From contig JAPOWG010000003.1 in the NCBI GenBank assembly GCA_026707745.1, positions 1-64,000 of the forward strand: a stretch of 64,000 nt of DNA. The letters are read 5' to 3'. A model generated the notes under the pieces. It had not been told where the DNA came from. It did not search any database and worked only from the letters and a program-made list of their open reading frames with translations. Below are positions 1 to 64,000 of the stretch, piece by piece. The translations under genes and the position numbers were made by a program. Within the stretch, counting starts at the first letter, position 1. The number at the start of each line of letters is the position of its first letter. This DNA is from Chloroflexota bacterium (GTDB taxonomy: Bacteria; Chloroflexota; Anaerolineae; Aggregatilineales; Phototrophicaceae).

Positions 1-82
1 CAGCGGCATATCGTCGCTGGTTTGACCGCGGGCTCCTTGCGAGGATAGCGCAAGGCCACGCTCCGGATATCGGAGAGACCCG

Positions 83-118
83 CGAAAAATACACGCCCGC
101 GTTGTGCGGGCGTGTTTC
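83..118 (-). terminator. Intrinsic terminator after the first sterol-desaturase gene
   Basis: A perfect 10-bp inverted repeat (acacgcccgc / gcgggcgtgt, 91-100 and 106-115) encloses a 5-base loop. On the minus strand the stem is followed by a short T-rich run (atttttc), as expected for a Rho-independent terminator of the minus-strand gene ending at 136. The + strand side also has a few T residues, so it may act in both directions. Confidence 0.7.
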
Positions 119-135
119 TCTTGTCGCTTTTGGCC

Positions 136-1149
136 TTAACTGCCATGCATGGCGCGTGTCCGTGCCAGCATCTTTTCCCGCATTTCCGGCGAGCCGTCGT
201 GGCTGGTGCCGAACCAATGATCGAAGGGCATGCCCATCTCGCCGTAATTGCATTCGAAGTAGCGATGATGCAGCGAATGGTAGTAGGACGCGCCCGACTT
301 GACCTTCACACCGTCTTTGATCACGAAGTCATCAAAACCCCCGTGACCCAAAATCGCGGCGAAGGTGGCGTGCTGCCCGTTCATCATCATATGGATGGGA
401 TGTGAAGCCACCACCCAGTGGATCAGCATGCAGGTGTAATAGAGCAGGTGCTCGATCGGGTGCATGGACAAGCCGGACCAGGGACCGATGTCAATGTTCC
501 GGTGATGCACATGATGCGCGATCTTGTAGAAGAACTTCACATGCAGCAAGCGGTGCGCCCAGTAGAAGTGGAAGTCCCGCCAGAGCGGCACCAGCACGAG
601 AATCACCAGGAACCAGACCGGCTGCGCGCGCGGGTCGACGAAGGGGATGATGCCGTTGGCATAGGCCCAGAGCATGACCACTTCAAAGCCGGTCCAAATC
701 GTTCCGGCGCTGACGACGCTCCAGAAAACGTTGTCGCGGACCTGGTCGTTCCATAAGAACTTCTTGCTCTTGCCCATCCAGTTCGGCGACCATTTGTATT
801 GGTAGCCTTGCGCCTTGTTCGACCAAAGGCGAACGTGCAAGACGGTCGCCAGGGCGATCAACATGACCTGGTTGCGGATGAATACCTCGGCAATCCAGCC
901 GACGCTGAATTCTTTCATGCGCGCCATTTCCGGGGTCAGGAACATCCAGGTCACGGTCGCCACGATCATGTAGATGAGATTGATGGGCCAGATATAGTCT
1001 TTGACCCACTTCGCGATCGCCTTGGGATCCGGCGGCCAGGTGAATACCGGATTCGGCACACCAAATTCCTTGTCCGGCTTCCAATAGCCGCGCTCGTCAC
1101 GCGGCATGCCGTCGACAAGGCCGTCTCTTTCTGCGCTTATATTTGCCAT
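136..1149 (-). CDS. Sterol desaturase / fatty acid hydroxylase family protein (paralog 1)
   Basis: Integral-membrane di-iron oxygenase of the fatty acid hydroxylase/sterol desaturase superfamily, 337 aa. The histidine clusters are visible: HRLLH (199-203), HHVHH (212-216) and HSLHH (291-295), with hydrophobic segments near residues 55-71, 93-106, 143-165 and 178-190. Members insert oxygen or a double bond into lipids in the membrane; the substrate here is unknown. A conserved N-terminal stretch (ERDGLVDGMPRDERGYW) is shared with the paralog at 5572-6582, so both belong to one distinct subfamily. The ATG start follows a GAGG-type ribosome site. The gene lies downstream of the sugar ABC operon on the same strand. 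Confidence 0.85.
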   Translation of the reverse strand: MANISAERDGLVDGMPRDERGYWKPDKEFGVPNPVFTWPPDPKAIAKWVKDYIWPINLIYMIVATVTWMFLTPEMARMKEFSVGWIAEVFIRNQVMLIALATVLHVRLWSNKAQGYQYKWSPNWMGKSKKFLWNDQVRDNVFWSVVSAGTIWTGFEVVMLWAYANGIIPFVDPRAQPVWFLVILVLVPLWRDFHFYWAHRLLHVKFFYKIAHHVHHRNIDIGPWSGLSMHPIEHLLYYTCMLIHWVVASHPIHMMMNGQHATFAAILGHGGFDDFVIKDGVKVKSGASYYHSLHHRYFECNYGEMGMPFDHWFGTSHDGSPEMREKMLARTRAMHGS

Positions 1150-1182
1150 GGTAAACCAACCTCAAAATATGTATTCGCTTCA

Positions 1183-1211
1183 AGCATATCGCAGGGCTGC
1201 GCCTTGTGCAA
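1183..1211 (-). promoter_or_regulatory. Possible sigma-70-type promoter for the first sterol-desaturase gene
   Basis: On the minus strand TTGCAC and TATGCT are separated by 17 bases, about 35 bases upstream of the ATG at 1149. Both hexamers are imperfect, so this is a weak call made on spacing and position. Confidence 0.35.
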
Positions 1212-1238
1212 ATTTGCCCTGCCGGAATGATGGATCAA

Positions 1239-2096
1239 TTACTCACCCGCTGTGTTCAAAATAATGCCTTGCATGAAATGCTTTTGAAGCGCAAAGAACA
1301 GGATGAGCGTCGGAATTGACGCTGTTAGCGCGCCGGCCATCTGTTGTGGGATGGTGCCCTTGCCGTAGGTGCCGGACAGCATCGCCAGCGATGTCATGAC
1401 CGGTCGCACATCGTCTGACTTCGCCAGAACCTGTCCAAAGAGAAAATCGTTCCATATCCAACTGAATTGCGTCACAAACAAAAAAAGAGCGGGAGCTTTC
1501 GCCATTGGAAGCACAATGCGCAAATAGGTTTGAAAGGAAGATGCCCCATCTAATGATGCAGCTTCGATCACTTCCCCTTGCAGTCCGATGAAGTAGTTGC
1601 GGAAGACAAATATACAGAAGGGCACAGCAATGGCCGAGTAGAACAGCAACATTCCCACGCGGGTATCGTAAAGACCTACTGTCTGGTACAGCCCAAACAA
1701 GGGCATTAGATACATCTGAAAGGGGAAGATAGTGCCGCTGTAGATGATCAGGAACCAGAAGAAAGGGAAGCGTATTTTCAGCATGGCAATAGAATATGCC
1801 GCGGATGAGGCGGCGACAACTGCAGTCACAGAACCGACGAAAGCGTAAATGAGACTGCTAAGGAGCCCGTTGCCGATGCCGGCCAATTCGGAAGCTGAAC
1901 TAATGTTGTCGAGGATCATTGCGGCATTCTCTGGGAGCGCCAGGATGCCGCTCTGCGATTGCTCCCTGGGGGTCTTCATACTGCTCAGCGCCACGATAGC
2001 CAGTGGGGTAACCCAGACAAATGCAAACACGCATAGCAGCCCCAGCACGAGGTATCGGTCGAGAGAGCGTTTCCCTTTAGACAGTCGCTGTATCAT
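1239..2096 (-). CDS. Carbohydrate ABC transporter permease, MalG type
   Basis: Inner-membrane subunit of a CUT1-type sugar importer, 285 aa with about six membrane segments. The cytoplasmic EAA loop that contacts the ATPase is seen as EAASLDGASSFQTYLRIVLP. The open frame runs further upstream, but that part is a shadow of the preceding permease gene; the ATG at 2096 overlaps that gene's stop as ATGA, which fixes the start and implies translational coupling. The operon is binding protein (3120-4400), MalF type (2093-3070), then this gene. No ATPase lies nearby. Substrate cannot be told from sequence. Confidence 0.88.
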   Translation of the reverse strand: MIQRLSKGKRSLDRYLVLGLLCVFAFVWVTPLAIVALSSMKTPREQSQSGILALPENAAMILDNISSASELAGIGNGLLSSLIYAFVGSVTAVVAASSAAYSIAMLKIRFPFFWFLIIYSGTIFPFQMYLMPLFGLYQTVGLYDTRVGMLLFYSAIAVPFCIFVFRNYFIGLQGEVIEAASLDGASSFQTYLRIVLPMAKAPALFLFVTQFSWIWNDFLFGQVLAKSDDVRPVMTSLAMLSGTYGKGTIPQQMAGALTASIPTLILFFALQKHFMQGIILNTAGE

Positions 2097-3070
2097 AAGG
2101 CGCTTCGCTTCAAGGTCGCTCGCAAATAGAAGACAGAAAATGCTATAACTATCGTGGACAGTATCACTGCCACCGCCCCGGCATAACCCATTCGCCACAT
2201 GATAAAAGCCTGGCGATACATCGTCACCGCCAGCGTTTCCGATGAACGTCCGGGTCCGCCCTGGGTCATCACCCAGACCAGATCGAAAGTCATAAAGCTT
2301 CCGATGACCGACATGATGACAACAATCGCCGTGATTGGTCGGAGCAGGGGCAGTTTGATGCGCCAGAACAGTAAGCGCTCGCCAGCGCCGTCTATCTTTG
2401 CCGCTTCGATGAGTTCTGGCGGTATGGTCTGCAAGCCAACGAGAAACAGCACCATGCTCGGTCCAAGCGCGCGCCATGAGGCGGCGACGATCATCGCCAG
2501 CGTGTTTGTCGGCGCAAATACCAGCCATGGGCGCGCCAGCGCATCAAGGCCGACCCAGCGCAGCGTTTCATTCAAGACGCCATTGTTGGTGTAGACATAG
2601 CTCCAGATAGCGGCGACCACGGTTGTAGACAATATCGCCGGCAGATAGATGAGCGTTTTCAAGACCCGCTGCCCGGGGATTCGCTCCAAAACCACAGCCA
2701 GCAGCAAGCCGCCCGCGACCGGCAGCAGCAAGCTTCCTCCAGTCCAGATCAAAGTGTTGCTGAACGACCTGGTGAAAGTCGGGTCGCGGATGGCGTCAAT
2801 GTAGTTTTGCAAGCCCACAAAGCGGGGCGGGGTGATCAGATCCCAATCGGTAAAGCTGATGGCAAAGGTATGGGCGACCGAATAAAGCAGCAGCCCGCCT
2901 ACCAGCAGAAGCGCTGGCAACAGATAAAGATAGGGCTCAATCTTGCGCAACAGCGCCTGCGCGCGCTTGGGCGCGTCGACCGACGCCTCTCCCAGCGCTG
3001 TGACCGGGACCTCACTTCGAAGCGGATCAGTGCTCACCTGGTTTGTATCGGGCAAAGCGCTCGCCTGCAA
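2093..3070 (-). CDS. Carbohydrate ABC transporter permease, MalF type
   Basis: First permease of the sugar importer, 325 aa, with a roughly 45-residue cytoplasmic N-terminus before the first membrane helix (LYLLPALLLVGGLLLYSV). The EAA loop EAAKIDGAGERLLFWRIKLP is clear. It follows the binding-protein gene by 49 bases and overlaps the MalG-type gene by four bases. The longest frame begins with a TTG lacking a good ribosome site; an in-frame GTG twelve codons on is an alternative, so the exact start is uncertain. Confidence 0.87.
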   Translation of the reverse strand: MQASALPDTNQVSTDPLRSEVPVTALGEASVDAPKRAQALLRKIEPYLYLLPALLLVGGLLLYSVAHTFAISFTDWDLITPPRFVGLQNYIDAIRDPTFTRSFSNTLIWTGGSLLLPVAGGLLLAVVLERIPGQRVLKTLIYLPAILSTTVVAAIWSYVYTNNGVLNETLRWVGLDALARPWLVFAPTNTLAMIVAASWRALGPSMVLFLVGLQTIPPELIEAAKIDGAGERLLFWRIKLPLLRPITAIVVIMSVIGSFMTFDLVWVMTQGGPGRSSETLAVTMYRQAFIMWRMGYAGAVAVILSTIVIAFSVFYLRATLKRSAL

Positions 3071-3119
3071 TCAAGAGGGTTGGAGAGGCACTAGATACAG
3101 GCCTCTCCAAAGCCATATT

Positions 3120-4400
3120 CTATTCGCCGCCGGCGCTTGCCCAATAATCCTGAGCAATTTGCTCGGCGCCGTCCAGTACCGTCTGCAATGCAGCCGGATC
3201 CAACACAAATTGACCGAGCAAATCAACTACCTGCTCGACGATTTGCGGCGGCGTGGCTTCCCAGTATCGCGTATAGAGCTCGTATTCGCCATTGGCGACT
3301 GCATTCGCCAAATCTACCAGATGTCCCGGGCGCGTCTCTTCGGGCGCCAGCAGATTGGGCGAGTTGATGTCGCTGGTTTCCGCCCAAATCGTTTGCGCTT
3401 CTACACCCATAAAGTAATCGGCAAACTCGAGCGCGACATCGCGCTGCGGCGAATTCTCGGCCAGCAGCAGCGGGCGTCCCTCAATGATCAGGCTGCGATT
3501 CCCCGCTTCTGTGATACCCGGCATGACGAATATGCCATAATCCTCGCCGGCGACGAAACCGGCACGCGCGAGGGAGGCTGTATACCAGTCGCCAATCAGA
3601 AACATGCCAATGCTGCCGCTCACAAATGGTTCCGCCCAGTTATCGGCGAAGTCGCCCGGCTGTGAGAAGTAACCCGCATCCAGCAGAGCGCCCCACTGCT
3701 CCATAATGGCGACCACCTGGGGATCGTTGTAAGCCGTCTCGCCCGTCATCACACTCTGATAAAGGGCGGGATCAACGCGCACCATCATTTCTTCAAACCA
3801 GATGAAGCTGCACCAGCGACAGCCGACCACGTCCAGACCAAAGGGGGTTACGCCATTGCTCTTGAGCGCTTCCGCAACCGCCATCAGCTCGTCCCATGTG
3901 GTCGGGACTTCGAGGCCATGTTCAGCAAAGACATGCTTGTTGTAAAAGACGACCCAGTAGTTGATCATCTTCGGCAAGCCATAGGCGCGCCCGTCAAAGC
4001 CAAATGAACCCATCATGCTGGCTGGGTATCCACCGTTGTCAATGTGCGTTTGCCAGATGTCGGTGACATCCGCAAGCAGTCCCGCGTCCACCAGGTCTTT
4101 CATACGATAGCCAAACCACCAGTCAAAGAGCGGGAAAGCGTCTTCGGTAGGCAGCGCGCCGCGCACCGCAGCCTGGTAGGAGTCGGTCGAGGTGAAAATC
4201 ACCGTGTTGACGCCGATGCCAGTTGCGCCACGCGACGCCTCGTCAAGCGCATCCTGACCGGCCTCGTGCCAGGCCGCGTCATTCGCCCAGTCGATCACGA
4301 CGGGGTCATCCTGGGCCGATACACTGCCTCCCAGAATCAGCACCGGGATGAGCAGTAGTGCCGCTAATTTTCGCAAAAATGCGATGTTGTTTCTCTTCAT
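3120..4400 (-). CDS. Sugar ABC transporter substrate-binding protein
   Basis: Extracytoplasmic solute-binding protein of family 1, 426 aa. The N-terminus has a basic start, a hydrophobic core and a cleavage region SVSAQDD near residue 30. Typical family features follow, such as WWFGYRMKDLVDAGLLADVT and a GLPKMINYWVVFYNKHVF segment. AGGAG lies 8 bases before the ATG. It delivers a ligand to the permeases at 2093-3070 and 1239-2096. The ligand is unknown; the adjoining remnant of a DeoR-type sugar regulator supports a sugar or sugar-phosphate-linked pathway. Confidence 0.88.
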   Translation of the reverse strand: MKRNNIAFLRKLAALLLIPVLILGGSVSAQDDPVVIDWANDAAWHEAGQDALDEASRGATGIGVNTVIFTSTDSYQAAVRGALPTEDAFPLFDWWFGYRMKDLVDAGLLADVTDIWQTHIDNGGYPASMMGSFGFDGRAYGLPKMINYWVVFYNKHVFAEHGLEVPTTWDELMAVAEALKSNGVTPFGLDVVGCRWCSFIWFEEMMVRVDPALYQSVMTGETAYNDPQVVAIMEQWGALLDAGYFSQPGDFADNWAEPFVSGSIGMFLIGDWYTASLARAGFVAGEDYGIFVMPGITEAGNRSLIIEGRPLLLAENSPQRDVALEFADYFMGVEAQTIWAETSDINSPNLLAPEETRPGHLVDLANAVANGEYELYTRYWEATPPQIVEQVVDLLGQFVLDPAALQTVLDGAEQIAQDYWASAGGE

Positions 4401-4425
4401 TTCATAATCTCCTGATATGGAATTC

Positions 4426-4746
4426 TTAAGCTGGACAAACTTGACTCATAGTCTCATAGCTTCGTAATCCTTTCTCCTTCAGAGAACGTGTCAACTGTCG
4501 AAGCACAGCACCGGGCATCACAAGTTCAACATTGGGATAATGCGTCGCAGCGACAGCGATATTGAGTGCAGGCGTAACGATTCGCAAATACGCCATGCCA
4601 CGTGGCAGATGGTAAGCGACTTCTACAGTCATGGCGCCCGCATCCAAAAGGATCGTATGTCCCAGCTCCATGAACTCGGCAGCTCTTTTCCCAATCCGTT
4701 GCTTTGATTCGCGATTGAGCTCGGTTCGTCGTTGAAGCGGCGCGGT
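4426..4746 (-). pseudogene. Remnant of a DeoR-family transcriptional regulator
   Basis: The minus-strand frame reads RRTELNRESKQRIGKRAAEF followed by MELGHTILLDAGAMTVEVA and LVMPGAVLRQLTRSL. This matches the start of the DeoR effector-binding domain (NREAK..IA..AA..I..GDTI.LDAG). An in-frame TAA precedes it at about 4747-4749, the helix-turn-helix domain is absent, and the reading stops after about 80 residues of the sensor half. It is therefore truncated at both ends. An 81-residue open frame can start at ATG 4671, but a functional product is unlikely. It sits directly upstream of the sugar importer it may once have controlled. Confidence 0.7.
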
Positions 4747-4809
4747 TTACGCAAACAGTTCAGAATCAGGCAAAAGATCAAGCAGCTATCCCGTTCAGAG
4801 CAGGGACAA

Positions 4810-5010
4810 TTAGCGGTCGGTATCGCGCGGGTTCCCAGAAAGCAGAAGCGCTTCCTCCGCTGGTCGCAGTAATCGAGAGGGCGGCGTGTATGTAGCAGAG
4901 CGCGGATCACTGTTCTTCGAACTGCCAGACGCCACTGGCAGACTCCCGAAATCATCAGAAGTAATCGTATTTGGTCTCTGTATATTTCTCTGTGAATTCT
5001 TCTCACTCAT
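4810..5010 (-). CDS. Hypothetical small protein, 66 aa
   Basis: A polar, Ser/Pro/Arg-rich 66-residue protein without recognisable domain, signal peptide or membrane segment. Its ATG overlaps the end of the upstream 141-aa gene by eight bases (ATGAGTGA), which is the main reason to believe it is translated, by coupling. Function unknown. It could also be a decayed reading frame, since the next sequence downstream is a pseudogene. Confidence 0.45.
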   Translation of the reverse strand: MSEKNSQRNIQRPNTITSDDFGSLPVASGSSKNSDPRSATYTPPSRLLRPAEEALLLSGNPRDTDR

Positions 5011-5428
5011 TTTGCACCTCGTTGGTAATGAAAAAGCTATTCCGGGATAAGATGCCCCAGTCGGCGATGCCAGGTACTTCTATATGATATTCATAATGAC
5101 CCGGCCCGACAATATCGAGAACCTCGATTCTCAACTGGTATATGAAACGCCGCGAATGCCGAAAGTCAAGCGCAATTGGTGTCTCACGCAGTATCTTTTC
5201 ACCACCAGGAGCCAGCCACCTCGCAACGGCTGGATAGATTTTCTGGTCGGCTTCGTCTTCTATTACCCAGAATGAAACGAAGTGAAGTAGTGATTTCAGA
5301 TTGATCGTAGTCAGTTCATTAGAGAGTGGGAACGGGACAGTCAATCTGTTTAGAACGCGCCATAAGATTGGCTCGTTATTATGCAGCAGGTAGTCTCTAC
5401 AAATCACTGCCCAATCATTCCTAATCAT
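5003..5428 (-). CDS. Hypothetical protein, 141 aa, weakly DUF6941-like
   Basis: Unrecognised soluble protein. The pattern of an N-terminal 'YLLHNN...VLNRLTVPFPL' strand, a central 'VSFWVIEDEAD' strand and a terminal strand ending 'VPGIADWGIL' recalls small beta-sandwich proteins annotated DUF6941, but this rests on memory of the fold pattern only. It heads a two-gene unit with the overlapping 66-aa gene. Codon use does not stand out from the neighbours. A promoter-like pair lies at 5462-5490. Confidence 0.55.
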   Translation of the reverse strand: MIRNDWAVICRDYLLHNNEPILWRVLNRLTVPFPLSNELTTINLKSLLHFVSFWVIEDEADQKIYPAVARWLAPGGEKILRETPIALDFRHSRRFIYQLRIEVLDIVGPGHYEYHIEVPGIADWGILSRNSFFITNEVQNE

Positions 5429-5461
5429 GGTAGTGCCTTGCGTTATGGCGCATCACAGCGG

Positions 5462-5490
5462 ATCATAATCTATCAGTATTTCGTTTCTAA
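5462..5490 (-). promoter_or_regulatory. Candidate promoter for the 141-aa/66-aa gene pair
   Basis: On the minus strand TTAGAA (5485-5490) and TATGAT (5462-5467) are 17 bases apart and lie about 35 bases before the ATG at 5428. The -10 matches consensus at five of six positions, the -35 less well. Confidence 0.45.
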
Positions 5491-5571
5491 TTTGACCAGT
5501 TCTTTGAGGGTGATGTTGAAGAGTACGCGGGCGATGCATTTTCGCCCCGCGGCCCCCGGCCGATACATGGC

Positions 5572-6582
5572 TCAACCGCCGTGCATGGCGCGCATCCTGG
5601 CTAGCATTTTCTCGCGCGCCTCCGGGGAGCCGTCGCAGTTGGTGCCAAACAAATGATCAAGCGGAATCGTGGGTTCGCCGTAATTGCATTCAAAAAAGCG
5701 ATGATGCAGCGAATGCCAATAATTGCCGTATGAGATCTTCATGTTGTCATTGACGACAATTTCTTCGAAGCCGCCATGACCCGTTATCGAGCCGAAGGTC
5801 ACCTGCTGCCCCTGGAAGATCATATTGATTGGATGGGCGCCGATGACCCAATGGATCAGCATGCTTGAATACATAATGAGATGTTCAATCGGGTGCTGCG
5901 ATAAGCCCGACCAAGGTCCGACTTCGATATTACGGTGATGCACATGATGAATGTGTTTGTATAGAAACTTCACGTGCAGCAGCCGGTGCCCCCAATAGAA
6001 GTAAAAGTTGTACCATAACTCTGAAAGGAAGAGGATAAGGGCGAAAGCGACCGGTTGCTCGCGCGGGTCAAGAAATGGGATGAAGCCGTTGGCGTAGGCA
6101 TAATGCATCAGCACTTCATATACCGTCCAAATCGTGCCGGCGCTGACGATGCTCCAAAACATGTTGTCGCGCACTTGATCATTCCAGAGGAATTTCTTGC
6201 TTTTGCCCATCCACTTCAGCGACAGCTTATATTGATATCCCTGCGTCTTCAGCGTCCACATGCTTACGTGGAGCACGGAGGCGTAGACAATCAACATGAT
6301 CTGGTTGCGCAGGAGAATCTCGAGGATCCAGCCGGCGCGGAATTCGGTCATCCGCGAGGTCTCCGGCGTCAGGTAAAGCCAAGTCACAACTGCCACAACC
6401 ATGAATAGAATATTGTAGGGCCAGAGGTATTCTTTCAGCCACAGCAGGGCTGCGCGCGGCTTCGGCGGCCAAGTGAACCAGGGGTTGGGCGCGCCGACAT
6501 CGCCCTCAGGCCTCCAGTAGCCGCGCTCGTCACGCGGCATGCCGTCAACTAGACCGTCTCTTTCCAAATGTAGGTTCGCCAT
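5572..6582 (-). CDS. Sterol desaturase / fatty acid hydroxylase family protein (paralog 2)
   Basis: Second member of the di-iron membrane hydroxylase subfamily, 336 aa, colinear with the protein at 136-1149 over its whole length. The metal-binding clusters HRLLH, HIHHVHH and HSLHH are intact, and the same N-terminal ERDGLVDGMPRDERGYW block is present. Hydrophobic segments are in the same places. The two copies are in the same orientation about 4.4 kb apart and bracket the sugar importer. A well-formed promoter precedes this copy (6626-6655). Substrate unknown; lipid hydroxylation or desaturation is the family role. Confidence 0.85.
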   Translation of the reverse strand: MANLHLERDGLVDGMPRDERGYWRPEGDVGAPNPWFTWPPKPRAALLWLKEYLWPYNILFMVVAVVTWLYLTPETSRMTEFRAGWILEILLRNQIMLIVYASVLHVSMWTLKTQGYQYKLSLKWMGKSKKFLWNDQVRDNMFWSIVSAGTIWTVYEVLMHYAYANGFIPFLDPREQPVAFALILFLSELWYNFYFYWGHRLLHVKFLYKHIHHVHHRNIEVGPWSGLSQHPIEHLIMYSSMLIHWVIGAHPINMIFQGQQVTFGSITGHGGFEEIVVNDNMKISYGNYWHSLHHRFFECNYGEPTIPLDHLFGTNCDGSPEAREKMLARMRAMHGG

Positions 6583-6625
6583 ATCAATTAACCTTTGGAA
6601 GACTTAATAATTGTTTTATGCTGTA

Positions 6626-6655
6626 AGTATAGTCAGTTCGGGCGCGGTTTGACAA
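6626..6655 (-). promoter_or_regulatory. Sigma-70-type promoter for the second sterol-desaturase gene
   Basis: On the minus strand TTGTCA (6650-6655) and TATACT (6626-6631) are separated by 18 bases, each differing from consensus at one position, about 45 bases before the ATG at 6582. Confidence 0.6.
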
Positions 6656-6704
6656 GCAGCGCCCGTTAAGCTGAATACCTATGTGGGCTAGTGGAGAAAG
6701 AAAT

Positions 6705-7802
6705 ATGGCTGTGTCGCGTTGTTGTTTGGTGTTGATCGTGGCGATTCTGTTGAGCGGCGTGATTGTCTCCGCAGGTGATGACGATCTTGAGCCTGTCAGC
6801 GTACAGCTGCAATGGGTGACGCAGGCGCAGTTCGCAGGTTATTATGTCGCGCGAGAACTGGGATTCTACGCGGACGAAGGGCTTGATGTCACGATCATTG
6901 AAAGCGAGGGCGATCTTCAGCCTGTCGAAGTGGTTGCCGCCGGCGATGCCGAGCTGGGCGTGACCTGGCTGCCAAAGACCCTGAAATCCAATGAGGGCGG
7001 TGCGAATCTGGTCAATATCGCGCAGATTTTTCAACGCAGCGGGACGGTTCTGGTTTCATTTGCCGAGGCGGGCATTAAATCGGCATTTGATCTTCCGTTG
7101 CACCGGATCGGCGTTTGGGTCGATGATAACGAATACGAAGTTCACGCCACGACCTTTCACATCGGCTCGGATCCCACCAGTGGGGAGCACCTGATGCTCG
7201 TGCCTCAGCCCTTTCATCTGGGACCGCTGCTTGCAGGCGAGCTGGATGTCGCGCAAGCGCTGATCTACAACGGAGTTGGGAGACTTTATGGCGAAATCAA
7301 CCCGGCAAGCGGCGAGTTGTTCCAGCCCGACGACCTCAACATCATCGACTTGAACGAAGTGGGAACAGCGATGCTGCAGGATCATATCATCGCGCGGGCG
7401 GATTGGCTGGCGGAAGAAGATAATGAAGCCGTGGCGATTGCTTTTCTCAAGGCGACCATCCGTGCTTGGATCCACTGTCGCGATCATGCCGATGACTGCG
7501 TGCAAATCCTGCTCGAGATTGACCCAGACTTGGGCGAGAGCCATCAGCAGTGGCAGATGAACGAGGTGAACAAGTTGATCTGGCCCGCACCGGCGGGCAT
7601 AGGGATCATGGATGAGGCGCTGTGGGATCAGACAGTCGAGTGGCTGCTGACGCTTGACGCGCTGGCTGAGGAGCCGCTAGCGGGCAGCTATCGCGGCGAT
7701 TTAGTCTCTGCGGCTTTAAGCTCCCTCGAAGCGGAAGACCTTGACGTGACAGGCGCAGGCTGGCAGCCGACCGAGGTGATTATGCGGGCCGGTGGTGCCT
7801 AG
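6705..7802 (+). CDS. NMT1/SsuA-like ABC transporter substrate-binding protein
   Basis: Extracytoplasmic binding protein of the NMT1/THI5-like group, 365 aa. After a signal peptide (hydrophobic core CLVLIVAILLSGVIVSA) come the family hallmarks QLQWVTQAQFAGYYVARELGF and YADEGLDVTI. Such proteins bind pyrimidine/thiamine precursors, sulfonates, nitrate or similar small ligands. The ATG at 6705 is chosen over one eight codons upstream because GGAGA precedes it at good spacing and the signal peptide then begins normally. No permease or ATPase gene is adjacent, so it is an orphan. The gene converges on the beta-propeller gene with 13 bases between them. Confidence 0.8.
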   Translation: MAVSRCCLVLIVAILLSGVIVSAGDDDLEPVSVQLQWVTQAQFAGYYVARELGFYADEGLDVTIIESEGDLQPVEVVAAGDAELGVTWLPKTLKSNEGGANLVNIAQIFQRSGTVLVSFAEAGIKSAFDLPLHRIGVWVDDNEYEVHATTFHIGSDPTSGEHLMLVPQPFHLGPLLAGELDVAQALIYNGVGRLYGEINPASGELFQPDDLNIIDLNEVGTAMLQDHIIARADWLAEEDNEAVAIAFLKATIRAWIHCRDHADDCVQILLEIDPDLGESHQQWQMNEVNKLIWPAPAGIGIMDEALWDQTVEWLLTLDALAEEPLAGSYRGDLVSAALSSLEAEDLDVTGAGWQPTEVIMRAGGA

Positions 7803-7815
7803 TATCGCCAGGCAG

Positions 7816-9057
7816 CTACTGCGGCGACCAAGCTACGCCGTAGGCGTTGCAGTCCAAATCTGTGAGTTGCTGCAGGCCGCTGCCATCGCCTCTAATCTTG
7901 TGAACTTGCGCATTTGGCGAACCATGAGAAAAGGCAAGCCATTGGCCGTCGGGCGACCAGGACAGACTTGATGAGTGCAAACCGGGCAAGTCCAGCACTT
8001 GCTTTAATAGGCCCGTATCTAAATCGAAAAGAAAGAGCGTGCTTGATAGCTCGTCGGCCATGGTCCCTTGAATAATCGTCCAATCGTCGTTTTCGCGATA
8101 ACGATCGAGGCCACCGATGATGGCGATCCGGCGGTTGTCTGGCGACCAGCGCGCGCGGCCAACCCTGATGGGCGGCACGGACTCTTCTTTGCTGGCTTGA
8201 ATGTTGAAGATGTGTAGTCGGCCACTGTGGGAGTAATACAGGATACGATGCTTGTCGGGCGACAAGTGAATATCGGAAACGTCTATATCGGGGGTCATCA
8301 AGTATTCCGATTCCGTGCCGTCGGGGTTGAGCTGATAAAGCGACTTCTGACCAAACTCGCGGTTTAGGGCGATTGCTGCCACCTTCTGTCTGTCGAACGA
8401 AAGATCGAATCCCGCAATCTCGAATGTTGTTACGGCATGTGTGTTCGTCGCCCGCGAGCTAACTCGATGCAGCAGCCAGCTTCCGGATAAACTGTCATGA
8501 AATAGAATATCCTTGCCGTCGCTCGTCCAGCGCGGTGTGTTCTTGTAGCTGTTCTCATAGGTCAAGCGCCGTGTTTCCGTACCGTCGTAACGTACGCGAT
8601 AGACTTCGTCATAGGGGCTGATCGTATTCCATTCGTCCATGAGCGCCGCCATGTTGCGGTAACCTAATGTTAAGGCGAGCCACTCGCCATCGGGAGACCA
8701 ATCCAGGTGATAATGGATCCTCGATTTATCCACGCTGATATCGCGCAGATGCCCCCCGTCCGGACGGATCGTGTAGAGACTGTTCCCGTAGCTGTCGGCG
8801 TCGCCCTTGCAGACGAAGGCGATGTGCTCGGATGTCTTTGGAACCAGCACCGGGATATGATTCCGATGCCTGAACGAGTCAAGAGTGCGCTGAAAGGGCG
8901 GCGAATGAATCAAGAGGTCACCGACAAAAAGGACAAAGGGACTTATGTAAAGGCAGGCGCCTAACGCCAAGAGAACAATGAGAAGGAGAAAATGCTTTAG
9001 AACACTTCTCCACAAAGGCGGACTCGGTCGCCGCTTTTCCTTCATGTCAATGCACAT
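7816..9057 (-). CDS. Membrane-anchored TolB-like beta-propeller protein
   Basis: 413 aa. One hydrophobic helix (about residues 21-48) follows a basic N-terminus and probably anchors the protein. The rest contains repeated PD40/WD40-like blades marked by 'WSPDGEWLAL', 'WTSDGKDILF', 'LSPDKHRILYYS', 'WSPDNRRIAII' and 'WSPDGQWLAFS', with text such as 'YTIRPDGGHLRDIS', the TolB-type propeller pattern. The likely role is protein-protein or ligand binding on the outer face of the membrane; no enzyme motif is visible. AAGGA precedes the ATG at 9057; a second ATG four codons on is possible. Confidence 0.75.
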   Translation of the reverse strand: MCIDMKEKRRPSPPLWRSVLKHFLLLIVLLALGACLYISPFVLFVGDLLIHSPPFQRTLDSFRHRNHIPVLVPKTSEHIAFVCKGDADSYGNSLYTIRPDGGHLRDISVDKSRIHYHLDWSPDGEWLALTLGYRNMAALMDEWNTISPYDEVYRVRYDGTETRRLTYENSYKNTPRWTSDGKDILFHDSLSGSWLLHRVSSRATNTHAVTTFEIAGFDLSFDRQKVAAIALNREFGQKSLYQLNPDGTESEYLMTPDIDVSDIHLSPDKHRILYYSHSGRLHIFNIQASKEESVPPIRVGRARWSPDNRRIAIIGGLDRYRENDDWTIIQGTMADELSSTLFLFDLDTGLLKQVLDLPGLHSSSLSWSPDGQWLAFSHGSPNAQVHKIRGDGSGLQQLTDLDCNAYGVAWSPQ

Positions 9058-9168
9058 CTCTGTCCTTCATTACTCTATTGTACTGATGCCTGCGCCCGAA
9101 TGAAACTTCATCAGGACAAGTCGTAGGCTAGGCGCCGTTCAAGGTATTCGCGTGGAGGTGGAAGACGA

Positions 9169-9174
9169 TATAAT
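9169..9174 (+). promoter_or_regulatory. -10 element upstream of the ribokinase gene
   Basis: A perfect TATAAT lies about 30 bases before the GTG start of the ribokinase gene; a TTCGCG at 9147-9152 is a poor -35 at 16 bases. The promoter may depend on an activator or be extended upstream. Confidence 0.45.
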
Positions 9175-9204
9175 GGGCCGAATTGCGGGTGAGAGACTTC
9201 AGAC

Positions 9205-10125
9205 GTGACCAGACTATTCGTCGTCGGCAGCTACAACGAAGGCCTGACAATCCGCGTGCCCCGTATGCCCGCGCTGGGCGAAAGTTTGCCCGGCGACTCC
9301 TTCGACATGGGTCCCGGCGGCAAAGGCAGCAATCAAGCGATCGCGGCGGCGCGTTTGGGCGCTCAAGTGAGTTTCTTGGCTTGCGTAGGCGACGATATCT
9401 TTGCTGACCGCGCCTTGCAGCTCTATGCCAAGGAGGGTATCGCGGCTGACAAGGTGCATCGCTTGCCCGACGCTCATACCGGTATCGGATTCGTCAATGT
9501 TTTGCCGGATGGTGAAAACTGGATCACAGTCGATCTGGGCGCTAATCTGTTGATGACGGCGGATCAGGTGCGCGACTGCGAAGCGCTTATCCGGGCGAGC
9601 GACATTGTGATGACGCAATTCGAAGTGTCGCCGGAGCCGGTCGCCGAGGCGCTGGCGCTGGGCCGGGCGCATGGCAAGCTGACCATTTGCAATCCGGCAC
9701 CTGCGCGTTCAGTTGATCCGGCTATGTTCGCGGATGTCGATATCTTGACCCCTAATGCCACCGAAGCTCGCATTCTTCTCGGTCTGCCCCCTGACGATCC
9801 CAGTCCGGTCGAGGTGCTGGCTGGCAAGTTGCTGGATTGTGGCGTGGGTACGGTCATTGTGACGCTTGGCGAGCGGGGAGCGCTCATCGTCAGCCGAGAT
9901 AGCGCCAAACATATTCCCGCCCTCGCAATCGATGCGCTGGATGTCACCGGCGCCGGCGACAGCTTCAACGCGGCGCTGGCGGTATTCCTGGGCGAAGGCC
10001 TGTCAATTGAAGATGCCGCGCGGCGGGCGGTCGTGTCCGGCGCTTATACTGCTATGCATATCGGGGTGATCGGCGGATTGCCGAGTCGCGCGGAGTACGA
10101 GCGGTTCGCGTCCGAGAAAGTGTAG
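9205..10125 (+). CDS. Ribokinase-like PfkB-family sugar kinase
   Basis: Cytosolic kinase of 306 aa that would phosphorylate ribose or a related sugar or nucleoside with ATP. The N-terminal signature GPGGKGSNQAIAAARLGA and the C-terminal ATP/anion-hole signature DVTGAGDSFNAALAVFLGEG (catalytic Asp in GAGD) are both intact, and length is typical for RbsK. GTG start with little Shine-Dalgarno sequence. It is divergent from the propeller gene and followed by a DeoR-type regulator on the other strand, a common partner of sugar kinases. PfkB specificity is hard to call from sequence, so adenosine or another sugar is possible. Confidence 0.82.
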   Translation: MTRLFVVGSYNEGLTIRVPRMPALGESLPGDSFDMGPGGKGSNQAIAAARLGAQVSFLACVGDDIFADRALQLYAKEGIAADKVHRLPDAHTGIGFVNVLPDGENWITVDLGANLLMTADQVRDCEALIRASDIVMTQFEVSPEPVAEALALGRAHGKLTICNPAPARSVDPAMFADVDILTPNATEARILLGLPPDDPSPVEVLAGKLLDCGVGTVIVTLGERGALIVSRDSAKHIPALAIDALDVTGAGDSFNAALAVFLGEGLSIEDAARRAVVSGAYTAMHIGVIGGLPSRAEYERFASEKV

Positions 10126-10231
10126 CGAATCAACCGCTGGGCGTGTAAACGGCGCAGGAATGCTGCGCTCACAGGAAATAGTAAACCTGCTCGGCTACCG
10201 CATATCACGGTGCATTAACAGAGAGAACTTT

Positions 10232-10273
10232 TACCACCGAGAACACCGAGGGGCGAGCCGCTGGCTCACCCGC
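10232..10273. repeat. Dispersed intergenic repeat (ccaccgag-type plus ggggcgagccg element)
   Basis: The intergenic stretch carries taccaccgagaacaccgagg followed by gggcgagccgctggctcac. Variants of the first part recur at 24979-25000 and 45437-45463, and the 'aggggcgagccg' part recurs at 45505-45516. The second part forms a short inverted repeat (gagcc / ggctc). All copies are between genes, which marks a small dispersed repeat family. Confidence 0.55.
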
Positions 10274-10405
10274 AAGAACAAGACTTCCGGAAAACGGGCG
10301 ACTCACAGGGTCACGTAGGTCGCGTAGACACTGACGGCCGGTCTCCCCTTCAGATTTCGATGTGTTTGCAGATGGAAGTTTGGCAGGTTTATCGAGAACG
10401 AGAGA

Positions 10406-11197
10406 TCAAGCGCGAGATGGAAGCGGCGCGACCTGCACATCAATGCCGATGTCGAGCAGTTGACCTTGAGCGTCCGGCGCGATGTCGGCATCAGTCACGA
10501 GGGTTTCAATCTCGTCGATTGCCAGGATTTGCGCCGCTGCTGTTGTCCCGAGTTTGCTCGAATCCAGGAGGACGACTGTTTTCTCGGACGAGCGAGTCAT
10601 CGCTTGTTTGACCGAGGCTTCCAGCAACTGCGGGTCGGTCAAGCCGGCTCGCAGGGACAATCCCGCGCCGGAAAGGAAGGCGACGCGAGCGAAAAAATCC
10701 TCGAAAAAGCGTTCCGTCACCGGCCCGTCAAAGCTGAGGGAATCAGCGCGAAGCAGTCCTCCCGTGCCCATAACCGTGGCGGACGGCAGCGTCTTCCGCA
10801 GCAATTCGATCGTTCGCAGGCTGTTGCTTACCACCTGGAGATTGCCTTTGTGCTTGAGAAAGGGAACAACCGCGCGAACGGTGGAACCGGCGCCCAGCAG
10901 CAGTACGTCGTTGTCTTTGACGAAACGCATGGCCGCGTGACGGCCAATTGCCCGTTTTTCGTCGGCTTGATCCCGATCCCGGGTCAGGCGCTGTATTTCC
11001 TGCGGCTCAGGCGCGTCGCCATCAAAAACGACGCCGCCATGCGTCAACGTGACCAAGCCTTCACTTTGCAGTTGTTTCAGGTCGCGGCGGATCGTCATGC
11101 TCGACACGTGATAGCGGGCGCTCAGATCCGCGATACCGGCGCTGCGCACCCGCGCGAGATAGCTGAGTAAATGTCGCCGTCTGGCTTCTGGTAACAT
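10406..11197 (-). CDS. DeoR/GlpR-family transcriptional regulator
   Basis: 263-aa repressor-type regulator. Residues about 5-57 form the DeoR winged helix-turn-helix (RRRHLLSYL ... VSSMTIRRDLKQLQSEGLV). Residues 75-235 form the sugar-phosphate-sensing domain (DEKRAIGRHAAMRFVKDNDV, then 'LLLGAGSTVRAVVPFL' where many members have LDAGTT). Such proteins sense phosphorylated sugars. It is divergent from the cupin gene, and phased repeats at 11250-11279 between them are a candidate operator. The ribokinase downstream on the other strand could generate the effector. An intact protein, unlike the remnant at 4426-4746. Confidence 0.85.
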   Translation of the reverse strand: MLPEARRRHLLSYLARVRSAGIADLSARYHVSSMTIRRDLKQLQSEGLVTLTHGGVVFDGDAPEPQEIQRLTRDRDQADEKRAIGRHAAMRFVKDNDVLLLGAGSTVRAVVPFLKHKGNLQVVSNSLRTIELLRKTLPSATVMGTGGLLRADSLSFDGPVTERFFEDFFARVAFLSGAGLSLRAGLTDPQLLEASVKQAMTRSSEKTVVLLDSSKLGTTAAAQILAIDEIETLVTDADIAPDAQGQLLDIGIDVQVAPLPSRA

Positions 11198-11249
11198 GGA
11201 TACGATCTCGTTATGCGGAGCAGTGTGCGAAGTTGGCAGATTGTGTTAA

Positions 11250-11279
11250 TTTATGAAATTTTACGTGGATTTACGAAAA
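11250..11279 (+). promoter_or_regulatory. Three phased 10-bp direct repeats, candidate DeoR-type operator
   Basis: TTTATGAAAT, TTTACGTGGA and TTTACGAAAA lie head to tail, each starting TTTAYG and each one helical turn long. They are in the divergent space between the DeoR-type gene and the cupin gene, 34 bases before the cupin start. Tandem half sites on one DNA face suit a multimeric regulator such as DeoR. Confidence 0.5.
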
Positions 11280-11313
11280 ATAGCAAATCAGCATCAACCC
11301 GGGAGGTATTCCA

Positions 11314-11706
11314 GTGTCGAGTTACAGAACCAAGCCTATTCCCGATGAACAGCCGCAGACCGTCAGAGTGACGCGCCCATGGGGCAGCTTTGCGCAATAT
11401 GCCAATAACGAAGAGGTAACGGTCAGCCTGATGACTGTCAAGGCGGGACAACGCCTGAGCCTGCAATCACACAGCGCGCGCGCCGAACTTTGGATTGTGC
11501 TCGATGATGACGCGATCATCCAAGTGGGTGATCGCGTCATTGAAGCGAAGGCGGGCGAGGAAATCTGGATTCCGGCCGGCAGCAAGCATCGGCTCGGCAG
11601 CGGAGCGGAAGCGGTGCGGGTTCTAGAGGTGGCTTTTGGCAACTGGCAGCAAAAGGACATCAGGCGCTATGCGAATGACTATGACCGCCCCGCTGAAGGC
11701 GAATGA
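11314..11706 (+). CDS. Cupin-domain protein, mannose-6-phosphate isomerase type II-like
   Basis: 130-aa single-domain cupin resembling the C-terminal isomerase domain of bifunctional mannose-1-phosphate guanylyltransferase/phosphomannose isomerase. It has RPWGSFAQYAN near the start, the family's VKAGQRLSLQSHSARAELWIVL stretch where metal ligands sit, and PAGSKHRLGS. The usual 'QxHxxRxExW' reads QSHSARAELW, so metal binding looks preserved. It may interconvert mannose and fructose 6-phosphates or only bind a sugar. GTG start preceded by GGGAGGT at 7 bases. It is divergent from the DeoR regulator and ends two bases before the convergent enolase-family gene. Confidence 0.75.
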   Translation: MSSYRTKPIPDEQPQTVRVTRPWGSFAQYANNEEVTVSLMTVKAGQRLSLQSHSARAELWIVLDDDAIIQVGDRVIEAKAGEEIWIPAGSKHRLGSGAEAVRVLEVAFGNWQQKDIRRYANDYDRPAEGE

Positions 11707-11708
11707 GT

Positions 11709-12833
11709 TTAATCTACGCGGTATCTGGCGATCGTATCTTCGTTCAAGCTAATGCCCAAGCCTGGTCCATCCAACGGCTTGAGAAGGCCGTCATGGAAAG
11801 GAATGTCTTCGTGCATAACCGTGTGCCGCAGCGGATTGAAGAGTTGATTGTATTCATAGATCAAGAAGTTGGGCATGACGGCGCAAGCGGCGATTGCGGC
11901 GACAATACCCAGGCCGATGCCAACGCCGTGCGGCGCGACCTTCACATTCTCCATGAAAGCCAAATCCGCGACTTTCAGCATCCCAGTGAAGCCGCCGCAG
12001 CGCGTGATATTGGGCATGAGCACATCAACCGCTTCTGCCTTCAGCAGGTCGCGGAACTGGTAGACGCTGCCCAGCCACTCGCCGGAAGCGATGGGGAGAT
12101 CGACGCGGCGGCGGATGCGCGCCAGATCGTCGGTGTATTCAGGGTGGACCGGTTCTTCCAGCCAGTAGACACTATGCTTGACCAGGTCCTTGGCCAAGGC
12201 GATGGACTGGCTGACGGTATAGGCGCCGTTGGCGTCTACCAGCAGCTTAACGTCGGGTCCGAGGGCGGCCCGCACCGCTTCGACGTGCGCGATGTCCGTG
12301 GTCAGTCCGCGGCCGATCTTGAGCTTGACCGCGCGGAAGCCCGCGCTGAGAAACTCACTCGCCTTTTGGGCGGACTGCTCGGGCCTTGGCAGGTAGGGTA
12401 TCGGGCTGGCGTAGGGTTCGACCGCCTCGCGCATGGGCCCGCCCAGGAGATTCGGCAGGGAGTCGCCGTAGATCAGCCCGCGCAGATCCCAAAGCGCGAT
12501 ATCGACGCCGCTGATGCCCATGGGCGCGAAGCGGATCTGCTCGCTCATCGCGCTCCACAAGGCATGGTGATGGCGCGGATCTTTGCCGATCAACATGGGC
12601 GCGAGCACTTCGTTGATATAAGCGGCGGCCCCGCGCGGTCCTGGGCGTCCCATGGCTTCGCCGATGCCAACCAATCCCTCGTCGGTGGTGAGGCGCAAAA
12701 TGACCGCGCCTTGACCGAGCAGGGGAGTGTCGCGCATGCCGAAGGCCGGGTGGGAGAGTTCGGGTGGGACCTCGTCCAGGGTGTCGGCGAAGGATGCGAA
12801 GAGGGGAATCGCTTCGACGTTGGAAATTCTCAT
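11709..12833 (-). CDS. Mandelate racemase/muconate lactonizing enzyme family protein
   Basis: Enolase-superfamily enzyme, 374 aa, with the N-terminal capping domain and (beta/alpha)7-beta barrel. Expected active-site residues are present: Lys170/Lys172 (VKLKIG), Asp200 (LVDANG), Glu226 (LEEPV), Glu252 (SGEW) and His302 (APHGVG). This set abstracts a proton alpha to a carboxylate, for racemisation, cycloisomerisation or acid-sugar dehydration; substrate unknown. The ATG at 12833 is chosen because MRISNVEAIP is the usual beginning, although the frame is open twelve codons further. It converges tightly on the cupin gene. Confidence 0.82.
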   Translation of the reverse strand: MRISNVEAIPLFASFADTLDEVPPELSHPAFGMRDTPLLGQGAVILRLTTDEGLVGIGEAMGRPGPRGAAAYINEVLAPMLIGKDPRHHHALWSAMSEQIRFAPMGISGVDIALWDLRGLIYGDSLPNLLGGPMREAVEPYASPIPYLPRPEQSAQKASEFLSAGFRAVKLKIGRGLTTDIAHVEAVRAALGPDVKLLVDANGAYTVSQSIALAKDLVKHSVYWLEEPVHPEYTDDLARIRRRVDLPIASGEWLGSVYQFRDLLKAEAVDVLMPNITRCGGFTGMLKVADLAFMENVKVAPHGVGIGLGIVAAIAACAVMPNFLIYEYNQLFNPLRHTVMHEDIPFHDGLLKPLDGPGLGISLNEDTIARYRVD

Positions 12834-12890
12834 TCGTTTACTCGCAGGCGAAATTGGGAAGCTGAACAAATATTGCTCATGCGATCAAAC

Positions 12891-14072
12891 TCAAGTTTGT
12901 TCTCTGAACAACATGGAAGCGGGGAAGTCTGGACAGCGCAATTCGCGCATCTCCTGTTGTCGAGGTGTTTCCGGCTCGCCCGCTGCCCTTGCTTTTGGAT
13001 GCGGGTTGTAATAACCGGCGTTGAAGCCATCGAATCGCTGCAGCAATTCGTAGGTTTCGGCGTCCCAGATACGAATATCGAATTGGCCGACCATGGCGAG
13101 TTTTTCGCCCGATGGATGCCAGGCGATCGAATCACGGAAGTAATGCCTCCCGAAATTGGCATAGCTGCCCTGCAACTCCGCTATTAACTGATGGTTGCGG
13201 CCGTCGAACACCGCTGTTCGGCACAGACTTGAGTTTCCGTTGGTTGCGATTTTCGCGCCATCTGGGGAATAAGCGATGCCTACAATAGCCAATACATGGC
13301 GCCAGTAATCGCCCATCGTGAAGTTGTTGTCCATAGTGTAGGGTCGACTGATCTGTCCAGTAGCAAGGTCATGATGATTGCCTATATCATTGATTGCGCC
13401 GCCATTGCTGTTACAGTCTGCCGCTTGGCCATCGTAGCCATTGCCGCGCCTGTCAATAAGGCGCAAGAGCTCATCATTGGCGATGTCGACGACGTAAGTC
13501 GCATTGGCGGCAAAGAGCGCTACAATGCTATCCGATACCCAGCAGACCACCTCCGCCGTTACTCGCTTCCCACCCGTTGTCTCCTTATCGAAAACATACT
13601 CGGAATCGCCCGTAGCCGCATTGAGGATGTGAGTTGGTCCGCCGAGAGTGCCAACAAGAATCAGCCGCTCCTGTGGATGCCAGCGGATCCCGCTGCTCGG
13701 CCGAGGAAACTCTATCGCCTTAATCACTTCGCGACTGTTGGCGGCAACGATCAAGATAGGAAAATCGCCTGTATAGAACCGGCCATCTTGATGGTAAAAG
13801 GGAATCCAATTGATCGCCAGCGCGATTAGCTCGCCATCGGCGCTCCAATCCATCGTCGTTGGCGGAAATCCTTCAAATTGCGGGGTTGCCGCGAAGCCAA
13901 CTACATTGAAAGCGTCGTCAAAGAACCACAAGCCATCGCTGCTGCCGACAGCTATCGTTTCTCCATCCGGGCTCCAGACGATTGTTAGAGCCCAACCACT
14001 TGGTTCAGCTGTAGTGATTTGGCTTGGCAGAGCAAGGCAGACAAGCGCGACTCCATAAAAAAGCAATCTCAT
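12891..14072 (-). CDS. Secreted WD40-like beta-propeller protein (tandem copy 1)
   Basis: 393 aa with a signal peptide (RLLFYGVALVCLALPSQITTA). Blades are marked by 'IVWSPDGETIAVGSSDGLWFF', 'MDWSADGELIALA', 'RWHPQERLILVG', 'AYSPDGAKIATNGN' and 'AWHPSGEKLAMVGQFDIRIWD'. The last is a classic WD40 blade with terminal WD. It is closely similar in layout to the next gene (14107-15228), sharing the phrase 'FFDxxFxxxGFxATPQ' and 'GQFDIRxWDAxTYEL.QR(F/Y)DGF'. Likely an extracytoplasmic binding scaffold; no catalytic motif seen. The start at 14072 is set by the signal peptide. Confidence 0.75.
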   Translation of the reverse strand: MRLLFYGVALVCLALPSQITTAEPSGWALTIVWSPDGETIAVGSSDGLWFFDDAFNVVGFAATPQFEGFPPTTMDWSADGELIALAINWIPFYHQDGRFYTGDFPILIVAANSREVIKAIEFPRPSSGIRWHPQERLILVGTLGGPTHILNAATGDSEYVFDKETTGGKRVTAEVVCWVSDSIVALFAANATYVVDIANDELLRLIDRRGNGYDGQAADCNSNGGAINDIGNHHDLATGQISRPYTMDNNFTMGDYWRHVLAIVGIAYSPDGAKIATNGNSSLCRTAVFDGRNHQLIAELQGSYANFGRHYFRDSIAWHPSGEKLAMVGQFDIRIWDAETYELLQRFDGFNAGYYNPHPKARAAGEPETPRQQEMRELRCPDFPASMLFREQT

Positions 14073-14106
14073 TTGGGCCTCATTGGTTGATACGGCGGCA
14101 CGGGTT

Positions 14107-15228
14107 TCATTTGCCGGGACACTTCGTAGAATTAGGGAGCATCTCTTTGAGTCGGTCCGCTTCTGTGAATTTTGGATCAGGGTCTGTTCGATAATGATAG
14201 CCGACCTCAAAGCCGTCGTAGCGCTGGACTAATTCGTACGTTCTGGCATCCCAAACTCTTATATCGAATTGTCCGACGACGGCAAATTGACTGCCGTCGG
14301 GGCGCCAGGTTACAGAATCGGAGTACGTAGAAACATCGATTTCGCGCGAATAACTCCCCTGCAATTCCGCCAACAGTTCATTCGTCCGTCCGTCGAATAC
14401 GGCGATGCGACACAGACCGACATTGCCATTGGTCAAATAGCGTTTGCCGTCCGGGGACCAGGCGACATCGACGAAAGCGCTGCCATAATCGTGAAATGTC
14501 ACAGCGGAGGTCTTTGGTTTTATTGTCTCGCCGGTTTCAAGATCAACTAAGCCCGCGTAGATAGAAACCAGTCGGTCCCGCCCATGGCAATCCACGCCAG
14601 AGTGAGTGGTTACGTAAAGCAGTAGATCCATGTCGCTTAAGATCCTCAAGCGCGTGCCTCGCGCAATATCGACGATCCATATGGTCCATGGATCCATGGC
14701 CGCGACTATCTCACCGCTTAGCCAGCAGACTGCCCAGTAGTCGCTGATCGAGTTGCTGCTGGGTGATTCAAGGTCCGAATAGATGTAGACTTGCTCACCC
14801 GAAATCGCGTCCAAAGCGATAATCCCTGCCCATACAGCGACTACAATGACGTCTTCTTCAGGGTGCCAGCGTACATTGCTCCGAGGCGCTTTCTCGATGT
14901 GCGTCAGAACTGTGCCCGTCCGGAGGCCGACAACGAGAATTGCAGCGCTCAATTGGTGAGCGTTGGCAACGACAACCATGTCGCTCGCAGCATTCCAATC
15001 CAGTGTGGTAGGTGGATAGCCGTTCAATTGCGGTGTCGCGACAAATCCGATTTCGACAAAGTCATTGTCGAAGAACCAGACGCCGGTCGTGCTGCCGACG
15101 GCTATCGTCTCTCCGTTCGGGCTCCAGGCTATCGCTGTCGCCCAGCCGCGGTCTTGCGTAGATGCAATTCCGCAAAGTGATACAACACAGGCAATCGCCA
15201 GCAACAGGCCTAATCTGTTCATCGGCAT
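14107..15228 (-). CDS. Secreted WD40-like beta-propeller protein (tandem copy 2)
   Basis: 373 aa, signal peptide ending near GIASTQDR, then blades 'IAWSPNGETIAVGSTTGVWFF', 'VRWHPEEDVIVVAVWAG', 'VAWSPDGKRYLTNGNVGLCRI' and 'TWRPDGSQFAVVGQFDIRVWD'. It is a paralog of the downstream gene and precedes it by 34 bases, so the pair probably arose by tandem duplication and is co-transcribed. GGAGG lies 8 bases before the ATG at 15228; the longer frame upstream has no such site. Function unknown beyond a probable binding role outside the membrane. Confidence 0.75.
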   Translation of the reverse strand: MPMNRLGLLLAIACVVSLCGIASTQDRGWATAIAWSPNGETIAVGSTTGVWFFDNDFVEIGFVATPQLNGYPPTTLDWNAASDMVVVANAHQLSAAILVVGLRTGTVLTHIEKAPRSNVRWHPEEDVIVVAVWAGIIALDAISGEQVYIYSDLESPSSNSISDYWAVCWLSGEIVAAMDPWTIWIVDIARGTRLRILSDMDLLLYVTTHSGVDCHGRDRLVSIYAGLVDLETGETIKPKTSAVTFHDYGSAFVDVAWSPDGKRYLTNGNVGLCRIAVFDGRTNELLAELQGSYSREIDVSTYSDSVTWRPDGSQFAVVGQFDIRVWDARTYELVQRYDGFEVGYHYRTDPDPKFTEADRLKEMLPNSTKCPGK

Positions 15229-15338
15229 CCCCAATGCCTCCAGCGCTATGGTTAAAATGCAGTATAGACGGGGATGATTCAACTGCGCCGCATCGGCGGG
15301 AAAACGTATGAAATTGCGTTGCTTTGAAAGGAAAAATA

Positions 15339-16136
15339 CTATCCCAACACCGGGTTCATGGGGGTCGCCGCAAGATCGCCCGGCTCTGTACCGGGCAGCC
15401 AATGGTCACGATCGGTGACGCGGTTTTTGTTGTCCAACTCGCTAACCCGGGCGCCATTGGCATAATAGATGACAGTCATGGCGGGTCGTATGTGGTCGGA
15501 GGTATTCGGGGGCGCCGAGTGCAAGGTCCAGCCGCTGTGAAAAGTGGCTGAACCGGCTGTCATCGAGTCGGCCTGTTGCAACTTGAAGCCGCGGCTCTCC
15601 ACAAAGGCGCGCAGTTGGGCTTCGGATTCGTCAGAGATGGGGATATCGCCCAGGTAGCCTTCGAGGTGCGAGCCTGATGCGAACTGCAAGGTGCCCATAG
15701 CGGCGTCTATATCGGCCAATGTCATCCACATGGTGATGGTCTTGTCCGTCGCCAGAGGCCAATAATGCTGATCTTGATGCCAGGGGGTGATGCCGCCGCC
15801 GGCTTCCTTGAACAGCGCCTGGTCGTGGTAAAGCCGCACCTTGTCGACGCGCATCAAGCCTGTGGCGATGCCTGCAAAGCGCTTCGCCATGACATATTCC
15901 TTGACCACCTCGTTATATTCCCAAAGGTTCGTCGTCTGCAGGAAGGCTTTGCCATAGGTATCGCGATCCGCCAGTTTTCGCGTTTCCTTGTTACGCTCGG
16001 CGACAGTCTCGACGATCGCCGCGTGATAGGGCGGGATGTATTGCGCCGGCAGCACATTTTCCAGCAAGATATTTCCGTCGCGCTGGTAGGCCGCGACTTG
16101 TGCGTCTGTTAAGTCGTAAGGCGTGTTCCAATCCAC
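15339..16136 (-). CDS. Phytanoyl-CoA dioxygenase (PhyH) family protein
   Basis: 265-aa Fe(II)/2-oxoglutarate-dependent oxygenase. The iron facial triad is visible as His120-x-Asp122 (PWHQDQHYWPL) and His206 (TLHSAPPN), with Arg217 (HIRPAM) placed to hold 2-oxoglutarate. The family hydroxylates unactivated carbons of lipids, ectoine, alkaloids and other small molecules; the substrate here is unknown. It follows the next PhyH gene (16163-17182) by 26 bases on the same strand but is not its close copy, so the two probably act on different or successive substrates. Confidence 0.85.
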   Translation of the reverse strand: MDWNTPYDLTDAQVAAYQRDGNILLENVLPAQYIPPYHAAIVETVAERNKETRKLADRDTYGKAFLQTTNLWEYNEVVKEYVMAKRFAGIATGLMRVDKVRLYHDQALFKEAGGGITPWHQDQHYWPLATDKTITMWMTLADIDAAMGTLQFASGSHLEGYLGDIPISDESEAQLRAFVESRGFKLQQADSMTAGSATFHSGWTLHSAPPNTSDHIRPAMTVIYYANGARVSELDNKNRVTDRDHWLPGTEPGDLAATPMNPVLG

Positions 16137-16162
16137 CGGTGTAGCTCGCTTGAATGATCAAC

Positions 16163-17182
16163 TCAGTGATCGTCGTCGACGTGCGGCACCACGACCATGA
16201 AGCCGTTGTCGTCGCCCATCATGGATTTGACGCGGTGGTCGTCGAAGCGATGTCCGTATAACTCCGGCGCGTTGGCGGCGCAAAGCGTGCCGAATTTAGG
16301 CTGCGCGTAAGGCAGGTGCGTTGTGCCACGCGCCAGAATATGCAGATAGTTGGCGGCGGCGCCCTGCTCGTCGCCATCGTATTCCCCGCGGTGGTTCCAG
16401 GGCACACGCGAACGGGCATTGCAATAGTGGCTCACGAAGGCGCGACGCGGCTTGTTCGAATCGTTGCGATGCGAGCGGTGCAAGACATGCCCGCCGAAAA
16501 AGACCACGTCGCCCGGCTGCGCCGGTATTGCGACTTCCGTATCATATCGCAGCGCGATTTTCGCCAGCGTATTCTTTTCCACGTCGGGATGGCTGGCATT
16601 TATGATGGATTCGATATCGTCGAGGATGGTATCGCCTTGTTGGGTCACGCCGTCGCAATCGGGATAGATCGGTTCGTGCTGAGAGCCAGGCGTGATCCAC
16701 AGGCAGCCGTTCTCTTCAGTCGCCGGGTCAATGGCGATCCAGGCGCCGATCAGCGTATCGGGCTGCGTGGGGATGTAATAGGAGTCTTGGTGGAAGCCTT
16801 GGCCGGCCTGCCCGGGCTGCTTGAAGAAGAGCATGGTCTGCAAGCCCAGGACGTCCGGTCCAATGAGCGCTTCCAGCACATCCACCACGCGCGGATGCAG
16901 CATAAAACGCTCGGCGATTTCCTCGGTGCGGTGGGGCATGTGCACACGCTCGTAATGATGACGCCGTTGCTGCGCTGTCGCGTCTTCAGCGGGCGGCGGT
17001 ATGCCGGGGAGAGTGATACAGCCCGCCATCAGATCTTCGGTGTAACCCGCTAGTTCCCGCACTTCTTCGGGCGTGACCAATCCGCGCACCACCAGGTAGC
17101 CGTCGCGCCGGAAGGACTTGTATTCGTCGACGCTGACCTGGTAGCGCTCGTGCTTCCGCTGGAGCAATTGCTCTTCAATCAT
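16163..17182 (-). CDS. Phytanoyl-CoA dioxygenase (PhyH) family protein
   Basis: 339-aa member of the Fe(II)/2-oxoglutarate oxygenases. His131-x-Asp133 (GFHQDSYYIP), the distal His235 in VLHRSHRNDS and Arg246/Arg247 (NKPRRAF) form the iron and co-substrate site. The long C-terminal extension after the barrel (GEYDGDEQGAAANYLHILARG) is typical of a bacterial PhyH subgroup. First gene of a two-gene minus-strand unit with 15339-16136, and divergent from the aldo/keto reductase. Substrate unknown. Confidence 0.85.
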   Translation of the reverse strand: MIEEQLLQRKHERYQVSVDEYKSFRRDGYLVVRGLVTPEEVRELAGYTEDLMAGCITLPGIPPPAEDATAQQRRHHYERVHMPHRTEEIAERFMLHPRVVDVLEALIGPDVLGLQTMLFFKQPGQAGQGFHQDSYYIPTQPDTLIGAWIAIDPATEENGCLWITPGSQHEPIYPDCDGVTQQGDTILDDIESIINASHPDVEKNTLAKIALRYDTEVAIPAQPGDVVFFGGHVLHRSHRNDSNKPRRAFVSHYCNARSRVPWNHRGEYDGDEQGAAANYLHILARGTTHLPYAQPKFGTLCAANAPELYGHRFDDHRVKSMMGDDNGFMVVVPHVDDDH

Positions 17183-17270
17183 CTTCTGATTCCCAAATCT
17201 TTTGCTTTTCCGTATCTTACCGCGAAATTCGCGAACTGCAATTCGCAGGGTAAATTTGTCTCTGCTGGCA

Positions 17271-17301
17271 TTGGTGAATCCAGCGTCGTATTGGTTATAC
17301 T
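17271..17301 (+). promoter_or_regulatory. Possible promoter for the aldo/keto reductase gene
   Basis: TTGGTG (17271-17276) and TATACT (17296-17301) lie 19 bases apart, about 25 bases before the ATG at 17326. Spacing is at the long limit. A small inverted repeat gcgaa/ttcgc with a 6-base gap at 17231-17246 lies upstream. Confidence 0.4.
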
Positions 17302-17325
17302 ATCGTGACCAACAAGGAGGCGGGG

Positions 17326-18366
17326 ATGGAACAGCGACAGTTTGGGAAAACGGATTTGAGGACTTCGGCGATTGGCTTCGGCACCTGGGAACTGGGTACG
17401 ACGCAGTACGGCGAGATCGACGTAGACGAAGCCGTGCGGGCGATACAAATGGCGATAGACCATGGCATCACCCTCTTTGACACCGCGGAAGTTTACGGTC
17501 CCTACACCTCCGAGGAATTGCTTGCGCGTGGATTAGGAAAACGCCGGGCGGACATCATTCTGGTGACCAAAGTGGGTTTCGTGGTTCACGATGACCCGGC
17601 GATTCGCGGCGACGCCGCCATTGTCGGACGAAATGCATCCGCGGCTCACATCACCGAACGGACTGAAGGCTGCCTAAAACGCCTCAACACCGATTATGTC
17701 GACTTGATGCTGATCCATTGGCCCGATCTCGCGACGCCGCACGATGAGACGATCGGCGCGCTGGAAGACCTGAAGGCGGCGGGCAAAATCCGCCACTACG
17801 GCGTCTCCAACTACGATGTGCCGATGATGACGGAGTGCCAAAAACACGGAGACTTGACCGCCAATCAGATCGGCTACAATCTCTTCGACCGGCGGGTGGA
17901 ATCCGCCGTTTTGCCCTATTGCCTGGAGCAAGGCATCGGTTTCATGGCATACGGCAGCCTGGGTTTTGGTCTGCTGAGCGGTGGCTTAAAGCCGGATACC
18001 GAGTTCGCCGAGAATGACTGGCGCGGAAAGGGCATGGCTTTTGGCTTGCCGCTATTCGAACGTGAGAACTTCTTGAAAGAGTTGCGGGTCACGGAGCGGC
18101 TCAAAGCAGTGGCGGGGGGTTACGACAAGTCGGTGGCGCAGTTGGCGCTGGCCTGGGTCTTGAGCCATCCGGCAGTGACCGTGGGGCTGGTAGGCATGCG
18201 GAACGAAGTCGAATTGGCAGAAAATATCGCGGCTGTCGACTGGCGCTTGAGCGACGGGGACCGCGCCGAAATCGACCGCATCTTCGCGGAAGAGGGCGTA
18301 CCGACCCATGCGGAAGCCAGGCAAATGACGGATGTGTCCAAAGGGGGCGATTCACACGCGGACTAG
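17326..18366 (+). CDS. Aldo/keto reductase
   Basis: 346-aa NAD(P)H-dependent (alpha/beta)8-barrel oxidoreductase. The catalytic tetrad is present: Asp52, Tyr57 (FDTAEVYGPY), Lys82 (VTKVGF) and His131 (LIHWPD), and the protein begins with the usual MEQRQFGKT.LRTSAIGFGTW. The C-terminal cofactor segment QLALAWVLSHPAVTVGLVGMRN is also typical. AAGGAGG six bases before the ATG at 17326 fixes the start. It faces the GH32 locus convergently; it could reduce a sugar or aldehyde, but the substrate is not predictable. Confidence 0.88.
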   Translation: MEQRQFGKTDLRTSAIGFGTWELGTTQYGEIDVDEAVRAIQMAIDHGITLFDTAEVYGPYTSEELLARGLGKRRADIILVTKVGFVVHDDPAIRGDAAIVGRNASAAHITERTEGCLKRLNTDYVDLMLIHWPDLATPHDETIGALEDLKAAGKIRHYGVSNYDVPMMTECQKHGDLTANQIGYNLFDRRVESAVLPYCLEQGIGFMAYGSLGFGLLSGGLKPDTEFAENDWRGKGMAFGLPLFERENFLKELRVTERLKAVAGGYDKSVAQLALAWVLSHPAVTVGLVGMRNEVELAENIAAVDWRLSDGDRAEIDRIFAEEGVPTHAEARQMTDVSKGGDSHAD

Positions 18367-18384
18367 GGCGGCATTTGCAAGGTC

Positions 18385-18415
18385 GACATTGTGGCTCCGC
18401 AGGCGCCCCAATGTC
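18385..18415. terminator. Possible bidirectional terminator between convergent genes
   Basis: gacattg (18385-18391) and caatgtc (18409-18415) can pair around a GC-rich loop in the 73-base gap between the aldo/keto reductase and GH32 genes. No strong T-tract follows on either strand, so the call rests on position and pairing only. Confidence 0.3.
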
Positions 18416-18439
18416 TGTTGCGGACGGTTTACGCTCCTA

Positions 18440-19984
18440 TCAATCCCAGATGCTGCCCATCCGCCAGACAGTCACTTGCGCGGTCGCGGTCCCTCCTTGC
18501 GTGTACAAACGAAGTCCTTGGGCGTCGTCCCGCGAGGGATAGATGCGGCTGGTTATCGATAGCCGGTCGTTGGCATAGACTTCGATAACGGAGTTGTCCA
18601 GGAAGATCGTCAGATTCAACGGTTCATCGTCAGGAAGATTCAAGGCATATTCGCAGGGGTCAAGCGTGACTTCTTCCGTGTCCGTCGATCGGTCTCGCGT
18701 TAGGCGCAGGTTGCCGGAATTGAAGTCGTAGGCCAGTTGCGTGAATTGCTCGCCGTCAGGGCTGCGCCGAAACTGAATGCCGAGCGCGTCGCAATTTCCT
18801 GACGTCACGCGGAGCGATATTTCCAGCCTGTCGCCCGTCACGCCGCCCAGTGAGTTGGGACTGTCACTCGAGACCGAAAGCGTATCTTCAATTAGAGTGG
18901 CTGTCCGCAATTGCTGGAGTTCCCCCGCCGGCTTGACATTGAGATTACCGCTGTCGTCCAGCGAGATTTCCCGCGGCAAGGTCAGGCAGGACGCCCAGCG
19001 GGCTGCAGCGTACTGGTCGCGCGGGCGCGCCTCGCGTATCCATCCCCACATCAGCCAGCGACCGCTTGGATCGAGCAGGCTGTTCGGCGCGTAGAAGACG
19101 TCCCCCCAATCCAGGCGCCTGGGCGGGCCATCGGGCGTATAGCGGTGCATCGCATAGTCCCCAAGCCAATAGACGGGCCGCCCATGGGGTGATACAACCA
19201 GCATGTGCTTTTTCCCCAGATCGAGGAAATTGGGGCATTCCCAATTGATGCCGCTTTCCGCCGGGTCCCCGATATACAGCGGGTTGAGGTACTCCCAGTT
19301 GATCATATCAAGCGAGCAATAGAGCAGGGCCACGCCGCCTTGACCCTTGATGCCCGAACCCAGCAGCATATACCAGCGGCCATCATCCTCTTTCCACAGA
19401 AAGGGATCGCGAAAGCCGATCAGATCCAGGCCTGGCGGGATCGCAGGTATGACGGGATTGGCGGGGTGCTTCTGCCAGGTCTGCAGGTTGTCCGCGCTGG
19501 TTGCGATGCATTGCGTCTCCTGGTCGATCTCCAGGACAAATTCGTGGTAGTAGCCCTGTGGGATTCTCTGCCTGTCCGAGGGCGGCAGGTCGTCGTCGGC
19601 GCTCCAAAGGGTCATGTCAGCGACGCCGGAATACATCATGGTGGGCAGGCCTTCGTGAATGACCACGCTGCCCGACCAGCAGCCGGCGGCATCGTAGCTG
19701 TCCGGGCTCGGCATGATGGCGATGGGGCAATGCTCCCAATGCACCAGATCGGGGCTACGAACGTGACCCCAGCCCATAGGCCCGAAATCGGCGATGTAGG
19801 GGTTGTGCTGGAAGAACATGTGCCAGTAGCCGTTGTAGTAGCAGGGGCCGTTGGGATCGTTGATCCAATTGGCGGCGGTAAACAGGTGATAAGCCGGGCG
19901 TTGCGGATCGTCGCCGAGCGTCGCGGCAGTCTGTGCAACCGCTGCGTCCGCTTTGGCGAGAATCTCGGAATAGCTTTCGGACAT
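18440..19984 (-). CDS. Glycoside hydrolase family 32 (beta-fructosidase)
   Basis: 514-aa retaining fructosyl hydrolase (invertase/levanase/inulinase type), acting on sucrose or fructan. The five-bladed propeller motifs carry the catalytic residues: Asp43 nucleophile in WINDPNG, Asp193 in FRDP, and Glu249 acid/base in WECPNF. A C-terminal beta-sandwich follows ('LNLTIFLDNSVIEVYAND', the standard GH32 C-domain signature). No signal peptide, so it probably works in the cytosol on imported oligosaccharide. The ATG at 19984 has AAGGAAG upstream; a GC-poor in-frame ATG nine codons before lacks one. Last gene of the fructan operon. Confidence 0.9.
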   Translation of the reverse strand: MSESYSEILAKADAAVAQTAATLGDDPQRPAYHLFTAANWINDPNGPCYYNGYWHMFFQHNPYIADFGPMGWGHVRSPDLVHWEHCPIAIMPSPDSYDAAGCWSGSVVIHEGLPTMMYSGVADMTLWSADDDLPPSDRQRIPQGYYHEFVLEIDQETQCIATSADNLQTWQKHPANPVIPAIPPGLDLIGFRDPFLWKEDDGRWYMLLGSGIKGQGGVALLYCSLDMINWEYLNPLYIGDPAESGINWECPNFLDLGKKHMLVVSPHGRPVYWLGDYAMHRYTPDGPPRRLDWGDVFYAPNSLLDPSGRWLMWGWIREARPRDQYAAARWASCLTLPREISLDDSGNLNVKPAGELQQLRTATLIEDTLSVSSDSPNSLGGVTGDRLEISLRVTSGNCDALGIQFRRSPDGEQFTQLAYDFNSGNLRLTRDRSTDTEEVTLDPCEYALNLPDDEPLNLTIFLDNSVIEVYANDRLSITSRIYPSRDDAQGLRLYTQGGTATAQVTVWRMGSIWD

Positions 19985-20015
19985 TGGTTTCTTCCTTATG
20001 ACCTGTGTCAATGAT

Positions 20016-20882
20016 TCAATCTTTCAGCGCGCCGAAGGTAATGCCGCGATGGAAACTGCGCTGTGTGATCAGATAGAGGATCAAAATGGGCGTGAACAGG
20101 ATTACGGTGGTGGTGGCGATCATGTCGTACTTGAAGGTGAATCTTCCCATGAAGTCAATGATGCGTACACTCATCGGCATAAGCCATTGTTTGGTGGCGA
20201 TGACCAGCGGGAAGAAGAAGCTGTTCCAGGCCCACATGAACTCAATCAGAGCCAGTGACATAATGGCCGGGCGCGCCAGGGGCATGATGACGTAGCGCAG
20301 CACTTGCAGATCGGAACCGCCGTCAACAACGGCGGCGTCGATCAGCGCGCGCGGGATGTCTTTGAAAAATGTGGTCATCAGAAAGACGCCGAATGTCAAG
20401 CCCAGCGCCGCTTGCGGTAGGATCATCCCGGCGTAGGTGTTCAACAGTCCCAGGTCCTGCAGCAATTGATACACCGGAATGAGCACGGAGGTTTCCGAAA
20501 CCATCAGTCCTGTCAGCACGAGGAGGAAGAGCCATTGCTTGCCAACAAAACGATAGACCGCAAAGCCGTAACCGGCCAAAACGGATATGACGGTTGTCAG
20601 AATCATCGACGATGTCGACAGAATCATGCTGTTGTATAGCGCCCCCTTGTAGCCTTGTTCGTTGAGGATGAAACCAAAGTTCTTCCATTGCGGATCCTTG
20701 GGCAGGGCGAGAAAGCTCTGGAACAACTCGGCAGAGGTCTTGAGCGCGGCGTTGAACATCAAGTAAATGGGAAATAAGGCGATAAAGACAAATAGCAGCA
20801 AGATGGCGTGGATGATGATGCTCTGTATGATACGGGAGGAAGGATAGGATCGCCGTTTGCGTGGCTGGGCGCTGGTATTCAT
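20016..20882 (-). CDS. Carbohydrate ABC transporter permease, MalG type (fructan locus)
   Basis: 288-aa inner-membrane permease with six predicted helices and the EAA-loop segment DAAVVDGGSDLQVLRYVIMPLA. AGGAG precedes the ATG, and the gene begins 10 bases after the stop of the MalF-type gene. It works with the permease at 20893-21762 and the binding protein at 21877-23190. The two flanking GH32 genes point to a fructose-containing di- or oligosaccharide as cargo. No ATPase gene in the operon. Confidence 0.88.
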   Translation of the reverse strand: MNTSAQPRKRRSYPSSRIIQSIIIHAILLLFVFIALFPIYLMFNAALKTSAELFQSFLALPKDPQWKNFGFILNEQGYKGALYNSMILSTSSMILTTVISVLAGYGFAVYRFVGKQWLFLLVLTGLMVSETSVLIPVYQLLQDLGLLNTYAGMILPQAALGLTFGVFLMTTFFKDIPRALIDAAVVDGGSDLQVLRYVIMPLARPAIMSLALIEFMWAWNSFFFPLVIATKQWLMPMSVRIIDFMGRFTFKYDMIATTTVILFTPILILYLITQRSFHRGITFGALKD

Positions 20883-20892
20883 CTAATCTCCT

Positions 20893-21762
20893 CTAGTCAC
20901 CGTCTTCAGTGACGATCTGCCGGATGACAACCACGCTGAGCACGAGGATGACGACCGTCAATATCGTGCTCATGGTCGCCGCATAATTGAAACGTCCCTC
21001 GCGCATGCTGTGCCAATAAATGCGCAGCCCTACCACTGTGCTGGCTTCGTTGGGTCCGCCATTGGTCGCCACGAAGATCAGGTCAAAGAACTTCATCGAA
21101 CCAATGATGGTGTAGACGAGAACAAAAGTGATGGCATTGCGCAACAGAGGAATCGTGACATATATGAAACGCTGAATGGCGCCGGCGCCATCGATCTTGG
21201 CCGCGTCGTACAGTTCGGGACTGATGTTTTGCAGCCCGGCCATAAATATCAGCACGCAGAAGCCGTAGTAGGACCAACTGCCGATCATGTTCACGGCGAT
21301 CAAGACGATTGATTCATCCGCCAGCCAGGGCCGGCCCGTCAGCCCGATGGTCTCGAGCAACCAATTGAGCGGCCCGATACTGGGGTCGTAAATCCAGCGC
21401 CAGACGATCGCGGCGCAAACCGCCGCTACTGTCTGCGGGATGAAGTAAATGCTGGCGTAGACCAGGCGCGTCCTGCCCCGGCCGGAAAGGACAACCGCCA
21501 GCAACAATCCCAGCACGACGGGAATAGCGATGCTCAGCAATACCCAAATGATGTTGTGATATAAAGATTTGAGAAATAGATCATCTTGAAGCAGTTTCGT
21601 ATAGTTGCCGAGTCCAACCCAAAAATAATCTCGCGAGCGGCCGGTAGGCGAATCAAAAAAGCTCAAAACGAAAGCATTTAGGATGGGATAAAAGATCCAA
21701 ATGGCGAGGTATATCAAGGCTGGGGCAATAAATATATAAGGTCGTATATTGAATCGTGGCAT
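20893..21762 (-). CDS. Carbohydrate ABC transporter permease, MalF type (fructan locus)
   Basis: 289-aa permease. Its first helix is FIAPALIYLAIWIFYPILNAFVLSF and its EAA loop reads YDAAKIDGAGAIQRFIYVTIPLL. The frame is open 36 codons further upstream, but ATG 21762 is the usual family start (MPRFNIRPYIFIAPAL) and has GGAAAG before it. The gap to the binding-protein gene is 114 bases. It partners the MalG-type protein downstream. Confidence 0.88.
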   Translation of the reverse strand: MPRFNIRPYIFIAPALIYLAIWIFYPILNAFVLSFFDSPTGRSRDYFWVGLGNYTKLLQDDLFLKSLYHNIIWVLLSIAIPVVLGLLLAVVLSGRGRTRLVYASIYFIPQTVAAVCAAIVWRWIYDPSIGPLNWLLETIGLTGRPWLADESIVLIAVNMIGSWSYYGFCVLIFMAGLQNISPELYDAAKIDGAGAIQRFIYVTIPLLRNAITFVLVYTIIGSMKFFDLIFVATNGGPNEASTVVGLRIYWHSMREGRFNYAATMSTILTVVILVLSVVVIRQIVTEDGD

Positions 21763-21876
21763 ACCGGTATCTTTCCGGATCAACGGTCGCTTGGGGGTCG
21801 CGTTGCGCTTACAGGCGTTAGAGGGTCTCCAGCAACCCGAAACGGCTACCGAAGACCCTAAGTTTACCAAGCGGGA

Positions 21877-23190
21877 TTACATGCGCTCACCCGGCTCCCA
21901 AACCTGTCCAAGCTCCGCAGCGACTGCCATTTCCTCATCCATATTATTGAGGAAGTCGTCGATGCTCAGTTCGCCGCCCAATACGCCCTGTACGCCTTGA
22001 TAAAGCGCGCGCACAACGTTGGGGGCTACGGTGGTGTGGAAGGCATCGACATTGAGATCCTGCATCTCTTGGCCGATACGGAAAGCCTTACCGATCACCG
22101 GAGCGACGTCATAGATGCTCCAGTCGATGGGGTCCTTTTGGATCGGAATGGCGAAACCTTCTTCGATCCAGGTCGGCAGCCAGCGCGGGTCGGTCACGAA
22201 ATCAATGTACTCGGCAGCGAGATCCGGATCAGCGGCGTGGGCCCAGATGTAATAAGCCGAGCCCTCTGACATGTGGGTCGCTTGCGGGATGTCGTCGTAG
22301 ATCGCGGGCATGTAGAAGACATCCAGGGTGCCTTCGGCCATGTTGCCGCTAATATCGTGGATGACCCAAGTGCCGGTCCAGACCGATGTCGCGCGTCCGG
22401 TGTACAGTTCCGCCAGCGAATCGCCATAGTGCTTGCCGTTGAAGCCGGGCGAGAAACAGTCGGCTTCAACCATCTCAAGCAGTTTCTCCAGCGCATCAAC
22501 CACTTCAGGACGGTTCCAGCTGGTGGTGCCACGCAATACATCCAGGCCAACTTGACGACCGCCGGTTAGCGCGACCATGTCGGTGAACATGTTAGCGCCC
22601 TGCCAGCCATCGGGGCTGTTGGAGAAGGAAATCGGGATGTAGCCGGCTTCATTGGCGACAGCGCACCAATTGAGGATGTCTTCCCAACTCTGCGGGATAT
22701 CCAAGCCCAGCTCTTCAAATATGACCTGGTTGTAATAGACGTACTCCAGGTCTTGCTCCCAGGGATAGGCATAGAGCTTGCCGTTCCACATATTGCGCTC
22801 GATCGCCCAATCGGGCAGGCGATCCCACCAGCCGTACTTGTCAGCGTATGGCGTCAAGTCGAGTAGATAACCTTCTTGCGCGTAGGCGGTCAGACCAGCG
22901 CCGGAGGGCCAGGAGTAGAAGACGTCAGGCGCATCGCCGGAGGTCAAAGCCAGTTCAATCGCGTTACGAATCGGCCAACCACCGCCGAAGACCGAGCGGT
23001 CCATGAAGACATTGGGATGTTCCGCGTTCCAGGCGGCATGGATAACCTCAAGCGCGGGACCCGCCGCGGTCATACCGTAGAATTCCCACTGGTCCCAGAC
23101 TTCCAGGAACTGGCTGTCTTGCGCCGAGACGATACCGCCCAATAGCGACAAGATGAGCAGCAAGAATGCAAACTTCTTCAGCATTGACAT
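21877..23190 (-). CDS. Sugar ABC transporter substrate-binding protein (fructan locus)
   Basis: 437-aa family 1 solute-binding protein. Signal peptide MSMLKKFAFLLLILSLLGGIVSA is followed by QDSQ at the mature end. Family segments seen include 'EGYLLDLTPYADKYGWWDRLPDW', shown here only in part, and 'GKLYAYPWEQDLEYVYYN' in the hinge region. AGGAG lies 8 bases before ATG 23190. It sits between a GH32-type gene and two permease genes, so fructan or sucrose-type oligosaccharide is the probable ligand. A hairpin and a short reading frame lie just upstream (23203-23309). Confidence 0.88.
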   Translation of the reverse strand: MSMLKKFAFLLLILSLLGGIVSAQDSQFLEVWDQWEFYGMTAAGPALEVIHAAWNAEHPNVFMDRSVFGGGWPIRNAIELALTSGDAPDVFYSWPSGAGLTAYAQEGYLLDLTPYADKYGWWDRLPDWAIERNMWNGKLYAYPWEQDLEYVYYNQVIFEELGLDIPQSWEDILNWCAVANEAGYIPISFSNSPDGWQGANMFTDMVALTGGRQVGLDVLRGTTSWNRPEVVDALEKLLEMVEADCFSPGFNGKHYGDSLAELYTGRATSVWTGTWVIHDISGNMAEGTLDVFYMPAIYDDIPQATHMSEGSAYYIWAHAADPDLAAEYIDFVTDPRWLPTWIEEGFAIPIQKDPIDWSIYDVAPVIGKAFRIGQEMQDLNVDAFHTTVAPNVVRALYQGVQGVLGGELSIDDFLNNMDEEMAVAAELGQVWEPGERM

Positions 23191-23202
23191 GATATTGTTC
23201 TC

Positions 23203-23289
23203 CTATTGTCTTAAACTTGCTTTCAAACGAATTGCGCAACTCTTGGTTAGAGCATCCGGGCGATGCGCCCGGAAAACCAGAAGGATCAA
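23203..23289 (-). CDS. Possible 28-codon leader peptide upstream of the binding-protein gene
   Basis: A TTG-started frame of 28 codons (MILLVFRAHRPDALTK...) begins 11 bases after a perfect AAAAGGAGG (23301-23309). It crosses a 7-bp hairpin (tccgggc/gcccgga, 23255-23273), and its TAG stop overlaps the Shine-Dalgarno region of the binding-protein gene. This geometry would couple its translation to the next gene. There is no homolog to support it, and TTG starts are uncommon, so it remains speculative. Confidence 0.25.
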   Translation of the reverse strand: MILLVFRAHRPDALTKSCAIRLKASLRQ

Positions 23290-23377
23290 ATCAATAGCAA
23301 CCTCCTTTTCCCTTTGAAATCTCGAGCACATTGCCCGTTTCCAATGCGAGATATCGCAGCCCGGCAGCCAGGGTCGA

Positions 23378-24832
23378 TCAGGTACGGATTGAGAGGTTAT
23401 TGAAGCTGACAGCGCCTTGATCTACGAAGAAACCGAACATGGTCTCGGACTCTTCGTAGATGCGGTAGGACATCACGATCTCGTCGTTCACATAACACTC
23501 GACCAATTGACCGTTGCGCAAAATACGCACAAGATACTTGCCGTCCTCCGGTTCGCTGTACAAGAATTGATCGACCAGCATAGGACGCGCCATATCGGGA
23601 CCCAGTTCGGGGCTGCCAGGCACCCAAGCTTGCCAGAATGGTTCCCACTGGATAGGCCAGCGGCGGATTGACGCGCGCTTGCGGCCCGGTTCGACCATCA
23701 GCAGATGTCCCATATACATGTCCGCCGTCGGCTCCATCAGTATGCCAGCGTTCATGGTGTTAGGATCGCATGCGATCTCGACTTCCAGCATCAGATCGCC
23801 CCGCGCCGTTTTGATGTGACCGAATCCAAAGGTGCCACGAGCGTCGCAGCGCAGGCCGTCCCATTGGCCATCGCCGGGGATAAACTCGAAAGCCTGCTCG
23901 TTGGCATAGCTAGCGACAACCTCGGCGGGCAGACGACAGGTTAGAGTGCCATCGGGCATGGCGATCATCTCGCGCGGGGAACCATATTCGCCGCCCCAGA
24001 TGAAGTCTTCGTCGTTACTGCCGAATTTGCGCCGCGGGATCCAGGCGAAAGTAAAGCGCCGTTCGCCATCACCGGCTGATTTGGCGGCGTAGAATTTGGA
24101 GCCATCCAAGGCGTCAAGCGGTCTTGCTTCCCAAGGTTCGCCCGGCTTGGCGACGCGGTACAGTGTCTTGGCGTCGCCGGAGTAGCGTGAAAATACCAGA
24201 TAGTTGTAGCCACCGAGACTAAAGGTCTCCGGACATTCCATACAATGCACCTGCTGCGGCGCCCAGAGCGTGCCGCCAAGTTCCCAGGTCTCCAGGTCAT
24301 CCGAATAAGCCACCACCACGCAACCGCGTCGATCCTCCAGTCCTTCATTCAGGCGCGCCGCGATCAGCATGGCATAACAGCCTTTTTCTTCGTCGTAGTA
24401 GACGTAGGGATCGCGCCAATCCGCCGGTTCCCATTGGGTTGTATCGGCGATGAGAATGGGATTGTCCGGGTTCTTTTCCCAGGTGATCATGTCATCGCTG
24501 GTGGCGTGACAGATGGTCTGTTGGAACTTGGCGCTGTGGCTATAGCCGGTGTAGAAGAAGTGGAATTTGCCGTTGTGGTCGTGTATCGAACCGGTCCAGA
24601 TGGCGCCGACGTCGGGATCCCCTTCTTGTCCCGGGCCAAAGGCGTCGGGCAATTCTTCCCAATGCACCAGATCTTTCGAGACGATATGCGCCAAGCGACA
24701 AGCGGCGCGTTCGGGCACGGTCCAAGTATCCGGGGGCGTCGCCAAGCAAAATATATGCCATTCGCCATTGTAATAGAAGGGCATGGTGTCGCCGACGTCG
24801 CCGATTTCAGTTTTGTAGCCAAAGAGTCTCAT
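23378..24832 (-). CDS. GH32-like (clan GH-J) glycosidase without the canonical WMNDPNG
   Basis: 484-aa beta-fructosidase-like protein. The GH32 propeller is recognised by WRDPYVYYDEEKG (Asp141) and CMECPETF (Glu199), and the C-terminal sandwich by 'LVECYVNDEIVMSYRIYEES'. The first motif is GDTMPFYYNGEWHIF, with Asp15 in the nucleophile position rather than W(M/I)NDPNG, so it belongs to a divergent GH32 branch whose substrate is less certain. No signal peptide. First gene of the operon that continues with the binding protein, two permeases and the canonical GH32 enzyme; its promoter carries a LacI-type palindrome. Confidence 0.8.
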   Translation of the reverse strand: MRLFGYKTEIGDVGDTMPFYYNGEWHIFCLATPPDTWTVPERAACRLAHIVSKDLVHWEELPDAFGPGQEGDPDVGAIWTGSIHDHNGKFHFFYTGYSHSAKFQQTICHATSDDMITWEKNPDNPILIADTTQWEPADWRDPYVYYDEEKGCYAMLIAARLNEGLEDRRGCVVVAYSDDLETWELGGTLWAPQQVHCMECPETFSLGGYNYLVFSRYSGDAKTLYRVAKPGEPWEARPLDALDGSKFYAAKSAGDGERRFTFAWIPRRKFGSNDEDFIWGGEYGSPREMIAMPDGTLTCRLPAEVVASYANEQAFEFIPGDGQWDGLRCDARGTFGFGHIKTARGDLMLEVEIACDPNTMNAGILMEPTADMYMGHLLMVEPGRKRASIRRWPIQWEPFWQAWVPGSPELGPDMARPMLVDQFLYSEPEDGKYLVRILRNGQLVECYVNDEIVMSYRIYEESETMFGFFVDQGAVSFNNLSIRT

Positions 24833-24870
24833 AAGATCAGCCTCTTTTCATTAGTTTGTAAATGGACCTC

Positions 24871-24910
24871 ACGTTTATAACAACAATTGCAAGGCCTTGC
24901 AAATAAACGT
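24871..24910 (-). promoter_or_regulatory. Promoter with overlapping LacI-family-type operator
   Basis: On the minus strand TTGCAA (24897-24902) and TATAAA (24874-24879) are 17 bases apart, upstream of the fructan operon. The -35 is the end of a perfect 16-bp palindrome TTGCAAGGCCTTGCAA (24887-24902). Outer arms ACGTTTAT (24871-24878) and ATAAACGT (24903-24910) form a second inverted repeat around it. LacI-family operators are commonly palindromes of this size with TTGCAA arms. Binding here would block the polymerase, giving induction by the transported sugar. No LacI gene is in the window. Confidence 0.65.
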
Positions 24911-24978
24911 GTCGAAAAGCAGGGCAATCGCTTCAAAATCATAGTCCATCAATATACGGTAGATGCAAACCAAAATAT

Positions 24979-25000
24979 AACCACCGAGGACACCGAGAAA
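24979..25000. repeat. Copy of the dispersed ccaccgag repeat
   Basis: aaccaccgaggacaccgag followed by aaa; same unit as at 10232 and 45437. Confidence 0.55.
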
Positions 25001-25308
25001 AGCCTTCAAAATGATAATTGTGGACTTGATGCTGTAAGTGGGATTCAGTGACGAGTTACTATCACGCTTTTGCGCATATTCAGAGGAGTTTTGCCCTGTA
25101 AAGACAAGACTCTGTATCCTCGGCGCCATCGGTGATGAAGAAAAAATTAGAAGCGATTGCCCTGTGTCGAATAGGTACACAAGCAAAGGCAAGCCAAGCT
25201 TGCTCTCACGAATTTTATTTCAGGATTGCGCAATATTGCTATCGCGCGGCAATGTCCTCTGTAGACAAAGGCAAGGCTAATGTGCCTTTGATTGTACTAG
25301 CGTTGTGA

Positions 25309-26166
25309 TTATGCGCCGGGCCATTTCAGGCGTTCGTCAGGCGTTCGCGTCATCTCCATCGGTTCGACATCGCCCCGGTAGTCGGGGATCAAGGGCTGGA
25401 TCTTCGCCAGGGCAGCGGGGGACCAAGATTCGTGCTGCCTGTGCATCGCCGAATGGATCCAGCTCTGGGTGTTTTCTTGTAGATCAGAGAAGAAGGGATG
25501 GAACCAAATTGTGATCACGGTGCGCTGCTCACCCGAGGCATTCTCGTGCGTGGCGTGGAACATGCGCGCGTCGCCAACCACCAGGTCGCCCGCTTTGACC
25601 GGTACGTCAACCTCATCCGCATAATCGCGGAAACGGGGATCGTCGGGATTGTCCATGCGGTTGATGTTTTTGGTATGGGCTTCGCCCATGTCGTGCAATA
25701 CGTGGCGATATTTATGACTGCCGGCCAAGAGGCGCAGGCAGCCATTGTCGCGCCGGGTATCTTCGAGGTAATACATGAGGAAGATCATCGGCGGCTGGTC
25801 GCTGTAGGCGCGGGGGTCTCCCCACATAATGCAATCCTGATGCCAGTACAGGCGCGGACCGCCGGGCGGCTTGCTGATAATGACCGCCTTCCAGAATTTG
25901 ATATCTTGCAAACCCATCTGCGAGAGCGCCTCAAGCGCTCTTGGGTTGCCAATCAAGTCGGCCAGCTCGGGATGAAAGTTGGAGTCGATTAGGCTGCCGG
26001 GCGCCTTGGTGTTTTCGCGATTTTCCTGGTCATATTCAGCCAGCGCTTTGTCAACGCAGGCGCGCGTCTTGCTCAGCAGCGCTTCGTCGGCCATGTTCGG
26101 GATGACGCAAAAGCCATCTTCCCGCAGTTGCGCAGCGAGTTTCTCGGGCGAAACGGTCTTTTCCAC
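25309..26166 (-). CDS. Phytanoyl-CoA dioxygenase (PhyH) family protein
   Basis: 285-aa Fe(II)/2-oxoglutarate oxygenase with His109-x-Asp111 (YWHQDCIMWGDP), distal His204 in RMFHATHENAS and Arg215. The substrate is unknown. The GTG start at 26166 is supported by AGGAGG six bases upstream. It follows the permease/binding-protein chimera by 26 bases on the same strand, so it was probably part of a transporter-oxygenase operon before the deletion inferred there. Confidence 0.85.
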   Translation of the reverse strand: MEKTVSPEKLAAQLREDGFCVIPNMADEALLSKTRACVDKALAEYDQENRENTKAPGSLIDSNFHPELADLIGNPRALEALSQMGLQDIKFWKAVIISKPPGGPRLYWHQDCIMWGDPRAYSDQPPMIFLMYYLEDTRRDNGCLRLLAGSHKYRHVLHDMGEAHTKNINRMDNPDDPRFRDYADEVDVPVKAGDLVVGDARMFHATHENASGEQRTVITIWFHPFFSDLQENTQSWIHSAMHRQHESWSPAALAKIQPLIPDYRGDVEPMEMTRTPDERLKWPGA

Positions 26167-26192
26167 AACAACCTCCTATTTTCGTGAGAGCG

Positions 26193-27104
26193 TTACATCT
26201 TCATACCGCCCTGCGTCAAGCCTTCGATGAAGCGCCGCTGCATAAGCAAGAACAGAATCAAGACCGGCAGCAGCATGATAACCGAGGCGGCGTTGGTCAA
26301 GCCCCAATCGCGCGTGAAGCGCTCCTGGAAGGCGCGCAGGCTGGTCGCCACTGGCTTTAGATCCGGCTGATGCATGAAGGTGACGGCGATAAGAAACTCA
26401 TTCCAGACGCCCAAGCCGACGATCAGCCCGGTCGTAAGAAAGCCGGGCCACGACAGCGGCAAAATCACCTGCGTCATAACCTGGAATTTGCTGGCGCCGT
26501 CGATTTTGGCCGCCTCGATGAACTCTTTCGGCAGCGCCACCATATAAGAACGGATGAGGTAGGTGGCGAAGGGCGATGAGGTCGCGCAATAAATGATGAT
26601 GAGGCCGAGATGCGTATTTAACAAGCCGAAGGTTTTCCATATAAAGAACAGCGGCACGACATAAAGCTGGATCGGAATCGCCGTGCCCACCAGGAAATAA
26701 AAGGCGATCGCGTTGGCGCCCCGTATCTCCAAATGCGCCAGCGCATAACCGCCCATGCCGCCGACGATCAGCACGCCGATGACCGTGCCCCCCGTCAGGA
26801 TGGCGCTATTCTTGACCGTGGTGGCGTAATTGCCGCGCTCATAAGCCACCGTGTAATTGTCCCAGCGTGGCTCGGCTGGGATGGAAAAAGGATTCTGCGC
26901 GATCTGCTCGCTGGTCTTGACCGAATTCAGAAAGAGAACGAGCACCGGACCGAGGGCGAAGACCGCCAGCATCGAATACAGTTCACCGGCGACAATGCCC
27001 GCGCCATAAGCCCAGGGCAGCAGCTTGTCTGCCCAACCATAGGTGTCGGCATAATAACCCGTCAATGGCAGCAGGAAACCGCCGGCCACATATCTCGGCA
27101 GCAA
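26193..27104 (-). pseudogene. Chimeric frame: binding-protein fragment fused to a MalG-type permease
   Basis: Residues 1-44 (AGGFLLPLTGYYADTYGW ... GELYS) are not permease sequence. They match the interior of a family 1 binding protein; compare EGYLLDLTPYADKYGWWDRL and GKLYAYPWE in the local binding protein at 21877-23190. From Met45 (MLAVFALGPVLVLFLNSVKTSEQI; ATG 26970-26972) a MalG-type permease begins within its first helix and continues normally through the EAA loop (EAAKIDGASKFQVMTQVILP). A deletion evidently removed most of a binding-protein gene and a MalF gene. The frame starts with TTG right after, and in frame with, the desaturase stop codon. The permease part may still be made, but has no partner nearby. 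Confidence 0.7.
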
Positions 27105-28262
27105 TCAGGGACGCTCTTGCAGTCCGGCGGGCGCCAGTTCTCCAATCGAGTTTTCCAGTTGGTCGGGTGCATCTTCCCTGGCGCTTTTGGCGGTGGCCGG
27201 CAGGGGCGTATCGTATTGATAATCCGGATCGATCTTTTGCCGCCGCCAGGTTTCGCGCATTTCTTTCCAGGCGCCGATCAGCGTACGGGGCTCAGGCATG
27301 TCATGTGCGACGGCCTTATGCAGTTTCTCCAGGTTGTAGCATGGCACGCCGGCAAACATATGGTGTTCGATGTGCCATTCCATGCGCCAGTACAAGAATG
27401 AAAAGAACGGGTTCAATTTCATCGAGCGCACACTTTTACGGAAGTCCGGCGTGTCATCGCGCAAGCCGCAATGCTGTGGCAGATTTACGAAGTACTGAAG
27501 CCAATTGGCCGTAAAAGCGGAGACGGAAAAGATCAACGGCAACACCCATAAGCCGGTGATGACAGCGATGACCAAGATCGCGCCATGAAAAAGCAACAGG
27601 ATGCGTGACCAAACCGTCGCGTTCCGATGCTCTTGCGGCTGATCGCGGTGCAATGCCCTTATCCATTCGTTGGCCGGCGCCTTGTCAGCCTCGGGATCAC
27701 GACCGAAGGCGGCCAATACTGTGAGGATCACCGTAGAAATGAATCCGCCCTTGCCGAAAATGCGCCCCGGCTGCGTCAGCAAATTAATGGTGAACAATTG
27801 CAGCATAAAGGTCGAGGCGAGCGATGGTTCCACTGGCAGCAGCACCTCCCGATCGCCTTCCGGGTGCAGGGTATAGCGATGGTGGTAGGTATGGCTGCTG
27901 GCGTAGTCGAAGGGGTCCCACCAGCCGATCAAGCTGAAGACATAAAGGAAGACCTTGTTAAGCCATTTGGTCTTGAAGACGGTGCCGTGCCCGAGCTCGT
28001 GCGTGCTGTTGCCCCGGACGAAGGCAGTTACTGTACCGTGGCAAAATAGCGCGGCAAGAAACGCCAACCAAATCTCCTGCGACCAAAAGTGAAATGCCAG
28101 CGATCCGGTGATGACGCACAGGACGAGGTGCCCGCCGGCCAGGAACCAGCCTTGGGTGTCGCTGCGCCGAGACAGTTCACGTAGCAAACCGGGTCGCGTC
28201 GGGCAGCGGTACCAGTTGACGCGAAAGGTCTTGCGGACTTCGGACAGTTCTCGATATGTCAT
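27105..28262 (-). CDS. Membrane fatty acid desaturase (tandem copy 3)
   Basis: 385-aa integral-membrane di-iron desaturase. The three histidine boxes are intact: HELGH (88-92), HTYHH (124-128) and HIEHH (297-301), plus an isolated LPQHCG. Membrane segments lie near 47-60, 64-80, 224-240 and 242-258. Such enzymes introduce double bonds or hydroxyls in acyl chains or related lipids using O2 and an electron donor. It is the most downstream of three closely similar genes on the minus strand, 32 bases from the next. It differs from its sisters at the first box context (GNSTHELGHG instead of APHELGHG). Confidence 0.88.
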   Translation of the reverse strand: MTYRELSEVRKTFRVNWYRCPTRPGLLRELSRRSDTQGWFLAGGHLVLCVITGSLAFHFWSQEIWLAFLAALFCHGTVTAFVRGNSTHELGHGTVFKTKWLNKVFLYVFSLIGWWDPFDYASSHTYHHRYTLHPEGDREVLLPVEPSLASTFMLQLFTINLLTQPGRIFGKGGFISTVILTVLAAFGRDPEADKAPANEWIRALHRDQPQEHRNATVWSRILLLFHGAILVIAVITGLWVLPLIFSVSAFTANWLQYFVNLPQHCGLRDDTPDFRKSVRSMKLNPFFSFLYWRMEWHIEHHMFAGVPCYNLEKLHKAVAHDMPEPRTLIGAWKEMRETWRRQKIDPDYQYDTPLPATAKSAREDAPDQLENSIGELAPAGLQERP

Positions 28263-28294
28263 AAAAGGCCTTCGTCCGCTTGACGCGGCATTGT

Positions 28295-29443
28295 TTACGG
28301 ATTGTCTTGCAGTCCCGCGGGCGCCAACTCGCCAATGGAACCTTCCAGCCGTTTGTCGGGCGTACCGTCGCGGACATGCGTCGCCGTCGGCGGCAGCGGC
28401 GTATCGTACTGGTACTCGGGATCAATCTTCTGCCGCCGCCAGGTTTCGCGCATCTCTTTCCAGGCGCCGATCAGCGTTCGCGGCGCCGGCATATCATGGG
28501 CGACTTCTTTGTAAATCTTCTCCAGGTTGTAGCAAGGCACGCCAGCAAACATATGGTGCTCAATATGCCAGCCCATTCGCCAGTACAAAAAATCGAAGAG
28601 CGGATTGAGCTTCATCGAGCGCGTGTTCTTGCGGAAGTCACTGGTATGATCGCGCAAGCCGCAATGCTGTGGCAAGCCGACAAAATAACCCAGCCAGTTG
28701 GCAGTGAAGGCTGATGTCGAGAATATCAGCGGCAAGACCCACAAGCCGGAAACGATGGCGATGAGCAGCACCGAGCCATGGAAAAGCAACAAACTGCGCG
28801 ACCACAGGATCGAGTGGCGATGCTCATCCGGTTGGTCAAGATGCAGCGCCCTTATCCACTCGCTGGAGGATTCGGGCTCGTGACCGAAGGCGTTCATTAC
28901 CGCCAAAATCACCGTGGAGATAAATCCGCCTCCGCTGATGATACGTCGGGGATGCGCCATTACGTTGACGGTGAACAACTGCAATACAAAGGTCGAGGCG
29001 AGTGATGGCTCTATCGGCAGCAGCACCTCGCGATCGCCCTCCGGATGCAGCGTATAGCGATGGTGGTAGGTGTGGCTGCTGGCGTAATCAAAGTGATCCC
29101 ACCAGCCGATCAAGCTGAACAGATACATGAAGAACTTGTTCAGCCATTTCGTCTTGAAGACGGTGCCATGCCCCAGTTCATGCGGCGCGACGCCACGAAA
29201 GAACGTGGTCACGGTGCCGTGACAAAACAACGCGAGCAGCATCACCAGCCAGAGACCTTGCGACCAAAAATAAAAGACGAGCGAACCGGTGAAGATGAAT
29301 AGCGCCAGGTGCCCGCCGGCCTGGAACCAACCCTGCGCGTCGCTGCGCCGCGACAACTCGCGCAGCAAGCCCGGGCGCGTCTTGCACCGATACCAATCGA
29401 CGCGAAAAGTCTTGCGGACTTCGGACAGTTCTGGATAGGTCAT
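28295..29443 (-). CDS. Membrane fatty acid desaturase (tandem copy 2)
   Basis: 382-aa desaturase paralog with PHELGHG, HTYHHRYTLHPEGD and HIEHHMFAGVPCYN boxes, colinear with the copies on each side. The N-terminus (MTYPELSEVRKTFRVDWYRC) and C-terminus (IGELAPAGLQDNP) are nearly shared by all three, so divergence lies mainly in the loop between the second and third boxes. It is 30-32 bases from both neighbours, indicating a single transcript. No electron-donor gene (ferredoxin or cytochrome b5) is adjacent. Confidence 0.88.
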   Translation of the reverse strand: MTYPELSEVRKTFRVDWYRCKTRPGLLRELSRRSDAQGWFQAGGHLALFIFTGSLVFYFWSQGLWLVMLLALFCHGTVTTFFRGVAPHELGHGTVFKTKWLNKFFMYLFSLIGWWDHFDYASSHTYHHRYTLHPEGDREVLLPIEPSLASTFVLQLFTVNVMAHPRRIISGGGFISTVILAVMNAFGHEPESSSEWIRALHLDQPDEHRHSILWSRSLLLFHGSVLLIAIVSGLWVLPLIFSTSAFTANWLGYFVGLPQHCGLRDHTSDFRKNTRSMKLNPLFDFLYWRMGWHIEHHMFAGVPCYNLEKIYKEVAHDMPAPRTLIGAWKEMRETWRRQKIDPEYQYDTPLPPTATHVRDGTPDKRLEGSIGELAPAGLQDNP

Positions 29444-29473
29444 GACAAGGCTCCGTTTGCTTGGCGCGACTGT

Positions 29474-30631
29474 TTAGGGACTTTCTTGCAATCCTGCGGG
29501 CGCCAACTCGCCGATGGAAGCTTCCAGTTGCTTGTCGGGCGCATCGTCGCGGGCGTGTTTTGCTGTCGGCGGCAGGGGCGTATCGAATTGGTAATCGGGG
29601 TCGATCTTCTGTTGCCGCCAGACCCCACGCATCTCTTTCCAGGCGCCAATCAGCGTGCGCGGCTCCGGCATGTCGCGGGCGATTTCTTTGTAAAGCCTGC
29701 TCAGGTTATAGCAGGGAACGCCGGCGTACATGTGATGCTCGATGTGCCAATTCATGCGCCAGTACAGGAACGAGAAAAGCGGGTTGAGCTTGACCGAGCG
29801 GGTATTCTTGCGGAAATCGGGAATATCTTCGCGCAAACCGCAGTGCTGCGTTAGCCCGACGAAATAGCTCAGCCAATTGCCGATGAAGACTGAGACCGAG
29901 AATATCAGCGGCAGCACCCAAAGACCGGTGATGATCGCGATAAGCAGCACTGACCCATGGAAGAGCAAGAGGATGCGCGACCAGCGAATGGAATTACGAT
30001 GTTCCTCCGGCTGGTCGCGATGCAGAGCATTGAGCCATTCATCTATCGGCTTGTCGCCGGGGGGCTCCATACCGAGGGCGCCCAAGACAGTCAGGTACAA
30101 GGTGGAAATCAGACCACCTTTGCCAAATGTGCGGCCGCGCTGTGTCAGCAGATTGATGGTGAAAAGCTGCAGCATGAACGCGGAAGCCAGCGACGGCTCC
30201 AGCGGCAACAGGTTTTCCCGGTCGCCTTCGGGGTGCAAGGTGTAGCGATGGTGATAGGTATGGCTGCTGGCGTAGTCGAAGTGGTCCCACCAGCCGATCA
30301 GGCTGAAAAGATACATGAAAAACTTGTTCAGCCATTTGGTTTTGAAGACGGTGCCATGGCCGAGCTCGTGCGGCGCCGTGCCGGTGAAGAAACTGGTCAC
30401 GGTGCCATGAAAGAATAAGGCGACCAGAAACGCTAGCCACGCTTCCTGCGACCAAAAGGCGAATACCAGCGAACCGGTGATGATGAAGAGCGCCAGGTGG
30501 CCGCCGGCCTGGAACCAGCCCTGGGCATCGCTGCGCCGGGACAGTTCCCGCAGCAGGCCAGGTCGCGTTTGGCAGCGATACCAGTCGACGCGCAGAGTCT
30601 TCCGAACTTCGGACAGTTCTTGATAGCTCAT
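29474..30631 (-). CDS. Membrane fatty acid desaturase (tandem copy 1)
   Basis: 385-aa first gene of the tandem desaturase trio. PHELGHG, HTYHHRYTLH and HIEHHMYAGVPCYN boxes are intact. The ATG at 30631 is chosen because GGGAGG precedes it by seven bases and the protein then begins MSYQELSEVRKT like its sisters; the frame itself is open 24 codons further. Chain-length or position specificity may differ between the copies. The oxygenase gene upstream (30764-31804) is on the same strand. Confidence 0.88.
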   Translation of the reverse strand: MSYQELSEVRKTLRVDWYRCQTRPGLLRELSRRSDAQGWFQAGGHLALFIITGSLVFAFWSQEAWLAFLVALFFHGTVTSFFTGTAPHELGHGTVFKTKWLNKFFMYLFSLIGWWDHFDYASSHTYHHRYTLHPEGDRENLLPLEPSLASAFMLQLFTINLLTQRGRTFGKGGLISTLYLTVLGALGMEPPGDKPIDEWLNALHRDQPEEHRNSIRWSRILLLFHGSVLLIAIITGLWVLPLIFSVSVFIGNWLSYFVGLTQHCGLREDIPDFRKNTRSVKLNPLFSFLYWRMNWHIEHHMYAGVPCYNLSRLYKEIARDMPEPRTLIGAWKEMRGVWRQQKIDPDYQFDTPLPPTAKHARDDAPDKQLEASIGELAPAGLQESP

Positions 30632-30763
30632 GACATGCCTCCCACGGACTTGCTCTTGCTTATGAGGGCAGTGATTATGTGAAGAGCGGCGCTCCAACGA
30701 CAAGCAGACTCGCGGTTCTGCGTGAGCGCGTCAAGTCCCTTCGCTGTCGCCGAGCGGCTCTTG

Positions 30764-31804
30764 CTAGACCTTGACGCCAAGCTCGTCCAAGATAGCCCAC
30801 ACTTCCGGCTCTACGGTTTCGGGGCTGTTTTTGGCGCCGCGCTTCAGCGCATAGATGGCATGCTCGTCGCCGGCGCGCGCCAATTCAAGCACTTCCACTC
30901 GGGCTTTGTCGACATAGCTCAAATCTCTCTCTACTACAGGATTGTCAAATTCCTTCCAATAGTATTTGAGATCATCGGACTGCCAGCCCGGGTAGATATC
31001 GTCCCAGGTGAGCTGGCTTGGTTCGTGCGGCGTCAGCAAGTGCTCGGCCACCTTGTCGCCAACGATCATGTAACGATTGTCGAGCGAGAGGCGCAGCTTG
31101 TCTTCGGTATAGTTCGGGAGAGCCTGGTGGATGGTCAGCGCGGGGAAGAAGAGGGCGTCGCCGGCTTCGTAGTCGGTGGAATACCATACCTGGTTGATGT
31201 CCTCGTGTTCGGTTTCGTCGACGATGAGTCCGCCGGCGCCCAGCGAGAAGTGATGATCCAGCACGCGGTTGACCTTGTGCGATTCGGGGATGACGGCCAA
31301 GCCACCTAGCTCAATCGGACAATCGCCGATCGGCGCCCAACAAGTGATATTGTCGAAGCTGCCCTGGAAGTGCACGAAGTCCTGGTGTTTGGGCGTGGTG
31401 TGTTCGGTGTATTTGGGGAACCAAACGCGCGCGATCTTTTGCGGGTGGGGCATGATCGGCGCCCCGACCATCTTCTCGATGATTTCCAGGTATTCCGGCC
31501 AATGCCCGGAGCGATGGAAGTTCTCGATCTTGTAGACTTCGGCGTAACCGGCGCTGTATTCGTTGTCGCCTTCGGTATAGCGCATATTGATATCGGCGAT
31601 GCCGTCCATCGGGTCTGTCCCCGCGACCAGCCAGCCGACCTGCTGAATCATGCTCATCATCTCGCGGCGCAATTCCCACAGTTTGTCGGGATCCACCAAG
31701 CGTTTGAAAAACAGATAACCTTCATCATCAATACGACGCTGCAGTTCCTCGGGATCTTCCATAGCGTCGTTGGAGACACGAAATTCTTTTAGATCTACGG
31801 ACAT
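30764..31804 (-). CDS. Phytanoyl-CoA dioxygenase (PhyH) family protein
   Basis: 346-aa Fe(II)/2-oxoglutarate oxygenase. His140-x-Asp142 is seen in PKHQDFVHFQG, the distal His in FFPALTIHQALPNYTEDKLR with a following Arg for 2-oxoglutarate. The C-terminal 80 residues (DDIYPGWQSDDLKYYW onward) extend beyond the usual fold. Located just upstream of the desaturase trio on the same strand with a 132-base gap, so a shared lipid-oxidation role is possible but not shown. Confidence 0.83.
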   Translation of the reverse strand: MSVDLKEFRVSNDAMEDPEELQRRIDDEGYLFFKRLVDPDKLWELRREMMSMIQQVGWLVAGTDPMDGIADINMRYTEGDNEYSAGYAEVYKIENFHRSGHWPEYLEIIEKMVGAPIMPHPQKIARVWFPKYTEHTTPKHQDFVHFQGSFDNITCWAPIGDCPIELGGLAVIPESHKVNRVLDHHFSLGAGGLIVDETEHEDINQVWYSTDYEAGDALFFPALTIHQALPNYTEDKLRLSLDNRYMIVGDKVAEHLLTPHEPSQLTWDDIYPGWQSDDLKYYWKEFDNPVVERDLSYVDKARVEVLELARAGDEHAIYALKRGAKNSPETVEPEVWAILDELGVKV

Positions 31805-32000
31805 TTTTTGGTCTCTCCCTACCTATACTAAAATGCAATTGTAGCCATTGTAACGCAAGATAGCCAATCAGTCATGTGAAGTTTGCGCTTGCGAACGCGC
31901 CTGCGTAGGTAAACTATCGGATCGCTGAACTTCCACACCACGAGGCTAGAGGCATGTCGTTAGTCATCGCTTGTGGCGCTGGTTGCAGTGCTACCCGTTG

Positions 32001-32825
32001 TCAGGCTGTCATATAAGGCTTTGATCTGTGCCAGATCAGCGGATTCCTGCTGTCATCATCTAACACATCGCCGATTTCCAGCGATTCAAAAACATCCTGC
32101 GGCAAGATATTTTTGATGCCATTGAAGGTGCAGCCATCGGGCATATAGCCGCAGGTCATCGCCCGCCGCCAGCCCGGCGTCATATTCGCCCCCGCGCCAT
32201 GTGGCATCAAGCCGTTGTGGAAGGAGCAAGACCCGGCCTTCATCGGCGCCGCCACCGAATGTAATTCCGCCCATTGCGGATAAATGTCGAAGAGGTCGCT
32301 GATATTCGGGCCAATGTTCGAAGTGTCAAACGTGGCTGTCTTGTGCGCGCCGGGCAGGAAGTAGAGACAGCCGTTTTGCAGCGTGGCATCGTCCAGCGCC
32401 ACCCATATACTGATGGCATCGCGCGAGGAATAGGACCAGAGCGGATTATCCAGATGCCAACCGGTCGGGTTCGCCCAGGGCTGCTTGATCAATGCTTGAT
32501 CGTGCCAGATGCGCATGCCGTCCACGCCGGCTAGTTCGCTCGCCATCTTGCCTAGACGCGGGTCCCACATGAGTTGGCGCATGCCCGCGTGATCGGTCCA
32601 TAAGTTGATGCGCTGCACGAAGCGCCGGCGGCGATACTTGCCCTCTTCGCTCTCGTCGTCCAGTTTCCCGCCGTCGGCCAGCAGCCGATTCTCGCGCCGC
32701 GCCACCGCATCGTCAACGTTGCGCCGCCAGGTTTCCAGCTCGTCCGGCGACAAGAAATCCTCAATGACGATGTAGCCATTCTCTTGATAAAAGTTGACCT
32801 GCTCTTGTGTCAATGCATTTTTCAC
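32001..32825 (-). CDS. Phytanoyl-CoA dioxygenase, 'WHLDN' subgroup (copy A)
   Basis: 274-aa oxygenase with the metal motif His124-x-Asp126 (TGWHLDNPLWSYSSRDA), distal His209 (MPHGAGANMTPGWRRAM) and Arg220/221. One of three close paralogs (with 32844-33680 and 41704-42531) sharing QALIKQPWANPTGWHLDN and the phrase SCSFHNGL.(P/A)HGAGANMTPG. GTG start with a purine-rich GAGGGCGAG upstream. It follows copy B by 18 bases, so the two are co-transcribed. Substrate unknown. Confidence 0.85.
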   Translation of the reverse strand: MKNALTQEQVNFYQENGYIVIEDFLSPDELETWRRNVDDAVARRENRLLADGGKLDDESEEGKYRRRRFVQRINLWTDHAGMRQLMWDPRLGKMASELAGVDGMRIWHDQALIKQPWANPTGWHLDNPLWSYSSRDAISIWVALDDATLQNGCLYFLPGAHKTATFDTSNIGPNISDLFDIYPQWAELHSVAAPMKAGSCSFHNGLMPHGAGANMTPGWRRAMTCGYMPDGCTFNGIKNILPQDVFESLEIGDVLDDDSRNPLIWHRSKPYMTA

Positions 32826-32843
32826 TTGATCTCGCCCTCGGAC

Positions 32844-33680
32844 TCAATCTTTTGCGCCGACATAAGCTTTTGTCTCATGCCAGATCAACGGATTGATCGC
32901 GTCATTGTCCAGCACATCGCCGATCTCCAGCGACTCGAAGTAGGCCTGCGGCAAGGCACTCTGCTTGCCATTGAAGGTAGAGCCATCGGGCATATAGCCG
33001 CAGGTCATCGCCCGCCGCGTGCCCGGCGTCATATTGGCCCCGGCGCCATGCGGCATCAAACCGTTGTGGAAGGAGCAAGATCCCGCTTTCATCGAAGCCG
33101 CTACCGACTGCAATTCCGCCCACTGTGGATAGAGTTCAAATAGGTCGCTGATATTCGAGCCGATCCCGGCATGCTCGAAAGAGGCCGTCTTGTGCGCGCC
33201 CGGCAGGAAATAGAGGCAACCGTTTTCGCGCGTGGCGTCGTCCAGCGCCACCCAAATCGTGATGGCGTCGCGCGATGAGTAAGACCAGGAGGCATTGTCC
33301 AAATGCCAGCCGGTCGGGTTGGCCCAGGGCTGCTTGATCAACGCCTGATCATGCCAAATGCGCATGCCGTCCACGCCCGTCAAATCGCTTATCATTTTAC
33401 CCAGACGCGGATCCCACATGAGCTCGCGCATGCCAGCGTGATCAATCCACAGATTCTGCCGATGTACGAAGACCTTGTCAAAATAGGCGCTTTCTTCGTC
33501 GACTATGCGCTCGGAGGCCAGCATGCCATCAGCGGTAACGCGCCCTTCGCGCTGCGCCACGGCGTCGTCGACATTCCGCCGCCAGGTTTGCAGCTCATCC
33601 GGCGTCAGGAAATCCTCGATGATGATGTAGCCGTTCTCCTGGTAGAACTCAATCTGTTCCTGAGTCAACTTGGTATTCAT
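32844..33680 (-). CDS. Phytanoyl-CoA dioxygenase, 'WHLDN' subgroup (copy B)
   Basis: 278-aa paralog with His126-x-Asp128 in TGWHLDNASWSYSS and the HGAGANMTPGTRRAM distal region. The ATG at 33680 gives the N-terminus MNTKLTQEQIEFYQENGYII, the same as the other two copies; the open frame continues 26 codons upstream into the promoter zone and is not used. It is divergent from the ugp-like operon with 151 bases between starts. Confidence 0.85.
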   Translation of the reverse strand: MNTKLTQEQIEFYQENGYIIIEDFLTPDELQTWRRNVDDAVAQREGRVTADGMLASERIVDEESAYFDKVFVHRQNLWIDHAGMRELMWDPRLGKMISDLTGVDGMRIWHDQALIKQPWANPTGWHLDNASWSYSSRDAITIWVALDDATRENGCLYFLPGAHKTASFEHAGIGSNISDLFELYPQWAELQSVAASMKAGSCSFHNGLMPHGAGANMTPGTRRAMTCGYMPDGSTFNGKQSALPQAYFESLEIGDVLDNDAINPLIWHETKAYVGAKD

Positions 33681-33762
33681 AGCCTCGGACCTTCCCATCA
33701 GTCTCGTCAACAGATTGTAACCTGCCATTCGTCCCAAGACAACATCACTTTGTCGCAAATGT

Positions 33763-33790
33763 TTGGTGACCTGGCAAACGGTGCTATAAT
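33763..33790 (+). promoter_or_regulatory. Sigma-70-type promoter of the ugp-like operon
   Basis: A perfect TATAAT (33785-33790) is preceded at 16 bases by TTGGTG (33763-33768), about 40 bases before the binding-protein ATG at 33832. A short inverted repeat, gtttg/caaac with a 9-base gap (33761-33779), covers the -35 and could be an operator. Confidence 0.6.
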
Positions 33791-33831
33791 GCGTATGACC
33801 GTAAGCTGTTGAAGGGAAGGATCAAGCGATA

Positions 33832-35175
33832 ATGATTCCCAAACTACGTCTAGCTATGATTTTTGTTCTGCTTTTGAGCTTGCTGACAGGAATTGCCGGC
33901 GCGCAAGATTCCGTCAGCATCACGATTCGTTGTATCGCCAGCCCGCCGGAGGAAGACTGGCGCTGCAACAATTTCGCGGAAGTCGAGGCCGATGTTGAAG
34001 CTGCACTCGGCATCGAGATCGACTTGAACCTGATCCAGGACAACGCCAGTTGGGGCGACTACAAGAACGAATTCGTTCTGGCATCGGAAGCGGGCGAAGC
34101 GCCTGATATCATCTTGTCCGGTCACGAAGACATTGGCGCCTGGGCGCCGGCTGGGTTCATCATCCCGCTGGACGACATGATCCCGAATCACGCCGAATTC
34201 GAGGACATCGTGCCCTCGCTTTGGGATTCGCATCACTACAACGGCGTAATCTATGGCATCCCGCAAGACGCCGAAGCGCGCCCGATCTTCTATAGCAAGC
34301 TTCTGCTGCGCGATCTGGGCTGGAGCGAAGAAGATATTGATTCCTTGCCCGACCGCGTCGTCGCCGGTGAATTCACCTTTGCCGATATGCTGGCGACCGC
34401 CGTAGAAGCAATTGACGAGGGCGTCGTCGACGCCGGCAATGGTTGGTGGCATCGTCCGAGCAATGGTCCCGACTTCCTCTACTACTACTACGGCCATGGC
34501 GGCGAAGTCCTCGATATGGACGGCAACCTGGTCGTGGACCGCGATGCTATGGTCGCGGCCTATGAATTGCTGGGCGGCGCGGTGGCGTCCGGGGCGCTGC
34601 GCTCCGACATCATCGGGCTGGACTGGAACGAAGTCTGGCATCCGAGCGTGGGCAGCGCCGATACCGTGCTATTTGCCGCCGGCGGCACCTGGAATTGGCC
34701 CAACTGGGCACTTAACTATGTTGCCGACAAGGGTGGCGACGAGTATCTCTTCGAGAATGTCGGGCTGACGCTCATCCCGGCTATGGGTACGGGCAAAGCT
34801 ATCACCCTGACGCACCCGCTCACCTACATGATCAGCAGCGGCAGCGCGCATCCCGATGTGGCTATGGCGCTGATCGCCGCGATCACCACGCCGGAAGCCA
34901 ACAACCGTCACGCGATTGACAGCTTCCATCTGGGTATCCTGAACGCGCAGTTGGAATCCGAAGCCTACGCCAACAACCGGCTGTTGAGCAGCGCGCACTA
35001 CATGCTGGACCATACGACGGCGCTGCCCAACCATCCCGGTTGGAACGCCTGGTCCGGCGCCTACTTCCTGGGCATTCAGGCGGTAGAAACCGGCGAGGCG
35101 GACGCGGCGGGCGCGGCCGATATCGCCATCGCGCAAATGCAGAATGAATTGGGCGACGGCATCACAGTTCGCTAG
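33832..35175 (+). CDS. Carbohydrate-type ABC substrate-binding protein (ugpB position)
   Basis: 447-aa family 1 solute-binding protein. Signal peptide with core MIFVLLLSLLTGIAGA ends before QDSVS. Segments 'EFVLASEAGEAPDIILSGHEDIGAW' (partly) and 'GVIYGIPQDAEARPIFYSK' are typical. First gene of an operon with two permeases, an ATPase and a glycerophosphodiesterase, the order found for ugpBAECQ. The ligand may thus be a glycerol phosphate or a glycerophosphodiester, but the protein is not close enough by eye to UgpB to name it. Confidence 0.85.
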   Translation: MIPKLRLAMIFVLLLSLLTGIAGAQDSVSITIRCIASPPEEDWRCNNFAEVEADVEAALGIEIDLNLIQDNASWGDYKNEFVLASEAGEAPDIILSGHEDIGAWAPAGFIIPLDDMIPNHAEFEDIVPSLWDSHHYNGVIYGIPQDAEARPIFYSKLLLRDLGWSEEDIDSLPDRVVAGEFTFADMLATAVEAIDEGVVDAGNGWWHRPSNGPDFLYYYYGHGGEVLDMDGNLVVDRDAMVAAYELLGGAVASGALRSDIIGLDWNEVWHPSVGSADTVLFAAGGTWNWPNWALNYVADKGGDEYLFENVGLTLIPAMGTGKAITLTHPLTYMISSGSAHPDVAMALIAAITTPEANNRHAIDSFHLGILNAQLESEAYANNRLLSSAHYMLDHTTALPNHPGWNAWSGAYFLGIQAVETGEADAAGAADIAIAQMQNELGDGITVR

Positions 35176-35212
35176 TCGGCTGTCTGTCGTTCGCACAAGT
35201 GCTTCAAAGTTG

Positions 35213-35242
35213 GTCAAGGGGAGCGATCCCGCTCCCCTTGAC
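35213..35242 (+). terminator. Strong hairpin between binding protein and permease genes
   Basis: A 13-bp perfect stem (gtcaaggggagcg / cgctccccttgac) with a 4-base loop follows the binding-protein gene by 37 bases. There is no T-tract after it, so it is more likely an mRNA-stabilising or partial attenuation stem that keeps binding-protein transcript above permease transcript than a full terminator. Confidence 0.55.
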
Positions 35243-35331
35243 TGGCAAGCAGGCCAGGCTCTGCATTCCTAAAATAATATGGGAGCGCTCGCCCTTTTAA
35301 TTGGGCCTCCGGCAAGGCGCGAGTTTTACTT

Positions 35332-36315
35332 ATGTCCGAGCAAGCAAAAACCAGCGATTCGTCAGTTCCTCGAGGCATCCTCGGAAGCAACGCCCTGAAG
35401 TCATATCTGGGCGCCTACGGATTTATGGCGCCGGCGGGCATTCTCGTCATCGTCTTTTTCTTGATCCCGGTGGCCATCGTTCTCTACTTGAGTGTCACTA
35501 ATCTGGCGAGTTCAAACTTCACTTCAGACCTCGCCAAGATGGAATTTGTCGGTCTGAAGAATTATCAAACGCTGCTAAATGATCAATTTGCGCGGAAAAT
35601 CTTCTTTAATACCATCTTTTATGTGTTGGTCACGCTCTCTATTTTCAATGTTTCGCTGGCGCTGATCGTTTCCCTGCTCACCACGCATATTGACCGCAAC
35701 GCGGGCTTTGTCTTTCGCGCGCTGTGGATCTTGCCGCGCATCACCTCGCCCGTTGTTTACATTTTGATTTGGAAGCGAATGACAGCGGAAGCGCCCTTTG
35801 GGATTATCAACCAGTTCAACGAGGCGTTCGGGCAGCCTACTTACAACTATCTTGCCACCAATCCCTGGGTATTCGTGGTAGTCGTGAACGGATTTATCGG
35901 CGTGTCCTTTGGCATGATTATTTTCACTTCCGCTATCGAGTCGATCCCGAAAGACCTGCTTAATGCCTCGCTGGTCGACGGTTCGTCGAAGCTGCAGCGC
36001 ATCCGCTATGTCATCATGCCATTGATCCGTTGGCCGCTGCTCTTTGTCGTGACGTATCAGACGCTGTCGTTGCTGACGTCATTCGTGGAGATTCAGTTGT
36101 TGACGGACGGCGGTCCCGGTCTTTATCGCACGGAGGTATGGTCCTTGACGGCCTATCACCGCGCCTTGTCGAATTATTTTGGCAATGCCCAGTGGGGTTA
36201 CGGCTCGGCTTTTGCGGTGCTGCTGGTGATGATCGGGGTGGTGCTGGCTGTGATTTATATGCGGGTATTCCGTTTTGACGAATTGATCGCCGAGCCGCGG
36301 GTGGAAGCGCTATGA
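35332..36315 (+). CDS. ABC transporter permease, MalF/UgpA type
   Basis: 327-aa inner-membrane permease. First helix near residues 39-60 (YGFMAPAGILVIVFFLIPVAIVLYL in part), EAA-loop segment LNASLVDGSSKLQRIRYVIMPLI, and the family end 'TDGGPGLYRTEVW'. It overlaps the next permease gene by four bases (ATGA), so the two are coupled. Second gene of the ugp-like operon. Confidence 0.87.
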   Translation: MSEQAKTSDSSVPRGILGSNALKSYLGAYGFMAPAGILVIVFFLIPVAIVLYLSVTNLASSNFTSDLAKMEFVGLKNYQTLLNDQFARKIFFNTIFYVLVTLSIFNVSLALIVSLLTTHIDRNAGFVFRALWILPRITSPVVYILIWKRMTAEAPFGIINQFNEAFGQPTYNYLATNPWVFVVVVNGFIGVSFGMIIFTSAIESIPKDLLNASLVDGSSKLQRIRYVIMPLIRWPLLFVVTYQTLSLLTSFVEIQLLTDGGPGLYRTEVWSLTAYHRALSNYFGNAQWGYGSAFAVLLVMIGVVLAVIYMRVFRFDELIAEPRVEAL

Positions 36316-37889
36316 AGGCGCGGGATGCAGTCTTCGATACGCTCAAAGTCAAAGTCGACGAGCGCCCACAGAGCTTGCCGCAAGATCTGGCGGAAGCCCT
36401 GCGGCTGGGCGCGATAAGCATTATTGTGTTGCTCGTCGCCGCCTTCTTGTTCAGCGGGGTTGTTGGTCCGCTTTTTGCCCTGGGCGGCGTCGAAGAGACG
36501 GTGATGGATGTTTTGACCCGCCTCAGCTTGCTGGCGCTGCCCTTTGTCGCTTATATCGGCGGGGCGAGCGTCGCCCGCCGATATACAAGATCCGATATCG
36601 CGCGGGCGCTGGGATTGGCTTTTAGCAGCACAGTGCTATTGTTCGCGCTCATTTCCGCTGGCTATTATGTTCTTGACTATGGCGTATTCGCGCCGCGGCC
36701 ATCTCTGCAAATGACGCTCAGCCAGACTGAGGCGGGCATTCGCGTTGAGGCCATCGTCGCCGGGGGCGCCGCCGAAACAGCGGGCCTGCAAGTCGGTGAT
36801 GTCATCACGGCGATCCGGCGCGACGCGGTGGACCTGGAAGCTTTCAACAAGCGGCTTGGCCAGGCATTGGAGGGCGACCCGCTGCGTCTGCGCTTCAGGC
36901 GCGGCGACGAGGAACTTCAGGAGACGGTCCGGGTCGTTCTGGTTTCCGATAAGCAGCTTGGCGCTTTATGGCCCGGTTTGTCGCTGGCGCTGGCATTCAC
37001 CGCGATTATCGTATTTTTGCCCGGTCATTGGGCGCCTTATATTGCGCTGGTTGGCCTGTTATCACCTTTGATCGTGGGCTATTTTTGGGTGATCACCGCG
37101 ACGTTCAGCTTCCGCACCGAAGGGTTGGTGCCGCTCGATGGTAATGACAATTTTGGCGGCTTTACCCTGAAAAACTGGGAGTCGATCTTCGTCGGCAATA
37201 TCGCCGGCTTGGAATTCAATATTGTCCCTATTTTCATGACCTCACTGGCAATCGCAGCGGTTATGACCTTCGTGGTGTTATTGGTATCCTCGATGGCCGG
37301 TTATGCTTTGTCGCGGATGCACTTCCCGGGGCGGCGTTTCTTTCTCTCGTTCACGCTCATCCTTCACGGCTTTCCAGCCATCACTTTGCTCATTCCCATC
37401 TTCTTTGTATTGCTGCGTCTCGGCAACATTCCGATCATCGGCGATTTGATCGGCTTCAATACCATTGGCGGCATTGCGCTGGTCATGGTCGCCTTTCAAC
37501 TGCCGCTCGGCGTTTGGTTGATGAAAGGATTCTTCGACAACATCCCCTGGGATATGGAGCGGTCCGCGCTCATAGACGGCGCCTCGCGCTGGCGTACCTA
37601 CTGGGAGATTTTATTGCCACAGATACGTCCGGGCTTATTGGCTTTGGGTATCTTCGCCTTCATCGGCGGCTGGAACGCATATATTATCCCGGCCACCTAT
37701 TCCATCGGCTCCGGCGTGAGCAATTTGCCCGTCTTCCTAGAGGAGCTGATAGACGCGACCGCGCCTGTCGATTGGAATCAAGTGGCGGCGGTCGGCTTGT
37801 TCCAATTGATACCCATTTTCATCTTCTTTATCTTCGCCCAGGAATACCTGCTGAACATTTATGCCGGCGGGACGAAAGGCAGTTCCTGA
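36312..37889 (+). CDS. MalG-type ABC permease with inserted PDZ domain
   Basis: 525 aa against about 280 for the family. The C-terminal half (from about 241) is a normal MalG/UgpE permease with EAA loop ERSALIDGASRWRTYWEILLP. In front lie three extra membrane segments (about 33-58, 70-88, 98-121), a PDZ domain (about 133-210: GIRVEAIVAGGAAETAGLQVGDVITAI with the typical 'GL.VGD.I' core), and one more helix (217-237). If the N-terminus is cytoplasmic the PDZ domain faces outside, where the binding protein docks, and the permease core keeps its normal topology. I know no such permease; the reading is continuous with no sign of frameshift. ATGA overlap with the upstream gene. Confidence 0.82.
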   Translation: MKARDAVFDTLKVKVDERPQSLPQDLAEALRLGAISIIVLLVAAFLFSGVVGPLFALGGVEETVMDVLTRLSLLALPFVAYIGGASVARRYTRSDIARALGLAFSSTVLLFALISAGYYVLDYGVFAPRPSLQMTLSQTEAGIRVEAIVAGGAAETAGLQVGDVITAIRRDAVDLEAFNKRLGQALEGDPLRLRFRRGDEELQETVRVVLVSDKQLGALWPGLSLALAFTAIIVFLPGHWAPYIALVGLLSPLIVGYFWVITATFSFRTEGLVPLDGNDNFGGFTLKNWESIFVGNIAGLEFNIVPIFMTSLAIAAVMTFVVLLVSSMAGYALSRMHFPGRRFFLSFTLILHGFPAITLLIPIFFVLLRLGNIPIIGDLIGFNTIGGIALVMVAFQLPLGVWLMKGFFDNIPWDMERSALIDGASRWRTYWEILLPQIRPGLLALGIFAFIGGWNAYIIPATYSIGSGVSNLPVFLEELIDATAPVDWNQVAAVGLFQLIPIFIFFIFAQEYLLNIYAGGTKGSS

Positions 37890-37938
37890 TACCGTTTCGC
37901 GCAAGGGTTGTTGTGGCAGAGCGAGAAAGACGCATGCG

Positions 37939-39018
37939 ATGAAAGTGACAATCGATAATCTCAGCAAGAAATTTGGCGACGTTGTCGGCGTCGAGAACTT
38001 GACCCTGCATATTGAAGACGGTGAATTCGTCGCCTTTCTGGGACCCTCCGGCTGCGGCAAGACGACCACGCTGCTTACCCTGGCGGGCATCTACAAACCC
38101 ACCGACGGGGTCATTAGGTTTGGCGAACGTATCGTCAACACGGTTCAGCCGAAAGACCGCAATATCGGCATGGTCTTCCAGAGTTACGCGCTTTACCCTC
38201 ATATGACCGTCTTCCAGAATATCGCCTATCCGCTCAAACTGAAAAAAGTGTCGAAGGCCGACCAACACGACCGCGTCCGGCAGGTCGCCAATGTGATGGG
38301 TATCGGTGAGTTACTGGATCGCCGACCGGGTCAACTGTCGGGCGGCCAACAACAGCGGGTGGCTTTGGGTCGGGCTTTGGTGAAAGAACCGGACGTGCTG
38401 CTCTTTGACGAACCGCTGTCCAATCTGGACGCGCGGCTGCGGCTGACTATGCGCGGCGAGATCAAACACTTGCAGAAAGACCTCGGCATCACATCGATTT
38501 ATGTGACGCACGATCAGGTGGAAGCGATGACTATGGCTGACCGAATCGCGGTGATGAGCGGCGGTCATTTGCAAGCCTTCGATTCGCCCGATGAGTTATA
38601 TGACCGGCCGAAGACGCAGTTCGTCGCGGGCTTCGTTGGTAACCCGCCAATGAACTTCGTCGATGTCAGCGTCCAAGCGTCCAATGGCCGCTTCTTTGCC
38701 GAAACGGAGTCGCTTCGTCTGGAAGTACAAAAGGCGCGCGGCGCGCCGCCTGCCAGTCATGATGGTCCGGTCGTGATGGGCATTAGGCCGGAGGATATCC
38801 AAATAGCGAGCAATGGGTTGGTATCGGGCGAGATATTTGTCGTTGAGCCGCTGGGACGCGAAGACCTGATCGACGTGCGCGTGGGCCGGCACAGTTTCCT
38901 GCTGCTCGCGGACACGGAAAACCGGCACCAAGCCGGGGAGCGTGTCTCGCTTGCCTTTGATATGGAACAAGTGCAGTTCTTCGACCCGGAAACAGAAAAA
39001 TCGCTTTTGTGGCAGTAG
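37939..39018 (+). CDS. ABC transporter ATPase, MalK/UgpC type
   Basis: 359-aa ATPase that powers carbohydrate importers. Walker A GPSGCGKTT (35-43), signature LSGGQQQRVALGRAL (133-147), Walker B VLLFDEPLSNLD with Asp157-Glu158, H-loop in VTHDQ. The C-terminal 120 residues form the OB-type regulatory domain of the MalK group (VMGIRPEDIQI). The ATG at 37939 is the family start; the frame is open 26 codons earlier. It is the only CUT1-type ATPase gene in the window and may also serve the other permease sets. Confidence 0.9.
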   Translation: MKVTIDNLSKKFGDVVGVENLTLHIEDGEFVAFLGPSGCGKTTTLLTLAGIYKPTDGVIRFGERIVNTVQPKDRNIGMVFQSYALYPHMTVFQNIAYPLKLKKVSKADQHDRVRQVANVMGIGELLDRRPGQLSGGQQQRVALGRALVKEPDVLLFDEPLSNLDARLRLTMRGEIKHLQKDLGITSIYVTHDQVEAMTMADRIAVMSGGHLQAFDSPDELYDRPKTQFVAGFVGNPPMNFVDVSVQASNGRFFAETESLRLEVQKARGAPPASHDGPVVMGIRPEDIQIASNGLVSGEIFVVEPLGREDLIDVRVGRHSFLLLADTENRHQAGERVSLAFDMEQVQFFDPETEKSLLWQ

Positions 39019-39039
39019 AGACGATCCGAGCCTGTCGCC

Positions 39040-40464
39040 ATGCTGGATATGCGCTTGCAGGGGCTAGACCGAGCGGTAGCCTCTCCTTCGGATCACGAAC
39101 TTGCCTTGCGCTATGCAGCTTTTATCCGCTTTGACGCGAAAGAACCATTCCTGCCATCGGTTGTCGGCTATAGCGTCTTCCGCGAGAGCAGTTCATCGGC
39201 TTCTTTTCCTCGCGACATTCGACTGAAGGACAGTATCGCCTTTGCCATCGAATACGCCATTTGGTGGGATTGGGATATCGGGCATCTCTATGAACTTGAG
39301 CATATCTGGGTTTATGTCGATTGCGACGGGGTTGTGGTCGATACCGAAGCGAGTTGGCATGGCGATTACAATCGGATGGTGGATGGTGGCCAGCAGCCCC
39401 ATTTTGAAGACAATCGCCCCGCGCTGTATTCAGAACCCGGCAAACATGCTTTTGCCCCCTCGCCCAGTTGGCTGCTGGAAAGAAAAGCCAAGACCCGGGC
39501 AAGCTGCGGTCGTCACGCCGGTAAAATGGGCGTGCATGTAACGCCTTTGTTTGAAGGAATCATTCAGGAACGGGTACCGCTGAACAATCGTCTGGTTCAT
39601 ACCTATCTGGAACGATTGCGCTTCGAGCCGAGTTTCGATTTTTCCAAGGCGTTTGACCTGCGGGAGGCGATCTTTGTCCCTTGGCGGCAGCTCTGTGAGT
39701 GGATACCCCGACGAATTAGTGCGTGGGTTGAGCAACTGCGGCATACGATTCCGCCAGAACTGCGCCGTGTGTTGCGCATCGCGCATCGCGGCGCATCGGC
39801 TTATGCCCAGGAAAACTCGGCAGCGGCATTGCGGGTAGCCGCCGAGCTCGGCGCCGATATGGTCGAAATTGACATCCGCGCCACCGCCGATGATGTGCCT
39901 GTTGTCATCCATGATAGTAGTCTGAGACGAGTCTACGGCATTGATGGAAATGTCTCGGACTCTAGTATGAACGAGCTGAGACGTTTGGATACAAACCGGG
40001 GCAAGATCATCAACTTTGAAGAAGCCGTCAGCTTGTGCCGCCGCCTCGGCTTGGGTTTGTATTTGGATATCAAGCAACTCACCGCGCGGTCGGCTCTATC
40101 GCTGATGGAGACGCTTGATGAATATGACTATCTGCGAGACACGATCTTCGGCTCGTTTCGGCCGGATTATCTTGCTCATATAAAGGCGGCTCGATCCGAT
40201 GCTCAGACTTCGATATTGTTCGGCGCTGTCAATATTGACCCAGTGAAGCTGGCTCAGTCGATTGGGGCGGATTACGTCCATCCCTGCTGGGAAAATCGAG
40301 CCGAGCAGCCGCATCGTTTGCTCAGGCCCGAGTGGATAGAGGCGGTGCGGGAGGCAGAATTGGGGATTGTCTGCTGGCATGAAGAGCGCCCATCAGAAAT
40401 CGTCGCTTTGAAGGCGCTGGGCGTCGATGCCATCTGTTCCGACAAGCCCGAGTTATTGATGTAG
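39040..40464 (+). CDS. Glycerophosphodiester phosphodiesterase with unknown N-terminal domain
   Basis: 474 aa. Residues about 245-474 form a GDPD domain with catalytic and metal residues: His249-Arg250 (AHRGASAYAQENS), Glu276 and Asp278 (VEIDIR), His291-Asp292 (VIHDSSL). It would split glycerophosphodiesters into glycerol 3-phosphate and an alcohol. The first 240 residues are not a GDPD part. They contain 'EYAIWWDWDIGHLYELEHIWVYVD', a pattern that recalls the hydrophobic strand and WEHV motif of Vps62/NPP1-like folds, but this is a guess. No signal peptide. It occupies the ugpQ position of the operon, 21 bases after the ATPase gene. Confidence 0.8.
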   Translation: MLDMRLQGLDRAVASPSDHELALRYAAFIRFDAKEPFLPSVVGYSVFRESSSSASFPRDIRLKDSIAFAIEYAIWWDWDIGHLYELEHIWVYVDCDGVVVDTEASWHGDYNRMVDGGQQPHFEDNRPALYSEPGKHAFAPSPSWLLERKAKTRASCGRHAGKMGVHVTPLFEGIIQERVPLNNRLVHTYLERLRFEPSFDFSKAFDLREAIFVPWRQLCEWIPRRISAWVEQLRHTIPPELRRVLRIAHRGASAYAQENSAAALRVAAELGADMVEIDIRATADDVPVVIHDSSLRRVYGIDGNVSDSSMNELRRLDTNRGKIINFEEAVSLCRRLGLGLYLDIKQLTARSALSLMETLDEYDYLRDTIFGSFRPDYLAHIKAARSDAQTSILFGAVNIDPVKLAQSIGADYVHPCWENRAEQPHRLLRPEWIEAVREAELGIVCWHEERPSEIVALKALGVDAICSDKPELLM

Positions 40465-40488
40465 ACCTGACCTGTAGAGAGACAGCAA

Positions 40489-41613
40489 ATGACTGCAGAA
40501 ACTCTTTTCCCAACCAGCGTGATCGGTAGTTTGCCGCGTCCAAAATGGGTTATTGACTTGCTGCTGGCGCATCAAAGCGGAAGCTTGAGTGATGAAGCGC
40601 TGGACGAGGCCATGGATAAAGCTATTAGCTTTGCCATTGGCCTGCAAGAAGCGGCCGGCGTAGACATCATATCGGACGGCGAGTGGCGCAGAATCGGTTA
40701 CTTTGAAGTTTTCGCGCAAATGGTTGATGGCTTTCAACAAGCCGAATATCAGACTACTTCGCTTGCGCCCGAGATCGTGCCGGATACGGGTTTATCGGCT
40801 CCACAGCAATGGACACTGAAGGAATTCCAGCAAGCCCTGGTGGTGGAAACCATGAGCTATTCGCGTCCGATTGCGGCGGAGGGCGCCTCTTTCCTGCGCC
40901 AGAAGACAGAGCGGCAAACCAAAGTCGCCTTGCCATCGCCGCATATGATTGGGGGACGGTTGTGGCATCCGGATTATTCGAGCGACGCTTATGCCAGTCG
41001 TCGGAACTTCATTGAGGCGGTCATTCCGATTCTGCGTGGGGAAGTGCTCGCATTGCGCGATGTCGGCGTCGATGTTGTTCAATTTGATGATCCCTGGTTG
41101 TGCTTCTTCGTGGATCCGGAGCACCGGGCGCGCTTCAAGGACCCGGATGCCGAGATCGAGCGTGCGATTGATGATCTGAATCGCGTTGTAGCGGGCATTG
41201 ACGGTGTCAAGACCGCGCTGCATGTTTGCCGAGGCAATCGCGCGCGTACGGTTTACGCCAGCGGGGACTACGAACCGATCATGCCCTATCTGCTGGGCGC
41301 CGATGTTGACCAGTTGGCGATGGAGTTCGCGGTGTCGCAAGCGGGCGATATTTCGATCTTCGCGCAATTCCCGACCGACAAGGAGATCGGCTTAGGCGTG
41401 GTTGATGTACGCGGAGAGATCGTTGACACGCCGGAGCTGATCGTGGAACGCGCCGAAAAAGCGCTGAGATTCCTGGCGCCCGAACAGATCACGCTCAACC
41501 CGGATTGTGGATTCGCGCCGACGAGCACGAACCCGATTTCGCTCGAAGAAACCTATCAGAAACTCACAGCGCTGGCGCAAGCCGCCGGCATCTTGCGCCA
41601 GCGCTACGCATAA
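40489..41613 (+). CDS. MetE C-terminal-like (cobalamin-independent methyltransferase) protein
   Basis: 374-aa zinc-dependent methyltransferase homologous to the C-terminal catalytic domain of MetE. The zinc ligands are visible as His245-x-Cys247 (LHVCRGN), Glu279 and Cys340 (LNPDCGF). The start TSVIGSLPRPKW and 'GVDIISDGEWRR' are typical. Stand-alone proteins of this type transfer methyl groups from unknown donors to homocysteine or other thiols. Last gene of the ugp-like operon, 24 bases after the phosphodiesterase. Methyl donor and acceptor are not known. Confidence 0.8.
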   Translation: MTAETLFPTSVIGSLPRPKWVIDLLLAHQSGSLSDEALDEAMDKAISFAIGLQEAAGVDIISDGEWRRIGYFEVFAQMVDGFQQAEYQTTSLAPEIVPDTGLSAPQQWTLKEFQQALVVETMSYSRPIAAEGASFLRQKTERQTKVALPSPHMIGGRLWHPDYSSDAYASRRNFIEAVIPILRGEVLALRDVGVDVVQFDDPWLCFFVDPEHRARFKDPDAEIERAIDDLNRVVAGIDGVKTALHVCRGNRARTVYASGDYEPIMPYLLGADVDQLAMEFAVSQAGDISIFAQFPTDKEIGLGVVDVRGEIVDTPELIVERAEKALRFLAPEQITLNPDCGFAPTSTNPISLEETYQKLTALAQAAGILRQRYA

Positions 41614-41703
41614 TCTCTCATCGCGCCGCTGCAAGGGGCAAGGCCATGGCCACAGGTCGCGCATGACCGCGCGGCGGATCAAGAATCGTTTTCCGGCCGA
41701 TTG

Positions 41704-42531
41704 TCAGGCCGTCACGTAGGATTTGGTCTTGTGCCAAATCAAGGGGTTTAAGCTATCGTCGTCCAGCACGTCGCCTATCTCCAGCGTATCAAGGTAGGTC
41801 TGCGGAAGGATATTGCTTGTGCCGTTAAAAACGCAGCCATCAGGCATATAGCCGCAGGTCATCGCCCGCCGCGTGCCCGGCGTCATGTTGGCGCCGGCGC
41901 CATGCGCCAGCAAGCCATTATGGAAGGAGCAGGATCCGGCGGGCATCGGCGCAGCCACGGACTGGATTTCCGCCCACTGCGGATAGACGTCGAGCAGTTC
42001 GCCCGTATTCATGCCGATGCTTGAATTGTCAAGGGTGGCGGTCTTGTGTGTGCCCGGCAGAAAGTAGAGACAGCCATTGTCTCGCGTGGCGTCGTCCAGC
42101 GCGACCCAAATGCTGATGGCATCGCGCGATGAATAAGACCAGTAAGGGTTGTCCAGGTGCCAGCCGGTGGGGTTGGCCCAGGGCTGTTTGATCAAAGCTT
42201 GATCGTGCCAAATGCGCATGCCGTCGACCCCGGCCAGCTCGCTCGCCAGCTTCCCCAGTCGCGGATCCAGCATTAGTCCGCGCATGCCCTCGTGGTCGGT
42301 CCAGAGGTTGATGCGCTGCACGAACACACGATTATAATAGCTGTTTTCTTCACTATCATCATCCCGCCAGCCGGGGCCGTCGGCCAGCCGGCGATCTTCG
42401 CGCTTTTCCACCGCGTCGTCTACATGCTGGCGCCAGGTTTCCAGCTCGGCTGGCGTCAGAAAGTCCTCGATGATGATATAGCCGTTGTCTTGATAGAAAT
42501 TAATTTGTTCTTGTGTCAGATCAGTTTTCAT
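41704..42531 (-). CDS. Phytanoyl-CoA dioxygenase, 'WHLDN' subgroup (copy C)
   Basis: 275-aa oxygenase paralogous to copies A and B on the other side of the ugp-like operon. His125-x-Asp127 in TGWHLDNPYWSYSS, distal HGAGANMTPGTRRAM and the same beginning LTQEQINFYQDNGYII are intact. The three copies therefore bracket the transporter operon from both ends. A good promoter precedes it (42568-42596). Substrate unknown. Confidence 0.85.
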   Translation of the reverse strand: MKTDLTQEQINFYQDNGYIIIEDFLTPAELETWRQHVDDAVEKREDRRLADGPGWRDDDSEENSYYNRVFVQRINLWTDHEGMRGLMLDPRLGKLASELAGVDGMRIWHDQALIKQPWANPTGWHLDNPYWSYSSRDAISIWVALDDATRDNGCLYFLPGTHKTATLDNSSIGMNTGELLDVYPQWAEIQSVAAPMPAGSCSFHNGLLAHGAGANMTPGTRRAMTCGYMPDGCVFNGTSNILPQTYLDTLEIGDVLDDDSLNPLIWHKTKSYVTA

Positions 42532-42567
42532 TCGACTAACGCTCCGCTAGAAACTGCATATGCGCGA

Positions 42568-42596
42568 AGTATAAAACGCGGTTTCATCAATGACAA
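42568..42596 (-). promoter_or_regulatory. Sigma-70-type promoter of PhyH copy C
   Basis: On the minus strand TTGTCA (42591-42596) and TATACT (42568-42573) are 17 bases apart, each one base off consensus, about 35 bases before the ATG at 42531. The same two hexamers are used at 6626-6655. Confidence 0.65.
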
Positions 42597-42720
42597 CTAC
42601 ACTGTTTGCGAACCGCATATAGACGCTTCATTCATTCCCGTCTGAAAAAACGCTATTCGACAGGGCTGCCGCCTTGTGTTAGATTCTCCCTAAGCCATTT
42701 ATGTGGTTGGAGACCGCGCC

Positions 42721-44955
42721 ATGGAGCGATCGATTCGATTTGATCTTTTGGCCAATCGAGACATTAACAAAGAGACCTTCGTCGAGCCTTGGCCCGAGGC
42801 CGGCTTGATCGTCGCCGACAGCCCTTACGATCCACAACCGAGCATCTCGATCGACGACGACAAGGTCGTCGAAATGGACGGGGTGCCGCGCGCCGACTTT
42901 GACGCGCTGGATCTCTTTATCGTTTCCCATGCCCTCGATCTTGATGTCGCAGTCGCTGCGATGGCGATACCGTCAAAGGAATACGCGCGCATGCTGGCGG
43001 ATATCAACGTGCCGCGCCAGGACATCGCTCGTCTTATCGCGGGTTGTACGCCGGCCAAGCTCACCGACATCATTCGCCACATGAATGTGCTGGAGATGAT
43101 GATGGGGCTGGCGAAGATGCGCGTCAGGCGCATGCCGGCCAATCAGGCGCACGTGACCAACTGGCGGGAGCACCCGGCCTTGCTGGCGGCGGACGCGGCC
43201 GAAGCGGCATTGCGCGGCTTCGCCGAAGTCGAAACAACCGTGCGCATAGCGCGCTTTGCGCCATTTAACGCGCTGGCTATTCTCATCGGCACACAGACCG
43301 GACGCGGCGGTGTTTTGACGCAATGCTCGGTGGAAGAAGCGCTGGGCTTGCGACTGGCGATGAAAGGGCTGACCAGCTATGCGGAAACCCTTTCCGTTTA
43401 CGGCACCGAATTGACCTTCGTAGACGGTGATGATACGCCTTGGTCCAAAGCCTTCCTGGCCTCAGCTTATGCCTCGCGTGGGGTGAAGATCCGCTTCACC
43501 TCCGGCACGGGCTCCGAGGCGCTAATGGGGCGGGCTGAACAGAAATCAATGCTTTACCTGGAAGCGCGCTGTTTGCTGGTGGTGAAGGGCGCGGGCAGCC
43601 AGGGCGTCCAGAACGGCTCCATCTCGTGCATTGCCTTGCCGGAAGCGCTGCCCGGCGGCGTACGCGCAGTACTTGCCGAGAACTTGCTAGCATCCATGCT
43701 CGGTTTGGAAGTGGCATCCGGCAACGATGCGCTGGCATCGCATTCCAGCATCCGCAAGACGGCTAAGCTCATGCTGCAGTTCATCCCCGGCACCGACTTT
43801 ATTTTTTCTGGCTATAGCGCGATACCCAAACGCGACAACCTGTTTGGTGGCGGCAACTTCGATGCCGAAGACTTTGACGATTACAATGTGCTGCAGCGCG
43901 ATATGCAGATCGACGGCGGCGTCAAGCCAATCCGCGAAGACGAGGCGCTCGACATCCGCCGCAAGGCGGCGGAAGCGATTCAAGCGGTCTACCGCGAATT
44001 GGATTTGCCCGCCATCTCGGACGAAGAAGTAGCTGCGGCTACCGTGGCCCACAGTAGCGACGACATGCCCGAGCGCGATATCGTGCCCGATCTGGAGGCT
44101 GCTGACCGATTCATGGCAAGCGATTCCGATTTCGTTGCGGTCATGCGCGCCTTGCAGCGGGGAGGTTTCAGCGAGGTCGCCGACAATATCCTGGAAATGG
44201 GTCGGCAGCGCATCGCGGCGGACTATCTGCAACCGGCCGCCATCTTTGATGCCGACTTCAAAGTGCAAAGCGCCATCAACGATCCCAACAACTATACTGG
44301 TCCCGGCAGCGGGTATCGACCGCAGGGGCAGCGCTGGAAAGACATACAAGCCATACCCCAGGCGAAACCGCCAACCGGATTCGTCGAGCCGCATGTTGGG
44401 GAACCGCTGTCGCGCCTGGTTGAGATCGGCCCGGCTGCGCGAGGGAGGGGCAAAGAAGTCGTCCTGGCGCTGGGACCGGCATTTGGACGCGTGCTTGGCA
44501 AGACCATCGGTGGCTTGGAACACGAAGAAGTGCTGAAGGCGATCCTCAGCGGCATCGCGGGCGAGGGCGCTCTAGCGCGGATTATCCGTGTCTATCACTC
44601 CTCCGATTGCGCCGCGATTGGTTTTGTCGGCGCCCGGCTCAGCGGCAGCGGCATCGCTATCGGCTTGCAGTCACGCGGGACGGCGGTGATTCATCAGAAG
44701 GACTTGGCGCCGCTCAATAATCTGGAGCTTTTCCCACAATCGCCCAGCTTGACAATAGCTACCTACGAGAATATCGGAGTTAACGCCGCGCGTTACGCGC
44801 TTGGCAAGTCGACAGTGCCGGTTTCGGTCAAGATCGACAACGGCGCGCGCCTGCGCTTGATCGTTAAAACCGCGCTGCTGCATCGGCGCGAAACGGACGA
44901 GGTCTGCCCCGGTCAAGCGCCTGTGGAGTGCCTCTTTGATTGGGAGCCGGACTGA
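42721..44955 (+). CDS. B12-dependent diol/glycerol dehydratase, fused large and medium subunits
   Basis: 744 aa. Residues 1 to about 545 match the large (catalytic) subunit of glycerol/propanediol dehydratase: MERSIRFDLLANRDINKETFVEPWPEAG at the start, then 'FTSGTGSEALMG' and 'NGSISCIALPEALPGGVRAV'. The remainder, after VQSAINDPNNYTGPGSGYRPQG, matches the medium subunit (DEVVLALGPAFG-like 'KEVVLALGPAFG', 'GGLEHEEVLKAILSGI'). The enzyme uses adenosylcobalamin to dehydrate glycerol or 1,2-diols to aldehydes. GGAG lies eight bases before ATG 42721; a GTG six codons earlier is less likely. The stop overlaps the small-subunit ATG (TGATG). Confidence 0.88.
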   Translation: MERSIRFDLLANRDINKETFVEPWPEAGLIVADSPYDPQPSISIDDDKVVEMDGVPRADFDALDLFIVSHALDLDVAVAAMAIPSKEYARMLADINVPRQDIARLIAGCTPAKLTDIIRHMNVLEMMMGLAKMRVRRMPANQAHVTNWREHPALLAADAAEAALRGFAEVETTVRIARFAPFNALAILIGTQTGRGGVLTQCSVEEALGLRLAMKGLTSYAETLSVYGTELTFVDGDDTPWSKAFLASAYASRGVKIRFTSGTGSEALMGRAEQKSMLYLEARCLLVVKGAGSQGVQNGSISCIALPEALPGGVRAVLAENLLASMLGLEVASGNDALASHSSIRKTAKLMLQFIPGTDFIFSGYSAIPKRDNLFGGGNFDAEDFDDYNVLQRDMQIDGGVKPIREDEALDIRRKAAEAIQAVYRELDLPAISDEEVAAATVAHSSDDMPERDIVPDLEAADRFMASDSDFVAVMRALQRGGFSEVADNILEMGRQRIAADYLQPAAIFDADFKVQSAINDPNNYTGPGSGYRPQGQRWKDIQAIPQAKPPTGFVEPHVGEPLSRLVEIGPAARGRGKEVVLALGPAFGRVLGKTIGGLEHEEVLKAILSGIAGEGALARIIRVYHSSDCAAIGFVGARLSGSGIAIGLQSRGTAVIHQKDLAPLNNLELFPQSPSLTIATYENIGVNAARYALGKSTVPVSVKIDNGARLRLIVKTALLHRRETDEVCPGQAPVECLFDWEPD

Positions 44956-45428
44956 TGACCATGAGGGTCAGAGATGCGCCTGCCTCGTCCGCGCTGGGAA
45001 CTAAAGGAAGCGCCATGCGCGAAAAACCTGAAGCAAAATATCCTTTACGTGACAACGCAACTGATAAACTGCGCAGCTTCAGCGAACGCGCACTGAGCGA
45101 AATCACCGCCGAAGCCATCGCCAAGGGTGAACTCTCCGGCGACGATCTGCGCACACATGCCGATGCCTTGCGCCAGCAGGCGCGGATCGCGCGGGATGCC
45201 GGGTATCCGCAATTGGCGGGCAACCTCTCACGCGCCGCTGAACTTACGTCCGTGCCCAATGATGAATTGCTGAAAATCTATGAACTGCTGCGCCCGGACC
45301 GCGCGAGGCATGAAGAATTGACGCGCCTCGCCGATTACCTGGAGTTGACCTACGGCGCGAGCGAAAACGCAGCCTTTATCCGAGAAGCGGCGGAGACTTA
45401 CCGCGAGCGCAATCTGCTGCGGCGTTAA
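44955..45428 (+). CDS. Diol/glycerol dehydratase small subunit
   Basis: 157-aa partner of the fused large/medium subunit. Recognised by YPLRDNATDKLRSFSERALSEI, 'DDLRTHADALRQQARIARDAG', 'NLSRAAELTSVPNDELLKIYELLRP' and 'AAFIREAAETYRERNLL', the PduE/DhaE pattern. The TGATG overlap implies equal translation with the preceding gene. No reactivating-factor genes (DdrA/PduG-like large and DdrB/PduH-like small) and no microcompartment shell genes occur in the window. Confidence 0.88.
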   Translation: MTMRVRDAPASSALGTKGSAMREKPEAKYPLRDNATDKLRSFSERALSEITAEAIAKGELSGDDLRTHADALRQQARIARDAGYPQLAGNLSRAAELTSVPNDELLKIYELLRPDRARHEELTRLADYLELTYGASENAAFIREAAETYRERNLLRR

Positions 45429-45436
45429 GAATACAG

Positions 45437-45516
45437 CCACCTCGAACACCGAGAGCACCGAGTTTCCGCGATGGCATTTGGGGCGAGTTGTAATGAACAT
45501 ACGTAGGGGCGAGCCG
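45437..45516. repeat. Copy of the dispersed intergenic repeat
   Basis: The stretch after the small-subunit gene contains ccacctcgaacaccgagagc and, 45 bases on, taggggcgagccgtcac. Both halves match the element at 10232-10273, though the two halves are farther apart here. Confidence 0.5.
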
Positions 45517-45561
45517 TCACTTTAATTATAGCTCTGCTGATGCACTTGAAGGAGAATCGCC

Positions 45562-46842
45562 ATGGATGACCGTCCGCTGGAATCGAACGTCAGCGCGTAT
45601 TCGCGGCCGACCGACCTCCAAATTACTGACCTGCGCATCGTCAATTTGCGTGCGCTGCCCTTCGATGTCGCGATTCTTAGGATTGACACCAATCAAGGCA
45701 TCAGCGGTTACGGCGAGGTGCGGGACGGCGCCAGCCCGACTTACGCGCTGCTGCTCAAATCGCGCTTGCTGGGCGAAAACCCCTGCAACATCGACAAGAT
45801 TTTTCGGATGATCAAACAATTCGGTTTTCACGGCCGACAGGGCGGGGGCGTCTGCGGCATTGAGATGGCGCTTTTCGATTTGGCGGGCAAAGCCTACGGC
45901 GTGCCGGCTTATCAACTCGCGGGCGGCAAGTTCCGCGACAAAGTGCTGATATACTGTGATACTGATTCCACGCCCGATGGCGCAGCTATGGGCGTGCGCC
46001 TCAAGGGGCGCATGGACGCTGGCTTCAAATTCCTCAAGATGGATATCGGCATCGGGTTGCTGGAAGGGATCAAAGGCGCCGTGTCCGCGCCGCCGGGCAT
46101 GTCCGAATCGCGAAATATCATGCACCCTTTTACCGGCATTCAAGTCACCGACATCGGGGTTGAGTATCTGGTTGAATATGTGCGGCAGGTTCGCGAAGTC
46201 ATCGGCTACGAGATCCCGCTGGCAGCTGATCATTTCGGCCATATCAACGTCGAATCCTGCATTCGGCTGGGCCAGGCGCTGGATCAATTCTCGCTGGCAT
46301 GGTACGAGGACATGATTCCCTGGCAACTCACCGATCAGTGGCTGCGCTTGAAGAACTCGGTTCTGACCCCGGTCTGCACCGGCGAAGATATCTATTTGAA
46401 AGAAGGCTTCATACCCTTGCTGGAGGCAAAGGCCGTCTCGGTCATCCATCCCGATCTGGCGACTTCCGGCGGCATTATGGAAACCAAAAAAATCGGCGAT
46501 CTGGCGGCGGATCACGGCGTGCCAATGGCCATGCATATGGCGGGATCGCCGGTCTCATTCCTGGCTAATATCCATTGCGCCGCCGCCACCGAGAATTTCT
46601 ACGTGCTGGAGAACCACTCGGTGGACTTGCCCTGGTGGGAGGATCTGATCGACGGTATCGAGAAACCGCTGATCGTCGATGGCTATGCGCCGGTGCCGGA
46701 GGCGCCCGGGCTGGGCTTCGGCGAGCTCAACGAAGAGGTCGTCCGCGAGCATATGGACAGGAGACCGGGGCGCGATGCCGGTTACCTCGAACCGACTGAC
46801 GCCTGGGACAGCGAGTGGTCGCTCGACCACTTGTGGAGCTAA
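45562..46842 (+). CDS. Mandelate racemase/muconate lactonizing enzyme family protein
   Basis: 426-aa enolase-superfamily enzyme, probably an acid-sugar dehydratase. Candidate active-site residues are Lys159 (FKFLKMD), Asp223-His224 (AADHFGH), Glu249 (WYEDMIPW), Glu275 (CTGEDIYL) and the His in AMHMAGSP. It has a longer insertion after the catalytic Lys (residues 165-195) than its relatives here. AAGGAGA lies six bases before the ATG. First gene of the sugar-acid module; the next gene starts 2 bases after its stop. Confidence 0.82.
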   Translation: MDDRPLESNVSAYSRPTDLQITDLRIVNLRALPFDVAILRIDTNQGISGYGEVRDGASPTYALLLKSRLLGENPCNIDKIFRMIKQFGFHGRQGGGVCGIEMALFDLAGKAYGVPAYQLAGGKFRDKVLIYCDTDSTPDGAAMGVRLKGRMDAGFKFLKMDIGIGLLEGIKGAVSAPPGMSESRNIMHPFTGIQVTDIGVEYLVEYVRQVREVIGYEIPLAADHFGHINVESCIRLGQALDQFSLAWYEDMIPWQLTDQWLRLKNSVLTPVCTGEDIYLKEGFIPLLEAKAVSVIHPDLATSGGIMETKKIGDLAADHGVPMAMHMAGSPVSFLANIHCAAATENFYVLENHSVDLPWWEDLIDGIEKPLIVDGYAPVPEAPGLGFGELNEEVVREHMDRRPGRDAGYLEPTDAWDSEWSLDHLWS

Positions 46843-46844
46843 AC

Positions 46845-48122
46845 ATGCGCATTGCCGATGTACGGATCACGCCCATCGCCGTCGCTGATCCGCCGCTGTT
46901 AAACGCGGCCGGGCTGCACGCGCCCTACGCCCTGCGCATCGTGCTGGAACTGGTCAGCGACGATGGCCTGTCGGGCTGGGGCGAAATCCCGGGCAGCGAG
47001 GCGGCGCGCGCCGCCTTGGATTACGCCGCGGAGCGAATAATCGGCGTAGACCCTTGGCAACTCAATGACATCTTCGCGACGCTGAATGCGCTCGCGGAGG
47101 AAGATGAACGGGGCGATTCGCCCTGGGATCAACGGACTTGGGTGCATGTCCGCAGCGCCATTGAAGTCGCTTGCTATGACTTGGTGGGAAAATCTTGCGG
47201 GCGTCCTGTGGTCGATTTGTTGGGTGGCGCAGCGCGCGATCGTGTCCCCTTCGCCGCCTATCTCTTTTACAAACACGAGGGCGCGGGTGGCGAGTTCGGC
47301 TGCGAGCGCGATCGGCGCGCGGCTGGCTGGTCCGCGGCGCGGCAAGAAGCGGCCCTGGACGCCGATGGCATCGTGGCGCAGGCACAAGCCATGGTCGCGC
47401 ATTACGGCTTCGGGTCAATCAAGCTCAAGGGAGGGGTTTTCGAGCCGGGTGTCGAAGTCGACTCGATCCTGGCGCTACGAGAAGCCTTTGGCCCGGACAT
47501 CCCGCTGCGCTTGGATCCGAATGCGATCTGGCGAGTTGATACCGCCATCGCGGCAGGCAGGCAACTGGAAGGTGTATTGGAGTATTACGAAGACCCCGTG
47601 CGCGGCCAGGAGAACATGGGCGCGGTCGCGAAAGCGCTGCATATACCCTTGGCGACCAATATGTGCACGACCTCATTTGACGATTTGCCCGGGAGCGTGC
47701 AGCATAATTCCGAGGCGATTATCCTGTCCGATCATCACTTTTGGGGCGGCTTCCGCGCGTCGCTGGATCTGGCGCGTTTCTGCGAGGTATTCGGGCGCGG
47801 CATGTCCATGCACTCCAACAGCCACTTGGGCATTTCGCTGGCGGCGATGGTTCACTTGGCGGCGGCTGTGCCCAACCTGACCTACGATTGCGATACGCAT
47901 TATCCCTGGCAAGATGGTCATGACTTGCTGGTGGAACCCTTGCCTTTCGAGCAGGGCGCCGTCGCTGTGCCGACCTCGCCGGGTCTGGGCATCGAGGTTG
48001 ATCGCGACAGGCTGGCGGCCTTGCATCAACAGTACCTGGCTTGTGGCTTGACCGAAAGGGACGATGAAGTCGAAATGGCTAAGATCGAACCTGGCTGGCG
48101 ATTCCAAGCCACGCGCTGGTAA
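46845..48122 (+). CDS. Glucarate dehydratase-like enzyme
   Basis: 425-aa enolase-superfamily member of the glucarate dehydratase subgroup, which converts D-glucarate to 5-dehydro-4-deoxyglucarate. The subgroup residues are all seen: Lys193/Lys195 (SIKLKGG), Asp224 and Asn226 (RLDPNAIW), Glu249 (YYEDPVRGQ), Asn272 (LATNMCTT), Asp296 (ILSDHHFWGG) and His323 (SMHSNSHLG). This is the best-defined function in the module. ATG at 46845, two bases after the preceding stop. A related aldarate cannot be excluded as substrate. Confidence 0.82.
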   Translation: MRIADVRITPIAVADPPLLNAAGLHAPYALRIVLELVSDDGLSGWGEIPGSEAARAALDYAAERIIGVDPWQLNDIFATLNALAEEDERGDSPWDQRTWVHVRSAIEVACYDLVGKSCGRPVVDLLGGAARDRVPFAAYLFYKHEGAGGEFGCERDRRAAGWSAARQEAALDADGIVAQAQAMVAHYGFGSIKLKGGVFEPGVEVDSILALREAFGPDIPLRLDPNAIWRVDTAIAAGRQLEGVLEYYEDPVRGQENMGAVAKALHIPLATNMCTTSFDDLPGSVQHNSEAIILSDHHFWGGFRASLDLARFCEVFGRGMSMHSNSHLGISLAAMVHLAAAVPNLTYDCDTHYPWQDGHDLLVEPLPFEQGAVAVPTSPGLGIEVDRDRLAALHQQYLACGLTERDDEVEMAKIEPGWRFQATRW

Positions 48123-48132
48123 TGGAGGATCT

Positions 48133-49074
48133 ATGACAATCGACAGTCCCACATTGCTCGACGGCCTGAACTCGGTGATTGGCATTCCACTGATTCCCTT
48201 CACCGGCGGACAGATCGACTACGCCGGACACGCCAAGAACATCGACTATTTGATGAAGAACAATAGTTTGAGCGAGGGTCGACCACGGGTGATTTCCATC
48301 GCGGGCACGAGCCTGGTTCATCATGTCGCCATTGAGGACCAGGTCAAGCTGCTTGATATCACCGGGTGTGGCATGGATGGCGAGGGCATTTTGATGGCGG
48401 CCCTCGTTCCCAACCCCTTGCCCGCCGCTGCCGACTTGATCGCGGAGTTAGCCGCCCTGCAGCGACCGCCCGATGTTTACTTGATTATGCCACTTAGCGG
48501 CACCTATGGCCCGGCTGGCTTGTATGACAGTTTCATGAACTTCGCCCAGATACAAGCGAATAGGCACGGCGCGCGCTTCCTTTATTATTATCGGCGACCG
48601 CGAGACCGCGACATGATCATCCGTTTGCTGCTCGATTCGCCGCATTTTGTCGGGGTCAAGATCGGGACCGACGAAGACGATGTGCTGCCCTTCGTCGAAG
48701 CGCTGGACGAAGGGGAAAAGATTGTCATCTGGGGTATCGGCGATCGCTCGACGGCTGCCGCTGAAATGGGCGCAAACGGCCATACCTCGGGCGTCAACAT
48801 TGTCGTGGCCCGGGCATCTGACGAAATCAATAACGCGCAGCGAAGGCGCGATTATGAAGCCGCTCGCCAAATCGAAGATGAGATTTCGCCGCTTGAGGAT
48901 ATCCGCTTTATGCAAGAACGTGCCTACAACTATTCGGCTGTGATGGAGGCGATCAACTGCTCCGGTTTTGATGACGTCGTCGGCGGAGGCGGCGGACCCT
49001 TCAACCCGCCTGTGCCGCCGGATATCGCGCGCCAAATCGAGCGGATCATGGCGAGTATCGAGCATTATCACTGA
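48133..49074 (+). CDS. DapA-family lyase, likely dehydratase/decarboxylase or aldolase of a keto-deoxy sugar acid
   Basis: 313-aa class I aldolase-like protein of the dihydrodipicolinate synthase family. The Schiff-base lysine is Lys176 (FVGVKIGTDEDD) and the conserved tyrosine lies in FLYYY (150-153). Next to a glucarate dehydratase, the usual role is 5-dehydro-4-deoxyglucarate dehydratase, giving 2-oxoglutarate semialdehyde and CO2, but the expected semialdehyde dehydrogenase is not seen. TGGAGG precedes the ATG at 48133, 10 bases after the glucarate dehydratase gene. Confidence 0.75.
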   Translation: MTIDSPTLLDGLNSVIGIPLIPFTGGQIDYAGHAKNIDYLMKNNSLSEGRPRVISIAGTSLVHHVAIEDQVKLLDITGCGMDGEGILMAALVPNPLPAAADLIAELAALQRPPDVYLIMPLSGTYGPAGLYDSFMNFAQIQANRHGARFLYYYRRPRDRDMIIRLLLDSPHFVGVKIGTDEDDVLPFVEALDEGEKIVIWGIGDRSTAAAEMGANGHTSGVNIVVARASDEINNAQRRRDYEAARQIEDEISPLEDIRFMQERAYNYSAVMEAINCSGFDDVVGGGGGPFNPPVPPDIARQIERIMASIEHYH

Positions 49075-49093
49075 GACGAGGAACTGTAAAGGC

Positions 49094-50257
49094 ATGAAAA
49101 TCACCGACGTTCAAGCCAGTGTCATCGGACGGCAAGAGCCGGATAGCGGTGGCAGCGTCTGGACCTTTGTCCGGGTCTACACCGACGAAGGCATCACCGG
49201 CACCGGCGAGTGCAATTCCGGCGGACCGGGTTTCTCGGGATTCGCCACCAAATATGCCATCCTGGCGCTCAAAGAGCTGCTCATCGGCGAAGATCCTTTT
49301 AATATCAACATGATTTACGAGAAGCTGCGCCGGCATGGACGCTACGGCGGCGCGGGGAACGCGCCACTGATCTTCGCGCTGACCGGTATCGACAACGCCC
49401 TGCACGATATTGTCGGCAAGGCGCTTGGGGTTCCGGTTTACAAATTGCTCGGCGGCAAGTTCCGTGAAGGGATTCGTCTATACGCCGACTGTCATTTTGG
49501 GGCCGAGGACAGCCCGGCTTCCTTCGGGGACAAGGCTTTGGAAGCGGTAGGCGAGGGCTTCGGCGCGGTCAAGTTTGATGTCGACGGTACTGGAACCGGC
49601 CGGCTAGATGCCTTTAATTGGACGGTAGGTGCTAAAGAAATGTCGCATATCATCGGCATCATCGAAGGGGTGCGAGACGCGATCGGCTTTGAAATCGACC
49701 TGGCCATCGACTGCCACGGTCAATTCGATCTGCCTTCGGCGATCACCCTGGCGCGCGCCGTCGAACCGCTGCGTCTGCTCTGGCTGGAAGAACCGGTGCC
49801 GGCGGAAAATGTCGATGCTTTGGCGCAAGTGCGCGCCTCCAGCAGCACGGTCATCTGCACCGGCGAAAATCAATATACGCGCTTCGAATTCCTGGAGCTA
49901 TTTCGCAAGGGCGCCTGCGACGTGATCATGCCCGACCTGGCGAAAGCCGGCGGCATTGCCGAAGGGAAACGTATCGCCGACCTGGCGGACGCGCATTATA
50001 TCCCGATTGCGCCGCACAATGTCTCGTCGCCGCTGGGCATGATGGCGGCTTGTCATGTGCTGGCTGCGGCGCCGAACTTTTTATTCCTTGAGTTTCATGC
50101 CCGTGATATCCCTTGGTGGAATGACCTTTGCGACGGTGACAAACCCTTCATTCGGGACGGTATCATGACCGTTTCGGAGCGCCCGGGCATTGGCGTGGAA
50201 CTCAACGACGATGCAGCCAAATCGCTGCTCTGGAATGGCGACAGTTATTTTGATTAG
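49094..50257 (+). CDS. Mandelate racemase/muconate lactonizing enzyme family protein (galactonate dehydratase-like)
   Basis: 387-aa enolase-superfamily protein. Lys160 (GAVKFDVDG), Asp206 and His208 (AIDCHGQFD), Glu232 (WLEEPVP), Glu258 (CTGENQYT) and His308 (APHNVSSPLG) are in place. The Asp-x-His pair at the second strand resembles acid-sugar dehydratases of the galactonate/mannonate type more than racemases. ATG 49094 is chosen because MKITDVQASVIG is the standard beginning; an open frame runs 42 codons earlier inside the previous gene. It converges on the Gfo/Idh/MocA gene with a 4-base overlap. Confidence 0.82.
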   Translation: MKITDVQASVIGRQEPDSGGSVWTFVRVYTDEGITGTGECNSGGPGFSGFATKYAILALKELLIGEDPFNINMIYEKLRRHGRYGGAGNAPLIFALTGIDNALHDIVGKALGVPVYKLLGGKFREGIRLYADCHFGAEDSPASFGDKALEAVGEGFGAVKFDVDGTGTGRLDAFNWTVGAKEMSHIIGIIEGVRDAIGFEIDLAIDCHGQFDLPSAITLARAVEPLRLLWLEEPVPAENVDALAQVRASSSTVICTGENQYTRFEFLELFRKGACDVIMPDLAKAGGIAEGKRIADLADAHYIPIAPHNVSSPLGMMAACHVLAAAPNFLFLEFHARDIPWWNDLCDGDKPFIRDGIMTVSERPGIGVELNDDAAKSLLWNGDSYFD

Positions 50258-51273
50258 GGGAGCTTTACGGTTTCGCCGCTGTCGCATGCGCGTACCACAG
50301 CAAAGACCAATTCAACCGTGCGGATATTGTCCTGAGCTGGCGTAGCGACCGGCTTGCCCTTTGTGACCGCTTCAAAGAATTCATGCAGCAGGTAGTCCTG
50401 CCCCTCGCGTTCCATCTCCAGCAACGGAACAAGGCGCCGTTCGCCATGCACGTTGGCTAGAGCGCCCCGTTTGTCAGTAACCCGCAACAGATCTTGTACG
50501 GTCACGGTATCGTCTTCCACCAAAATCACACCCTTTTCGCAGTCGAAGCGCCAATTTGCATTCCAACTTGTGGGGAGCGCCTGTGAACACCAAGAGGCGC
50601 TGTAGCTGGCAAATACGCCGTTCTCGAAGCGCATGGCCGCGGCGGCGCTGGCATCGCCGTTGAACCAACTCCAAGACGGATTCCAACTTCGGGCGCTGAC
50701 TTCGGACGCGTCGCTGCGGAGGAATAAGCGCATCATGTCGAAATGGTGGATCGCCATATCAATGATGAGCGGATGGGGCATTTCCTCGCGGAAGCCGCCG
50801 AAATGCGGACCGTTGAAAAACTCGGCATGTACCGCCCCAACAGCGCCTAATCCGCCCGTTTCAAGCACCGACTTGACTGTTTGCGTCAGAGAACGGTAAC
50901 GGTAGTTCTGCGCCACCATATGTAAAACGCCCGTCTCTCGCGCTTTGGTGACGATGGCTTGCGCGTCTTCCGGTGTGCCCGCCAGCGGTTTCTCGGAAAG
51001 GACCGGCAAGCCAGCTTCCAGAGCGAGGGTGGAGTTCGCCTTGTGAAACTGCGGAGGCGTCACATCGATCACCGCATCAGCATTGAGTTGCTCCAAGGCT
51101 TCTGGCAGTGTCTTGTAGATAGTAGCGGGATCAAGGCTGTACGCGGTCGCTTGCTCGCGCGCGATGTCATCGTTGATTTCCACGAAGCCGGCATGTGCAA
51201 CTTCCTCCGAACGCTGCACCGCCTTTAGCCAGGTATTGCCCATGCCGCCGATGCCTAGTTGGATGACTTTCAT
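50254..51273 (-). CDS. Gfo/Idh/MocA-family oxidoreductase
   Basis: 339-aa NAD(P)-dependent sugar/inositol dehydrogenase-like protein. The Rossmann motif GIGGMGNTW opens the protein, then 'DAVIDVTPPQFHKANSTLALEAGLPVLSEKPLAGTPEDA' contains the EKP catalytic motif. The C-terminal domain has 'HPLIIDMAIHHFDMMRLFL', with the His pair typical of the family. The ATG at 51273 fits the family start; an ATG eight codons earlier is also possible. It is convergent with the sugar-acid genes and divergent from the dipeptide-type importer. Substrate unknown. Confidence 0.85.
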   Translation of the reverse strand: MKVIQLGIGGMGNTWLKAVQRSEEVAHAGFVEINDDIAREQATAYSLDPATIYKTLPEALEQLNADAVIDVTPPQFHKANSTLALEAGLPVLSEKPLAGTPEDAQAIVTKARETGVLHMVAQNYRYRSLTQTVKSVLETGGLGAVGAVHAEFFNGPHFGGFREEMPHPLIIDMAIHHFDMMRLFLRSDASEVSARSWNPSWSWFNGDASAAAAMRFENGVFASYSASWCSQALPTSWNANWRFDCEKGVILVEDDTVTVQDLLRVTDKRGALANVHGERRLVPLLEMEREGQDYLLHEFFEAVTKGKPVATPAQDNIRTVELVFAVVRACDSGETVKLP

Positions 51274-51586
51274 TGCTCTGTTTCTTTCTGTATGCATGTG
51301 GATCTATATGTTCCATGCCGGCGCCAGGTTGTCCTTGCGGTTTGACAGATCCAGCGTCGGATGATTGCGCAGCCGCTCGCGGGGAGTTTAGCCGTATATG
51401 GCCGCAACTGCCAGTTCCTAGGTAACGACCCCGGACACAGTTGCAAATACTGATTTTAGCATATTGTGTTACCGGTTCGCGGCGAGCGCCTTCATTTGCT
51501 TATTTACCCGAAGTTAGCTATAATATCGCAAACTTTTTTTTCGCATTCACGAATTCTGCAAAATTTTGTGCAGACAGGAGGAAATC
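51274..51586. other. Divergent intergenic region, 313 bases
   Basis: Holds the promoter of the peptide-importer operon (51496-51524) and a purine-rich leader with AGGAGG before its first gene. A C/G-rich central part (51360-51400) shows no gene. No clear promoter for the oxidoreductase was found on the minus strand. Confidence 0.55.
51496..51524 (+). promoter_or_regulatory. Sigma-70-type promoter of the dipeptide-type importer operon
   Basis: TTGCTT (51496-51501) and a perfect TATAAT (51519-51524) are 17 bases apart, about 60 bases before the ATG at 51587. Confidence 0.65.
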
Positions 51587-53143
51587 ATGTCAAAACGTAT
51601 GCTAGTTATCGGTCTTTTGCTCGGCTTGCTGCTGATCCCGTCAGTGACCAGCTTGGCGCAAGACGATATCCTGCTCTATGGCGGCAACCAGGATATCGAG
51701 AACATCGACCCGGCCACGGGCGAAAACTACTCGATCAACGCCGCGTTGCGCAGCCTTTACGACGCGCTTTACATTTACCGCGGCAGCGATACGATCCCGC
51801 ACCTGGTGGACAGTTACGAAGTCAATGACGACGCGACAGTCTGGACCTTCCACTTGAAAGACAACGCCGTATTCCACGATGGCAGCTCGGTCAACGCCGA
51901 TGCGGTCGTATACAGCTTCAACCGGATTCTGGCGATCTCCGGTCCGCCGAGTTGGCGCTGGGCGACCATCGCCGATGAGAATACCGCAGCAGCGGTCGAC
52001 GAGTTCACTGTACAATTCACGCTGACGCAGCCCTACGCCCCCTTCATTGGCACACTGCCGCAACTGTTTGTCGTCAATCCCGCCATTGTCGAAGCCAACC
52101 TGGGCGACGACATGGGCCAGAGCTATCTGAAAGAGAACGCGGCTGGCTCCGGTCCCTTCACGCAGGGACGCTGGGAGATCGGCAACCTCTACGAATTCAT
52201 CGCCGTCGACGACTACTGGGCTGGCTGGACCGGAGACGATCATCTCGACGGGTTTGTCTGGGTCATCCAGCGCGATGCGTCGACTCAGCTGAACTCCCTG
52301 CTGGCTGGCGAAACTCATATCGCCGATACTGTGGCGGCCAGCGACAAAGAGAAAATCGTTGGTTCCGAGGACTACGTTTGGGAAGAGCACGGCGGTTTCT
52401 TCACCAATACGCTCAAGATGAACAATACGGGCGAATACACCAGCGACATCAATCTGCGTAAAGCCGTCGCCCATGCGATGAACTATGAAGCCATGGTCGA
52501 AGCGCAGGATGTCAAGATCACCATATTGCCAGGTCCGACGCCGGCGAATTTCGTGGGCTATGTTGATGGCTTGGACTATCCCAAATATGATCTGGACAAG
52601 GCGCGCGAATACTTGGCGATGACGCCTTGGCCGGACGGCGGCATCACCTTGGATTACGTCTACGTCACCGACTTCCCGCGCGAGGAGATCCCGGGCTTGA
52701 TCCTGCTGGAAGGGCTTGCGCAGTTGAACATTGAACTCAATATGATCCCCATGCTTTGGCCCGATATGACTGCAAGCTGTGGCTCGCAGGAAACTGGACC
52801 GGACATCATCAACATCTACACCCTGCCGCCATTCCTGGATCCGGACGCTCATCTCTACAACCAGTATCACTCGGGCCAATGGGGCAGCTTCAATTCCTGC
52901 AGCTTCTACCAGAACGACCGCGTCAACGAACTGCTGGATACCGCCCGCGTCATCGGCGATGCCGCGGAGCGCGCCGCGCTCTACACAGAAGCGCAAGAAA
53001 TAATCGCCGCCGAGCAGCCCTCGGTCTGGATGTATACCGAAGACAGCAGCATATCGATCAACAACTGTGTCAAGGGTTTTGTCTACTCGCCGATGTATCC
53101 AATCACGGTCCTCTTCCAGGATCTGTGGATGGAAGGTTGCTAA
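51587..53143 (+). CDS. Dipeptide/oligopeptide-type ABC substrate-binding protein
   Basis: 518-aa family 5 solute-binding protein (DppA/OppA type). Signal peptide KRMLVIGLLLGLLLIPSVTSLA ends before QDDI. Family features are 'DIENIDPATGENYSINAALRSLYDALY', cut here for length, then 'YEVNDDATVWTFHLKDNAVFHDG' and 'INLRKAVAHAMNYEAMV'. AGGAGG lies six bases before ATG 51587. Ligands in this family include peptides, opines, nickel and sugars; the downstream DUF917 gene may hint at a cyclic amide or amino-acid derivative. Confidence 0.87.
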   Translation: MSKRMLVIGLLLGLLLIPSVTSLAQDDILLYGGNQDIENIDPATGENYSINAALRSLYDALYIYRGSDTIPHLVDSYEVNDDATVWTFHLKDNAVFHDGSSVNADAVVYSFNRILAISGPPSWRWATIADENTAAAVDEFTVQFTLTQPYAPFIGTLPQLFVVNPAIVEANLGDDMGQSYLKENAAGSGPFTQGRWEIGNLYEFIAVDDYWAGWTGDDHLDGFVWVIQRDASTQLNSLLAGETHIADTVAASDKEKIVGSEDYVWEEHGGFFTNTLKMNNTGEYTSDINLRKAVAHAMNYEAMVEAQDVKITILPGPTPANFVGYVDGLDYPKYDLDKAREYLAMTPWPDGGITLDYVYVTDFPREEIPGLILLEGLAQLNIELNMIPMLWPDMTASCGSQETGPDIINIYTLPPFLDPDAHLYNQYHSGQWGSFNSCSFYQNDRVNELLDTARVIGDAAERAALYTEAQEIIAAEQPSVWMYTEDSSISINNCVKGFVYSPMYPITVLFQDLWMEGC

Positions 53144-53163
53144 AACATATCCCCACCCTACAT

Positions 53164-53242
53164 CCCTCCCCCATAAAGAGGGAGGGACTTTGAATCTCTT
53201 GAACCCGCGAGTGCTCCCCTTCCCTCATTTTGGGGGAAGGGG
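53164..53242 (+). repeat. Two GC-rich hairpins between binding protein and permease genes
   Basis: ccctccc/gggaggg (53164-53170, 53180-53186) and ccccttccc/gggaagggg (53216-53224, 53234-53242) form two stems in the 129-base gap. They look like REP-type palindromes and may stabilise the binding-protein part of the transcript or cut transcription into the permease genes. Only a single pair occurs in this window. Confidence 0.5.
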
Positions 53243-53272
53243 TTGGGGGACGGGGGTAGAATTGCACTGTTC

Positions 53273-54286
53273 ATGAACCTCCGATTCTATCTGCTGCGCC
53301 GAATCGCGCTGATCGTTCCCACGCTGATCGGCCTCAGCATCCTCACCTTTTCCATCGCCCGCCTAGTGCCGGGCGATCCCGTCGGGCTGGCTGCCGGGCC
53401 CCAAGCCACCGAAGAGATCAAAGAAGCGCTGCGGCGCGAATTCGGGCTTGATCAACCGCTGCCGGCGCAATATATCAACTATATGGCGGGTCTTTTCCGC
53501 GGCGATTGGGGGCAATCGCTCTATACGCGTCGCGATGTCTTGCCTGACTTGCGGACTTTCTGGCCGGCGACGCTGGAATTGACTACCATCGCTGTCATCA
53601 TCGCCACGCTCTTGGGTGTGCCAGCAGGGGTCATCTCTGCCATGTATCGCAATCGACTGCCTGATCATGTCGCGCGCATATTGTCGTTGTTCTTTGTCAG
53701 CTTTCCGGCATTTTGGCTGGCGATGATCTTCCAAACCTGGTTTGGGCGTGATTTGGGCATGTTCCCGATCAATAAGCGCTTGCCTGTCCTCGTCGCGCCG
53801 CCCCCGACCACAACGGGTTTATTCTTGGTTGACAGCTTGATCCAGCTTGATTTTGAGACCTTCATGGTCTCGCTGAGGCATATATTTATCCCTTCGTTAG
53901 TGCTGTCCTTTAGCGCCTTCGCCAGCATCACACGCATCACGCGCGCCAGCATGGTAGAAGCGCTGGAGAAGGACTTCGTGCGCATGGAGCGCGCCATCGG
54001 CATCCCTTATCGCATCATCATTTTTAAGTATGTCTTGCGCAACGCCTTCATCGCGACTATCACCGTCATCTCGCTCAATTTCGGCTGGTTAATGGCGGGC
54101 GCCATTTTGATCGAAACCATTTTCGATTGGCCCGGGCTGGGTCTTTACGCTGTGCACGCTTCGCTGAGTCTGGATTTCCAACCGATTATGGGTATCGCCT
54201 TTCTTTATGGAGTTGTCTTTAGCCTGATCAATATCCTGACGGATATGGTCTATGGCATTTTGGACCCGAGGATTCGCTATGGCTGA
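53273..54286 (+). CDS. Dipeptide-type ABC permease, DppB type
   Basis: 337-aa permease with the family start FYLLRRIALIVPTLIGLSIL and 'ARLVPGDPV'. The EAA-type loop is DFVRMERAIGIPYRIIIFKYVLRNA, and the usual 'ETIFDWPGLGLYA' follows. It overlaps the DppC-type gene by eight bases. ATG 53273 is the normal family start. Confidence 0.87.
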   Translation: MNLRFYLLRRIALIVPTLIGLSILTFSIARLVPGDPVGLAAGPQATEEIKEALRREFGLDQPLPAQYINYMAGLFRGDWGQSLYTRRDVLPDLRTFWPATLELTTIAVIIATLLGVPAGVISAMYRNRLPDHVARILSLFFVSFPAFWLAMIFQTWFGRDLGMFPINKRLPVLVAPPPTTTGLFLVDSLIQLDFETFMVSLRHIFIPSLVLSFSAFASITRITRASMVEALEKDFVRMERAIGIPYRIIIFKYVLRNAFIATITVISLNFGWLMAGAILIETIFDWPGLGLYAVHASLSLDFQPIMGIAFLYGVVFSLINILTDMVYGILDPRIRYG

Positions 54287-55184
54287 GTCCGACAAGCGCA
54301 AGACCGCAAAACGGAACGAAGCGCGCTCGGCCCGTTGGGAGAACTTCGCCCGCGGCTTGTATCGCTTTCGCTCCAACCGGCTCTCGATGATTGGTCTGTT
54401 AATGTTGATCTTCATCTTGCTGGTGGCGATCTTCGCACCAATCATCGCGCCCTATCCCGAGGACGCCGCCGGCAAGACTCGTGTCATGGCGCGTCTGCAA
54501 CCGCCGAGCGAGGATTTTGTCTTTGGCACGGACAAGATTGGGCGCGATATCTTCAGCCGCGTGGTCATGGGCACGGGATTGGCGCTGCAAGTCGGCACCG
54601 TGATTATCTTGCTTGCGACCAGCATTGGCGTCACCATCGGCGCGGTCTCGGGTTATGCTGGCGGCTGGGTCGATGACATCCTCATGCGCATCACCGATAT
54701 TTTTTTGACCGTGCCCGCCCTGGTGCTGGCGATCGCCATTTCCGCGGCGCTGGGCAAGGGCATCATCAATGCCATGATCGGCATTTCGTTGGTTTGGTGG
54801 CCGGGCTTCGCCCGCTTGACCCGCAGTCTGGTATTGTCCTTGCGCGAAGAGCCCTTCGTCGAAGCCGCATACGGCATCGGCGCTGGTCATATGCGCATCA
54901 TCTTCCGTCATATTCTGCCCAATGCGGTGTCGCCAATCATCATCAAGATGACCACCGACTTCGGCTTCGCAGTTTTGACCGCTGCGGCGCTGGGATTCAT
55001 CGGGCTGGGCGCGCAGCCGCCGACCCCGGAGTGGGGCGCCATGATCAACGACGGCCGCCGTTATTTCCCCGATGAGTGGTGGATCGCCACCTTCCCTGGT
55101 CTGGCAATCTGGTTGATGGTCTTCAGTTGGAATCTGATCGGCGACGGCTTGCGCGATGTCTTGGATCCGCGCGCGCGGCGGTAG
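54279..55184 (+). CDS. Dipeptide-type ABC permease, DppC type
   Basis: 301-aa permease. A cytoplasmic N-terminus of about 45 residues precedes the first helix (MIGLLMLIFILLVAIFAPIIAPY). 'FGTDKIGRDIFSRVVMGTG' and the EAA-type loop PFVEAAYGIGAGHMRIIFRHILPN are typical. ATG 54279 overlaps the DppB-type gene; the ATPase gene begins one base after its stop. Confidence 0.87.
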   Translation: MAESDKRKTAKRNEARSARWENFARGLYRFRSNRLSMIGLLMLIFILLVAIFAPIIAPYPEDAAGKTRVMARLQPPSEDFVFGTDKIGRDIFSRVVMGTGLALQVGTVIILLATSIGVTIGAVSGYAGGWVDDILMRITDIFLTVPALVLAIAISAALGKGIINAMIGISLVWWPGFARLTRSLVLSLREEPFVEAAYGIGAGHMRIIFRHILPNAVSPIIIKMTTDFGFAVLTAAALGFIGLGAQPPTPEWGAMINDGRRYFPDEWWIATFPGLAIWLMVFSWNLIGDGLRDVLDPRARR

Positions 55185-55185
55185 C

Positions 55186-56217
55186 ATGCCAATGGCTGAT
55201 TTGCTCAACATAGAAGATCTGCACTTGGAATTCCACACCTACGACGGCGTGGCCAAAGTGCTGGCAGGGGTCGACTTGAAAATGCAGCGCGGCGATGTGC
55301 TGGGCTTGGTCGGCGAAACGGGCTGCGGCAAATCGATGACAGCGCTTTCCGTGCCGCGATTGATCCCCATGCCGCCGGGCAAGATCACAGAAGGCCGCGT
55401 CACTTTCGATGGCGAAGACATCCTGAGCAAGTCGGAAGGCGAAATGGAGACTTTCCGCGCCAGCCATCTGGGCATGATTTTTCAGGATCCGGTCACGAAT
55501 CTGAATCCGCTCTTTACCATCCGCGAGCAATTGGTGGATTCTGTGCTCTATCAACAAGCGCGCGGACAAAAGGTGCCCGGGCGTTGGAAGGGATTTATGC
55601 CATCGGTGCGGCAGTTGCGGGCCGAGGCCCAGGAACGCGCGGTTGAATTGATGCGCCTGACGGGCATTCCCGATGGCGACAAGCGCATTTTTGAATATCC
55701 GCATCAATTCAGTGGCGGTATGCGCCAGCGCGTGTTGATCGCTATGGCCTTGGCGGGCGATCCGGATTTGTTGATCGCCGATGAACCGACCACCGCCCTC
55801 GATGTCACCATTCAGGCGCAGATCCTGCGCTTGATACGCTCTCTGGTCAAACAGCTCGGGTTGACCGTCTTGCTCATCACCCACAATCTCGGCGTGGTCG
55901 CGCGTAGCTGCGAACGCGTCGCCGTGATGTATTCCGGGCGCGTCGTCGAAGAATCGCCGGTGCGCGAACTCTTCAAGAATCCCAAACATCCCTACACACG
56001 CGGTTTGATCAATGCCGTGCCACAAAAGGATGTCAGTCGCGGCGGACTGATCGGTATTCCGGGCATGATCCCGAATTTGATCGACCCGCCGGCGGGTTGC
56101 CGTTTTCATCCCCGCTGCGAACAGGCGATGGAGATCTGTCGCCGGCAGGTTCCGGCGGCGATCGCGGTCGGCGCGGAACACAAGGCATCGTGCTTCCTGT
56201 ACCCGGAGGATGCATGA
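55186..56217 (+). CDS. Dipeptide-type ABC ATPase, DppD type
   Basis: 343-aa ATPase. Walker A GETGCGKS, signature [15 protein letters not shown], Walker [13 protein letters not shown], and the family C-terminus with clustered Cys ([20 protein letters not shown]), which in relatives can bind an Fe-S cluster. An ATG at 55186 is used; a second one two codons on is equally possible. It overlaps the DppF-type gene by four bases. Confidence 0.87.
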
Positions 56218-57212
56218 GCCGCCTGCTGGAGATCAATCATCTGAAGAAATACTTTCCCATTCGCGGCGGCTTGCTAAACCGACGGGTGGCGGACTTCCGC
56301 GCGGTCGACGACGTCAGCTTCACGCTGCAAGAAGGCAAAACCCTGGGATTGGTCGGTGAATCCGGTTCCGGCAAGACGACCATCGGCAAGTGCATATTGC
56401 GACTTTTGGAGCCCACGTCCGGACAGATACTCTACGACGGGCAGGACATCACGCATATCAAAGCCCGTGAATTGCGTCGCCTGCGCAGCGAGATTCAGAT
56501 GATCTATCAAGCGCCGGCCGCCTCATTGAACGGGCGCATGACTGTCGGGCAGATTATCGGCGAGCCACTTTGGATCCACGAAAAGCTGCGTGGAGACGAA
56601 GCGCGCGACCGCGTGCTGGAACTGATGACCGTGGTTGGTTTGAAAGAAGAGCACTACTACCGTTACCCCCACGAATTCAGCGGCGGGCAGCAACAGCGCA
56701 TTGGCATCGCTCGCGCCCTGGCTGTGCAGCCGCGCTTGATCGTTCTCGACGAGCCGACCTCGGCGCTGGACGTTTCCGTTCAAGCGCAAATATTAAACTT
56801 GTTGCAAGACTTGCAAGATCAATTCGACTTAACTTATCTCTTTATCTCGCATGACCTGGGCGTGGTGCGTTACATGTGCGACGAAGTCGCCTTGCTTTAT
56901 CTGGGCAAAATCGTCGAAGTGGCGAAGACCGAAGTCATTTTTGAAGAACCCAAGCACCCCTATACCCAGGCGCTGATTTCCGCCATTCCCGAACCTGATC
57001 CAGATCTGCAACGGGAGGAAATCATCATCCGCGGCGATCTGTCGCACGCTTTTCCGCAGAAAGGTTGTCCCTTTGCGCCGCGCTGCCATGCCGAAAAACT
57101 TGCGAGCTGCGATTCCGTTTTGCCACCGTTGCTCGAAGCGGACCGTGGGCATCTGGTCGCCTGTCATTTGCATCCTGCCTTATCCGCATCATCCGCATCG
57201 GAGTCCCCTTGA
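56214..57212 (+). CDS. Dipeptide-type ABC ATPase, DppF type
   Basis: 332-aa second ATPase of the importer. Walker A GESGSGKTT, signature FSGGQQQRIGIARAL, Walker B IVLDEPTSALD, and the C-terminal Cys motif GCPFAPRCHAEKLASCDS. ATG overlaps the DppD-type stop as ATGA, and its own TGA overlaps the start of the DUF917 gene as TGATG, so all five proteins from B to DUF917 are translationally linked. Confidence 0.87.
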   Translation: MSRLLEINHLKKYFPIRGGLLNRRVADFRAVDDVSFTLQEGKTLGLVGESGSGKTTIGKCILRLLEPTSGQILYDGQDITHIKARELRRLRSEIQMIYQAPAASLNGRMTVGQIIGEPLWIHEKLRGDEARDRVLELMTVVGLKEEHYYRYPHEFSGGQQQRIGIARALAVQPRLIVLDEPTSALDVSVQAQILNLLQDLQDQFDLTYLFISHDLGVVRYMCDEVALLYLGKIVEVAKTEVIFEEPKHPYTQALISAIPEPDPDLQREEIIIRGDLSHAFPQKGCPFAPRCHAEKLASCDSVLPPLLEADRGHLVACHLHPALSASSASESP

Positions 57213-58312
57213 TGCTCAGCCAAATCACATTGGAAGATATCCGTCCCATCGCCATCGGCGCCGGCATCCTGGGCACGGGCGGGGGAGGCAATCCCTATTT
57301 GGGCGGCTTGCACCTGGCGTCGATCATCCGCGAACTGGGACCGCAAAGCATGCTCGATCCCTTCGCGTTGCAAGATGATGCGCTGGTCTGTGTGGCCGGC
57401 AACATCGGGGCGCCGACGGTCAGCATCGAGAAGCTGCCGGAGGGCACCGAGATGCTGCGCGCCTTACGCCTGCTGGAAGAGCATATCGGACGCGCATTCG
57501 ACGCCGTCGCGATTGCCGAAATTGGCGGCGCCAATTCCATGCAACCGGTGATTGCCGGCTTATTGGCTGGCATCCCTACGGTGGATAGCGACAGCATGGG
57601 CCGCGCCTTTCCCGAGATTCAGATGTCCTCTTTTCTTTTCGACGGTGGCGTGACGGTCGCGCCCTATGCGATGGTAGACGCTGCCGACAACGCGGCGGTC
57701 GTTCCACAAGCGGTGAGCGACCTTTGGGGCGAAAAAATCGCGCGCAATATCGCCGTCAGCATGGGCGCCCGCGCCGGGCTGGTCAGCACAATTATGACCG
57801 GCGCGCAGTTAAAGGCGACCGGCGTTCACTACACGATGACCCTGGCTCATCATCTCGGCTGCCAGGTGCTTGCGGCGCAGCGAGAAAAGTCCGATGTGCC
57901 CGAGGCTGTGGCGAACGTGCTGGACGGCCAAGTCATTTTTCATGGCAAAATCAGCGATGTCGACCGCCGCGTCAGCAAGGGATTCGCGCGCGGCGGCGTT
58001 CGTATCGACAGCTTCAGCGGAGCGGATAGGCTGGCAATTGAATTCCAGAACGAGTTTCTGATCGCGTTTATCAATGGCGAGGTGGCAGTGACAACTCCCG
58101 ATCTCATCTGCATCGTCACGGAAGAAGAGGGCGAACCGGTCACGACGGAGTTGCTGCGCTATGGCACGCGCGTGGCTGTCATCGCTGTGCCGGCGCCCCC
58201 GCAGCTCAAGACAGGGGTCGCGCTCGAGGTGGTTGGACCCGGCGCCTTCGGCTACGATGTCGAGTTCCGTCCCTTGCCGGGCGGTGTCATTGGCCTGGCA
58301 TCAAGTCTATAA
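57212..58312 (+). CDS. DUF917 family protein
   Basis: 366-aa protein of the DUF917 family, relatives of which are found with hydantoinases and of which one member is the S-methyl thiohydantoin desulfurase. Family blocks: GAGILGTGGGGNPYLGGL at the start, 'EIGGANSMQPVIAGLLAGIPTVDSDSMGRAFPEIQM' cut here for length, and 'VGPGAFGYDVEF' near the end. The TGATG junction with the DppF-type gene indicates that it belongs to the importer. It may act on the imported ligand, for instance a hydantoin or cyclic imide, but no partner hydantoinase gene is present. Confidence 0.75.
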   Translation: MLSQITLEDIRPIAIGAGILGTGGGGNPYLGGLHLASIIRELGPQSMLDPFALQDDALVCVAGNIGAPTVSIEKLPEGTEMLRALRLLEEHIGRAFDAVAIAEIGGANSMQPVIAGLLAGIPTVDSDSMGRAFPEIQMSSFLFDGGVTVAPYAMVDAADNAAVVPQAVSDLWGEKIARNIAVSMGARAGLVSTIMTGAQLKATGVHYTMTLAHHLGCQVLAAQREKSDVPEAVANVLDGQVIFHGKISDVDRRVSKGFARGGVRIDSFSGADRLAIEFQNEFLIAFINGEVAVTTPDLICIVTEEEGEPVTTELLRYGTRVAVIAVPAPPQLKTGVALEVVGPGAFGYDVEFRPLPGGVIGLASSL

Positions 58313-58362
58313 GTAGAGGATAATAAAAATTACTTAATATTCTTTTTCAACTGGAGGCAACA

Positions 58363-59592
58363 GTGAGATTCAAATCGTTTGCGACAATCGTAGCGGTCTT
58401 CGCTCTGTGTGGCGCGGCATCGGCGCAGTCTTATTCGATTCGCGTGGATTTCAACACAAACCTGCGCGCTGAACCCAGCCTCGATAGCCAGGTCGTTGAA
58501 TCAGCGTCAGCCGGCTCCATCTTGCAAGTAATCGACAGTTTCAATCGCTGGTTGAAGATTAGCCGGAACAGTCGCGAAGTCTGGATGGCGAGTTGGGTCA
58601 GCCACAGCAGAATCGCGGAGGGCGGCCAGACAGCACCCCAGCCCGCGAGCTATATCGACAATTGTTGTTTCGTGGATCGGCAGTGCAATACCGAGCAGGA
58701 TTGGGAAAGTGGCTATTGGGCCTTCCAGCACGGCCAATGCGCCGCGCCGGCGCAGTCTCAGCCGCAAACATCGGCGCAGCCCGCCAGCAATGTGCCCGCG
58801 CAAGTAGACAACTGCTGCTTCGTCGACAGGCAATGCAATACCGATGCGGAATGGACCGACGGGTATCATGCATTTCAGACCAATCAGTGCCCGGTATCGG
58901 CGGGTGCTCAGCCAGTGGCAGCCACAAGCTCGCAAGCGCCAAGCTCGGCCGCAATACCGCTTTCGACGTCATACATGACTGAGGGGGTCAGGCGCTTCCT
59001 TGCCGATCCCTCCACAGATCCATTCAACAATTGCTGCTACATTCATCATCCGCGCTGCCAAAGCGAAGAGGATTGGACAAACGGCTATTGGGAATTCCAG
59101 AACAACCAATGTATCCGTCCTGCGCCTCTTAGGACACGGCCGACAGTAGAAGGCAGCGTCCGCTTTGTGAGCTATGCGGAAAGAGCCTTGGGATTGATAG
59201 AGATTCACGCGCCGGAGTGGCTGAAATACATCTACGTCAGCGGAATGCGGAAAATAAGAATGAACGATACCGTTCCAGTGGACTATTCGGGATCAAGGAT
59301 GGGCTTTAACAACGTCGGATGGATAACACATGTTGCGTTTCAGCAGCGTCATGATCCGAGTTGGACGCCAGCCGCCCACGAACTAGAGAGTATGGCTGGC
59401 GGACTCGCTCATGAAGCCTGCCATGCCATCCAACAGCGCACCTACAGCCAATCGGCCGGCTGGACGAACGAAGCGGCTTGCATTGAAGCGCAATTGGCTG
59501 TCATCGCGGCCATCAATCCCAACTCCCGGGATGTATGGTGGCTGCGGGATTTGATCGCCAATATCCAAAATCCGGACCGCTGGTGGTGGTAG
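58363..59592 (+). CDS. Secreted SH3 - NCC-repeat - HEACH protein, type A (copy 1)
   Basis: 409 aa. Signal peptide ending ASA|Q (about 21), then an SH3-like domain (23-85: 'SIRVDFNTNLRAEPS', 'SRNSREVWMASWV'), three Cys-rich units of the form DNCCFVDRQCxTxxxWxxGYxAFQxxQC (98-126, 148-176, 221-250, the last one altered) separated by Gln/Pro/Ala linkers, and a C-terminal domain with HEACH (350-354) followed by NEAACIEAQ. HExxH with a downstream Glu is the zinc signature of gluzincin peptidases, so a secreted metallopeptidase is possible. GTG start with GGAGG six bases upstream. First of four tandem paralogs; type A because its start matches the third gene. Confidence 0.72.
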   Translation: MRFKSFATIVAVFALCGAASAQSYSIRVDFNTNLRAEPSLDSQVVESASAGSILQVIDSFNRWLKISRNSREVWMASWVSHSRIAEGGQTAPQPASYIDNCCFVDRQCNTEQDWESGYWAFQHGQCAAPAQSQPQTSAQPASNVPAQVDNCCFVDRQCNTDAEWTDGYHAFQTNQCPVSAGAQPVAATSSQAPSSAAIPLSTSYMTEGVRRFLADPSTDPFNNCCYIHHPRCQSEEDWTNGYWEFQNNQCIRPAPLRTRPTVEGSVRFVSYAERALGLIEIHAPEWLKYIYVSGMRKIRMNDTVPVDYSGSRMGFNNVGWITHVAFQQRHDPSWTPAAHELESMAGGLAHEACHAIQQRTYSQSAGWTNEAACIEAQLAVIAAINPNSRDVWWLRDLIANIQNPDRWWW

Positions 59593-59675
59593 AGACACGA
59601 CAGTTCATGCGCAGATTGTTGGATTAATGTCAACAATCACGCAAGACGAAGGCAAATCAGAAAAGGAATTTCCCA
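59593..59675 (+). repeat. 83-base intergenic spacer repeated upstream of type B genes (copy 1)
   Basis: Matches the spacer at 62392-62474 at 78 of 83 positions by eye. It carries an 8-bp hairpin gattgttg/caacaatc with a 9-base loop (59614-59638) and the ribosome site AAAAGGAATTTCCCA before the ATG. It shows that the A-B gene pair was duplicated as a block. Confidence 0.75.
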
Positions 59676-61025
59676 ATGAGAGCGAAGCTGCTGGCGACAA
59701 TAATAGCCGTGTTTTGTCTATACAGTATGGCATCGGCGCAGGGCTATGATATTCGCACCACTAGCAGAAACAATTTGCGGGCCGCGCCCAGCCTTGATGG
59801 AACATTTCTTGAAACCGTGCCGTCGGGTACAGTCCTGCATGTCGTTGGCAGGTTGAACCGTTGGCTGAGGATTAGCCGAAACGGGCGCGAAGTCTGGATG
59901 GCGGATTGGCTAGGCTACAGCCGCATCGAAGGCAGCGAAGGTACAGCACCCCAGCCCGCGAGCAATTTACCCGCGAACGTTGACAACTGCTGTTTCGTCG
60001 ACCGGCTATGCAATACGGCTGCGGACTGGACAGAGGGCTGGCACGCCTTCCAAGGCGGCCTATGCGCCGCGCCCGCGCAGTCTCAGCCACAGACGCCCAC
60101 GCAGCCGGTCAGCAATGTACCCGCGCAAGTGGACAACTGCTGTTTCGTCGACCGGCAATGCCATACGCCTGTGGACTGGGAGATCGGCTATTACGCTTTC
60201 CGGGATGGTCAATGTGCCGCGCCGGGGCAGGCTCAGCCGCAGGCTTCGGCGCAGACCGTCGGCAATGCCTCCGGGCCAATTGACAACTGTTGTTTCGTTG
60301 ACTGGCAATGCCACAACGAGGGCGATTGGGAGCAAGGCTTTTACGCTTATCTAGCAGGCCAGTGCACGGTTTCGCCGGGCTCTTCGGCGTCGAGCCCGGC
60401 CGGGATATCAGTTTCGACGCCCAACATGACTGAGGGGGTCAAACGCTTTCTCGCCAATCCCTCCATAGATCCGTTCAACAATTGCTGTTTCATGCACTAT
60501 GATGGCACTTGTCACAGCGACGAAGACTGGGAGCGTGGCGCTTTGCAATATCAGAATCACCAATGCATTCATCCAGCGCCTCTCTGGACGCGTCCCGTAA
60601 TCGTGGGCAACGACTCGCCATTGGGCACAGTCAAGTTTACAAAACTTGTGAACACTGCCCTGGAATTGATGCGGGTTCATACGCCGGAGTGGCTGAAATA
60701 TATTGACGTCAGTGGGGTGCGGGAGTTTAGGCTGCTCCCTGCGGATGTCGGGGGTGGGTTCTTCAACCGGCATTGGTCCGTAGGGCATGGCTACTACAGT
60801 TGGCAGCAAGAAGATCCAAACTGGGAACCCGATCTCGATTATATTGTGGGTTACGCTGGCGGCATCACGCATGAAGCTTGTCACGCTATCAAGCAGCGAA
60901 CCTACACCCAGACAACGGGCTGGGCAAACGAATTGCCTTGCGTCGAAGCGCAGTTGGCTGTCATTGAAACAATCAAACCCGACTCCCGGGACGTTGGTTG
61001 GCTGCGGAATATGGCCGGACAGTAA
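59676..61025 (+). CDS. Secreted SH3 - NCC-repeat - HEACH protein, type B (copy 1), C-terminus frameshifted
   Basis: 449 aa. Signal peptide to ASA|Q, SH3-like domain (23-84, 'TTSRNNLRAAPSLDGTFLE'), four NCC units (102-130, 152-180, 202-230, 267-297, a 50-residue period for the first three), and the C-terminal domain with HEACH (399-403) and NELPCVEAQ. The protein ends at WLRNMAGQ where the paralogs continue ..N(I/L)xNPxxWWW. In another frame the DNA reads NRNPEYRRR, so an indel has cut about ten residues off the end. The zinc motif is intact, so activity may survive. Confidence 0.72.
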   Translation: MRAKLLATIIAVFCLYSMASAQGYDIRTTSRNNLRAAPSLDGTFLETVPSGTVLHVVGRLNRWLRISRNGREVWMADWLGYSRIEGSEGTAPQPASNLPANVDNCCFVDRLCNTAADWTEGWHAFQGGLCAAPAQSQPQTPTQPVSNVPAQVDNCCFVDRQCHTPVDWEIGYYAFRDGQCAAPGQAQPQASAQTVGNASGPIDNCCFVDWQCHNEGDWEQGFYAYLAGQCTVSPGSSASSPAGISVSTPNMTEGVKRFLANPSIDPFNNCCFMHYDGTCHSDEDWERGALQYQNHQCIHPAPLWTRPVIVGNDSPLGTVKFTKLVNTALELMRVHTPEWLKYIDVSGVREFRLLPADVGGGFFNRHWSVGHGYYSWQQEDPNWEPDLDYIVGYAGGITHEACHAIKQRTYTQTTGWANELPCVEAQLAVIETIKPDSRDVGWLRNMAGQ

Positions 61026-61155
61026 CCGGAACCCTGAATACCGGAGACGGTAAAGGTGGCACGTACGCCCCCGGTGGTTCGCACGCTCATGCGAGATGTT
61101 GGATTGATTTCGAAATTTTCTCAAAGAGAAGATAAATGAGAAAAGGAATTTCCCA

Positions 61156-62391
61156 ATGAAAGCGAAGCTGCTTGCGGCCATAGTATCGATTCTTGCTTTA
61201 TGCAGTGTGGCATCGGCGCAGTCTTATTCGATTCGCGTGGAATTCAACACAAATTTGCGCGCTGGACACAGCCTCGAGAGTCAGGTCGTTGAATCAGCGC
61301 CAGCCGGCTCCATCTTGCAAGTAATCGACAGTTTCAATCGCTGGTTGAAGATTAGCCGGAACGGTCGCGAAGTCTGGATGGCGAGTTGGGTAAGCCACAG
61401 CAGAATCGCGGAGGGCGGCCAGACAGCACCCCAGCCCGCGAGCAATATCGACAACTGCTGTTTCGTTGACCGGCAGTGCAACAGCGATCAAGAATGGACC
61501 GACGGGTATTGGGCATTCCAGAACGGTCAGTGCGCTGCCCCTGTGCAATCTCAGCAGCAAACGCCCACACAGCCCGTCAGCGGTGCGCCCGCGCAAGTTG
61601 ACAATTGCTGTTTCGTTGATCGTCAATGTAATACCGATGCGGAATGGACTGATGGCTATTGGGCTTACCAGAATAATCAGTGCCCGGTTACGGCGGGCTC
61701 ACAGCCAGTGGCAGCCACAAGCTCGCAAGCGCCGAGCGCTGCCGCAATAATGCTTTCGACGTCATACATGACTGAGGGGGTCAGGCGCTTCCTTGCCGAT
61801 CCCTCCACAGATCCATTCAACAATTGCTGCTACATTCATCATCCGCGCTGCCAAAGCGAAGAGGATTGGAACAACGGCTATAGGGCATTCCAGAACAATC
61901 AGTGTATAGGGCCGGCGCCTCTCGGGACGCGTCCCGCAATTGTGGGCGACGACTCGCCATTTGGAACCGCCAATTTTACAAGGCTTGTGAACGCCGCTCT
62001 GGATTTGATAGGGATTCATGCGCCGGAGTGGCTGAAGTATATCTACATCAGTGGAGCGCGAGAAATTCAGTTGCAGCCGCCCGACAGTGGAGGGGGCTTT
62101 GGCAATACCATTTGGGCCATACGCGGCGGCTTTAGCAGCGATTTTTACAACGATCCTAACTGGGCGCCCGACCACCATTTTGTTGCGGGTTATGCCGGCT
62201 TTATCGCTCATGAAGCCTGTCATGCCATCCAGCAACGTACTTACAGCCAATCTGAGGGCTGGACCAACGAAGCGGCTTGCGTCGAAGCGCAGTTGGCTGT
62301 CATTCAAGCCATCAATCCCAACTCCCGGGATGTATGGTGGCTGCGGGATTTGATCGCTAATATCCAAAACCCTGACCGCTGGTGGTGGTAG
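61156..62391 (+). CDS. Secreted SH3 - NCC-repeat - HEACH protein, type A (copy 2)
   Basis: 411 aa, nearly colinear with the first gene of the cluster: SH3-like domain starting SYSIRVEFNTNLRA, three NCC units (the third of the modified FNNCCYIHHPRC form) and HEACH at 352-356 followed by NEAACVEAQ and the WWW end. Long DNA stretches match copy 1 almost exactly (for example 61765-61900 against 58977-59112), which suggests recent duplication or gene conversion. The spacer upstream (61026-61155) differs from the other spacers apart from the last 19 bases and the ribosome site. Confidence 0.72.
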   Translation: MKAKLLAAIVSILALCSVASAQSYSIRVEFNTNLRAGHSLESQVVESAPAGSILQVIDSFNRWLKISRNGREVWMASWVSHSRIAEGGQTAPQPASNIDNCCFVDRQCNSDQEWTDGYWAFQNGQCAAPVQSQQQTPTQPVSGAPAQVDNCCFVDRQCNTDAEWTDGYWAYQNNQCPVTAGSQPVAATSSQAPSAAAIMLSTSYMTEGVRRFLADPSTDPFNNCCYIHHPRCQSEEDWNNGYRAFQNNQCIGPAPLGTRPAIVGDDSPFGTANFTRLVNAALDLIGIHAPEWLKYIYISGAREIQLQPPDSGGGFGNTIWAIRGGFSSDFYNDPNWAPDHHFVAGYAGFIAHEACHAIQQRTYSQSEGWTNEAACVEAQLAVIQAINPNSRDVWWLRDLIANIQNPDRWWW

Positions 62392-62474
62392 AGACGCGAT
62401 ATCTCATGCGCAGATTGTTGGATTAATGTCAACAATCACGCGAGACGAAGGCAAATCAGAAAAGGAATTTCCCA
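62392..62474 (+). repeat. 83-base intergenic spacer upstream of type B genes (copy 2)
   Basis: Second copy of the spacer at 59593-59675, with the same hairpin at 62413-62437 and the same ribosome site. Differs at about five positions, most near its 5' end. Confidence 0.75.
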
Positions 62475-63956
62475 ATGAAAGCGAAGTTGCTGGTGACGAT
62501 AGTAGCCGTGTTTTGTCTATACAGTATGGTATCGGCGCAGGGCTATGATATTCGCACCACTAGCAGAAACAATTTGCGGGCCGCGCCCAGCCTTGACGGA
62601 ACATTTCTTGAAACTGTGCCATCGGGTACAGTCCTGCATGTCGTTGGCAGGCTGAACCGTTGGCTGAGGATTAGCCGGAACGGGCGCGAAGTCTGGATGG
62701 CGGATTGGGTCGGTTACAGCCGCGTCGAAAGCAGCGCAGGTGCGGCGCCCCAGCCGGCGATCAATGTACCGGCGCAGGTGGATAACTGCTGTTTCGTCGA
62801 CAGGCAATGCCAGAGCGCGCAGGACTGGGAAAATGGCTACTGGGCCTTCCAGAACAACCAATGCGCGACGCCGGGGCAGTCTCAGCCACAGAGACCAACA
62901 CAGCCGGTCAGCATTGTAACCACGAATGTTGACAATTGCTGTTTTGTGGATCGGCAATGCCATACGCCTGTGGACTGGGAGAATGGCTATTATGCTTTTC
63001 GGGATGGTCAATGCCCGGCTCCAGCACAGTCTCAGCCCCAGACACCAACGCAGCCGGTCAGAAATGTACCGGCTAATGTTGACAATTGCTGTTTCGTCGA
63101 TCGGCAATGCCATACGCCTGCGGACTGGGAGAATGGCTATTACGCCTTCCGGGACAACCAGTGCGCGGCCCAGGCTCAGGCCCAGACATACTCACAGCCG
63201 GCGGGCAATGCCTCCGGGCCAATTGACAACTGCTGTAGGGTCAACCGGCAGTGCCACAACGCGGATGATTGGGACCAAGGCTTTTACGCCTATCTGGCGG
63301 GCGAGTGCCCGGTGTCGGGCGGCGCGAGAAGAGTGGCCTGGACCTCATACATGCCCGCCGGGGTGACGCAATTCTTAACAGATCTCTCCAGAGATCCGTT
63401 CAACAATTGCTGTTACATGCACCATGGCACCTGCCACAGCAGCGACGACTGGTCGCGCGGCCATAGGGATTACCGCAGAGGCGAGTGCATTCGTCCAGCG
63501 CCTCTTGGGACGCGCCCCGCGATCGTTGGCAACGACAAGTTCAGATACCTCGTGGAAAACGCCTTGGCGTTGATAGCGACTCATGCGCCCGAGTGGCTGC
63601 ACTTCATCGATAACAGCGGAACGCTTATGTTTGAAGCGCGGGTCGATCAAGCAGGGGGCTTTTATAACCAACAATGGTCCATCGTACATGGCTGGACCAA
63701 GTTTGAGAACGATGATCCGCACTGGTTGCCGGACTACGATTATTTGGTGGGTTATGCTGGCGGCATCACGCATGAAGCCTGTCATGCCATCATGCAACGA
63801 ACTTACAGCCAAACAGCGGGCTGGAGAAACGAGGCGCCTTGCGTCGAAGCGCAGTTGGCTGTCATCGAGGCTATCAATCCCAACTCCCCGGATGTCCCCT
63901 GGCTGCGGGACCTGGTGGCCAATATCCGCAACCCGGAAGTCTGGTGGTGGGACTAA
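62475..63956 (+). CDS. Secreted SH3 - NCC-repeat - HEACH protein, type B (copy 2)
   Basis: 493 aa, the longest of the four because it has five NCC units (VDNCCFVDRQC three times, then IDNCCRVNRQC and FNNCCYMHHGTC). Units two and three are almost identical in sequence, a sign of recent internal duplication. Signal peptide and SH3-like domain match the second gene. HEACH at 433-437 with NEAPCVEAQ, and the C-terminus is complete (NPEVWWWD). The first Cys pair of each unit plus the final Cys suggests disulfide-stabilised modules outside the cell. Ligand or peptide substrate unknown. Confidence 0.72.
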   Translation: MKAKLLVTIVAVFCLYSMVSAQGYDIRTTSRNNLRAAPSLDGTFLETVPSGTVLHVVGRLNRWLRISRNGREVWMADWVGYSRVESSAGAAPQPAINVPAQVDNCCFVDRQCQSAQDWENGYWAFQNNQCATPGQSQPQRPTQPVSIVTTNVDNCCFVDRQCHTPVDWENGYYAFRDGQCPAPAQSQPQTPTQPVRNVPANVDNCCFVDRQCHTPADWENGYYAFRDNQCAAQAQAQTYSQPAGNASGPIDNCCRVNRQCHNADDWDQGFYAYLAGECPVSGGARRVAWTSYMPAGVTQFLTDLSRDPFNNCCYMHHGTCHSSDDWSRGHRDYRRGECIRPAPLGTRPAIVGNDKFRYLVENALALIATHAPEWLHFIDNSGTLMFEARVDQAGGFYNQQWSIVHGWTKFENDDPHWLPDYDYLVGYAGGITHEACHAIMQRTYSQTAGWRNEAPCVEAQLAVIEAINPNSPDVPWLRDLVANIRNPEVWWWD

Positions 63957-64000
63957 TAGCGATGTGGCTGAACTTGTCGGCGATGCGACAGTTCAGGCGA

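Follow-up and report, generated by a model that had tools for sequence, protein, structure and literature searches.

A MalG/UgpE-type ABC importer permease with an HtrA-type PDZ domain, gained once in one Chloroflexota order and possibly docking a soluble binding protein

The window analysed, a stretch of 64,000 nucleotides from a Chloroflexota bacterium, contains an ABC importer operon (33832-39018) in which a substrate-binding protein (SBP), a MalF-type permease, a second permease and an ATPase follow each other in a row (Table 1). The operon is complete, as an earlier note made from the sequence had described, and the frame of the second permease is uninterrupted, from the ATG at 36312 to the stop codon at 37887-37889, coding for one protein of 525 residues. 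Its start codon overlaps the stop codon of the upstream MalF gene, so that the N-terminal extension of four transmembrane helices (TM) and a PDZ domain lies within the coding frame as read. The SBP has a Sec signal peptide ending in AGA-Q without a lipobox cysteine (type judged by eye). The MalF-type subunit is not long enough to hold a P2 domain of the E. coli type.

Table 1. Features of the importer operon and of its PDZ-bearing permease, positions in the window
Feature	Position	Strand	Evidence
Substrate-binding protein (SBP_bac_1)	33832-35175	+	Pfam PF01547, 83.5 bits
MalF/UgpA-type permease, 327 aa	35332-36315	+	PF00528; UgpA and MalF as best NCBIfam models, neither reaching its cut-off
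MalG/UgpE-type permease of 525 aa, extended N-terminally by 4TM+PDZ	36312-37889	+	Pfam, structure models
Extra helices TM1-TM3, residues 22-121	36375-36674	+	AlphaFold models, hydropathy
PDZ domain, HtrA type, residues 127-212	36690-36947	+	Pfam, structural alignment, phmmer to DegQ PDZ
Extra helix TM4, residues 216-235, leading back into the cytoplasm	36957-37016	+	Model, hydropathy
MalG-like six-helix core, residues 241-525, EAA loop about 405-438	37032-37886	+	PF00528, alignment to 3rlf_G
MalK/UgpC-type ATPase	37939-39018	+	ABC_tran, OB_MalK, TOBE_2; UgpC model 411.9 bits, cut-off 432
GDPD-family phosphodiesterase without an evident signal peptide	39040-40464	+	PF03009, 116.5 bits

Closely similar phytanoyl-CoA-dioxygenase-like genes are found on either side of the transporter operon (32001-33758 and 41704-42531, minus strand), the first two identified by search (PF05721) and the third by similarity. 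Elsewhere in the window, 42703-44955 codes for the large and medium subunits of propanediol/glycerol dehydratase fused in one 750-residue protein, and 27105-30703 (minus strand) holds three tandem ORFs that resemble one another and, by eye, fatty acid desaturases.

The earlier note had placed three extra helices, a PDZ domain and a fourth helix before the permease core, and Pfam, the AlphaFold models and hydropathy agree on this arrangement. Three Pfam PDZ models match the protein, PDZ_2 (PF13180) at residues 134-207, with 29 bits where the curated cut-off is 27, and two more; PDZ (PF00595) scores 24.2 bits (cut-off 23.2). On the same protein BPD_transp_1 matches residues 327-512 with 53.6 bits (curated cut-off 26.4), and both domains are thus found above cut-off. 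Of the two AlphaFold models, the first was built from 30 close sequences and is confident in the N-terminal part and poor in the core, and the second, from 45 more varied sequences (window and loci), reached a mean pLDDT of 85.1. Both contain helices at 22-57, 63-91 and 96-121, a PDZ fold at 129-211 and a helix at 216-235, followed by the core helices. The fold that the note had expected at residues 133-210 is therefore predicted, with a pLDDT of about 95 in the PDZ part and ten-residue block means of 92-96 across residues 131-210 in the second model. In Foldseek the core finds MalG and SugB, and the middle part finds DegS-type PDZ chains. In VIA-align comparisons the predicted PDZ superimposes on the peptide-bound HtrA2 PDZ 2pzd_A (Z 15.2, rmsd 1.2 A, 80 residues, 28% identity), and the predicted core on MalG 3rlf_G (Z 24.3, rmsd 3.7, 274 residues) and SugB 8hps_B (Z 23.2). 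The extra helices 22-121 found no match among the VIA-align rows listed, where this region was barely probed. In sequence the PDZ is also nearest to HtrA-type PDZs (phmmer match to the DegQ PDZ, E 1.6e-6). On these models, the protein is a normal MalG/UgpE-type core preceded by four predicted extra helices and an HtrA-type PDZ domain.

MalG of E. coli MalFGK2 and SugB of mycobacterial LpqY-SugABC share with it the six-helix core and the EAA loop, but have neither extra helices nor PDZ, and their alignments cover only about residues 228-525 of the model. The PDZs of HtrA-family proteases (HtrA2/Omi, DegS, DegQ, Rv0983) are alike in fold and sequence; unlike those proteins, the permease has no protease domain and carries its PDZ between membrane helices.

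The EAA loop of such permease cores is cytoplasmic. Counting helices back from it, from TM8 to TM4, places the TM4-TM5 loop inside and the PDZ outside, and from this helix parity we infer that the PDZ lies outside the cytoplasm, which supports the outward-facing domain of the earlier note. The distribution of lysine and arginine fits: five in the N-terminal tail and three in the TM2-TM3 loop, both predicted inside, and none in the outer TM1-TM2 loop. The short TM4-TM5 loop has no charged residue and is neutral for topology. The number of membranes around Chloroflexi cells, one or two, is described as disputed (PMC8871954).

The assignment to the MalG/UgpE class of type I ABC importer permeases, made in the note under the name of a sugar permease, stands, based on a Pfam core above cut-off, a MalG fold on the predicted model and an operon that also codes for the SBP, another permease and the ATPase. 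That the substrate is a sugar is uncertain. The permease stays below the cut-offs of both NCBIfam equivalogs (58.4 bits against 297 for UgpE and 97.7 against 261 for MalG), the subunits resemble Mal and Ugp about equally below such cut-offs, and a GDPD gene adjoins the operon. A UgpC-like ATPase, a UgpA-like MalF subunit and the adjoining GDPD gene recall the sn-glycerol-3-phosphate importer UgpBAEC; on the other hand, all subunits are below the cut-offs and the SBP is closer to MalE. To our knowledge, Ugp has no PDZ. The GDPD gene is linked in some relatives, PDZ-bearing and PDZ-less alike, which hints at glycerol phosphates as possible substrates. Glycerol-3-phosphate and maltose ABC importers have been reported from sponge-associated Anaerolineae and Caldilineae in one study (PMC6306507), which does not imply an overlap with the genus studied here.

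The order was covered by 154 genomes; 49 of them have the N-terminal module (E <= 1e-18), always on this permease, and in the genus of the source genome 28 of 34 do. A close relative of the core was present in 51 of the 154, namely the 49 with PDZ plus G040, which has complete upstream sequence and no PDZ, and G531, where the locus is cut by a contig end. Samples of the phylum (n=400) and of the class (n=396) were evenly drawn and incomplete. In the former, nine genomes have a close core, the source genome and eight without PDZ, and the module (E < 1e-13) appeared in the source genome only, the other matches listed covering the PDZ part alone or little more. In the latter the module was found in 13 genomes, every one inside the order. 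Neither sample yielded a PDZ-permease from beyond the order. Furthermore, scanning the contigs of 84,980 species with six peptide patterns from the PDZ-permease, a search that would miss distant fusions in other phyla, gave 38 loci, among them three PDZ-less (L072, L073 and L075) and one cut (L074). By length and identities the contig of locus L069, labelled Bacteroidetes, is G500:C153, and as G500 is placed in the same family as the source genome, the locus was counted as a mislabelled bin. The same layout in so many independent genomes excludes an assembly artefact or chance; the case that the note would have taken as refutation, a PDZ absent from all homologues together with an assembly error, did not arise. 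No PDZ-bearing ABC importer permease is described among the literature matches listed, subscription papers being mostly outside this scope, which agrees with the note's statement that it knew of no such sugar permease.

In a tree of the core only (46 rows), a branch with support 98/97 sets 26 PDZ-bearing proteins apart from the others. G040 is the next branch, with the class-level PDZ-less proteins outside it, so one change of state suffices, and no reversion to a PDZ-less state is seen inside the PDZ clade. The root is weakened by an outgroup of long-branched paralogues, although more distant PDZ-less orthologues give the same rooting. The PDZ was gained once, within one Chloroflexota order, beside the PDZ-less sister G040 of the same order. 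Median dN/dS was 0.152 for the PDZ (65 of 66 pairs usable) and 0.040 for the core (46 of 66), indicating that the PDZ is under purifying selection, weaker than that on the core. The N-terminal part has in fact diverged more quickly than the core (mean pairwise identities are 0.31 in TM1-3 and 0.48 in the PDZ against 0.70), as would be expected from a near-neutral accretion retained by chance, but a dN/dS of about 0.15 in the PDZ and a clade without reversions make this explanation extremely improbable.

Conservation of single residues was assessed in 14 representatives with less than 75% identity. The hydrophobic groove is retained: L132 in 12 of 14 (the rest I, V), M/F134 and G142 in all, V145 in 13 (the other I) and L178 in 12 (the rest F, I). 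The carboxylate-binding loop of PDZ domains has the form x-phi-G-phi with a conserved glycine. We assigned the corresponding GLGF-like loop, in a putative register, to S131-L132-Q133-M134. In that register the pattern is S-L-[QE]-[MF]: both hydrophobic positions are retained, whereas the glycine is present in 1 of 14 and replaced by Q or E in 13. Besides the groove a second surface, of basic residues, is conserved (R170, R194 and R197 invariant, R169 and R192 in 13 of 14), and R169, R170, R192 and R194 are unusual for a PDZ when judged against HtrA sequences. A groove is thus retained, although its choice of ligand may be unusual. The extra helices and the PDZ could also form a structural module that stabilises the permease, its dimer or its placement in the membrane, for example through the basic patch, and binds no peptide. 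The basic residues outside the usual PDZ consensus, the replaced loop glycine and the short linkers that hold the PDZ between helices would fit such a role. We consider it unlikely, given that the hydrophobic groove is conserved even so and that PDZ-less orthologues in other orders are presumed functional.

The earlier note had proposed that the PDZ could bind a peptide tail, perhaps of the binding protein or of a protease. The SBPs do have a conserved C-terminal tail (hydrophobic-x-hydrophobic-[RKQ]-like) which ends in R, K or Q in most, an ending not typical of HtrA-PDZ ligands. None of 30 other SBPs of the source genome, compared by eye, ended alike, so the tail marks the cognate SBP subfamily. 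However, it is equally conserved with or without a PDZ on the permease, PDZ-less outgroups included, so it is not kept for the PDZ; its conservation is no evidence of binding, and we dropped this ligand. The MalF-type subunits also have a conserved C-terminus, P[RK][VI][ED]xL-like (..VEAL), which resembles a PDZ ligand, but it should be cytoplasmic and it occurs in PDZ-less operons as well, and it too was rejected. Nor is there a linked protease as partner: in 17 PDZ-bearing and 7 PDZ-less loci no operon gene accompanies the PDZ specifically, and apart from the four transporter genes and GDPD, all of which occur with and without the PDZ, no family is present in at least five of these loci. The PDZ might instead regulate or place the transporter by binding some other protein outside the cytoplasm, be it a chaperone, a protease of the HtrA/CTP type, a protein of the cell surface or a fragment of a signal peptide. 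Its HtrA class and hydrophobic groove residues are compatible with this, as are the further PDZ proteins of the source genome, which has 11 PDZ matches in all and a PDZ on only one of its permeases. The lack of a PDZ-specific gene in the operons speaks against it, as does the co-divergence described below, and we regard such a partner as an unlikely one. In a separate protein, L076 (G000:C118:93797-94984), a single frame of 451 codons combines a signal-peptide-like start with four PDZ matches in tandem.

The lipid anchors of the SBPs were compared as well, judged by eye. Where the N-terminus could be read, the SBP of PDZ-bearing operons has no lipobox in 42 of 42 cases, whereas that of PDZ-less operons is lipidated in 6 of 6, a perfect association that would be explained if the PDZ were a tether replacing the lost lipid anchor of the cognate SBP. 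The census of whole genomes indicates a trait of the lineage instead, and demotes this reading. The source genome has a lipobox pattern in 1 of 82 SBP N-termini (85 matches; 2 of the 82 unjudgeable), sampled SBPs from other PDZ-bearing genomes lack it in 31 of 31 (17/17 in five genomes and 14/14 in two more), and outside the order 14 of 14 SBPs sampled from PDZ-less genomes are lipoproteins (7/7 in three genomes and 7/7 in G258). The PDZ-less order-mate G040 has unlipidated SBPs in 8 of 8 sampled. Since it does without a PDZ, and since a single permease of the source genome has one while nearly all of its SBPs are unlipidated, the PDZ is not needed for such SBPs, and replacement of an anchor is highly improbable. 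The unlipidated SBPs probably came first and the PDZ later and in one system only, the last step being deduced, as the cognate SBP of G040 is cut by a contig end. Nearly all SBP_bac_1 proteins of G000, G038, G047, G051, G061, G062, G504, G532 and G040 have Sec or Tat signals and no lipobox. Loss of the lipoprotein pathway was discarded as the cause of the missing lipoboxes, Lgt being present in 27 of 27 genomes. In the genus of the source genome Lgt is a weak match in two pieces (G000:C118:106294-107265), whereas most genomes outside it give a single strong one.

We have also compared distances between 19 PDZ-bearing operons by partial correlation, controlling for the rest of the operon. The PDZ gave a partial r of 0.32 with the SBP (0.22-0.35 in a jackknife), 0.30 with MalF and 0.11 with the ATPase, and the flanking TM helices gave -0.14 with the SBP. 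Random sets of 84 columns reached the PDZ-SBP value of 0.32 in 2 of 300 draws from the core, 6 of 300 from the ATPase and 3 of 300 from MalF, in shuffles that ignore phylogeny within a small, exploratory test. These values are weakly suggestive that PDZ divergence tracks the SBP and MalF more than the remaining operon would account for, the signal of MalF being as strong as that of the SBP. The test covered operon members, and it points to them.

Our preferred reading, held tentatively, is that of an importer channel subunit which gained a PDZ once and uses it, most likely, to dock the soluble SBP at the outer mouth; both the contact and its mechanism we infer. An unlinked protein partner and a structural role come next, at the same level. 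In the docking reading the PDZ would sit next to the channel's outer mouth, where it would offer an added surface to the soluble SBP, perhaps jointly with the outer loops of MalF. The P2 domain of E. coli MalF is Ig-like, and differs from the PDZ in subunit, fold and place in the chain. It is likewise an extra extracytoplasmic domain, although carried by the other channel subunit, and it makes contact with the binding protein MalE (PMC3150292). As with this unrelated domain, docking by the PDZ could raise the local concentration of the SBP or guide it onto the channel. That capture of soluble SBPs by the PDZ is a second docking solution, independent of MalF-P2, in a lineage already without SBP lipid anchors, is rather doubtful at present.

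The PDZ is a domain added to a very well studied class of transporters. The six nearest PDZ-less orthologues are close, with core identities of 52-61%, and the role of an extracytoplasmic docking domain could thus be tested by deletion or swap. The finding further highlights an order in which almost all SBPs are secreted without lipid anchors.

What the first reader, a model, noticed from the sequence alone, without database searches (positions are those of the whole stretch)
58363..63956. A-B-A-B tandem cluster of secreted SH3/NCC-repeat/HEACH proteins with variable repeat number
Four adjacent genes encode the same uncommon architecture: signal peptide, bacterial SH3-like domain, 3, 4, 3 and 5 copies of a Cys-rich module (DNCCFVDRQC...W..GY.AFQ..QC), and a conserved C-terminal domain with HEACH and a following NE..C(V/I)EAQ. 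The order is A-B-A-B, so a two-gene block was duplicated, and repeat numbers then changed within genes. The HExxH plus downstream Glu resembles gluzincin zinc peptidases, and the conserved Cys in HEACH could pair with the Cys of the second motif. SH3 domains often bind cell-wall or surface ligands. Together this suggests a family of exported, disulfide-rich enzymes or adhesins that diversify by repeat expansion. I do not recognise a characterised system of this kind.
Basis: partly seen in the sequence, partly recalled or inferred. Interest (0 to 1): 0.85.

Follow-up and report, generated by a model that had tools for sequence, protein, structure and literature searches.

The report
Secreted disulfide-rich zincin-like gene array
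Bacteria that include known marine-sponge symbionts carry tandem arrays of one to eight genes for exported, cysteine-rich proteins ending in a protease-like metal-binding domain; the family is undescribed in the libraries searched here, and some conserved members have lost the residue a protease needs, so what the domain does is an open, testable question.

Summary
Four tandem genes (58363-63956) encode signal peptide, bacterial SH3 domain, 3/4/3/5 four-cysteine "NCC" modules and a HEACH...E..C domain. A fifth gene lies just past the window (C117:64064-65530). The array sits at a conserved site, between an oligopeptide-importer/S-Me-THD block and a hydantoinase gene, holding 1-8 copies in related genomes. 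The NCC module was found in 33 of 34 genomes of this Anaerolineae genus and one other genus; MAGs whose origin I could verify are sponge symbionts.

AlphaFold2 gives the C-terminal domain a confident zincin-like fold. Across 196 unique domains the inferred ligands His, His, Glu are 194, 196 and 193 conserved. The two flanking cysteines occur together (175 both, 16 neither, 5 one), supporting a disulfide. The catalytic-base Glu of HExxH is replaced (Asp, Tyr, Asn...) in 24/196, about 12 changes on the tree, some in ortholog groups under purifying selection. So a metallopeptidase is likeliest for most members, not all.

The closest solved fold, the alpha-ketoglutarate HExxH hydroxylase ChlH, is not a family match: its signature is absent and profile-profile probability is 1.5%. 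No curated family covers either module. Function remains untested.

The parts
58363..59592 (+). Gene 1 (A type), 409 aa: signal peptide, SH3_3, 3 NCC modules, HEACH domain; GTG start with GGAGG upstream
58456..58596 (+). Gene 1 bacterial SH3 domain
   Evidence: PF08239 E 6.4e-10; fold of the gene 1 N-terminal model matches bacterial SH3
58660..59112 (+). Gene 1 NCC modules at 58660-58740, 58810-58890, 59029-59112
59119..59589 (+). Gene 1 C-terminal zincin-like domain; HEACH 59410-59424, E..C 59470-59481
59676..61025 (+). Gene 2 (B type), 449 aa, 4 NCC modules; shortened C-terminal tail
60573..61022 (+). Gene 2 C-terminal domain; HEACH 60870-60884, E..C 60930-60941
61156..62391 (+). Gene 3 (A type), 411 aa, 3 NCC modules
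61810..62388 (+). Gene 3 last NCC module plus C-terminal domain, the stretch modelled by AlphaFold2 (pLDDT 90.9, pTM 0.89); HEACH 62209-62223, E..C 62269-62280
62475..63956 (+). Gene 4 (B type), 493 aa, 5 NCC modules; about 450 nt identical to the fifth gene outside the window
63495..63953 (+). Gene 4 C-terminal domain; HEACH 63771-63785, E..C 63831-63842
51566..57212 (+). Upstream oligopeptide/dipeptide ABC importer (SBP_bac_5, two permeases, two ATPases); the last ATPase is conserved next to the array in related genomes
57065..58312 (+). S-Me-THD (former DUF917) gene directly upstream of gene 1, the left border of the conserved site

Best explanation
A lineage-specific, tandemly expanding family of exported metalloproteins. 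Shown by computation: Sec-type N-termini (by eye); an SH3b domain; a row of four-Cys modules; a C-terminal domain with a zincin-like predicted fold in which two His of HExxH and a Glu 16 residues on (in most) are near-invariant, and two Cys that come and go together. Inferred: His/His/Glu bind one divalent metal (probably zinc), the Cys pair is a disulfide that clamps the two active-site helices outside the cell, the SH3b domain holds the protein at the cell's own wall, and NCC modules are disulfide-stabilised spacers or ligand-binding units whose number sets reach or avidity. Most likely activity of members that keep HExxH (all five genes of this array): hydrolysis of peptide bonds in extracellular proteins or peptides, in the sponge mesohyl if this organism is a sponge symbiont, possibly feeding the oligopeptide importer next door. 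Members with HYxxH/HDxxH/HNxxH would be non-hydrolytic partners, decoys or binders that keep the metal.
For: Fold and ligands: AF2 pLDDT 90.9, pTM 0.89; zincin folds lead the VIA-align list (8s5f Z 10.2 over 152 residues at 3.6 A; M1 aminopeptidases Z 6-7.7; Wss1 Z 6.8); many of the sub-threshold Pfam hits are HExxH families (DUF6782, SprT-like, BSP, MPTase-PolyVal, M91). H/H/E conserved 194/196/193 of 196 unique domains. Disulfide: both Cys 175, neither 16, one only 5, Fisher p 2e-19 (not corrected for relatedness); 65 of 65 domain-plus-module sequences have an even Cys count. Export and wall association: more distant Chloroflexota homologs are also exported and carry LysM-LysM (L178) or an SH3-like N-terminus (L174) in place of NCC modules. 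Real genes: dN/dS 0.04-0.64 in every comparison. Context: same site beside the peptide importer, 1-8 copies.
Against: HExxH Glu replaced in 24/196, about 12 changes on the tree, including HYACH and HDACH ortholog groups with dN/dS 0.10-0.34, so hydrolysis cannot be the only function. No experimental data. No family cut-off is reached in Pfam or NCBIfam by the C-terminal domain. Foldseek's own best E-value in PDB is only 0.13. Other family loci in this genome are not beside the peptide importer, so the nutrient-uptake link is weak. Model coordinates could not be inspected, so metal-site and disulfide geometry were not measured.
Confidence: 0.5

Rival explanations
1. Non-catalytic metal- or ligand-binding surface proteins (adhesins or decoys) built on a peptidase-like scaffold: the metal and disulfide hold the domain together and binding, not cleavage, is selected.
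For: Inferred ligands and Cys pair more conserved than the catalytic Glu; HYACH and HDACH groups conserved across species; triple-domain giant proteins with two degenerate copies (MxNCH) around one HES/ACH; short NCC-only secreted proteins with no HExxH domain.
Against: 88% of domains keep HExxH; in peptidase families inactive paralogs commonly arise alongside active ones (general knowledge).
Confidence: 0.25
2. Exported Fe(II)/alpha-ketoglutarate peptide hydroxylase related to ChlH (2-His-1-carboxylate site).
For: 8s5f is the best solved fold by a clear margin; TIGR04267 is the best curated profile (11 of 65 members at E up to 1, best 1.8e-6).
Against: Below the cut-off and confined to profile positions 1-74 of 177; genuine members in four genomes of this genus carry PWR..R and LHG after HEFLH, shared with ChlH in sequence, and 0 of 196 domains have PWR..RP; profile-profile probability 1.5% over 17 columns (against a profile of only 4 close sequences); no Arg or Lys column reaches 70% in the domain; little alpha-ketoglutarate is expected outside the cell (general knowledge).
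Confidence: 0.08
3. Cell-wall enzyme or self-processing protease acting on the bacterium's own envelope (SH3b/LysM-targeted), not on host material.
For: SH3b or LysM on homologs, including Chloroflexota of unknown habitat.
Against: The strong expansion with NCC modules is confined to one genus and one other; a housekeeping wall enzyme would be expected more widely.
Confidence: 0.15

Closest known systems
alpha-KG-HExxH peptide beta-hydroxylases (TIGR04267; ChlH, PDB 8s5f)
   Same: Closest solved fold (Z 10.2) and best curated profile up to the HExxH helix
   Different: Lacks PWR..RP and LHG; has a Cys-flanked E..C instead; exported with wall-binding and Cys-rich modules
M1 aminopeptidases and other gluzincins
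   Same: HExxH plus downstream Glu (H-x15-E here in most; H-x18-E in M1 from general knowledge); Z 6-7.7
   Different: No M1 profile hit; small stand-alone domain; probable disulfide between the two motifs; base Glu not invariant
Bacterial SH3 (SH3b) cell-wall proteins, e.g. NlpC and endolysin tails
   Same: PF08239 over cut-off; Foldseek best 2krs, NlpC proteins and endolysins
   Different: C-terminal part unrelated to the NlpC or amidase domains found with SH3b
DUF6782, SprT-like, M91 (Pfam zincins)
   Same: Weak hits around HExxH (E 0.0015-0.04)
   Different: Below every cut-off; no shared accessory modules

Membership tests
Zincin-like fold (gluzincin type) | HExxH helix with two His ligands | tested here: met
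   H 194/196 and 196/196; on helix 122-144 of the model. Glu of the motif 172/196. Metal binding itself not tested
Zincin-like fold (gluzincin type) | Third ligand Glu on a following helix | tested here: met
   E 193/196; helix 152-168 of the model
Zincin-like fold (gluzincin type) | Fold match to solved zincins | tested here: met
   VIA-align Z 10.2 (8s5f), 7.7 (4pj6), 6.8 (5ln5); Foldseek alone weak, E 0.13
Metallopeptidase | Catalytic Glu in HExxH | tested here: inconclusive
   Met in all window genes, but replaced in 24/196 homologous domains
Metallopeptidase | Peptide-bond hydrolysis | not testable with these tools
   needs protein
alpha-KG-HExxH hydroxylase (TIGR04267) | Profile score over cut-off (40 bits) | tested here: not met
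   best 28.1-29.2 bits, positions 1-74 of 177
alpha-KG-HExxH hydroxylase (TIGR04267) | PWR..RP signature after HExxH | tested here: not met
   0 of 196; present in true members of the same genus (RP in three of four) and in ChlH
Bacterial SH3 (PF08239) | Profile over cut-off | tested here: met
   38-40 bits against 27
M1, M4, M13, M48 peptidases | Family profile match | tested here: not met
   no such Pfam hit for the four window proteins at E up to 10 or for 65 domain sequences at E up to 1

The most novel reading that the evidence does not exclude
A new exported metal site in which a 2-His-1-Glu triad and a helix-clamping disulfide, not the HExxH base, are the selected core, so that one scaffold serves as peptidase in some paralogs and as metal-dependent binder or non-hydrolytic enzyme in others, diversified in arrays for life in sponges.
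Probability: 0.25. Interest if true: 0.75.

Novelty: new variant of a known kind. Interest (0 to 1): 0.58.

Why it matters
It names a large undescribed secreted family (up to 15 domain matches per genome at E 0.001, and a repeat module that no Pfam or PDB profile covers) in a bacterial genus whose verifiable members are sponge symbionts. Secreted effectors of sponge symbionts are poorly known; here the array, its variants and the key residues are defined well enough to test directly whether they act on host matrix, on nutrients or on the bacterium's own wall. The repeated loss of the HExxH base with the inferred ligands kept is a natural mutational series for asking what such a site can do without it.

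Tried and rejected
Viral origin: no relative in IMG/VR. The BFVD fold hits (U5XGM1 E 4.8e-5, IrrE-like PBS1 protein) show only a similar fold. Known peptidase family: no Pfam, NCBIfam or PDB sequence hit over a cut-off. alpha-KG hydroxylase membership: rejected on signature and profile comparison, though the comparison profile had only 4 close sequences. HTH_66 and phospholipase A2 hits to the N-terminal part are below cut-off and taken as chance. M48 control for loss of the HExxH Glu: a motif was found in 23 of 30 loci, 22 with Glu; too few to be significant (p 0.085, with the one exception counted as conserved). The sign test for Cys co-change on the tree had too few independent pairs (4) to reach significance, but none went the other way. 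The NCC fold: the N-terminal model is poor there (block pLDDT 39-82), so no fold is claimed. Sample names COS, RHO, APA, CO3638x and Plut could not be tied to hosts by text search.

Full report
OBSERVATION. The four ORFs at 58363-59592, 59676-61025, 61156-62391 and 62475-63956 are as described. Each has a typical Sec signal peptide (by eye...A-x-A-Q), a bacterial SH3 domain over the Pfam cut-off, 3, 4, 3 and 5 NCC modules, and HEACH followed by NE..C. The module is N-C-C-(x)5-C-(x)5-W-(x)2-G-(x)8-C in its commonest form; in an alignment of 33 divergent copies N, the four Cys and Gly are invariant. A fifth gene follows outside the window at L009:4064-5530.

ARRAY HISTORY. The spacers after genes 1 and 3 are 78 of 83 nt identical; N-terminal parts are 89% (genes 1-3) and 91% (2-4) identical against 62-69% across types. 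This supports duplication of a two-gene block. Genes 4 and 5 share about 450 nt at 100% while their C-terminal domains are 61% identical, which points to gene conversion or a recent partial duplication. Comparing orthologs, gene 2 and its counterpart in relative G032 have dN/dS 0.05 in the C-terminal domain, and all comparisons lie between 0.04 and 0.64: purifying selection, real proteins.

LOCATION. Upstream lies an oligopeptide ABC importer (SBP_bac_5, OppC_N, oligo_HPY) and an S-Me-THD gene; downstream a hydantoinase/oxoprolinase gene and more S-Me-THD genes. The same borders are found in eight related genomes with both sides on the contig, enclosing 8, 3, 3, 2 or 1 family genes (in one, G007, a second short gene with two modules but no HEACH or HDACH match), and further truncated contigs carry one border. 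Copy number at a fixed site is therefore variable. Other family loci in this genome (C12, C87, C85, C69) are elsewhere.

DISTRIBUTION. With the gene 3 domain as query, 32 of 34 genomes of the genus and one of another genus match, and no other of 151 genomes searched. The module profile matches 33 of 34 genus genomes plus that same other-genus genome and none of the rest of 101, and in an even draw of 400 Chloroflexota only this genome. A scan of 84,980 species with a HEACH-centred pattern gave 47 loci, all from MAGs titled Chloroflexi, Chloroflexota, Anaerolineae or Anaerolineaceae; the pattern limits that scan to HEACH-type sequences. Sponge origin is documented for the jk18x MAGs (Caribbean Ircinia, PMC9531527) and for MPMG bin20 (Aplysina aerophoba, PMC5649159); for the others the names suggest it but I could not confirm it. 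The C-terminal domain alone, searched as a profile, reaches more distant exported homologs in other Chloroflexota: SH3-like-HEYCH (L174), LysM-LysM-HEASH (L178), stand-alone HEVTH, HELTH, HELAH or HEATH forms (L176, L180, L181, L184). So the domain is wider than the NCC architecture, and wall-binding partners recur.

STRUCTURE. AlphaFold2 on gene 3's last module plus C-terminal domain with 65 sequences: pLDDT 90.9, pTM 0.89; order helix, helix, strands, HExxH helix (122-144), Glu helix (152-168), helix. Foldseek alone is weak (best E 0.13). VIA-align ranks 8s5f (ChlH, an alpha-KG-HExxH hydroxylase) first at Z 10.2, 152 residues, 3.6 A; then M1 aminopeptidases at Z 6 to 7.7 and Wss1 at 6.8. Values under 8 can be common arrangements, so only the zincin-like assignment is claimed. 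The SH3 domain is confirmed by fold; the NCC modules are not reliably modelled.

KEY RESIDUES. I aligned every homologous domain in the fetched loci to the profile, without requiring the motif: 196 unique domains cover all positions. Many loci came from searches with HEACH proteins, so frequencies are for this sample. First His 194, second His 196, third-ligand Glu 193. The HExxH Glu is Glu in 172, Asp 10, Tyr 10, Asn 2, Thr 1, Ala 1. On a FastTree tree built without the trait columns, Glu/not-Glu needs 12 changes. The HYACH group (six loci) and two HDACH groups have pairwise dN/dS 0.10-0.34. The Cys of HEACH and the Cys of E..C are both present in 175, both absent in 16, one (always the second) in 5. 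With all 65 domain-plus-module sequences having an even number of Cys, an inter-motif disulfide is the best reading. Giant forms exist in which flanking copies have lost the first His and the Glu (L221, L222).

TEST OF THE HYDROXYLASE RIVAL. TIGR04267 is the best curated profile (best member 28.1 bits; up to 29.2 in the genus), below the 40-bit cut-off and only over positions 1-74 of 177. Four genomes of the same genus hold true members, long proteins with a radical-SAM-like CNLDCDYCY motif (seen in the N-terminal residues printed for three of the four) and HEFLHQ.LYH...PWR.G.R..GGFLHG; one of them matches 8s5f at E 6e-21 and shares PWR..RP with it. No HEACH-family domain has PWR..RP (0/196) and hhalign gives 1.5% over 17 columns. 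In the characterised family, PflC shows hydrolysis when the leader peptide is missing (PMC12636437), which shows how close the two chemistries lie on this fold, but membership is not met.

MECHANISM. Shown: architecture, conservation, co-occurrence of the Cys pair, selection, synteny. Inferred: metal binding, disulfide, wall tethering, peptide hydrolysis. I give 0.5 to exported metallopeptidase for HEACH members, 0.25 to non-catalytic binder, 0.15 to own-envelope enzyme, 0.08 to hydroxylase. The recurrent loss of the base with the inferred ligands kept is the feature that most limits the peptidase reading and the most interesting result.

Noticed in passing
L309:357-2465 (-), L310:2000-4267 (-), L311:1636-3822 (+), L312:724-2823 (+): Four genomes of the genus carry genuine alpha-KG-HExxH proteins over the TIGR04267 cut-off; at least three look like radical-SAM fusions (ChlB-like RiPP enzymes).
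   Followed up: partly
L152:2699-6730 (contig C27 end): Tandem row of short secreted proteins with one or two NCC modules, several with Gln-rich stretches, and no HExxH domain: the module exists on its own.
   Followed up: partly
L221:405-4142 (-), L222:1-2924 (-): Giant exported proteins with three alternating NCC/zincin-like domains; only the middle one keeps HE.CH. L221 also has stretches that look like FN3 repeats.
   Followed up: partly
whole genome G000: 78 SH3_3 matches, including proteins with several SH3 copies on contigs C10 and C6: an SH3-rich repertoire.
   Followed up: no
NCC modules, e.g. 58660-58740: Cys spacing CCxxDRxC equals the CCxxHDxC core of secreted phospholipase A2 (from memory), without its His-Asp pair; PF00068 hits are weak (E 0.012) and a bacterial PLA2 is a weak Foldseek hit. 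Probably chance.
   Followed up: partly
L009:5648-11525: Downstream row of a hydantoinase/oxoprolinase gene and several S-Me-THD-like genes; substrate unknown.
   Followed up: no
L153:2348-3121 (-): SH3-type protein with one degenerate NCC module (NYC) and a different C-terminal part.
   Followed up: no
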